Source of the DNA: a virus
Length of the DNA stretch: 21,831 nt
IMG/VR virus record: IMGVR_UViG_3300032288_003799
Span: 1-21,831 of that record
Reading direction: 5' to 3' (one strand)
Part shown: in pieces, positions 1 through 21,831 of the stretch
Layout of the letters: every line of letters starts with the position of its first letter
Numbering within the stretch: the first letter of the stretch is position 1
The notes under the pieces: model-generated
Seen by the model: the letters and a program-made list of their open reading frames with translations, nothing else
Told to the model about the DNA's origin: nothing
Databases searched by the model: none
Position numbers and translations under genes: made by a program

Positions 1-467
1 AGGTCGCCGACATTCGCCGAGAATAAGCCCTCGGTCTTGATGCACAGCGCCCGGTTGCGCTCCAGGGCGTGGATGTCGGTGCCGTCGTCATCGACGTGCG
101 GGTCGCCGTGGTGGAGGATGCCGATCGCACCGTCCAGGTGAACATCGACCCCGATGAGCTTGCGGGCGATCTCATGCTTGGCCTTCTGCTCGAACTGGCG
201 CTTGCGATGCTTGAGCAGCTCATCGACGCTGATGTCGTCGTCGGGCAGCTCGGCCACCGTGAACGTGGGCTCCTCGGGGCGTTTCTCGCGGCGATACTGC
301 TCCTGCCGTGGGACTTTGACCTTAAACCGCTCCTCATAGCACCGCAGGCGGTTCTGCAGGGCGCTGGTGCTGATCTTGAGCTTTGCCGCCGCCTTGGTTT
401 GGCCCAGCTCGGTGAAAATCTCAAAGGATTTGATCAGCTCGGCATCTGGGACAGGCTTCTGCGCCAC
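1..467 (-). CDS. Phage metallophosphoesterase with N-terminal HTH (partial, 3' end off window)
   Basis: The reading frame opens with GTG at 467 and stays open to the left edge (155 codons visible). The GTG overlaps the holin stop by one base (TAGTG), which decides the start; the ribosome site is weak. Residues 10-50 (ELIKSFEIFTELGQTKAAAK onward) look like a helix-turn-helix, and residues 80-105 are charged and helical. Around residues 110-118 is HGDPHVDDDG, the GDxH first metal-binding motif of calcineurin-like phosphoesterases (D112, H114). A second GD occurs at the cut end (VGD). Proteins of this build are common in phages of Burkholderiales between lysis genes and terminase; the family role is hydrolysis of a phosphodiester, with the true substrate unknown. 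Terminase genes would be expected further left (inference). The call is fairly secure; the function within the phage is not. Confidence 0.75.
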   Translation of the reverse strand, partial: MAQKPVPDAELIKSFEIFTELGQTKAAAKLKISTSALQNRLRCYEERFKVKVPRQEQYRREKRPEEPTFTVAELPDDDISVDELLKHRKRQFEQKAKHEIARKLIGVDVHLDGAIGILHHGDPHVDDDGTDIHALERNRALCIKTEGLFSANVGD

Positions 468-883
468 TACCTGGAAACCCCGCGGATCTTCTCCGTTGTC
501 CTGAGCCCGCCCAGACCCAGCATGCCCAGCAGGATGACGATGAGATCGCCCAGGTCCACCGCTGGGATCTGGACCTGCTTGCCTGCCAGGAGCAGGCCCC
601 ACTCGGCCAGCGGGCGCCCGATGTAGTGCCAGAACAGGGCGGCCCCGCACACCCACCCGATGAAGGGTCTCCACCGGGAGGTGAACGGGTCGCTGCTTCC
701 GGCTTCGACCTTGTTGACATCGGCCTGCATCTGCATGGCCTGGAGCTCGGCGTCGATCGCCTTGAACTCCCCAGCCTGGCGCATGCGCTCGAGCTCGAGC
801 GCGGCTGCCGCCTTCTGCGCCGGGTCAGGCCATGCGCGCTCGATGACCTTGCCGAGTAGTCCCGCTATGAGGTCACCGACCAC
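467..883 (-). CDS. 3TM holin (GTA-type holin family)
   Basis: 138 aa, GTG start at 883, the first start after an in-frame TAA, with GAG about 6 bases upstream. Residues 1-60 form a charged amphipathic part rich in Ala, Glu and Met (ALELERMRQAGEFKAIDAEL). The signature RPFIGWVCGAALFWHYIG sits near residues 72-89, followed by a second hydrophobic helix (VDLGDLIVILLGMLGLGG) and a basic end. This order matches the Holin_3TM family first described in gene transfer agents, which permeabilises the inner membrane to release endolysin. It lies 12 bases after the secreted-protein gene and overlaps the next gene by one base, so it belongs to the same late transcript. The endolysin is 5.7 kb away instead of next to it. 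Confidence 0.8.
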   Translation of the reverse strand: MVGDLIAGLLGKVIERAWPDPAQKAAAALELERMRQAGEFKAIDAELQAMQMQADVNKVEAGSSDPFTSRWRPFIGWVCGAALFWHYIGRPLAEWGLLLAGKQVQIPAVDLGDLIVILLGMLGLGGLRTTEKIRGVSR

Positions 884-895
884 AATGCACTCGCA

Positions 896-1531
896 TTACT
901 GCTTGGCTGCGGCCAGCTTGGCCTTCAGCTCGGGCAGCTTGCTGTTCCAGATCGAAGTCGCAAACCGCGGGTTGGTGTGCCCGAGCTTTGCGGCCCAGCC
1001 CGGCTGGATGGTGTAGGCCGTGCGATGGTCGATCCAGTTGCCGTTCTCGTCCACGATGTAAGCCCGAGAAAGCCACGCCGCTTTGCTTTCGGCGTTGGGC
1101 CACTTGTTCACGATGGCTTCGCATTCCTCAAACGTAGTCGCCACCGGGCCGCCATTTGCGCCGTCAAAAATACCGCAGCGGCGATTCCAGATTGGGAATT
1201 CCTCTGGAGTCTGGGCGATCTTGATCTTCCATGCGCCTCGCGCAAGCTTGGCGTGCAGGGTGGTCGAGCGGTTGGCCTCGTCCTTTACAGATTGCAGAGC
1301 GGGAAACCGATAGCCCTTCCCCTGCACGCTGGCCCAGCATGCGTCAATCTGCGCCTGCGTGGCATTGTTTGGCAGTCCGCTGGCGCCGGGCCTGCAAATG
1401 ACGATCTGCTGAAGAATGGGCCAGATCACGGTGTCCCGGTAGATCTTTTTATCCACGGCCAGTTGGTCAGCGTGAGCCGAGGCGGTCAAAGCGATGGCCA
1501 TGAGGCCGGCAAGTAGTCCTTTGATGATCAT
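896..1531 (-). CDS. Secreted or periplasmic protein of unknown function
   Basis: 211 aa from ATG 1531, chosen because AAAGGAAA lies 5-7 bases upstream and because the protein then begins with a clear signal peptide (MIIKGLLAGLMAIALTASAHA, cut likely after AHA). A longer frame to 1627 would overlap the previous gene by more than 80 bases and bury the signal, so it was not used. The mature part holds three Cys residues near ICRPG, DACWAS and RRCGIFD plus one at EECEAI, which could form disulfides in the periplasm. I do not recognise a catalytic motif or family. Its place between an XhlA-like protein and the holin suggests a late or lysis role, or a host-altering moron; both are inference. Confidence 0.75.
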   Translation of the reverse strand: MIIKGLLAGLMAIALTASAHADQLAVDKKIYRDTVIWPILQQIVICRPGASGLPNNATQAQIDACWASVQGKGYRFPALQSVKDEANRSTTLHAKLARGAWKIKIAQTPEEFPIWNRRCGIFDGANGGPVATTFEECEAIVNKWPNAESKAAWLSRAYIVDENGNWIDHRTAYTIQPGWAAKLGHTNPRFATSIWNSKLPELKAKLAAAKQ

Positions 1532-1542
1532 GTCGTTTCCTT

Positions 1543-1746
1543 TCAATTGGTCAAATATCCGAGGCCCTTGGTGATGATTGCCCCTGCGGCCGAGGCCATG
1601 CCTCCGACCAGCATCAGGCTGCGCCATCCGCCTCGTGCTTCGCTCAGCATGCGTGAGATCTCCCGCACCTCCGAGCGTAGTTCTGAGATTTCCCGCTGCA
1701 GGGCCTCGATCTCGGCGTCATGCCGTCCGATGTCCCTGTGCATCAT
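1543..1746 (-). CDS. Small coiled-coil membrane protein, XhlA-like (holin partner candidate)
   Basis: 67 aa from ATG 1746, two bases after the TGA of the preceding gene, with GGGTGA as ribosome site. A GTG at 1770 in the same frame is possible but has no ribosome site. Residues 5-42 form a charged coiled coil (DAEIEALQREISELRSEVRE), followed by one hydrophobic helix (LMLVGGMASAAGAIITKGLG) and a very short tail. Amphipathic coiled coil plus C-terminal membrane helix is the layout of XhlA-type hemolysins that work with a holin in lysis. Sequence identity to XhlA cannot be shown here, so the assignment rests on architecture, size and position two genes from the holin. An inner-membrane spanin subunit is the main alternative, but that would normally have the membrane helix at the N-terminus. 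Confidence 0.6.
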   Translation of the reverse strand: MMHRDIGRHDAEIEALQREISELRSEVREISRMLSEARGGWRSLMLVGGMASAAGAIITKGLGYLTN

Positions 1747-1747
1747 T

Positions 1748-2077
1748 TCACCCGACGGCATCGTTGGCACGTCGTAGGCAAAGCATCGGGATCTCCCATT
1801 TCCCGACGGTGAGAGCTTGTATTGAGTCGATCACGAGCGTGACCTGCTGCCCGTCCTCGATGTCGAGCGCGGCGGACAGTGTGACGGCGTAGTGGCCATC
1901 GCCGCCCTGGTAGGTGGCTGCCTTCGGCCAGGTCTCGCCCGCCACCTGGTCGCCGTCCTCGTCGAGCACGGTGACGCTAACCTGCGCCGCGTTCAGGTAG
2001 GTGCCGCTCAGCACGTCCTGGAGCTTTCGCACGCGGATGAGGTTACTGTTGCCGACCCAGAGCACGTCACGCTGCAT
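1748..2077 (-). CDS. Small phage structural-type protein, unknown
   Basis: 109 aa, ATG 2077 overlapping the last 11 bases of the 918-aa fibre-like gene. The middle (VSVTVLDEDGDQVAGETWPK, then GGDGHYAVTLSAALDIEDGQ) alternates hydrophobic and polar residues like an all-beta, Ig-like fold; no Cys cluster, signal peptide or membrane helix is seen. Phages often carry such a small beta protein directly behind tail fibre genes, where it can act in fibre attachment or assembly. I do not know a family name. The tight overlap says it is co-translated with the fibre-like protein. Confidence 0.65.
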   Translation of the reverse strand: MQRDVLWVGNSNLIRVRKLQDVLSGTYLNAAQVSVTVLDEDGDQVAGETWPKAATYQGGDGHYAVTLSAALDIEDGQQVTLVIDSIQALTVGKWEIPMLCLRRANDAVG

Positions 2078-4823
2078 TGATTAACACCTCCGCGCCTGTC
2101 GTGCGCATGTCCACGATGCCAGTGACCGCGCCCTGGGCGCTGATGTCTGCCTTGACTCGCGCGGCCTGGTCGATGATCGCCGTGGCGTGGCTCTGGTAGA
2201 TGACCCCGCCCACATTGCCCGAACCATCCGCAACGGCGTCCTCTGTGACCGCATCGACGAACCTGACATGGATGACATTGCCAGCCGCTGCCAAGATTGC
2301 CGGGTGAGTCGCCACCCCGAGCGAGGCGAGGGTCTGCGCGAGACCTTCTGCGCTTGAGCTCGCCGCCTCGGTGACCTCGTCCACGCTGGCGATGGTGCGA
2401 GCCGCACCTTGCGCGCTGAGTGTGGCATCCGCGAGCGTCTCTTGTAGGCTGGAACTCGTTGCGACTGCGCCCGAGGCCGCCAGGGTCGCTGGCGCCGTCG
2501 AACTGTCAAGCATTGCTTGACTGCTGACCGCGACTGAGCCGGTGCTGGTTGACGGGTCGGTGACGCTGCCCAGGGCGCCGGACTGCTGCACGCTCCCGAT
2601 TGCCGCGCCGGTGGCGTTGCCCGTGGTTTCGGCCAGGCTGGCCTGCACGCTGAGCTGGATGGTCGCCGCCAGGGTCGCATTGTCTGCGGGGGCGTACATC
2701 GGCCCCGTGACGATGACTCGTGCTTCGGTCGCAATTTCGACGTCGTAAAGCTCAGCAAAGGCGCTTGAATCAGTGGACACGACCAGCGAGGCGGCGCTGG
2801 TGGCGTTTTCCGTCGCGAGGCTGGCATCGGTATCGGTTGCGGTATCCGAGGCAGCAGAGCCGGTTGCCGGGTGAGTCTCAGCCGCAAGGCTGGCCACCGT
2901 TTCGACGATGGCTGCAGCGCTTAGCGTGGCCGGGTCGGTTGTCTCGGCTTGGTCAGAGTCGTTTGATACCTGGGCGGCTGCGGCCAGGGTAGCGGCGTCG
3001 GTTGTCGCCGTAAGCGTGGCCTCGCCGTATATGCCGCCCTCGGCTGCGCTGGTGGCCTCTGCGGTGGTTTCCGCCAGGCTTGAGTCAGTAGCGACCTCGG
3101 CAGAAGCTGCAAGCGTGGCGGCCTCAGTGCTGGCCTCAACGAACACCCCGTCAGAAGCCGTGAGGCTGCCGGAGAGCGTTGCTGCTGCCGTTGTTTGGTC
3201 GGCAGTTAGGATGACCTCTGCAGTGGCAGAGGCTGCCACTGTTGCCGCGTCAGTGGTACTGGTCAGCGTGCTGTCGGTGGCGATCGTGCCTGCGGCTGCC
3301 AGGGTGGCGTCGTCGGTGGTTTCTGCCTGCGTGCCGGCGCCAACAATTTGCGCGGCGATGTTTGCCGTGCTGTTTGCGGTGGTCTGCGCAAGCGTGGCGT
3401 CAGCAAAAATGCCGCCGGTGCCGGCCAAGGTGGCGCTGGTGGTTGCAGCCAGGCTAGAGCTGGTCGCAACGGTGGCACTCGCGGACAGGGTGGCAGCGTC
3501 GAGCCCTTCTTCCAGCACGACAATTCCATCCACCAGGATGTCAATCGCGCTGGTGGCGTTTGCCGTGGTTTCGGCAAGGCTGGCATCAGTGTTGAGATCG
3601 CCCGCGGCGCTGCCGGTGGCGGCTTCGGTGGTTTCTGCGACCGTGCCGGTGACAATGACCTGGGCAGATGTTGCCAGGGTTGCAGGGTCGGTTGTCTCGG
3701 CAAGGCTTGAAATCGCCTCGTTGAACGAGACCACGCCGGATGCCGAGAGCGTCGCGGCATTCAGTGTTGCGCTAAGCGTGCTGCCTGTTGCAATCGTGCC
3801 AGATGCGGCAAGCGTGGCGTTGTCGGTGGTTTCGGATTGTGACGCCTGAACCGCTACGGTCGCGGAAATGCTGGCTGTAGCGGCGGCTGTCGTGCTCGCA
3901 AGCGTTGCAAGCGACGCGACGGTTGCGGTGACAAAGCCGCTCGCGTTGATCGTGGTGTAAGCAAGCGTCGATCCAGTTGCAACAACGGTCGGCGCTGAGC
4001 TTGTCGCGTTGTCCGACGTGCTGGCAACGGTGCCGGAGATGTTAGCTTCTGGCTCTCCGAATAATCTGTACACCGGCGCGCGCGGGGTTCGCTGCGCGAT
4101 GGTCGGATTGATGTTGGAACGCGAAAGGTTGTAGGCGTTCGCGGCGTTCATGATTTCGTTGTCAGTGAACTTGTTCCGCGCCGCGTTGATTTCAGTATGC
4201 GCCGCCAGCCGCATCAGCCCGTCCGGGCGCATGCGGACCGAGGTCATCGGAAAATAGTATTTAAGCGCCCACGGCCTGATCGTTGTCGGGTCAGCGCCAC
4301 GCGATAGCGCAAGCATCTCACCAGTTGAGAGCGCCTCATTCCAGATCGCCGCGTGCGCCATGAACCCGGCGAAAAAATTATCGACCGACGTTGCTTGGTT
4401 GTAGACCGATGCGCCGATTGCGACATCGTTTGCGTCAATAGGCGCTGTTCTGCTGTTCGTGTTTGCTGTTGCGGCGGTGCCGTTTAGCCAAGCGGTTCGC
4501 AGCGTGCTGGAATTGAAAACGCCAGCGCAATGATTCCATCGCCCAGCGACGACAGTGCCTGAGGTGGTGGAAGCGTTAGCGGCTGATGCGTCCGCGACTT
4601 GCGCGGCTAGAGTGCCTGTCGTATTGAGGAAAAGCCGTATAGTTTCGCGGTTGGTTGCGGTTGCGTTTACCGACCCAAGCCGAAGCAGGCCGCGATTAGC
4701 TGCAGCCGTTACGCTGTCAGGATTGATCCAGACCGAAAACGTGTACGGGACGGCCGTGAGGTCGGCCGGGACAAGGAAATCCTTGTAAACGTAAGAGGCG
4801 GCGCCGTCAAAATACGCAGACAT
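2067..4823 (-). CDS. LamG-domain, 21-residue-repeat tail fibre-like protein
   Basis: 918 aa, ATG 4823, 7 bases after the previous stop. Residues 1-195 form a LamG/concanavalin-like jelly roll (YFDGAASYVYKDF, YTFSVWINPD, GRWNHCAGVFNSSTLRTAWLNG, FFAGFMAHAAIWNEALS), a carbohydrate- or surface-binding fold. A linker follows to about residue 265. From there to about 860 the chain is an almost unbroken run of roughly 28 repeats, nearly all exactly 21 residues, with pattern ATLAASAxVxxxSSLAETTDx; it is extremely rich in Ala, Thr and Ser. The last 45 residues are non-repetitive. Related beta-type repeats occur in phage tail proteins, so a fibrous extended stalk exposed on the virion is the likely role. 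It lies among structural-looking genes after the endolysin. One diverged repeat also ends the J-like protein at 17598. Confidence 0.8.
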   Translation of the reverse strand: MSAYFDGAASYVYKDFLVPADLTAVPYTFSVWINPDSVTAAANRGLLRLGSVNATATNRETIRLFLNTTGTLAAQVADASAANASTTSGTVVAGRWNHCAGVFNSSTLRTAWLNGTAATANTNSRTAPIDANDVAIGASVYNQATSVDNFFAGFMAHAAIWNEALSTGEMLALSRGADPTTIRPWALKYYFPMTSVRMRPDGLMRLAAHTEINAARNKFTDNEIMNAANAYNLSRSNINPTIAQRTPRAPVYRLFGEPEANISGTVASTSDNATSSAPTVVATGSTLAYTTINASGFVTATVASLATLASTTAAATASISATVAVQASQSETTDNATLAASGTIATGSTLSATLNAATLSASGVVSFNEAISSLAETTDPATLATSAQVIVTGTVAETTEAATGSAAGDLNTDASLAETTANATSAIDILVDGIVVLEEGLDAATLSASATVATSSSLAATTSATLAGTGGIFADATLAQTTANSTANIAAQIVGAGTQAETTDDATLAAAGTIATDSTLTSTTDAATVAASATAEVILTADQTTAAATLSGSLTASDGVFVEASTEAATLAASAEVATDSSLAETTAEATSAAEGGIYGEATLTATTDAATLAAAAQVSNDSDQAETTDPATLSAAAIVETVASLAAETHPATGSAASDTATDTDASLATENATSAASLVVSTDSSAFAELYDVEIATEARVIVTGPMYAPADNATLAATIQLSVQASLAETTGNATGAAIGSVQQSGALGSVTDPSTSTGSVAVSSQAMLDSSTAPATLAASGAVATSSSLQETLADATLSAQGAARTIASVDEVTEAASSSAEGLAQTLASLGVATHPAILAAAGNVIHVRFVDAVTEDAVADGSGNVGGVIYQSHATAIIDQAARVKADISAQGAVTGIVDMRTTGAEVLINAA
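2260..4030 (-). repeat. About 28 degenerate 63-bp in-frame repeats in the fibre-like gene
   Basis: The protein repeats every 21 residues with anchor ATL at the start of each unit and ETTD near the end. Only a few units differ in length (24, 24, 20, 18). At DNA level the copies are diverged but keep recurring pieces such as GTGGCGTTGTCGGTGGTTTC-like segments on the plus strand. Boundaries are approximate. Confidence 0.8.
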
Positions 4824-4830
4824 GCTACGC

Positions 4831-5370
4831 TCAGGCGCTGTCGTACTTTACGCCGTAGTACCTGAAGGAGTTTTGGTTTAGCGCGTTGTTGTAAAGGGAT
4901 TGACCTGTATTGTGCGCGACATACAACCCCCAGAACTTTGGCAGCACTCCACCAAACAATTGCGCCACACTGAAAGGCGCAACAGGGTAGCCTGCGTTCG
5001 TTGTAGCCTGCAGCACGTTAATCACTGCCGCGATTTTCAGCGACGAGTAAAGTATGCCGGCGTTAGTGTTCGACATTGAGGCCGCTGAGTCAGAGCCGTT
5101 GAGGTTGTCTAGTGCCCCGCCTGATGGCCACGCGCCAGCCCCGGTGAGGCTTCGGTCTGAGCCGTAAGCGTGGATAATGATAGTCGTGTTAATCGTCGGG
5201 CTTGTGCCGACGTACACAATGCCCTGAACAATGGCGTCGATGTATTTGTTGGTCGTGTTGTCAATCTCAGCGCTCTCGCGCCCGGCGACAAAAGACCCGC
5301 TTGTGGCAAGGTTTGCCAGATCCATTGTGATCGTGGCATTGGCCGAATAATTGACGGATGTGGTCGCCAT
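4831..5370 (-). CDS. Phage structural-type protein, unknown
   Basis: 179 aa, ATG 5370 overlapping the TAA of the previous gene (TAATG), with GAGGG 7 bases upstream. The N-terminal half is rich in Ser, Thr and Asn with beta-like alternation (VNYSANATITMDLANLATSG; TINTTIIIHAYGSDRS). The end NSFRYYGVKYDSA follows a hydrophobic segment (FSVAQLFGGVLPKFWGLYVA). No signal peptide or enzyme motif is seen. Low Lys and Cys content and its place between small tail-region genes and the LamG fibre-like gene suggest a virion or fibre-associated protein. I do not recognise a named family. This stretch reads visibly less GC-rich than the replication genes, which may mark a separately acquired fibre module. 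Confidence 0.7.
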   Translation of the reverse strand: MATTSVNYSANATITMDLANLATSGSFVAGRESAEIDNTTNKYIDAIVQGIVYVGTSPTINTTIIIHAYGSDRSLTGAGAWPSGGALDNLNGSDSAASMSNTNAGILYSSLKIAAVINVLQATTNAGYPVAPFSVAQLFGGVLPKFWGLYVAHNTGQSLYNNALNQNSFRYYGVKYDSA

Positions 5371-5825
5371 TACAGCGCCCTCGCTTCTGCTATGTCGCCG
5401 ACGTTTACATACTGGATGTTAATTTCCTGCGCAGGCGTCATCACAACTTGCCCGGTCTGCATGAGCGAATCAGCGGCCTGTTGAGTCATCAGCCCAACGG
5501 AAACCAGAAGCCCGATCATCTGCTCGTTCTCAGGACTGCCGGTGTCAAACTCAGCAACATCGCCGCCGTTGAACATTGCAAGCGCAGCCTTGCCCACGTT
5601 CTGTACGGTTTCGTCTAGGTCGGCGTCTCCGCTGCCAGTAAACGCGGCTGCGCGTTCCATGGTTGTGAATCCCTTGTTGCCGCCCGCCCACTGGATGAGG
5701 CGGCCTTTTGAGATCGGCCGCTGCACCGTTTTTGTGGGAGCGTTAAGCGCGACGTGCAGCTCCGCATCCGTCATTGACGAATACGGCTCTTGGTCAATTA
5801 ATGCTCGCAGCGCTGGGATGTCCAT
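5370..5825 (-). CDS. Phage protein, tail-region, unknown
   Basis: 151 aa, ATG 5825, three bases after the previous stop (TAACAGATG). It starts MDIPALRALIDQEPYSSMTDAE and has LHVALNAPTKTV soon after. This short helical opening, in which a list of integers or residues seems to be assigned stepwise, resembles many uncharacterised phage proteins found beside tail fibre genes. The remainder is mostly helical (RAAAFTGSGDADLDETVQNV; ENEQMIGLLVSVGLMTQQAA). No catalytic motif or membrane segment is seen. Translational overlap with the next gene places it in the same structural transcript. Function unknown. Confidence 0.7.
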   Translation of the reverse strand: MDIPALRALIDQEPYSSMTDAELHVALNAPTKTVQRPISKGRLIQWAGGNKGFTTMERAAAFTGSGDADLDETVQNVGKAALAMFNGGDVAEFDTGSPENEQMIGLLVSVGLMTQQAADSLMQTGQVVMTPAQEINIQYVNVGDIAEARAL

Positions 5826-5828
5826 CTG

Positions 5829-6230
5829 TTAGGCGTTGCCTTCGGTGATGACGAAGGAGCTGCAGCTCACCTGCTGGCCAGTCGAGATCGACGTGCTGTT
5901 GAGGTTCAGGTCAGATCCCGAGGTCCCGCAGTCGCCATCCATCACCGTGTTGCCGGCAGAATCCACCACCCGGAACCAGGTCGCCGTGCCGGTGGCGTTG
6001 GCTGAGCTGTCCGCAGTGATCGAGCTCATGGTCAGCACGCCGTTCGATGCGCCTGCAGAGCAGGGGTCGGAGAAAGTGAGCTCGGCGAGCAGCGTGGTCG
6101 CCGTGCCGTCGGTGGCCGGGCGTGTGCCGGAGTAGATGCGCAGAAGCCCTGCACCTGAGCCCGCGTCGATCGAGTCGCGGATGACATTCGCGCGGCTGGT
6201 GCGCACGGTCGACTTAAAACCTAGGGCCAT
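5829..6230 (-). CDS. Small beta-rich virion-type protein, unknown
   Basis: 133 aa, ATG 6230, with a strong AGGAGG 8 bases upstream, the best ribosome site of this block, suggesting high expression as for a virion protein. Residues 5-45 read KSTVRTSRANVIRDSIDAGS then LLRIYSGTRPATDG, an opening seen in many phage hypothetical proteins from structural regions. The remainder is Ser/Thr/Gly-rich and beta-like (GVLTMSSITADSSANATGTA; WFRVVDSAGNTVMDGDCG). Three Cys residues are present. No enzyme motif. A capsid-decoration or tail-decoration role is possible but only inferred. Confidence 0.7.
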   Translation of the reverse strand: MALGFKSTVRTSRANVIRDSIDAGSGAGLLRIYSGTRPATDGTATTLLAELTFSDPCSAGASNGVLTMSSITADSSANATGTATWFRVVDSAGNTVMDGDCGTSGSDLNLNSTSISTGQQVSCSSFVITEGNA

Positions 6231-6231
6231 G

Positions 6232-6621
6232 TTATTGCCTCCTGTAGTTTGCCATCCGCTCGCTCACCCAATGCTGGGAGCGCCTGCGGGCTTCTGCCTC
6301 TGCCTCGTCGATGTCTATGGCGTCGACGTAGCCATCGACCTGGTCGATGACGTGGTATGCCTGGGGGTGTGCCTGGGCGATCGTTGCGCACTGCGCGCGC
6401 CAGGCTGCAATCTGCTCGCGCGCGCCGTTGTGCGGGAACTCGGGATAGACCGGGTGCGGGAGGTTGTCGGGCCATTCCGCGAGCATGTTGCCCTGCCACA
6501 GATAGCCGACGGGCTCGTAGCTGTAGATCCTGGCGACCCACTTCGCGCGCGGCTCTGCCGGGTCGCGAATGATCACGATCTCGGGATACGCGCTGTACTC
6601 ATCACGCGGAAATTGCGACAT
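6232..6621 (-). CDS. Phage protein of unknown function
   Basis: 129 aa. ATG 6621 is chosen because GAGGTGG lies just upstream; a TTG at 6633 in frame would give four more residues but no better site. It overlaps the end of the endolysin gene by 20 bases. The protein is rich in Trp, Tyr and Pro in the first half (YEPVGYLWQGNMLAEWPDNL, PHPVYPEFPHNG), then acidic and helical (DAIDIDEAEAEARRRSQHWV). No signal peptide, membrane helix or catalytic motif is visible. Position between endolysin and structural-type genes gives little clue. Confidence 0.65.
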   Translation of the reverse strand: MSQFPRDEYSAYPEIVIIRDPAEPRAKWVARIYSYEPVGYLWQGNMLAEWPDNLPHPVYPEFPHNGAREQIAAWRAQCATIAQAHPQAYHVIDQVDGYVDAIDIDEAEAEARRRSQHWVSERMANYRRQ

Positions 6622-7042
6622 CGACCACCTCAAAATGTGGGCCGTCTAGGAACGGCCTGCGGCCTTCTCGCTTGCAGCGCGCGACGTAGGCGTCCTGCAG
6701 CTCCTCGGGGCTCTGGTCTGCATTCAGCAGCGACCAGCAGCCACCCCATCGAATCGGCACCTCGAGCCGCCTGGCCACGCCTTGCACGGCCTCCGCGAGC
6801 TTGAAGTAGAGCGGCCAGTCCCATCGAACGTCGCGGCCGACTACAACACCCAGGTCGACGGCCTGGCCGACCAGGTGCTTCGAGTTCATCGTCTTGGATG
6901 CGCCGGCGGCCACGAGCTGGGCTTGCCTGGCTTGCGTGCGCAGGCCCTCGAGCACCGCGACATCCATGAGCTCGCCGACCTCCTGGACGACCTGCACGAG
7001 CTTGGCGTTGACGCCGGTCAGCCTGGAAGCATGGACGAGCAT
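6602..7042 (-). CDS. Endolysin, M15-family peptidase (D-Ala-D-Ala carboxypeptidase / L-Ala-D-Glu endopeptidase type)
   Basis: 146 aa, ATG 7042. A zinc site is clear: SKHLVGQAVDL near residues 54-64 matches the SxHxxGxAxD motif (H56, D63 as ligands), and DGPHFE near 133-138 supplies the third ligand H136. Phage members of peptidase M15 cut peptide cross-links or stems of peptidoglycan at lysis. Length fits the single-domain phage M15 enzymes. There is no signal peptide, so export needs a holin; the likely holin is at 467-883, far downstream. It follows the Ref-like gene by 9 bases, so it may be expressed from the replication transcript or from a late promoter not evident in sequence. Confidence 0.9.
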   Translation of the reverse strand: MLVHASRLTGVNAKLVQVVQEVGELMDVAVLEGLRTQARQAQLVAAGASKTMNSKHLVGQAVDLGVVVGRDVRWDWPLYFKLAEAVQGVARRLEVPIRWGGCWSLLNADQSPEELQDAYVARCKREGRRPFLDGPHFEVVDVAISA

Positions 7043-7051
7043 GCCGGCAGC

Positions 7052-7369
7052 CTACGGGCTGCGGCCGCCGCGGATAAGCTGTAACTCATAGAGCCGCACC
7101 AGGTCGTTCTGCATCTCGAGCAGGTCCTCGTCGGACCCGTACATCGCGTGGAACGACTTGCTGCCATGCGCTAGGCTCAGGCCCAGGGCAGGCCCGACTC
7201 CTCGGTGATGCCAGGGGCACAGGCCGATCGTGGCCTGGTGGCCGCGCCGCCGACCGCCGCGCAGCAGGTGGTGGATGTCGCAGGGCACCCCACGGCGGCC
7301 ATGCCGCAGGCACGCCAGGCACCCGATGTCCTGGATGGCCAGGAACCGCTCGAGGTCTGCCCTGGTCAC
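7052..7369 (-). CDS. Ref-family recombination-enhancement nuclease (RecA-dependent nuclease domain)
   Basis: 105 aa from GTG 7369, overlapping the previous stop (GTGTGA), which decides the start; the long open frame upstream is a shadow. CLACLRHGRRGVPCDIHHLL (C17, C20, H33, H34), GLCPWHHRG (C51, H54, H55) and LAHGSKSFHAMYG (H68, H74) fit the Cys/His zinc-binding, HNH-like domain of phage P1 Ref, which nicks DNA within RecA filaments and stimulates recombination. The long basic N-terminal arm of P1 Ref (186 aa) is missing, so only the nuclease core is present; this shorter form is common in phages. Grouped with RusA and an initiator gene, it likely serves phage DNA recombination or repair. Confidence 0.8.
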   Translation of the reverse strand: MTRADLERFLAIQDIGCLACLRHGRRGVPCDIHHLLRGGRRRGHQATIGLCPWHHRGVGPALGLSLAHGSKSFHAMYGSDEDLLEMQNDLVRLYELQLIRGGRSP

Positions 7370-7695
7370 ACCAGGCCGGCCCGCCGGTTGGAGTTCAGAC
7401 TGCGCCACACGTCGATGGTCAGGATGGCGCGGGCTCGCTTGGCCTCGATGAATCGCTTGGCGAATACCGCCTCCTCGAGCTGCTTGTGCGCCAGGCGCAC
7501 CGAGCCGGTGGTGTTTGCCCTGGCCGCGCGTTCGGCCTGGGTGCCGGCGTCGAACTCGAGGAAGGCGATGTCTCGGGCAGTTTTCACCGCGAGCTCGGCG
7601 GCCTCGAGGGCTGCGCAGGCGCGCGCCCACTCCTCGTCGGTCTTGGCCAGGTAGGTCAGGGCGGCCGAGACCTGTTCTTCACCTGGTAGGCTCAT
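7366..7695 (-). CDS. Coiled-coil phage protein, unknown
   Basis: 109 aa, ATG 7695 overlapping the preceding stop as ATGA. Almost entirely helical and rich in Ala, Glu and Arg: MSLPGEEQVSAALTYLAKTD, then EEWARACAALEAAELAVKTA, with a second charged helix (LAHKQLEEAVFAKRFIEAKR) and the end VWRSLNSNRRAGLV. The spacing of hydrophobic residues suggests a helical hairpin. No motif is recognised. It sits between the Mor-like regulator and the Ref-like nuclease with overlapping stops on both sides, so it is co-translated with DNA metabolism genes. The longer frame reaching 7986 covers the regulator gene and was rejected. Confidence 0.7.
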   Translation of the reverse strand: MSLPGEEQVSAALTYLAKTDEEWARACAALEAAELAVKTARDIAFLEFDAGTQAERAARANTTGSVRLAHKQLEEAVFAKRFIEAKRARAILTIDVWRSLNSNRRAGLV

Positions 7696-8048
7696 TCGCG
7701 CCGCCTTTCCACGCCGGTGTGCTCGAGGATGCGCACGATGCCAGCTCGGGTGTAGCCGAAATCCTGGGCGAGCTGCGAGACCGAGGCGCCCTCGACGTAT
7801 TGCTTGGAGATCTCCCGGTTGCGCGCAGACAGTAGCGCCGAGCTTTCGGTGGGCAGCTCGATGCGCTCGCCGCCTCGCTGGCGCGAGAGCGCCTCTGCGG
7901 CCTCGATGCCGATGATCAAGGCGATCGGGTGGGTCTCGTGCATGGTCGCGGGGATGAGCACCCAGCGACCGCGAAAGTGCCGGCACAGGCGAATGGCCGC
8001 GACCACGCCGGCGATCTCGATGAGCTCCTCGACGACCGCGTTGGTCAT
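7692..8048 (-). CDS. Mor-family transcription regulator
   Basis: 118 aa, ATG 8048 overlapping the RusA stop (ATGA). The N-terminal part ELIEIAGVVAAIRLCRHFRG RWVLIP matches the dimerisation part of the Mor/C family of phage Mu, with a conserved IP turn. The C-terminal part, LSARNREISKQYVEGASVSQ then LAQDFGYTRAGIVRILEHTG, is the helix-turn-helix. Length is near that of Mu Mor (129 aa). Mor activates middle transcription in Mu. Here, at the far end of the replication block and directly before endolysin and structural genes, a role as activator of late transcription, in the place of lambda Q, is attractive but inferred. Confidence 0.8.
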   Translation of the reverse strand: MTNAVVEELIEIAGVVAAIRLCRHFRGRWVLIPATMHETHPIALIIGIEAAEALSRQRGGERIELPTESSALLSARNREISKQYVEGASVSQLAQDFGYTRAGIVRILEHTGVERRRE

Positions 8049-8470
8049 GACATCTCCCTCCGTGCGACTGGCCAGCACCGCACCAGGACGGCCGGGCTTT
8101 CTGCGTAGAGCTTCAAAACCTGCAGGCTGACGATCTGCGAATCGTCCAGGTACAAGATCCCATTGCAGGCGTCCTCGATCGACTTGACCAGGTTGGACAG
8201 GTCAGGCCGCGAGGTGGGCCAGTGCTCGCAGGCGATCGCCTTCGCGCGCTTGGCCTTGGGCCAGGACGGGGGCACCGGCTGATAGAACTGGACCGATAGC
8301 GACACCGGGCCATCCATCGGCATCGTGCGGCCCATCGCCCGGCGAGCGTGGCGCGCGACCACCTGCTGCCAGGCGCGGGTCTCCGGCTTGGTGAACACTC
8401 GCCCCTGGTTGATGCCTGCTCGCTGCCAGGGGACCGCCTTCGCCTCGATCGAGAAGGCCACCTCGTTCAT
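8045..8470 (-). CDS. rusA: RusA-family Holliday junction resolvase
   Basis: 141 aa, ATG 8470 overlapping the previous stop (ATGA). The fold-typical opening VAFSIEAKAVPWQRAGI is followed by a basic stretch, and the catalytic region RPDLSNLVKSIEDACNG ILYLDDSQIV (residues 88-113) matches RusA: D90, K96, D100 and the DD pair at 109-110. E. coli RusA has Asp-x-Asp at the first site; here the second is Ser92 (PDLSN), a variant that I believe also occurs in other phage homologues. RusA dimers cut Holliday junctions symmetrically, resolving recombination and replication intermediates before packaging. It follows DUF6475, as expected in a replication/recombination operon. Confidence 0.9.
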   Translation of the reverse strand: MNEVAFSIEAKAVPWQRAGINQGRVFTKPETRAWQQVVARHARRAMGRTMPMDGPVSLSVQFYQPVPPSWPKAKRAKAIACEHWPTSRPDLSNLVKSIEDACNGILYLDDSQIVSLQVLKLYAESPAVLVRCWPVARREMS

Positions 8471-9078
8471 CGCAGCGCCACCGCGGGCAGCAGCTCGCGC
8501 AGGAGCGCAGGCTTGTCGCTGCCTCCCTGGTACACGAGCTGCGCGCGCTTGGCGTCGCCGAGCATGACGGGCGGCTGGGTGTGGAACCCGCGCTCGCGGT
8601 TGGAGGCTTCCGCCTTGCCGATGAGGCTGGGCGGGTAGTGCGGGATGGCGCCTTGCTGCTTGTAGCCGAGATACAGCCGCTCGAAGTCTTTCGCGCGGAA
8701 TGGGATCTCGTCCTCGGTCATTTGGCAGACCTTCATCCAGCCGCCCATCTGCTCGAGGCATGCGTGGATGAGCGGGTCATCGAACACGACCGACTGCCAG
8801 CTCCCGACCAGGCGCACGGCCTCGACCACGCGCGCCCAGGCGCGAGCGGCGACCGTGGTGTTGCTGCCGGAGATGCGCCGCACCAGGTCCGCAGGCTTGG
8901 GCGGGTACTGCCCGACATCGGGGTCGAGCAGGTGAACCTCGAGCGCCCGGAGCACGTCCTCGGTCTCATACCGGGCAAGCGCGCGGGTGTAGAGCTCTAG
9001 AACGTCCGGCGTCATCGGCCGGTTGTAGAGGGTCATGCACGCGGTCAGCGCGGACCCAAAGCGATCGGGATCAAGCAT
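8467..9078 (-). CDS. DUF6475 phage replication-region protein
   Basis: 203 aa. ATG 9078 overlaps the initiator stop (ATGCTTGA). Opening MLDPDRFGSALTACMTLYNR and the stretch LDPDVGQYPPKPADLVRRIS are features I recognise from DUF6475 proteins in phages of Burkholderiales. A later part reads VFDDPLIHACLEQMGGWMKV and EIPFRAKDFERLYLGYKQQG. The position immediately behind the initiator is where lambda carries P (helicase loader) or other phages carry a helicase; general resemblance to loader-type helical proteins makes a helicase-loading role plausible, but no ATPase motif is present and the function is unproven. Confidence 0.75.
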   Translation of the reverse strand: MLDPDRFGSALTACMTLYNRPMTPDVLELYTRALARYETEDVLRALEVHLLDPDVGQYPPKPADLVRRISGSNTTVAARAWARVVEAVRLVGSWQSVVFDDPLIHACLEQMGGWMKVCQMTEDEIPFRAKDFERLYLGYKQQGAIPHYPPSLIGKAEASNRERGFHTQPPVMLGDAKRAQLVYQGGSDKPALLRELLPAVALR

Positions 9079-9802
9079 CGATCGTCCTTTCTGCGGCCCG
9101 TCGCCGCCTCTTGAACTCCTCCAGGGCCGCCGCGTTGGTGTCCTCCACCGTCTGCCGGCCTGTTGATTTGCGCAGCGGGAACACGCCCCTCCAGGCGTTC
9201 TGCACCGACTGCAGGAGCACCTCGGCGGGATCGTGCCCTTCTTGCTTGAGCTGCTCAAGTTGGACGATCGTCCTGTCGATAGATACAGCGGTCATCGGGG
9301 CGCGCACCTTGCGGCGCATCTCCAGAAAGGCTGCCCAGGCGTCAGCCGGCAGCCACTCGGGCAGGTGCAACCTGCCTTTATCTGTTCTTCTGGGTCGTTC
9401 CATTGGTTCGTTCTTCTGGTACGTTCGTGCAACCTCAGAGGTTGCGGGGGGTGCAACCTCAGAAGTTTCGGGGGGTGCAACCTCAGAGGTTGCAGGGGGT
9501 GCAACCTGGAGAGCATCGGTGGGGGCATCGAACAAGATGCGGATCTCGTCCGAGCTGCGCCCGCCATCGTCTCGAATACGACCTCGTCGCTGGACGTAGC
9601 CACGGCGCTCGAGCTCGCCCAGGTATCGGCCGATCATCTGCCGAGACATCCCGGCGAGCTCTGCCAGGCGTGACTGACTGGGCCAGGCCCAGCCGTCAGA
9701 GTTGGTGTGCATGCCCACGGCCGCCAGGACCAGGAGAGCACCTCGGGGTAGCTCACGGTCAAGAATTGCGCGGGCGGGTAGGATTGCGAACTGCGCTGTC
9801 AC
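9071..9802 (-). CDS. Phage replication initiator (winged-helix, O-like), carrying the origin iterons
   Basis: 243 aa, GTG 9802, first gene of the leftward operon facing the repressor. Residues 15-85 form a winged helix of the HTH_36 kind (RELPRGALLVLAAVGMHTNS; WAWPSQSRLAELAGMSRQMI; YLGELERRGYVQRRGRIRDD). A Pro/Ala/Thr/Glu linker of tandem TSEVAPPx repeats spans about residues 100-125 and is encoded by the 24-bp DNA iterons. The C-terminal half is helical and basic (LEEFKRRRRAAERTIDA). Layout matches lambda O: DNA-binding N-domain, origin in the middle of the gene, C-domain for the helicase loader. Binding of the winged helix to the palindromic iterons is inferred. Confidence 0.8.
   Translation of the reverse strand: MTAQFAILPARAILDRELPRGALLVLAAVGMHTNSDGWAWPSQSRLAELAGMSRQMIGRYLGELERRGYVQRRGRIRDDGGRSSDEIRILFDAPTDALQVAPPATSEVAPPETSEVAPPATSEVARTYQKNEPMERPRRTDKGRLHLPEWLPADAWAAFLEMRRKVRAPMTAVSIDRTIVQLEQLKQEGHDPAEVLLQSVQNAWRGVFPLRKSTGRQTVEDTNAAALEEFKRRRRAAERTIDA
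9370..9428. other. AT-richer stretch beside the iterons, candidate DNA unwinding element
   Basis: Next to the first iteron the sequence becomes T-rich on the plus strand (TTTATCTGTTCTTC, then GGTTCGTTCTTCTGG), unusual in this GC-rich region. In lambda an AT-rich block flanks the O iterons and is the first part to melt. The function is inferred from this arrangement. Confidence 0.4.
9429..9507. repeat. 24-bp tandem iterons, each with a 17-bp palindrome: probable replication origin
   Basis: Units begin at 9429, 9453, 9477 and a partial fourth at 9501, exactly 24 bp apart. Units 1 and 3 contain GCAACCTCAGAGGTTGC, a perfect palindrome (8+1+8). Unit 2 differs at two positions in the right arm; unit 4 keeps only GCAACCT. 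They lie inside the initiator gene, as the iterons of lambda lie inside O. Confidence 0.75.
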
Positions 9803-9895
9803 GGTGCTCCTGTTCTCCGCTCATTGGCGGCTGTTCTTGTATTGCACCACAGATAGTAGAAGCAATCCGTTTCAAAATCCACTACACTGCACCGC
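9803..9895. promoter_or_regulatory. Divergent regulatory region between repressor and initiator
   Basis: 93 bp separate the leftward initiator start from the rightward repressor start, so both promoters and the operators must be here. Direct repeats CTGTTCT at 9810-9816 and 9831-9837 are 21 bp apart (two turns) and enclose CCGC-TCATTG-GCGG (9817-9830). ATTGC at 9841-9845 and GCAAT at 9862-9866 form a wider inverted pair. TACACT at 9884-9889 and TACTAT (minus strand, near 9853-9858) are possible -10 boxes, but no clear -35 partner is seen. No cro-like gene lies on the leftward side. Confidence 0.5.
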
Positions 9896-10357
9896 ATGAG
9901 CACCACAGACTCCGACATTGCAGATTTTGCCGCGCGGCTGCGAGAGGCCGCGGAGGTTCGCGGAAAGACATCGGGCCGCGCCAAGTCCGGCGTGGACCTG
10001 GCCGCGATGTCCAAGGCTGCTGGGGTGAGCTTCGAGCTCGCCAGGCGTTATGCCGACGGCCTGGCGATGCCCAGGCCGCGGGTGGTGCGCGCGCTGGCCG
10101 AATGGCTGGGCGTGCAGACTGACTGGCTGTTATTTGGGCACGGGCCAATGGAGGCCGAGCCTGCTCTTAACCTGGATCTTCTTGAGACCTGTATCACCGC
10201 GGTCGAGGAGGCACAGTCGATTGCGGGGATGCGGCTGCCGTCGGCCCGCTCTGCGTCGTTGGTGGCTGAGTTGTATCGCGATGCCCTGGTAGGCGTTTCG
10301 CCCTCTCCTCGGTCGGTCTCGGCGGTCATCCGTGCATTGATGAGAGATGACACTTGA
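9896..10357 (+). CDS. HTH repressor-type regulator (immunity repressor candidate)
   Basis: 153 aa, ATG 9896; a possible -10 TACACT lies so close that the mRNA leader may be very short. An XRE-type helix-turn-helix occupies residues 10-80: FAARLREAAEVRG, SGVDLAAMSKAAGVSFELAR RYADG, PRPRVVRALAEWLGVQTDWL LFG. The C-terminal part (LLETCITAVEEAQSIAGMRL) is short and helical. There is no S24/LexA-like peptidase domain with its Ser-Lys pair, so RecA-stimulated self-cleavage is not expected. Its divergent placement against the initiator operon and ahead of a recombination operon is that of lambda cI. A Cro-like or general regulator is the alternative. The stop overlaps the next small gene by 11 bases. 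Confidence 0.75.
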   Translation: MSTTDSDIADFAARLREAAEVRGKTSGRAKSGVDLAAMSKAAGVSFELARRYADGLAMPRPRVVRALAEWLGVQTDWLLFGHGPMEAEPALNLDLLETCITAVEEAQSIAGMRLPSARSASLVAELYRDALVGVSPSPRSVSAVIRALMRDDT

Positions 10358-10484
10358 TAGAGAAGAAGTCCGGCAGCGCGCGATATTCCTGCTGGCGCGC
10401 GAGCGTTGCGTGCGCCTGCGGTTGTTCTGGCTCGCAGCCGGCATTGCCTTGGGGGTGGGGGCTCATATAATTTTCGATAGCTGA
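10347..10484 (+). CDS. Small single-pass membrane protein downstream of the repressor
   Basis: 45 aa: a charged N-terminus (MTLDREEVRQRAIFLLARER) followed by a hydrophobic helix (LFWLAAGIALGVGAHIIF) and DS at the end. ATG 10347 lies inside the last codons of the repressor gene, so translation is probably coupled. A strong terminator follows at 10506, so the two genes form a closed unit that should be expressed in the lysogen. Small membrane proteins in this place can alter the host surface or exclude other phages; here that is only a suggestion. No family is recognised. Too short for most gene finders, but the topology and coupling make it credible. Confidence 0.55.
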   Translation: MTLDREEVRQRAIFLLARERCVRLRLFWLAAGIALGVGAHIIFDS

Positions 10485-10505
10485 TTGGTGTTCTCAGCGT
10501 CCTTT

Positions 10506-10531
10506 GCCCGGCACTCGCCGGGCTTTTTTTT
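10506..10531 (+). terminator. Rho-independent terminator after repressor operon
   Basis: GCCCGGC (10506-10512), loop ACTC, GCCGGGC (10517-10523), then eight T. It ends the repressor/membrane-protein transcript and insulates it from the recombination operon that starts at 10630. Confidence 0.9.
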
Positions 10532-10561
10532 GCCTGGATTGTAAAAAGTATCGCGTCACCT

Positions 10562-10591
10562 GTTGCATATCGATGCAACGGGTTGTAGCAT
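10562..10591 (+). promoter_or_regulatory. Promoter with overlapping palindromic operator for the recombination operon
   Basis: TTGCAT (10563-10568), 17 bases, TAGCAT (10586-10591) is a reasonable sigma-70 pair. The -35 lies inside GTTGCATATCGATGCAAC (10562-10579), an inverted repeat with 7-base arms and a 4-base centre. A protein bound there would block the promoter, so this is the best pL-type operator candidate for the repressor. Confidence 0.55.
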
Positions 10592-10592
10592 G

Positions 10593-10623
10593 ACCTCGCT
10601 GTTTAGCACTACAACAACGAGGT
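10593..10623 (+). promoter_or_regulatory. 5' UTR inverted repeats covering the ERF ribosome site
   Basis: ACCTCG (10593-10598) pairs with CGAGGT (10618-10623), which contains part of the ribosome-binding sequence ahead of ATG 10630. GTTGTAG (10582-10588) and CTACAAC (10609-10615) form a second, mutually exclusive or extended pairing. This may tune translation of the first gene. Confidence 0.35.
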
Positions 10624-10629
10624 GACAGG

Positions 10630-11283
10630 ATGCTGAAAAGTGACACCATTGCCGAGCTGGCCAAGGCTCTGGCGCAGGCGCAGACCGCATTCGATGCGAT
10701 CAAGCGCGATCGGACCGTCAAGGTCCAGACCAAGACCGGCGGCTCGTACACGTTCGCCTACGCGCCGCTCGACACCATCCTGGCTGCTATCCGGCCGGCT
10801 CTCGCGCAGCACGGTCTCGCGCTCGTCCAGGCTTCACACATTGAAGCTGGCGCCGAGTTCTTGCGCACCACCCTGCTGCATGCCTCGGGCGAGTTCATCG
10901 CGAACGACACCGCCGTCCTGGTCAGCGACCGCGGCCCGCAAGCGTATGGCTCGGCCCTGACCTATGCGGCCAGGTATGGCGTGACTAGGCTGCTGTGCCT
11001 GGCCTCCGAGGACGATGACGATGGCAATGCGGCCGAGGGTAACGCGGCCGAGCGGGTGCAGCGTGCTCGCAAGGTCGAGAAGGTAGAGACCATCACGGCC
11101 GACCAGACTGCCGAGCTGCAGACCTGGGCCGATGAGCTCGGCGTGGACCTGGTGCAGTTCTGCAAGTTCATGAACGTGCCGAGCCTGGCCGCCATCCCTG
11201 CAGACCGCTATGGCGCCGCGCGCAATGCGCTTGAGGCCAAGCAGCGGGCGAAGCTCAAGGCCGAGCTCGAGGCTGCGTCGTGA
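10630..11283 (+). CDS. erf: ERF-family single-strand annealing protein
   Basis: 217 aa, ATG 10630 with GAGGTGACAGG upstream. Residues 1-135 are the ERF domain: FAYAPLDTILAAIRPALAQH GLALVQ, then FLRTTLLHASGEFIANDTAV and the hallmark QAYGSALTYAARYGVTRLLC followed by an acidic run EDDDDGN. The C-terminal part has a charged linker and a second helical region (TADQTAELQTWADELGVDLV), perhaps a C-terminal module for nuclease or SSB contact. ERF proteins form rings on single strands and anneal complementary DNA; the usual partner exonuclease is encoded two genes further on. First gene of the operon, so likely expressed early after infection or induction. Confidence 0.92.
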   Translation: MLKSDTIAELAKALAQAQTAFDAIKRDRTVKVQTKTGGSYTFAYAPLDTILAAIRPALAQHGLALVQASHIEAGAEFLRTTLLHASGEFIANDTAVLVSDRGPQAYGSALTYAARYGVTRLLCLASEDDDDGNAAEGNAAERVQRARKVEKVETITADQTAELQTWADELGVDLVQFCKFMNVPSLAAIPADRYGAARNALEAKQRAKLKAELEAAS

Positions 11284-11453
11284 TTCTGCGCGACTTCGCA
11301 GACCGCTTGGACCTGCGCAGCGGAGACCTCACCGAAGAAAAGCGCCGCCAGGCTATTGCGTGGCTGGGGAAGCGTTGGCTCCTCCACCCGGCGAACAGTC
11401 CGAAGAAAGGCGCATATGACCACCGTGGACAAAAGGAACACACCAATGTTTGA
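11280..11453 (+). CDS. Small phage protein between ERF and exonuclease, unknown
   Basis: 57 aa. GTG 11280 overlaps the ERF stop (GTGA) and the TGA at 11451 lies within the exonuclease start (ATGTTTGA), so translation can run through all three genes. The sequence is basic, with MILRDFADRLDLRSGDLTEE, KRRQAIAWLGKRWLLHPANS and a polar end. WLGKRWLLHPAN is reminiscent of small uncharacterised phage proteins. No domain is assigned. Coupling on both ends and a protein-like composition argue that it is real; a role as accessory factor of the recombination pair is a guess. Confidence 0.6.
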   Translation: MILRDFADRLDLRSGDLTEEKRRQAIAWLGKRWLLHPANSPKKGAYDHRGQKEHTNV

Positions 11454-12402
11454 GCTGACTGTTGAGAATCCCGAACGCATCGACCTGGAGCAGGGCACCG
11501 CTGAATGGCTGGCCTGGCGCTCGGCCCGTTACACCGCATCCGATGCGCCGGCTGTCATGGCGCAGTCGCCCTGGTTTCCCAAGACCCCGCTCGAGCTCTA
11601 CCAGCGCCGCACAGGCCAGAAGTCGGTGGCCGTGAATGCTGCCATGCGTGCGGGCCAGGAAGATGAGGCGCTCGCTCGCGAGATTCTGTCGCGCGAGATC
11701 AAGGCCCTGGCTGTGCCGGCGTGCTGGCAGGCCACGGTCGACGGCATGGCCTGGGGCGCATCGTATGACGCGCTCTGCGAGTCCCGCGATGAGGTGTTTG
11801 AAATCAAGCGACCGATGAAGGGCACGGCCTCCGACATGTGGGCGCTCGAGGAGCCCGGGCACTACCGCTGGCAGATGCTGCACCAGCTCATCGTGAACCC
11901 GGCAATCGAGCGGGTCTCGCTCGCGGTGTACGCGCACGATGCGAAGGCTGTGAAGATCTGCGGCACCGTCTCGCGCTTTGACCCTGACTTCGATGCCTAC
12001 GCTGCCGCCCTGGTGGAAGCGTGGCGCGCATTCGATAAGGCAATCATCGATCTCCAGGCGCCGGCGCCGACCGAGCGCGATGTCATCGAGGTGCCGTACT
12101 CCGACGATGACTACGAGCAGCTCGTCACGTCCTGGCTGGCTGCCAAGCGTATGGCCGACGAGGCCGAGCTCAGGCTCGATGCCACGCGCGAGGCTCTGCT
12201 CGAGGCCGCCAAGGCCCGCGGCGAGGGGCTGCCGGTGGTCGGGTTCGGGGTGAAGGCGTACCGCACGGTGCGCCAGGGGAACGTGAACTGGAAGGCGAAG
12301 GAAATCGTGGCGGCGCTGGCCGCTGCCAAGGTGGACCCGGAGAAGTTCCGGGGCAAGGCAATCGAGGCGTGGACGCTTCGAGAAGTAGATGCAAGCAAGT
12401 AA
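11446..12402 (+). CDS. YqaJ-like viral recombinase (5'-3' exonuclease)
   Basis: 318 aa from ATG 11446 (AAGGA 8 bases upstream, overlapping the previous stop); ATG 11416 with AAAGG would add 10 residues and is an alternative. The lambda-exonuclease/YqaJ nuclease core is in the first 190 residues: ERIDLEQGTAEWLAWRSARY TASDAPAVM, AMRAGQEDEALAREI, GASYDALCESRDEVFEIKRP (catalytic D..E-x-K pattern) and HYRWQMLHQLIVNPAIERVS with the conserved Gln. The C-terminal third is helical and may contact the annealing protein. Such enzymes chew one strand so that the ERF protein can anneal the other. Operon order ERF then YqaJ is a common phage recombination module. Confidence 0.9.
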   Translation: MFELTVENPERIDLEQGTAEWLAWRSARYTASDAPAVMAQSPWFPKTPLELYQRRTGQKSVAVNAAMRAGQEDEALAREILSREIKALAVPACWQATVDGMAWGASYDALCESRDEVFEIKRPMKGTASDMWALEEPGHYRWQMLHQLIVNPAIERVSLAVYAHDAKAVKICGTVSRFDPDFDAYAAALVEAWRAFDKAIIDLQAPAPTERDVIEVPYSDDDYEQLVTSWLAAKRMADEAELRLDATREALLEAAKARGEGLPVVGFGVKAYRTVRQGNVNWKAKEIVAALAAAKVDPEKFRGKAIEAWTLREVDASK

Positions 12403-12417
12403 CACAAGGGGGCTTTG

Positions 12418-13308
12418 ATGAAGTTCTACAAGACAAAACCCGAGGCGCAGGTCATGACGATCACGCCCGACATGGCGCGCGAGATGCTGGCCACAAGCCC
12501 AGGCAATCGCACCATGCGCAAGCAGTACGTCGGCATGCTGGCGGCCGCGATGAAGCGCGGAGAATGGCGCGTCACCTCCCAGGGCATCGGGTTCGATAAC
12601 CTGGGGCGCCTGCGTGATGCGCACCACCGCCTGGCGGCCTGTATCCAGGCCGACGTGCCTTTTAGCTCGGTGGTGGTGTTCGGGCTGCGCTCGGACTGCT
12701 ACGAGGTCATCGACACGGGCCTGGCTCGCTCGTACTCCGACCGCATGGAGGTCGACCCGCACACCGCCGAGGCTTTGCGGCTGGGGTGCGCGATTGCCCT
12801 CAAGACCAGGAAGCCCACCATCGACGAGATGCGGCCAATCCTGGAGGCCGGATTCGCGGACACGGTCATCGCCCTGCACCAGTTTTGCCCGACCAGGCGC
12901 CGCGTGTATTCCACCGCCTCGATGAGGCTGGCGGCCTGCATCGTCATTATGGCGGGCGGTGACCCTGAGTTCGTGATGACTCAATACCAGGCGCTCGTGC
13001 GCGAGGATTTCCAGGCGATGACCATGCACTCGCAGGCCCTGGTGCGCTACCTCAACGGCTCGAAGATTACCGGCACCAAGAAGGAGGAGATCCTGGCGCG
13101 CGGCCTGAAGGTGTTCGACAAGCATCGCGCAGGCATCACGGTGGCCAAGCTCAGCCCGCAAGAGATGCAGAGCGCGCCCGAGTTCGTGCGCTCGGTGCTG
13201 CTCGATTCTGTCTCGAGCACGGAAGAACGGCCGCGCGAGTTCCGGGTGATGCCCGCCGCGCTGCGCCAGGTGAACCTCAACACGGGGGCCGAAGCATGTC
13301 CAGCCTAA
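12418..13308 (+). CDS. ParB/DGQHR-like phage protein
   Basis: 296 aa, ATG 12418 with AAGGGGG 6 bases upstream; a TTG one codon earlier is less likely. Residues 15-90 read [60 protein letters not shown] and FSSVVVFGL, like the ParB-type N-terminal fold with the DGQHRL motif seen in many phage proteins; here it reads [21 protein letters not shown]-like text follows ([16 protein letters not shown]). The remaining 180 residues are helical. ParB-fold phage proteins vary from DNA-binding to nuclease or NTPase; none can be picked here. It is overlapped by SSB for 13 bases and belongs to the recombination operon. Confidence 0.7.
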
Positions 13309-13706
13309 ACAAGGTGATGCTCATCGGGAACCTGGGCGGCGATGTCGAGGTGCGCAGCACCCAGAGCGGCCAGCAGGTGGCGACCTTGAACGTCGCGACC
13401 TCGGAGAGCTGGAAGGATTCCAGCGGGGCAAAGCAGGAGCGCACGGAATGGACGCGGGTGGTGTTCTGGGGGCGCCTGGCGGAAATCGCCGGCCAGTACC
13501 TGGAGAAAGGCTCGAAGGTGTACGTCGAGGGGTCCCTGGTGACTCGCAAGTACACCGACAAGGCAGGGGTCGAGAAGTATGCCACCGAGGTCAAGGGGCG
13601 CGAGCTCGTGCTCCTGGGCGGCAAGGGTGGCGGCAATCCTGGGCGGCAGCCGCCGGTGCAGGACGACCCAGGTGATGACGGATTCAACGATGACATTCCG
13701 TTTTGA
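13296..13706 (+). CDS. ssb: Single-stranded DNA-binding protein
   Basis: 136 aa, ATG 13296. The OB fold is plain: [72 protein letters not shown] and [15 protein letters not shown] (residues 4-108). A Gly/Pro/Asp linker leads to the acidic tip [10 protein letters not shown], the conserved C-terminal peptide that recruits partner enzymes. Shorter linker than in host SSB (usually 160-180 aa), as typical for phage SSB. It coats single strands made by the exonuclease and helicase. It overlaps the previous gene by 13 bases, pointing to coordinated translation with the recombination genes. Confidence 0.95.
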
Positions 13707-13714
13707 GGTGGCAC

Positions 13715-13984
13715 ATGGTTGCAACGACTAGCAGGCTCGCATACCGCGAGCACGAGGATGCGGGCCAGGTGGGCAAGCAGGCGAGCGAGATCTTGGCTTT
13801 TATGCTCCGGCGCCGCGCGGACTGGTCGCGCTCTGAGCTCGCCGAGGAGCTCGTGATGCGGCTCTCCAGCGTCTGCGGGCGGGTCAACGAGCTCATGGAG
13901 GCCGGCAAGATTGTCCACGCCCCGATGCGCAAGTGCCGCGTTACGGGGCGCAAGGTCAACCCGGTGAAGTTGTGCGCACGCTGA
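13715..13984 (+). CDS. Small winged-helix DNA-binding protein
   Basis: 89 aa, ATG 13715 with GAGGTG 5 bases upstream; a TTG at 13703 is an alternative without a ribosome site. Residues 20-80 fit a winged helix: QASEILAFMLRRRADWSRSE LAEELVMRLSSVCGRVNELM EAGKIVHAP, the last part being a beta-wing. The end (RKCRVTGRKVNPVKLCAR) is basic with two Cys. Winged-helix proteins of this size in phage early operons serve as regulators or recombination-control factors; this one cannot be placed more exactly. Next gene starts inside its end. Confidence 0.75.
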   Translation: MVATTSRLAYREHEDAGQVGKQASEILAFMLRRRADWSRSELAEELVMRLSSVCGRVNELMEAGKIVHAPMRKCRVTGRKVNPVKLCAR

Positions 13985-14268
13985 GCGTGCCCGCGGAATC
14001 CATCGACGGCTGCGACTTCTGCGCAGCCGGCGGTGGGGCCTTCCGCCGCGACTGTCGTGGGTGCGTGGTGCGCTGGTGCTCCAGGCTCCCGAGGAACCAC
14101 CGCACGGCGGTCTACAAGGCCGCCCAGGACCAGTACGGTGACGAGGGGATGCGCGCCTTCATGGAGGAGGTGCGCGAGTTCTGGGCTCGCGAGCGCGAGA
14201 GCCTGCGGCGCATGCGCCTGGCGCAACACCAGGCCGGCATGGCTGCCGCGCGCAAGGTCGTTTCGTGA
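13972..14268 (+). CDS. Small Cys-rich (zinc-finger-like) phage protein
   Basis: 98 aa from GTG 13972, 13 bases inside the preceding gene, with GGTGAA just upstream; GTG 13987 is also possible. IDGCDFCAAGGGAFRRDCRG CVVRWC has two CxxC-type pairs spaced as in a small zinc ribbon. The rest is helical and charged (MRAFMEEVREFWARERESLR). No named family. It lies between a winged-helix and a membrane protein gene; zinc binding is inferred from Cys spacing. Confidence 0.65.
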   Translation: MRTLSVPAESIDGCDFCAAGGGAFRRDCRGCVVRWCSRLPRNHRTAVYKAAQDQYGDEGMRAFMEEVREFWARERESLRRMRLAQHQAGMAAARKVVS

Positions 14269-14474
14269 ACGTCGCTCTGCTGCTGCTGTGGGCGGTTGCG
14301 CTGCCGTTTATCGTCGGGCTGGCCCTGGTGGGGGCGGTGTCGTGGGTGTTCACGCTCGCCTTCTACCTGGTGCCGGCCCTGTTCGTTTTTCTTCTTTTTG
14401 TGATCGAGGTGATCTATGACTCCGTCCGAGGTGTGCTACGTCCCGCAAGTCGCCCAGATGCTGGGGATGACTGA
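14265..14474 (+). CDS. Small membrane protein
   Basis: 69 aa, GTG 14265 overlapping the previous stop (GTGA). Two hydrophobic helices fill most of it: ALLLLWAVALPFIVGLALVG and VFTLAFYLVPALFVFLLFVI, followed by a short basic, then acidic tail (VRGVLRPASRPDAGDD). No family is recognised. The last 59 bases overlap the AlpA-like gene in another frame. It may act at the inner membrane during early infection, but nothing in the sequence shows how. Confidence 0.65.
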   Translation: MNVALLLLWAVALPFIVGLALVGAVSWVFTLAFYLVPALFVFLLFVIEVIYDSVRGVLRPASRPDAGDD

Positions 14475-14604
14475 AACCGCGCTGCGTGCGCATGTCTACC
14501 GCCGCACCTCGAGCGTGCCGGCGCCCTTCAAGCTCGGGCGCAAGCTCGCCTGGCGTCGCGACTCGGTGCTCGAGTTCTTGCGCCGCGCCGAGCGTGGCCG
14601 ATGA
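14416..14604 (+). CDS. AlpA/HTH_17-type DNA-binding protein, excisionase candidate
   Basis: 62 aa, ATG 14416 with GAGGTG 5 bases upstream, inside the preceding membrane-protein gene by 59 bases. Residues 6-60 are a compact MerR/AlpA-like helix-turn-helix with wing: VCYVPQVAQMLGMTETALRA HVYRR, then FKLGRKLAWRRDSVLEFLRR. This is the fold of recombination directionality factors (Xis, AlpA) and of small phage activators. The phage carries a tyrosine integrase and no other obvious Xis, so this is the best candidate for directing excision. Its distance of 1.7 kb from int and expression on the opposite strand are unlike lambda, and a transcription-regulator role is an alternative. Confidence 0.7.
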   Translation: MTPSEVCYVPQVAQMLGMTETALRAHVYRRTSSVPAPFKLGRKLAWRRDSVLEFLRRAERGR

Positions 14605-14753
14605 GCGCCTGGTTGGTCGCGGCCACCGGGATGGCCTATGCGTTCGTGTGCGGTGAGATGATTATCAAGGAGAACTGGCCGCTCGCCGTGGTGTGGGGCG
14701 GCTATGCGCTCGCGCAATGCGGGCTCTATGCCATCACGAAAGCCGGCGCATGA
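14601..14753 (+). CDS. Small membrane protein
   Basis: 50 aa, ATG 14601 overlapping the previous stop (ATGA), stop overlapping the next start (ATGA). Two hydrophobic stretches (WLVAATGMAYAFVCG and LAVVWGGYALAQCGLYAI) separated by a short charged turn suggest a helical hairpin in the inner membrane. Overlaps on both sides, in step with the operon style, support it. No family recognised; shorter than common gene-finder limits. Confidence 0.5.
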   Translation: MSAWLVAATGMAYAFVCGEMIIKENWPLAVVWGGYALAQCGLYAITKAGA

Positions 14754-15019
14754 ACCGCGACGACATAACCCGCTTGGCGCGGGAGGCTGGGTTTGTTGGT
14801 TTTGATGGCCACAACGGGGCATTGCGCCGCTTCGCAGAGCTTGTTGCCGCTGCTGAACGCGAGGCATGCGCTGTAGTTTGCGACGCGCATGAGGCATGGT
14901 ATTGGAACGCCTATAAGCGCGGAGAGCCCGGCACGGAGTTGCTGGGCAGCGTGTATGCAGAGGCCGCCTCAGATTGCGCTGACCAATGCGCGAAAGCCAT
15001 TCGAGAAAGGATCGCGTGA
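14750..15019 (+). CDS. Small helical phage protein, unknown
   Basis: 89 aa, ATG 14750 in an ATGA overlap; the open frame to 14693 is a shadow extension. MNRDDITRLAREAGF, then FAELVAAAEREACAVVCDAH and DCADQCAKAIRERIA, is a very frequent pattern in proteobacterial phage early regions: a helix, a loop, and a helix ending in an A-AIR-R-like tail with several Cys. These proteins have no assigned role. Codon use and layout fit the operon. Confidence 0.7.
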   Translation: MNRDDITRLAREAGFVGFDGHNGALRRFAELVAAAEREACAVVCDAHEAWYWNAYKRGEPGTELLGSVYAEAASDCADQCAKAIRERIA

Positions 15020-15243
15020 TGCGTTCCGCAGCACATGGGAAAAAGCGCGGCATCGGAAATCGTCCCGCAGGAGGGGACCACCATGCCGCCAAGCTCGCCG
15101 AGGAGTCGGTGCGCGAGCTGCGCAGGCTCCACCAGAACGGTATCTGCATAAAGTGTGCGATTTCGTTCTTGAAGCTCTGCATCTCCTATCAGTCGGCTTG
15201 GGACGCGGTGAATTATGCGACGTGGAGGCATGTCCGTGACTAA
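15019..15243 (+). CDS. Small HTH-type phage protein
   Basis: 74 aa, ATG 15019 in a TGATG overlap with AAAGGA 8 bases upstream; ATG 14986 would lie inside the earlier gene. After a basic opening (MRSAAHGKKRGIGNRPAGGD) comes HHAAKLAEESVRELRRLHQN, followed by ISFLKLCISYQSAWDAVNYA and TWRHV. This is the arrangement of phage and HNH-associated small domains in which an AKLTEExVREIR-type helix precedes a helix-turn-helix and ends in TWRHV. DNA binding is therefore likely. The specific role is unknown; it directly precedes the methyltransferase with an 17-base gap. Confidence 0.6.
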   Translation: MRSAAHGKKRGIGNRPAGGDHHAAKLAEESVRELRRLHQNGICIKCAISFLKLCISYQSAWDAVNYATWRHVRD

Positions 15244-15260
15244 CAAAAACAGAGGCAAAG

Positions 15261-16097
15261 ATGAATGAGCTGGCTCTTTTCGCAGGCGCTGGCGGCGGAA
15301 TACTCGGAGGCCACCTGCTCGGATGGCGAACAGTGTGCGCTGTCGAGTGGGACCCCTATGCCGCAAGCGTATTGTGCGCACGACAAAATGATGGCGTTCT
15401 CCCGACTTTCCCGGTTTGGGATGACGTTCGCACCTTTGACGGCAAACCGTGGCGCGGAATTGTTGACGTGGTTTCTGGGGGGTTTCCGTGCCAAGACATC
15501 AGCTCAGCAGGCAGGGGTGCAGGACTTGACGGAGAGCGATCCGGGCTCTGGCGAGAGATGGCACGGGTGGTTGGCGAAGTTCGACCAAGATTTGTCTTTG
15601 TGGAGAACAGCCCAGCTCTCACTCGCAGAGGGGGAACCCGAGTTATTGGAGACCTTGCCGCGCTCGGGTATGACGCGCAATGGGATGTTATGGGAGCGGC
15701 ACACGTTGGTGCTCCGCATCAGCGAGACAGAATCTGGATTGTGGCCTACTCCAACGACACAAGACAACGCGCAAGTGCGAAAGACAGGAGCTGCGGAAAA
15801 CAAGAAAAAGCGCGGCACCACTTTGGGGGGCGCTGTTCGCATGTATCCAACCCCGCAAGCAAGCGACAACAGGAACCGCGGGAACGCGGACACTCCGGCC
15901 ATTGCCAGAAGAATTGCCGCTGGAAAACAGGTCATGCTCACAATGACGGTCAGTGGTACGCAGTTGAACCCGACGTGGGTCGAGTGGCTGATGGGGTGGC
16001 CGCTCGGATGGACAGACTTAAAGCCATTGGAAATGGACAAGTTTCTGCAGTGGCAGCGGCTTCATTTGAATTGCTGTCTGGAGGAATAAATGTCTGA
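15261..16097 (+). CDS. dcm: DNA cytosine-5 methyltransferase (Dcm family)
   Basis: 278 aa, ATG 15261, AGAGG 6 bases upstream. Motifs appear in order: I, LFAGAGGGILGGHLLGWRTV; II, VEWDPYAASVL; IV, GGFPCQDISSAGRGAGLDG with the catalytic Cys; VI, FVFVENSPAL; VIII, QRDRIWIVAY; and the C-terminal X-like AIGNGQVSAVAAASFELL. The stretch between about 165 and 240 is polar, Cys/His-rich and would be the target-recognition part. Such enzymes methylate cytosine using S-adenosylmethionine, in phages to escape host restriction. A second long ORF (15265-16089) reads nearly the entire gene in the +1 frame. This segment also looks less GC-rich than flanking genes. The gene overlaps the DUF3310 start by 8 bases. 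Confidence 0.92.
   Translation: MNELALFAGAGGGILGGHLLGWRTVCAVEWDPYAASVLCARQNDGVLPTFPVWDDVRTFDGKPWRGIVDVVSGGFPCQDISSAGRGAGLDGERSGLWREMARVVGEVRPRFVFVENSPALTRRGGTRVIGDLAALGYDAQWDVMGAAHVGAPHQRDRIWIVAYSNDTRQRASAKDRSCGKQEKARHHFGGRCSHVSNPASKRQQEPRERGHSGHCQKNCRWKTGHAHNDGQWYAVEPDVGRVADGVAARMDRLKAIGNGQVSAVAAASFELLSGGINV
15265..16089 (+). CDS. Overprinted ORF within dcm, +1 frame (MSWLFSQ-type phage protein)
   Basis: 274 aa, ATG 15265, only 4 bases after the dcm ATG (ATGAATG) and served by the same ribosome site; TAA 16087-16089 abuts the DUF3310 ATG. The product starts MSWLFSQALAAEYSEATCSD, contains LSRFGMTFAPLTANRG and LSLWRTAQLSL, then WPTPTTQDNA and YPTPQASDN segments, and ends LNPTWVEWLMGWPLGWTDLK. 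I recognise this pattern, including the GLWPTP and WVEWLMGWPxGWTDL signatures, from phage proteins, so it is not a random shadow. The role is unknown; it may be a partner of, or be made in place of, the methyltransferase. The full-length two-frame overlap is the notable feature of this locus. Confidence 0.75.
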   Translation: MSWLFSQALAAEYSEATCSDGEQCALSSGTPMPQAYCAHDKMMAFSRLSRFGMTFAPLTANRGAELLTWFLGGFRAKTSAQQAGVQDLTESDPGSGERWHGWLAKFDQDLSLWRTAQLSLAEGEPELLETLPRSGMTRNGMLWERHTLVLRISETESGLWPTPTTQDNAQVRKTGAAENKKKRGTTLGGAVRMYPTPQASDNRNRGNADTPAIARRIAAGKQVMLTMTVSGTQLNPTWVEWLMGWPLGWTDLKPLEMDKFLQWQRLHLNCCLEE

Positions 16098-16305
16098 TGA
16101 AGTTCTGAGCCCAGCTCACTATACCCAAGGCGAGATCGAGTGCATCGACGCCATCAGGGCGCAGCTCACGCCGCAGGAGTGGCGCGGATTCCTGCGCGGG
16201 CAGGTGGCCAAGTACACCTGGCGCCTCGGCCTGAAGGGTGAGCGGGATGCCGAGAAGATTCTGTTTTACGCATCCCTTCTGGCAGGCAAGGACCCGCGGT
16301 CTTAG
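16090..16305 (+). CDS. DUF3310 protein
   Basis: 71 aa, ATG 16090 directly after TAA of the overprinted ORF. The stretch SPAHYTQGEIECIDAIRAQL, followed by FLRGQVAKYTWRLGLKG, matches DUF3310 (SaV-like), found in many phages; its C-terminus RDAEKILFYASLLAGKD fits too. Its function is not settled, although a link to nucleotide metabolism has been proposed. It is the last gene of the rightward operon; its stop overlaps the integrase stop by 4 bases on the other strand. Confidence 0.85.
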   Translation: MSDEVLSPAHYTQGEIECIDAIRAQLTPQEWRGFLRGQVAKYTWRLGLKGERDAEKILFYASLLAGKDPRS

Positions 16306-17264
16306 CCTAGCTTCTCGGCCAGCTCCTCAGCCCGCAGATGCGTATACCGCTTGAGCATCCGGATGTCCTTGTGCCCGGTGATGGCCGCGACTTCCATGAG
16401 CTGCAGGCCGCGCTCGAACAGGCGCGAGGTGGCCTCGTGCCGGAGATCGTGAAACCGCAGGCCGTCCACCTGGGCGCGTTCGCAGGCTTCACGGAATTGG
16501 TGGGTGATGAGGTCAGCGGCTGGGCAGACCCTCCCATCGATGCGGGCCGGCATGTCGGCCAGGGCCTGGAGCGCCTTGGGCGATAGCGGCACCGCTCGAG
16601 CTTCTCCGTTCTTGGTCTGCGGCAGGTAGGCGACGCGGCCGCGGATCCACTCCCGCCGCAGGCTGGCGAGCTCACCTCGCCGCATGGCCGTCTCAGTCGC
16701 CAATATGACGACACCGCGCATGACCAGGTCACACTCGGCCAGGATGCGCCCCTCCTCGCCAGGCTCGAGCCGGCGCTCCCGCGCACGGCCTGGTGATGGC
16801 TTGCGCACGTTGACCAGGGGGTTGCGCAGCCCTTCCATGCCCCACTCAGTGCGGGCAAGCTTGTAGAGGTTCGAGATGGGCGCGAGCTCCAGGCGCACGG
16901 TGTTGGGCGCGACCTCTGCCAGGCGCTCGTCACGGTAGTCCGCGAAATCCGAACCACGGAGGCGTGTGAGCGTTTTTCCGGCTAGGGGGTGCCTCTGCCA
17001 CGCCCGCAGGCGGCGCTCCTCCTGGCGCGCTCCTCGCTTCGCCCTGGTGGCCTCGCGGATGTATCGCTCGATCGCCTGGTGCAGCGTGGTGGTCGAGGCT
17101 TCGCCCTGGTCGACGTATTCGCCGCGGTCGATGGGGCTTTCGATGGATCGTGCCCAGGCTTCGGCCAGGGCTCGGGTGGGGAAGGTCTCGCGCATGGGAG
17201 GGTATCCCTTGCGCCTGATGATGGCCCGGAATTGTCCAGGGCCGCGCTTCTCGATGGTTGCCAT
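16302..17264 (-). CDS. int: Tyrosine recombinase (phage integrase)
   Basis: 320 aa from ATG 17264 (MATIEKRGPGQFRAIIRRKG); the frame is open further upstream to 17312, but that part would cover the first repeat pair. The arm-binding N-domain is within 1-60, the core-binding helical domain within 60-160, the catalytic domain within 165-320. Catalytic residues: Arg in ETAMRRGELASL, Lys in TKNGEARAVPL, HDLRHEATS (His-x-x-Arg), ITGHKD and the Tyr in LKRYTHL. It catalyses integration and excision at the att site next door (17326-17373). Gene and attP adjacent, as usual. It is transcribed against the recombination operon and the two ends overlap, so pL transcription would run into antisense of int. 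Confidence 0.95.
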   Translation of the reverse strand: MATIEKRGPGQFRAIIRRKGYPPMRETFPTRALAEAWARSIESPIDRGEYVDQGEASTTTLHQAIERYIREATRAKRGARQEERRLRAWQRHPLAGKTLTRLRGSDFADYRDERLAEVAPNTVRLELAPISNLYKLARTEWGMEGLRNPLVNVRKPSPGRARERRLEPGEEGRILAECDLVMRGVVILATETAMRRGELASLRREWIRGRVAYLPQTKNGEARAVPLSPKALQALADMPARIDGRVCPAADLITHQFREACERAQVDGLRFHDLRHEATSRLFERGLQLMEVAAITGHKDIRMLKRYTHLRAEELAEKLG

Positions 17265-17271
17265 TCCGTGG

Positions 17272-17289
17272 TGTCCCAAAAGTGTCCCA
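17272..17289. repeat. Paired TGTCCCA direct repeat, left arm of attP
   Basis: TGTCCCA at 17272-17278 and 17283-17289, 11 bp apart. The same pair with the same spacing occurs on the other side of the tRNA core at 17479-17496. Flanking, equally spaced short direct repeats are the signature of integrase arm-type sites. Confidence 0.6.
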
Positions 17290-17325
17290 CGAACCAGGCG
17301 CGCAGTGTGCAAGTGCTTGTTTTCT

Positions 17326-17373
17326 TGGCTCCCCGACCTGGGCTCGAACCAGGGACCTGCGGATTAACAGTCC
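17326..17373 (-). other. attP core: 3' part of a tRNA-Asn(GTT) gene
   Basis: Read on the minus strand, it runs GGACTGTTAATCCGC (anticodon GTT at 17368-17366) through the T arm GGTTCGAGCC to the acceptor 3' strand ending GGAGCCA at 17326. The 5' half, with D arm and acceptor 5' strand, is absent: bases above 17373 do not resemble a tRNA. A phage carries such a 3' fragment so that integration restores an intact host tRNA. Because tail genes lie on one side and int on the other, this is attP or a tandem-prophage junction. Confidence 0.85.
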
Positions 17374-17478
17374 CATTTTCGGGCCTTTGCGATCAAGGTG
17401 TTGCGCCACAAGCCCTTGATTATGCTGCCTTCTGGTGTTGTGTGGTGTGGCACATTGTACCGCAGGAATCGACGGCGG

Positions 17479-17496
17479 TGTCCCAAAATTGTCCCA
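17479..17496. repeat. Paired TGTCCCA direct repeat, right arm of attP
   Basis: TGTCCCA at 17479-17485 and 17490-17496, spacing 11 bp, identical in layout to 17272-17289. Together they bracket the tRNA core by 37 bp on one side and 105 bp on the other. Confidence 0.6.
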
Positions 17497-17506
17497 TTGC
17501 ATCACT

Positions 17507-17535
17507 GCAATTGCGGAGGTGAGTTCCGCAATTGC
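17507..17535. repeat. Perfect 11-bp inverted repeat in the attP region
   Basis: GCAATTGCGGA (17507-17517) and TCCGCAATTGC (17525-17535) are perfect inverses around a 7-base centre. Each arm itself contains the palindrome GCAATTGC. A smaller repeat TTGCA-TCAC-TGCAA (17497-17510) touches it. No T-run follows the larger repeat, so it is not a standard terminator; an accessory protein site is possible. The remainder of 17374-17478 shows nothing recognisable. Confidence 0.6.
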
Positions 17536-17545
17536 GTGGTTGCTG

Positions 17546-17571
17546 AAAAAAAAGCCCGGCAGGAGCCGGGC
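17546..17571 (-). terminator. Rho-independent terminator after the tail operon
   Basis: On the minus strand: GCCCGGC, loop TCCT, GCCGGGC, then eight T (plus-strand A-run 17546-17553). It lies 27 bases after the stop of the J-like gene and closes the late tail transcript before attP. The stem is identical in sequence to that of the terminator at 10506-10523. Confidence 0.9.
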
Positions 17572-17597
17572 AAAGGGGCCGCGAAGGGGAGGGGCGG

Positions 17598-20552
17598 CTA
17601 GGTCCGGGTGGCGGTTGCTGCCAGGGTTGCGTTGCCGGTGCTGGCGCGAACGTAATCTAATGCGGGCGGCTGGTATTTCCATGGGTGCGTCGTTGGCAGA
17701 GCGTTGACCGTGCCCCACTTCCAGGCCAGGTATCCCTCAATGCGCTGGCGCAGGTCGGTGCTCGGGGTGCTGCCCACGATAATCACCTCAGCGACCCGGC
17801 CGGAGTAGTGCAGCGTCCCGACGGCTGTGCCTGGTCCGCCAATAGACACGCGGGCGATTGAGAACACGCCGCTGGCGAGCGTGCCTTGCGTCTGGGCGGT
17901 GCCGTTGAACCACTGCTGGATCGTGCGCGCTGTGCCATTGAACAGCCAAGCAGAGACCGCGGCTGTCGTCGCGAGCGTGACATTCGCCCCGGATGCCTGC
18001 GTGTTGCTGGTGTTGCGGATGGCCGCCCCGTATCCCGCCCTGCTGTTGTCCCAGATTGCCGAGTTGGGCAGCGCAGGGTCTCGGAAGTCGAACAGGATGC
18101 TGCCGCCAGAGCGTTGGAAGGCGATGAAGATCGCAAGCTCTGAGAAGTTGGGGCAATCGGCCCACAGCGAAGCATTCGAGAAAGAAAGCGAAGCCGCCCC
18201 GCCGTTGTAGCCTGTGCTGTATGTCGGCTGGTAGGTGGCGTTGGCCTGCACCGCGTGGCGCGCGTTGGGCGTTTTGTCTGACCACTGCGACACTTTCCCG
18301 CTTGTGATCACTACGCTTGAGGTTTCCGAGGAGTCGAACCAATGGGACAAGCTGCCGATCGCCTCCTGCGGGGTCCACGGCAGGCTCAGCGGCGTGAACG
18401 CGAAGGTGTGCTCGTGGAGCTGGAAAGAGTCCAGCCCGTCGCGCACGGCGCGCAGCTCGACGCGCAGGTTGGCCGGGAATGCGTAGTTGAAGGCGTAGAG
18501 CGTGCCGTCTGTAGTCTGGTCCAGGAACTGCGTGTTGGTGTCCGCATCGAACGCGCGCACCCGGTAGGTGGTGCCTGCCTCTGGGCCGATGCTGGCGGCC
18601 TCGTGGTCGAGCACCTGGTCGACTTGTAGCAGGCGGTCGCGGTGCGCCCAGGTCACGGCCACAGAGTTCTCCAGCGCAGTCGGCCACGCCTGGCCATTGA
18701 ACCGCACCAGCCCCGGCGGGTAGGGGCGGAACGCGCGCTGGTTCATTGTCACCGTGGCCACGGGCGCCGAGCCCTCGGCCAGCTTGCCCGTGCCGGTGAT
18801 GGTCACGAACCGCGCCGAGATGACCTCGCCGGAGGTGTACTCGATCTCATCGGCTGCGGCGTGCAGCTCGTAGCTGGTGAACCTGGTGCCGGCTGCCCAC
18901 GCTTTCGGGGTCGTGTCCACACACCCGCGCTTGATGGTCAGCGTGTAGGTGTTGAGGTCCACGGCGGTCACCTGGACGATCTCCGCAGTCGTGCCAGTGC
19001 CCAGCACCGCCAGGGTGTTGACGGCGATCACGTCGATGTCGGTGGCCGCCTGCAGCGTGATGCTGGTGGCGGTCTTACTGATGCCGTTGACCAGGGTGCC
19101 GGTGGGCGCCCAATCGCCCAGCTCGCGGTCGGTGTATGCGGCGGTGCCTGACCTGGTCTGGAGCTGGTAGTTGAACGAGACCGCGTTTGACGGCCTGGTC
19201 GCCACGGCGCCGATGTAACCCTCGGTCGGCCCCACTGAGCCGATCGCGTTGGGACCGAATACAGCGTGCAGGTCGCGGTATGTAACCTCAGCGACCTCGA
19301 AGGATGTCGCCGGCTGCGGCGTAAAGTTGGGCGGCTGCCAGGCAATCGGAGGCGGGTCCGCATAGACCGTGGCCGGCAGCCCGAACACGTCCTCGATGCC
19401 CTCGATGCGAATCAGGCCCGAGGTCAGCGGGCCGTAGTCGATGCGGGTGATGCGCAGGCTGATGGACACGATGCCGGCGGGCTGCCAGGCGAACTGGATG
19501 ACATCACCTGGCACCAGGGCGAAGGCCGAGCGGTTGGCCACGAAGGTGATGCGGGCCAGGCCCGAGGTGGTCGCCTTCAAGTCGCGCATGCCAATCCTGG
19601 CGGCCAGGTTGGCGTTGGGGATGCCAGGGTATTGCCTGGTCTGGCTGACCACGGCGCCCTGCGCTTGGACGTTGCTCAGGTTCTGCACAAAGATCGACGC
19701 ATTCCGCCCGGTGGTCGCGTCGATGTACTGGATGGCGAGCTCGTTCACGTTCTCCGTGTAGGTGGTGCGCTCGATCTTCTCGAGCGTAATCACCTTGCCG
19801 TTCTGGTCATCGTAGAGCTCGAGGCTCGCCGGGATGTAGTCGCCGCGCAAGGCTTTGAGCTTGAAGTATCCGCCGCCTGAATCCTGGCTCAGCACCGCGC
19901 CCGCATGGTCGAGCACGAGCTGGATGAAGTTGTCGAGGCTGTCCTGCTGGGACCACATGATGCACAGCCCGAGGCCCTCGCTGAAGAAAGCATCCGCCGC
20001 GGTCTGGAAGCTCGAGTTGTCGATCAAGCTCGTCGGGTAGCCCATGCCCCAGGACGGGTTCGTCAGGCACTCGTAGATGATGTGGGCCGGGTTGGCCGCC
20101 GTCACCCCGCCGCCCACATTGATGCTGGCCTTGCTTGCGTACCAGACCTGGTCGTTGTGCCAGCCCTTGAGCACGCGCCGGACCCTGGCCGCCCAGGGCT
20201 TCACATAGGGGTTGTTGCACGAGATGAGCCCGCCACGGTAGACCAGGCCCAGCAGGCCACGGTAGGCGGGCTGCGGTGAGCCCTGCTGCGCTTGCAGGTA
20301 GGAGTTGATGCCCTGGGTGGGCTCGCCCATCATCACGTCGAGCGTGCCCTGGATGCCGCCCTCCTTTGACTCGCCGCCGAACAGGTCGGGGCTGTTGATG
20401 GAGATCGCGCCGCTGGCGGTCTGATTGCCTGACCAGGCCAGGCGCTCGCCGACTTGGATCTGCTCAACCGAATCCACCGGCCCGTGGCACATGCCAAAGT
20501 GCAGCCCCAGGTAGTAGCGGTATCCGACGGTAACTGTCTTACTTTGACCCAC
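17598..20552 (-). CDS. J-like phage tail hub / tip attachment protein with C-terminal LamG-like domain
   Basis: 984 aa, GTG 20552 overlapping the preceding stop by 14 bases. The N-terminal region (VGYRYYLGLHFGMCHGPVDS, then LFGGESKEGGIQG; GLLGLVYRGGLISCNNPYVK; IIYECLTNPSWGMGYPTSLI) is typical for phage tail proteins of the lambda J/GTA hub group. Residues 200-450 contain the hub part (LELYDDQNGKVITLEKIERT; FALVPGDVIQFAWQ; IRIEGIEDVFGLP). From about 735 to 945 there is a LamG-like jelly roll (SHWFDSSETSSVVITSGKVS; EGYLAWKWG), often used for host-surface binding. The last residues, GNATLAATATRT, are one diverged copy of the 21-residue repeat of the 918-aa fibre-like protein. It is the host-recognition end of the tail. 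Domain borders are estimates. Confidence 0.85.
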   Translation of the reverse strand: MGQSKTVTVGYRYYLGLHFGMCHGPVDSVEQIQVGERLAWSGNQTASGAISINSPDLFGGESKEGGIQGTLDVMMGEPTQGINSYLQAQQGSPQPAYRGLLGLVYRGGLISCNNPYVKPWAARVRRVLKGWHNDQVWYASKASINVGGGVTAANPAHIIYECLTNPSWGMGYPTSLIDNSSFQTAADAFFSEGLGLCIMWSQQDSLDNFIQLVLDHAGAVLSQDSGGGYFKLKALRGDYIPASLELYDDQNGKVITLEKIERTTYTENVNELAIQYIDATTGRNASIFVQNLSNVQAQGAVVSQTRQYPGIPNANLAARIGMRDLKATTSGLARITFVANRSAFALVPGDVIQFAWQPAGIVSISLRITRIDYGPLTSGLIRIEGIEDVFGLPATVYADPPPIAWQPPNFTPQPATSFEVAEVTYRDLHAVFGPNAIGSVGPTEGYIGAVATRPSNAVSFNYQLQTRSGTAAYTDRELGDWAPTGTLVNGISKTATSITLQAATDIDVIAVNTLAVLGTGTTAEIVQVTAVDLNTYTLTIKRGCVDTTPKAWAAGTRFTSYELHAAADEIEYTSGEVISARFVTITGTGKLAEGSAPVATVTMNQRAFRPYPPGLVRFNGQAWPTALENSVAVTWAHRDRLLQVDQVLDHEAASIGPEAGTTYRVRAFDADTNTQFLDQTTDGTLYAFNYAFPANLRVELRAVRDGLDSFQLHEHTFAFTPLSLPWTPQEAIGSLSHWFDSSETSSVVITSGKVSQWSDKTPNARHAVQANATYQPTYSTGYNGGAASLSFSNASLWADCPNFSELAIFIAFQRSGGSILFDFRDPALPNSAIWDNSRAGYGAAIRNTSNTQASGANVTLATTAAVSAWLFNGTARTIQQWFNGTAQTQGTLASGVFSIARVSIGGPGTAVGTLHYSGRVAEVIIVGSTPSTDLRQRIEGYLAWKWGTVNALPTTHPWKYQPPALDYVRASTGNATLAATATRT

Positions 20553-20745
20553 GGCGACGCGCCTCCTCTGCTGCCCTGATGCCCAGGTAATCGCCGGTCG
20601 CCTCGAACTCGCTCGCCGGTAGCCCTTCGCGCACGAACTTCGCCCAGTCCAGGCCGTAGCGCGCCGCGAATGCTTTCGAGCCGCTCACGCAACACTTGAG
20701 CGTTCGCATGTCCTCGGTGGTCACGCGCACATCATCGTCGCTCAT
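20539..20745 (-). CDS. Small tail-tip region protein, unknown
   Basis: 68 aa, ATG 20745 overlapping the previous stop (ATGA), end overlapping the J-like start. VTTEDMRTLKCCVSGSKAFA ARYGLDWAKFVREGLPASEF, then ATGDYLGIRAAEEARRRG, resembles short phage proteins with the GLDW-x-x-F-x-REG pattern, found just before the tail tip protein in siphoviruses. Its role is not known; conserved position suggests tail assembly. Confidence 0.75.
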   Translation of the reverse strand: MSDDDVRVTTEDMRTLKCCVSGSKAFAARYGLDWAKFVREGLPASEFEATGDYLGIRAAEEARRRGSK

Positions 20746-20978
20746 TTTTTGCCGCCCTTCTTCTTGATGGCGCTCGATCTGAAATCGCCGAACCACAATA
20801 CATTCGGCGCTCTGAGATACACCGTGCCGAACACCACCGGCACCGGCTTGCCCTCCTCGGCGACGGGCGCGTCCACGTCGCTGATGCTGGCGGGCTTGGG
20901 GGTTGGGGGCTTGGGGGCGAGCGCGTACTGGATGACGGCCGAGATGACCATGAGCCCGATCTGTACCCAGAATCCCAT
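20742..20978 (-). CDS. Small tail protein with N-terminal membrane-like helix
   Basis: 78 aa, ATG 20978 with AGGAGC 5 bases upstream. A hydrophobic helix (MGFWVQIGLMVISAVIQYAL) is followed by a Pro-rich linker, then DVDAPVAEEGKPVPVVFGTV YLRAPNVLWFGDF, which is the conserved EEGxxIPVVFGT...PNVxWYGD pattern at the start of many J-like tail proteins. In this phage it stands as its own gene, with the 68-aa protein between it and the hub. Tail-tip assembly is the likely role, from context. Confidence 0.75.
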   Translation of the reverse strand: MGFWVQIGLMVISAVIQYALAPKPPTPKPASISDVDAPVAEEGKPVPVVFGTVYLRAPNVLWFGDFRSSAIKKKGGKK

Positions 20979-20987
20979 CGGCTGCTC

Positions 20988-21803
20988 CTAGTAAATCGGC
21001 GACCCGTCGAACGGGTTCTTGGTCGGGATGTAGGGCATCCCGCCGTAGTTGATGGCGTTGTTGAACTTCGAGTTGCAGGTCGCCAGGAGGTGGTTGCACC
21101 CAGGATAGACCCGCAGCTCGGTGCCCACCGTCAGGCCGATCGGCGTGACCGTGCAGGTCAGGCTGGCGCCGTTGTGCGACTCGATGAACCGGCGCTCGTA
21201 GATTCCGACGGCGATCAGCCACTCAAGATACCCACCGGAGAACCAGTTCACGGGGAACGCGGCCGCCTCGTTCATTTGGATGACCAGGCCGCTCACGTTG
21301 GTGGCAGCGCCCACCACACGGAAGGCGGCGTTACTGACCCGGCAATCCACCCCGTAGAGCAGGTGGGGACACTGGCGCTGGTAGATGCGCCGCAGGCCAT
21401 TGCGCCGCAGGCTGGTGTAGACCGGCTCGAGCGTCATCTTGGCCCGGCCCTGGTCCCAGGTGGTCACGGTGATGATGCGCCCGGACCAGAGCAGGCGGGC
21501 CTCGTTGTCGTCGATGTGGAGCTGGCGCAGGGTCAGCGTGATGACATCCGACGGCGGGCCGGCCTGGTAGAGCTCGACCACCGGCAGGTCGCGCTGCACA
21601 GTGAGTGAGAGCGAGGTGCGATTCATCTCGCTGCCCTGCTCCAAGGTGCTGCGATCGATGACGACCGGCTCGTAGGTCACCGCGCTGAAGGTGACAGGGC
21701 TGTCGCTCGAGGTGTAGCGCCAGAGCTGGCCCTCGCGCCGGAACTCATACAGCTCGATCGGGCGGCCGTCTGCGACTGAGAGCTCGCGGGTACTATACGC
21801 CAT
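20988..21803 (-). CDS. DUF2163 / phage BR0599-family tail protein
   Basis: 271 aa, ATG 21803 with GAGGA 10 bases upstream. Features of the DUF2163/BR0599 family: an N-terminal region with beta alternation (PVTFSAVTYEPVVIDRSTLE; LTLRQLHIDDNEARLLWSGR), the Cys motif YQRQCPHLLYGVDCRVS at about 140-160, and the C-terminal block VYPGCNHLLATCNSKFNNAI NYGGMPYIPTKNPF. Members lie directly before the NlpC/P60 or hub genes of siphovirus and GTA tails, and the Cys residues may bind a metal. Next gene starts 9 bases after its stop, in the same late operon. Confidence 0.9.
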   Translation of the reverse strand: MAYSTRELSVADGRPIELYEFRREGQLWRYTSSDSPVTFSAVTYEPVVIDRSTLEQGSEMNRTSLSLTVQRDLPVVELYQAGPPSDVITLTLRQLHIDDNEARLLWSGRIITVTTWDQGRAKMTLEPVYTSLRRNGLRRIYQRQCPHLLYGVDCRVSNAAFRVVGAATNVSGLVIQMNEAAAFPVNWFSGGYLEWLIAVGIYERRFIESHNGASLTCTVTPIGLTVGTELRVYPGCNHLLATCNSKFNNAINYGGMPYIPTKNPFDGSPIY

Positions 21804-21831
21804 GGTTAAACGTCCTCAGCGCCACGCTAGA
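21793..21831 (-). CDS. Possible 3' end of an upstream tail gene (partial)
   Basis: At the right edge one minus-strand frame reads SSVALRTFNHGV then TAG at 21795-21793, overlapping the DUF2163 start by 11 bases, a spacing common in this genome. The other two frames close at TGA/TAG/TAA before 21806. A DUF2460- or minor-tail-type gene would be expected here, but 12 codons are too few to name it. Confidence 0.25.
   Translation of the reverse strand, partial: SSVALRTFNHGV

What the first reader, a model, noticed from the sequence alone, without database searches (positions are those of the whole stretch)
9370..9507. Lambda-type replication origin inside the initiator gene: 24-bp iterons with perfect palindromes beside an AT-richer stretch
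Three full units plus a part, exactly 24 bp apart; GCAACCTCAGAGGTTGC in units 1 and 3 is a perfect 17-bp palindrome. The period is a multiple of 3, so it reads as repeated TSEVAPPx in the linker of the winged-helix protein. This mirrors the O gene of lambda, yet the initiator and iteron sequences are unrelated to those I know.
Basis: partly seen in the sequence, partly recalled or inferred. Interest (0 to 1): 0.7.

Follow-up and report, generated by a model that had tools for sequence, protein, structure and literature searches.

The report
Phage replication origin inside initiator gene
This is very probably the place where an uncultured bacterial virus starts copying its DNA, a row of protein-binding repeats hidden inside the gene for the start protein, built like the classic origin of phage lambda but with a different binding word that is shared by other phages whose start protein has a related DNA-reading domain.

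Summary
Three 24-bp units (9427-9498) and a half unit (to 9508) lie in the linker of a 243-aa O-like initiator gene (minus strand). Units 1 and 3 carry a 17-bp palindrome around one unpaired base.

The lambda-type reading is supported. The protein matches PHROG 678 'replication initiation O-like', as lambda O does. It has a winged-helix N-domain, a predicted disordered linker exactly over the repeats, and a C-domain followed by a DUF6475 gene in the P position.

Comparative tests support it strongly. O genes carry such repeats far beyond synonymous shuffles (67 of 144; 1 of 142 neighbouring P genes). Iteron type follows the N-domain, not the C-domain. A blind search for a 16-base motif of the relatives' iterons gave 30 stretches, 14 inside O-like genes whose N-domain resembles this one. 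In relatives the repeats shift reading frame, so DNA, not peptide, is conserved.

'Unrelated to those I know' needs correction: related iterons occur in cultured Pseudomonas, Stenotrophomonas and Sphingopyxis phages. It is a new member of a known kind. Nothing was tested at the bench.

The parts
9071..9802 (-). O-like replication initiator gene, 243 aa, GTG start at 9802 preceded by AGGAG; its end overlaps the start of the next gene
   Evidence: PF13730 HTH_36 E=4.5e-10 at aa 17-70; PHROG 678 'replication initiation O-like' E=6.9e-28 at aa 20-223
9536..9781 (-). winged-helix N-terminal domain (aa 8-89), presumed iteron-binding domain
   Evidence: AlphaFold2 model: four helices then two strands, pLDDT mostly 78-94; Foldseek best matches are winged-helix DNA-binding proteins, but none reaches E 0.001
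9377..9526 (-). coding stretch of the interdomain linker (aa 93-142), predicted disordered; holds both repeat arrays
   Evidence: pLDDT below 50 at aa 93-114 and 121-142
9427..9450 (.). iteron unit 1, with perfect-arm palindrome at 9429-9445
9451..9474 (.). iteron unit 2, imperfect palindrome (2 mismatches)
9475..9498 (.). iteron unit 3, with perfect-arm palindrome at 9477-9493
9499..9508 (.). partial fourth iteron (half-site GTGCAACCTG)
9375..9426 (.). presumed DNA unwinding element: four 13-bp repeats (coding strand GAACGTACCAGAA, GAACGAACCAATG, GAACGACCCAGAA, GAACAGATAAAGG), T-poor on the coding strand (A25 G13 C11 T3)
   Evidence: 13-bp periodicity P=0.003-0.004 against synonymous resampling, least stable 50 bp of the gene at 9376-9425; base counts
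9360..9376 (.). outlying half-site within a 7-bp-arm inverted repeat, coding strand GGCAGGT TGC ACCTGCC, on the far side of the unwinding stretch; role unknown
8467..9078 (-). gene in the lambda P position: 203-aa DUF6475 protein, presumed helicase loader
   Evidence: PF20081 E=8.3e-34; homologue annotated 'replication protein P' in Shewanella phage X14; no detectable similarity to lambda P itself

Best explanation
A lambda-type replication origin lies inside the gene of its own initiator. The winged-helix N-domain of the 243-aa protein binds, most likely as a dimer, the inverted-repeat iterons at 9427-9508. The resulting complex, with negative supercoiling, opens the adjacent 13-bp-repeat stretch at 9375-9426. 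The C-domain then recruits the product of the next gene (DUF6475), which brings the host DnaB helicase onto the opened strands. Shown here: the repeats, the domain layout, membership of the O-like family, co-variation of iteron and N-domain across phages, conservation at DNA rather than peptide level, and low duplex stability just downstream of the iterons. Inferred from lambda (PMC5043065, PMC7466680, PMC6022878): dimer binding, strand opening, helicase loading and the start of replication there.
For: PHROG 678 match E=6.9e-28, which lambda O also matches at 1.7e-35. Of 144 O-position genes (nearly all upstream of DUF6475 genes), 67 carry period repeats beyond all 200 synonymous shuffles, against 1 of 142 neighbouring DUF6475 genes; lambda O is positive in the same test. 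Sharing of repeated 7-mers between O genes rises from 2.5% (N-domains unrelated) to 30% (N-domain similarity 0.4-0.6). With unrelated N-domains, C-domain similarity up to 0.4 changes nothing (2.2-2.9%); Mantel r=0.51, 0 of 2000 permutations. The window's own repeated 7-mers are shared best with L128, L108, L126 and L007, which rank 1, 3, 4 and 8 of 145 in N-domain similarity. A scan of IMG/VR with only the DNA motif TGCACCCCNCCCCTGCA gave 30 stretches: 10 lie in O-like reading frames matching the window N-domain and 4 more in such genes in the opposite orientation. In relatives the spacing is 17, 22 or 23 bp, so units are read in all three frames; DNA, not peptide, is kept. In 18 of 32 iteron-bearing O genes the least stable 40 bp begins just 3' of the iterons (mirror window 2, chance 1.9). 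The closest relative by neighbouring gene (58% identical) and C-domain, L094, has a different N-domain and lacks these iterons.
Against: No binding, footprint or replication data exist. The iteron array is short (three units, one imperfect, plus a half; lambda has four). The 9375-9426 stretch is 54-56% AT, less extreme than lambda's 38-40-bp AT-rich region, and several other stretches of the window are less stable. The DUF6475 partner shows no similarity to lambda P, so its role is by position and one annotation. Local GC skew shows no clear switch at the site. The record is a 21.8-kb fragment, so other origins cannot be excluded. No sigma-70-like promoter was found upstream of the gene.
Confidence: 0.9

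Rival explanations
1. The repeats are operators through which the protein (or another HTH protein) regulates transcription of the early operon, not an origin.
For: The protein is a winged-helix DNA-binding protein. An iteron half-site TTGCACC also occurs once in the 93-bp gap between this gene and the divergent repressor-like gene, at 9842-9848.
Against: The sites lie 300 bp inside the coding region, next to the least stable stretch of the gene, in an O-P gene pair. The same layout recurs in dozens of O genes and in lambda, where it is the origin.
Confidence: 0.05
2. The repeat is a low-complexity protein linker (TSEVAPPx) selected or tolerated at peptide level; the DNA repeat is a by-product of slippage.
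For: The period is 24, a multiple of 3, and the peptide repeats almost exactly. The palindrome alone is only modestly beyond what the peptide forces (P=0.012). The linker is predicted disordered.
Against: Relatives with a similar N-domain keep the DNA half-sites at 17-, 22- and 23-bp spacing, in all three frames and even in inverted orientation, with different linker peptides. The DNA identity exceeds synonymous shuffles.
Confidence: 0.03
3. A lambda-type origin by descent that is no longer used, with this phage replicating from another origin or by another mode.
For: The middle unit is decayed and the array is short. The record is a fragment of unknown completeness.
Against: Both genes of the pair are intact and two iterons keep perfect arms. 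For lambda, two iterons with the adjacent AT-rich region are the minimal fragment competent for unwinding (PMC7466680).
Confidence: 0.05

Closest known systems
Phage lambda ori and O-P genes
   Same: Inverted-repeat iterons inside the initiator gene between an N-terminal DNA-binding domain and a C-terminal domain; unwinding stretch immediately 3' of the iterons; partner gene overlapping the end of O; shared PHROG 678
   Different: Iteron sequence and length (24-bp units here, 18-bp iterons 20-24 bp apart in lambda), fewer units, less AT-rich unwinding stretch made of 13-bp repeats, DUF6475 partner instead of lambda P
O-like genes with CCCC-TGCA...TGCA-CCCC iterons in cultured phages: Pseudomonas Itty13, PotUPM1, PseuP_224, Stenotrophomonas CUB19, Sphingopyxis VSN-002; variants in Vibrio vB_VpM-pA2SJ1 and Aeromonas vB_AsaM-56
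   Same: Related N-domain, CCCC(C)YGCA / TGCACCCC half-sites in the linker; most followed by 10-13-bp repeats beginning GAAC
   Different: Inner spacing: TGCA-N5-TGCA in relatives, TGCA-N11-TGCA in the window; relatives have 12-bp GAACCRTMAATA-like repeats, the window 13-bp GAACGNACCARAA-like; C-domains and downstream genes differ
Burkholderia phage Bcep176 gp11-gp10 and Erwinia phage PEp14 O-like gene
   Same: O-like gene followed by a DUF6475-type gene, with 22-24-bp iterons in the linker
   Different: Different iterons (AACAGTCCCAAA; GAGGGCAAATTGCCCT) and, by alignment score, no or only weak N-domain similarity

Membership tests
lambda-type O initiator with in-gene origin | Sequence membership of the O-like family | tested here: met
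   PHROG 678 E=6.9e-28; lambda O matches the same family at 1.7e-35. Direct profile comparison with lambda O is weak (E=0.044)
lambda-type O initiator with in-gene origin | Inverted-repeat iterons within the O gene, in the interdomain linker | tested here: met
lambda-type O initiator with in-gene origin | AT-rich or unstable stretch adjacent, 3' of the iterons | tested here: met
   9376-9425 is the least stable 50 bp of the gene; same polarity in 18 of 32 iteron-bearing relatives
lambda-type O initiator with in-gene origin | Iteron specificity set by the N-terminal domain | tested here: met
   Co-variation by comparison only
lambda-type O initiator with in-gene origin | Partner P gene (helicase loader) directly downstream | tested here: inconclusive
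   DUF6475 gene overlaps the end of O; one homologue annotated 'replication protein P'; no similarity to lambda P
lambda-type O initiator with in-gene origin | Protein binds the iterons, opens the DNA and replication starts there | not testable with these tools
   needs gel shift, footprint and origin mapping

The most novel reading that the evidence does not exclude
The 10-13-bp repeats beginning GAAC that follow the iterons in this N-domain group are a second, sequence-specific element of the origin (for example bound as single strand by the initiator or the helicase loader), not merely an easily melted stretch. In two relatives nearly the same DNA is read in different frames (IEPSIEPS in L128, RTVNRTVN in Stenotrophomonas phage CUB19), which points to selection on DNA. 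Against generality: the array is not clearly enriched in the wider set of O genes (5 of 144, synonymous shuffles 1.4), and the window's own 13-mers only resemble the group motif.
Probability: 0.2. Interest if true: 0.5.

Novelty: new member of a known kind. Interest (0 to 1): 0.38.

Why it matters
It shows that the lambda origin design, with binding sites written inside the coding sequence of their own binder, is a widespread module in phages of Pseudomonadota. N-domain and iterons appear to be exchanged together, while C-domain and partner can vary separately. That gives a ready data set for working out which residues of the winged helix read which iteron, and a way to predict origins in uncultured phages from sequence alone.

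Tried and rejected
Close relatives of the whole initiator: none by short-peptide scans of viral or genome contigs, no similar phage DNA, no whole-length relative in named phages; so the neighbour gene was used as bait. Exact searches for the window iteron: the two-unit pattern found nothing, and the single palindrome found one stretch inside what looks by eye like a capsid gene, a chance match. GC skew: uninformative. Sigma-70 promoter scan upstream of the gene: none. Solved structures by sequence: none for this protein or for lambda O. Homology of the DUF6475 protein with lambda P: not found. A general GAACC-repeat unwinding motif for all O genes: rejected. The TGCACCC motif count was chosen after seeing relatives, so the unbiased 7-mer test and the motif-only collection scan were added. 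The scan motif itself comes from the relatives' iterons; the window has a spacing variant of it.

Full report
What is there. The window is a 21,831-base virus record. On the minus strand a 243-aa gene (9071-9802) matches PHROG 678, replication initiation O-like, at E=6.9e-28 and Pfam HTH_36. Inside it are three 24-bp units at 9427-9498 and a partial unit to 9508. Units 1 and 3 hold GCAACCTCAGAGGTTGC, whose 8-bp arms pair perfectly around one central base; the middle unit has two changes. The repeat exceeds all 200 synonymous shuffles of the gene and all 3000 synonymous resamplings of the region. The palindrome alone is less striking (P=0.012), because the peptide TSEVA partly forces it.

On the coding strand, directly after the iterons, come four 13-bp repeats (GAACGTACCAGAA, GAACGAACCAATG, GAACGACCCAGAA, GAACAGATAAAGG; 9426 down to 9375). 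The 13-bp periodicity has P=0.003-0.004 against synonymous resampling, and 9376-9425 is the least stable 50 bp of the gene, in the top 0.4% of the window. The stretch is strand-asymmetric, 25 A to 3 T. A review of origin opening notes strong strand asymmetry (purines on one strand) for the AT-rich region of lambda (PMC5043065). Beyond it lies one more half-site (9360-9376).

Protein. The model has a winged helix at aa 8-89, disorder at aa 93-142 and a helical C-domain from about aa 153. The disordered linker is encoded by the stretch that holds the two repeat arrays. This would explain how binding sites can be written into coding sequence without harm. Foldseek finds winged-helix DNA-binding proteins, at weak significance. 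The next gene, overlapping by a few bases, is a DUF6475 protein, annotated 'replication protein P' in Shewanella phage X14 but with no detectable similarity to lambda P.

Comparative survey. DUF6475 genes were used as bait, giving, with named phages, 144 distinct O-position genes. Of these, 67 have repeats beyond every synonymous shuffle, against 1 of 142 DUF6475 genes; lambda O is positive and lambda P negative. Some of the 67 are simple-sequence stretches, so the figure covers iterons and low-complexity repeats together. Among 32 with iteron-like periods, the least stable 40 bp of the gene starts just 3' of the block in 18, upstream in 2, with 1.9 expected.

Across 126 O genes, sharing of repeated 7-mers rises with N-domain similarity (2.5% to 30%). 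Among pairs with unrelated N-domains it does not change with C-domain similarity up to 0.4; a top bin of 33 pairs above 0.4 shares more (18%). Mantel r=0.51, 0 of 2000 permutations. The genes sharing most with the window are L128, L108, L126 and L007, which rank 1, 3, 4 and 8 of 145 in N-domain similarity. They carry CCCC(Y)GCA...TGC(A)CCCC half-sites like the window's GTTGCACCCCC, spaced 17, 22 or 23 bp, so the peptide changes frame and the DNA does not. L094 is the closest relative by the neighbouring gene (58% identical) and by C-domain, yet it has a different N-domain and no such iterons. This looks like exchange of N-domain and iterons as one block.

Independent check. The relatives' motif TGCACCCCNCCCCTGCA was searched alone in IMG/VR: 30 stretches. 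Ten lie in O-like frames whose N-domain matches the window at E 1e-4 to 2e-10. Four more lie in such genes with the motif on the opposite strand. Four of these 14 were already in the first survey (L128, L129, L108, L126). Among all 1002 frames of those loci, 8 of 24 motif-bearing frames and 4 of 978 others match the N-domain, the 4 being the opposite-strand cases. Cultured phages of Pseudomonas, Stenotrophomonas and Sphingopyxis show the pairing, with variants in Vibrio and Aeromonas. Most of this group have 10-12-bp repeats like GAACCRTMAATA after the iterons; in the wider set of O genes this array is not clearly enriched.

Mechanism. From lambda work (PMC5043065, PMC7466680, PMC3349717, PMC6022878), O dimers bind inverted-repeat iterons, the adjacent AT-rich region opens under negative supercoiling, and P delivers DnaB; the N-terminal part of O binds DNA and the C-terminal part binds P. 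The window has the structural parts of this, so the same mechanism is inferred. Nothing here shows binding, opening or the replication start.

Verdict. It is a new member of a known kind, with a defined iteron family as the added result. Comparative anatomy of origins in lambdoid phages has been studied since the 1970s (Moore et al. 1979 and Furth and Yates 1978, seen only as references in PMC6022878), so the principle is not new. No paper naming DUF6475 was found in the held library.

Noticed in passing
15261-16097 and 15265-16089, + strand: Two long overlapping reading frames on the same strand (825 bp shared). One is a C5 cytosine methyltransferase (PF00145 E=6e-35, PHROG 363 E=7e-69); the other also matches a PHROG family named DNA methyltransferase (1008, E=7e-27) but no Pfam family. 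Possibly two conserved proteins encoded in one stretch, or a family built from a misread frame.
   Followed up: partly
9842-9848 and 9887-9892: TTGCACC and TGCACC, like the iteron half-site, in the 93-bp gap between the initiator gene and the divergent HTH (repressor-like) gene 9896-10357; possible operator or autoregulation site.
   Followed up: no
9817-9830: Terminator-like hairpin just upstream of the initiator gene, on the + strand by the simple scan.
   Followed up: no
2067-4823, - strand: 918-aa protein with many degenerate copies of a repeat like TDxATLAASG; likely a virion or tail-associated protein (by eye).
   Followed up: no
10630-13706, + strand: ERF annealing protein, YqaJ exonuclease and SSB form a recombination module; the same three genes occur in L002 beside an initiator with a different N-domain.
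   Followed up: partly
L174-L203: The motif scan also hit three near-identical genes resembling, by eye, a primase-type protein (L186, L191, L197) and stretches in L183 and L196 with several TGCACCCC copies outside any recognised O-like gene; not explained.
   Followed up: no

Follow-up and report, generated by a model that had tools for sequence, protein, structure and literature searches.

The window, which is the whole stretch of DNA analysed here, is a 21.8-kb virus record from IMG/VR (21,831 nt). It contains two open reading frames, termed alpha and beta, that overlap nearly throughout on the same strand (Table 1). The 278-residue alpha protein is a C5 DNA methyltransferase, and the 274-residue beta protein is encoded in the +1 frame relative to alpha. 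Both ATG codons are located within a single ATGAATG sequence, preceded by a putative ribosome-binding AGAGG at a distance of 5 nt from the alpha ATG and 9 nt from the beta ATG. The respective stop codons lie 8 bases apart. This arrangement had been described in an earlier reading of the sequence alone, and its coordinates, frames and start/stop spacing were verified. The beta stop directly abuts the ATG of a DUF3310 gene, which also overlaps the alpha stop; this gene is considered a neighbour that lies outside the enzyme. An integrase and a phage tail protein are encoded in the same window.

Table 1. Features of the alpha/beta locus and neighbouring genes in the window.
Feature	Position	Strand	Basis
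AGAGG, putative ribosome-binding-like site	15251..15255	+	Inferred, read from sequence
Twin start ATGAATG, alpha ATG with beta ATG 4 nt 3' of it	15261..15267	+	Conservation of beta ATG
Alpha, C5 DNA methyltransferase, 278 aa, with motifs I-VIII and X, without motif IX (ATG at 15261, TGA at 16095-16097)	15261..16097	+	Pfam, PHROG, M.HhaI alignment
Alpha motif I (LALFAGAGGG)	15270..15299	+	Sequence; G/F columns invariant in alignment A4
Alpha motif IV (GGFPCQDIS, catalytic Cys)	15477..15503	+	Sequence; near-invariant in alignment A4
Alpha motif VI (ENSP)	15603..15614	+	Sequence; invariant in alignment A4
Alpha motif VIII (QRDRIWIVA)	15720..15746	+	Sequence; HhaI alignment stops just past motif VIII
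Alpha residues 178-257, low confidence, probably unstructured, over beta PTP region and motif IX	15792..16031	+	AlphaFold2 pLDDT
Alpha motif X (AIGNGQV)	16023..16043	+	Sequence; G N G Q invariant in alignment A4
Beta, +1 frame, 274 aa, with conserved N-terminal half, PTP segments and motif IX (ATG at 15265, TAA at 16087-16089)	15265..16089	+	phrog_1008, stop avoidance, amino-acid conservation
Beta WPTPT, first PTP unit of probable target-recognition region	15742..15756	+	Alignment A1; Kampy-type equivalents come after motif VIII
Beta YPTPQ, second PTP unit	15844..15858	+	Alignment A1
Beta motif IX (LNPTWVEWLMGWPLGWTDLK)	15964..16023	+	Alignment A3; match to single-chain Megaera enzyme
DUF3310 gene (ATG at 16090), 71 aa	16090..16305	+	Pfam PF11753, E 5e-15; sequence
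Integrase	16302-17312	minus	
Phage tail protein	17598-20552	minus	

Alpha was matched to PF00145 in Pfam (E 6e-35), covering profile positions 4-222 of 324 only, and to phrog_363 in PHROGs (E 7e-69). The alignment with M.HhaI is confined to alpha residues 4-167, corresponding to motifs I-VIII. An AlphaFold2 model of alpha is folded over residues 1-177 and again at the motif X helix, and a Foldseek search with this model returned M.HhaI and M.HaeIII as the best matches. The pLDDT falls below 50 over residues 178-257, a low confidence that could in part stem from a shallow, variable alignment with rows from the window and IMG/VR only. This region is probably an unstructured linker, because its DNA is constrained by the beta frame. 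Motif IX was not found in the alpha frame upstream of motif X, either in the sequence or in alignment A2, and a loose motif IX pattern gave 1 match in the alpha frame among 137 window-type genes and 1 among 77 N15-type genes. The sequence-only reading had taken alpha to be a complete C5-methyltransferase on the strength of motifs I, IV, VI, VIII and X. It is not complete, because motif IX is encoded in the other frame.

Beta was matched to phrog_1008, a PHROGs family labelled 'DNA methyltransferase' (E 7e-27). No match was obtained in Pfam or NCBIfam, and a sequence search of the PDB gave nothing. The MSWLFSQAL, WPTPT, YPTPQ and WVEWLMGWPLGWTDLK segments noticed previously were all found in the beta frame. 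AlphaFold prediction of beta alone did not yield a usable structure (pTM 0.20), a result in keeping with dependence on a partner, although it is no proof of it.

Beta carries LNPTWVEWLMGWPLGWTD with near-complete conservation, and the residues L N P, E W L M G W P and T of the segment are invariant in alignment A3. The motif IX region of HhaI reads TPRECARVMGYPDSYK; alpha has no counterpart. Three findings identify the beta segment as C5-methyltransferase motif IX: a single-chain enzyme, the gene layout of a mycobacteriophage and the span of a profile. The single-chain case is found on a Candidatus Megaera plasmid, which encodes an ordinary enzyme (PF00145 over profile positions 2-321 of 324) in which LNPDWVEWLMGYPISWTD / RLNPDWVEWLMGYPISWTD precedes motif X (SLGNAVVP) in the same frame. 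A blastp comparison of beta with this enzyme gives E 7e-9 at the motif IX segment, and the phrog_1008 profile matches Megaera residues 272-324. The earlier remark that such segments also occur fused behind methyltransferases is thereby borne out. The gp78 protein of mycobacteriophage Kampy ends after motif VIII, and gp77, encoded in the +1 frame, contains PTP units and motifs IX and X; gp77 belongs to the same family as beta (phrog_1008, E 1.7e-79). Finally, a single profile, phrog_116, covers both proteins, with the alpha region at about 206-374 followed by the C-terminal part of beta at about 409-490. It was found that motif IX occurs in the +1 frame of 137/137 window-type and 77/77 N15-type alpha genes (214/214, from two distant branches), genes missed by the pattern having been checked by eye.

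In the Megaera locus itself (L291, 634-1656), PTPT-type segments precede the in-frame motif IX but lie in the +1 frame, which looks as though the reading frame had been swapped between these segments and motif IX.

Phage overlapping genes often serve other functions, and beta could represent a real overlapping gene whose role lies not in methylation but in, for example, anti-restriction, regulation or host takeover. Its approximately 150 conserved N-terminal residues, for which no homologue of known function was found, would agree with such a role. However, the C-terminus of beta corresponds to the one motif that alpha lacks, and beta was always found on alpha in the loci sampled, making a function unrelated to methylation very unlikely. 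Each of the 80 IMG/VR loci retrieved with beta as the query has the two frames in the corresponding position. Of the roles first suggested for the second product, a partner or recognition factor was the right kind; nothing was found that points to an anti-restriction protein.

The +1 frame of the window gene contains no stops where 4.1 are expected, and 0 of 500 synonymous shuffles reached a value this low. Across 139 non-redundant homologues, 24 stops were observed in the +1 frame as opposed to 731 expected when synonymous alpha codons are shuffled within each gene, a null model that ignores codon-context preferences. Nearly all of these 24 stops occur in the most distant homologues. For the +2 frame, the same shuffle predicts 1828 stops and 2260 were observed, i.e. 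above expectation. Among the 123 closer genes, the 5' half of beta has 1 stop compared with 406 expected, and the 3' half has 0 compared with 232. Pairwise amino-acid identity of beta over the 5' half is 0.545, as compared with 0.353 in the codon-shuffle null. To guard against ascertainment by beta, a second sample of 80 loci was fetched by alpha similarity only; in 80/80 the +1 frame stays open from the start almost to its end, with about 8-24 stops in the +2 frame. A search for homologues combining a broken second frame with an intact methyltransferase had been proposed as a check, and among loci fetched by methyltransferase similarity alone, with the window-type and with the distant N15-type query, none had lost the C-terminal part of beta.

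Single-chain C5-methyltransferases of the same bacterial genomes served as controls, and their observed/expected +1 stops were 22/20.7, 17/18.7, 25/24.6, 29/28.7 and 20/20.0. The longest +1 open run covers 9-38% of the region in nearly all of these controls versus 90-98% in the split-type genes. The beta frame is under strong selection, and both frames are selected. This supports genuine full-length dual coding at the locus, as originally claimed; the accompanying description of such coding as rare needs qualifying, since the layout is common among these phage methyltransferases.

The beta ATG at +4 is kept in 126 of 136 distinct homologous starts, with GTG found in 3 more. In 21 of these loci, no start codon stands at the aligned first position of alpha, which must therefore begin elsewhere. 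In some homologues (L031, L066) there is no ATG at +4, and beta starts 8-35 nt upstream instead. Judging by these sequences, the relative order of alpha and beta starts can apparently switch among homologues. In Stenotrophomonas phage SBP4phi2 (L085, 1494-2258), two stops interrupt the beta frame near its 5' end, after which it is open and conserved. Beta may start internally in this phage (ATG at +130), which suggests that the N-terminal part may be dispensable in some lineages. In locus L072, alpha ends about 816 nt after its start, before motif X, and beta continues to motif IX; the alpha end reflects either a sequencing frameshift or a natural truncation.

Alternatively, the two frames could be joined by programmed ribosomal frameshifting, whereby a +1 shift after motif VIII yields an alpha-beta fusion. 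This is attractive for Kampy and for mycobacteriophage Shida, where gp6/gp5 have a layout like that of gp78/gp77: the +1 ORF carries on from the end of alpha and includes motifs IX and X, such that one shift would complete the enzyme. In the window, by contrast, motif X is read in frame 0 and would be missing from the product of a single shift. Furthermore, the 5' half of beta would never be translated following such a shift, yet it is almost devoid of stops and the ATG at +4 is conserved. The conserved 5' half thus makes programmed frameshifting highly improbable. High-GC genes can have long alternative frames, and the longest-run test, taken by itself, does not reach significance for several high-GC alphaproteobacterial homologues. 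The view that composition and codon bias of the methyltransferase account for the open +1 frame, without any product, is nevertheless barely credible given a stop deficit that is absent from the single-chain controls, a conserved beta start and the lack of any motif IX without beta; a chance open frame is ruled out by the synonymous shuffle together with these controls.

Two-frame loci are found well beyond the window. The distant branch was sampled with an N15/Kagunavirus-type alpha query, giving 80 loci from GTDB genomes that span Gamma-, Alpha- and Betaproteobacteria, Bacteroidetes, Nitrospira, Leptospiraceae, Acidobacteria and Desulfovibrio. Nearly all 80 contain a long open +1 frame ending in a LNPAHSRWLMGFPPEWD-like motif IX. 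For high-GC members of this type, the openness test is weak by itself, and the case rests on motif IX. Relatives of the window pair also occur on a Leptospira plasmid, where the pair is closely related, and on an archaeal plasmid (Methanomethylovorans), where it is distantly related. The layout is conserved in diverse phages and prophages, several bacterial phyla and one archaeal plasmid.

Most phage records examined annotate one frame only. Both overlapping genes are annotated in Escherichia phage fTaEco01 (TE1_031/032) and in a Paenibacillus phage (DevRi_56/57). For the Gordonia phages Geodirt (L177, 2224-3090) and McKinley, the gene annotated as a methyltransferase corresponds to the beta frame. 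The 'DNA methyltransferase' of Geodirt and that of Klebsiella phage PIN1 (L089, 1033-1971) each consist of the beta frame only, with the partner unannotated. The 'DNA methyltransferase' of BUCT711 (L083, 1662-2177) is a truncated alpha, and its partner frame is unannotated. In phage N15 (L176, 1285-2280), gene 58 (DNA cytosine methyltransferase) contains an unannotated +1 frame that is open for ~240 codons and ends in LNPHHSRWLMGLPVEWASC. In Kampy (L174, 2330-2440), conserved beta-type residues (GTFPTSGMTRSG) were observed inside gp78, upstream of the annotated gp77 start; gp77 therefore probably starts earlier than annotated.

M.EcoHK31I was described by Lee, Kam and Shaw in 1995 as a two-polypeptide C5-methyltransferase with specificity YGGCCR, in which the small ORF reportedly overlaps the large ORF in another frame and encodes a short beta of about 176 aa. 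According to PMC3404938, the large subunit of M.EcoHK31I contains motifs I-VIII and X, with motif IX alone on the small polypeptide, and motifs IX and X of M.AquI are both on the small subunit. The window shares with M.EcoHK31I a large subunit with motifs I-VIII and X (as indicated by Pfam, the HhaI alignment, AlphaFold and Foldseek) and, at the sequence level, a motif IX located off the large subunit on a second polypeptide in an overlapping frame (214/214). The locus matches the M.EcoHK31I layout in every feature that sequence can address. It differs in that the window beta is 274 aa long, spans almost all of alpha, starts 4 nt later and has a conserved N-terminal half. As in M.AquI, catalytic motifs and motif IX are on separate polypeptides; unlike M.AquI, motif X of the window is found on alpha (AIGNGQV). 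Kampy and Shida, with motif X on the second polypeptide, are a better fit to M.AquI. The single-chain enzymes M.HhaI, M.HaeIII and that of Megaera contain the same motifs in total, and the Megaera enzyme has the same LNPxWVEWLMGYP motif IX as the window beta; in contrast to the window, all their motifs are in one frame, and the single-chain controls are without an open +1 frame. A further phage DNA methylase gene with a second product hidden out of frame is that of ShiLan, where an inserted homing element encodes an HNH endonuclease (PMC11855218). The locus studied here has no insertion, and its second frame would be part of the enzyme. A hidden HNH homing element was rejected, as there is no HNH match in Pfam, PHROGs or NCBIfam and homologues share the layout without insertion.

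We propose that the locus very probably encodes two subunits of one cytosine-C5 DNA methyltransferase in overlapping frames. Alpha lacks motif IX, which beta carries, and the gene layout and starts are conserved. Alpha would supply catalysis through motifs I-VIII (AdoMet binding, catalytic Cys, ENS motif and QRDR) and motif X. Ribosomes would use both ATGs behind one site, with beta started independently 4 nt downstream. Beta would supply motif IX and the probable PTP target-recognition region, i.e. the small domain absent from alpha. The two proteins would assemble into one active heterodimeric enzyme, in which beta completes the DNA-binding small domain. Such an enzyme could methylate phage or host DNA, presumably shielding phage DNA from restriction.

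Target recognition probably resides in beta by homology to the Kampy arrangement, where the PTP units must include the target-recognition region because everything past motif VIII is on the second polypeptide. Against this assignment, PMC3404938 places the predicted recognition domain of M.EcoHK31I on the large subunit. The overlap may plausibly have arisen by a +1 shift after motif VIII, as in Kampy, with motif X moving back into frame 0 afterwards. The N-terminal half of beta, located over alpha motifs I-VIII, could be a de novo overprinted domain with its own function, for example docking on alpha or setting the subunit ratio via the twin start; we regard this as a real possibility, albeit one that we slightly disfavour.

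Two-polypeptide C5-methyltransferases are already known from M.AquI and M.EcoHK31I (PMC3404938). What appears new is the extent of beta, which covers nearly the whole of alpha, together with the twin start and the breadth of occurrence. For none of these features, nor for the conserved beta N-terminal half, was an account found in the accessible literature, and earlier reports are possible. A 274-codon same-strand overlap with both frames selected, occurring in many phages and prophages, constitutes an unusually strong natural case of dual coding, and one for which the overlap has a testable reason: one enzyme is cut across two frames. The single-chain, M.AquI-like and M.EcoHK31I-like forms can be lined up as an anatomical series that suggests how an overlap of this kind could come about. 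Many phage C5-methyltransferase annotations would then give half the enzyme, and either frame may be the sole one called, as illustrated by Klebsiella phage PIN1 (beta) and phage N15 gene 58 (alpha only). Cloning of one frame may give an inactive enzyme and lead to wrong conclusions on host DNA methylation. If the N-terminal half of beta is indeed an overprinted domain with its own function, the two-frame layout would represent a major type of phage C5-methyltransferase that mostly goes unannotated, as opposed to a one-enzyme curiosity.
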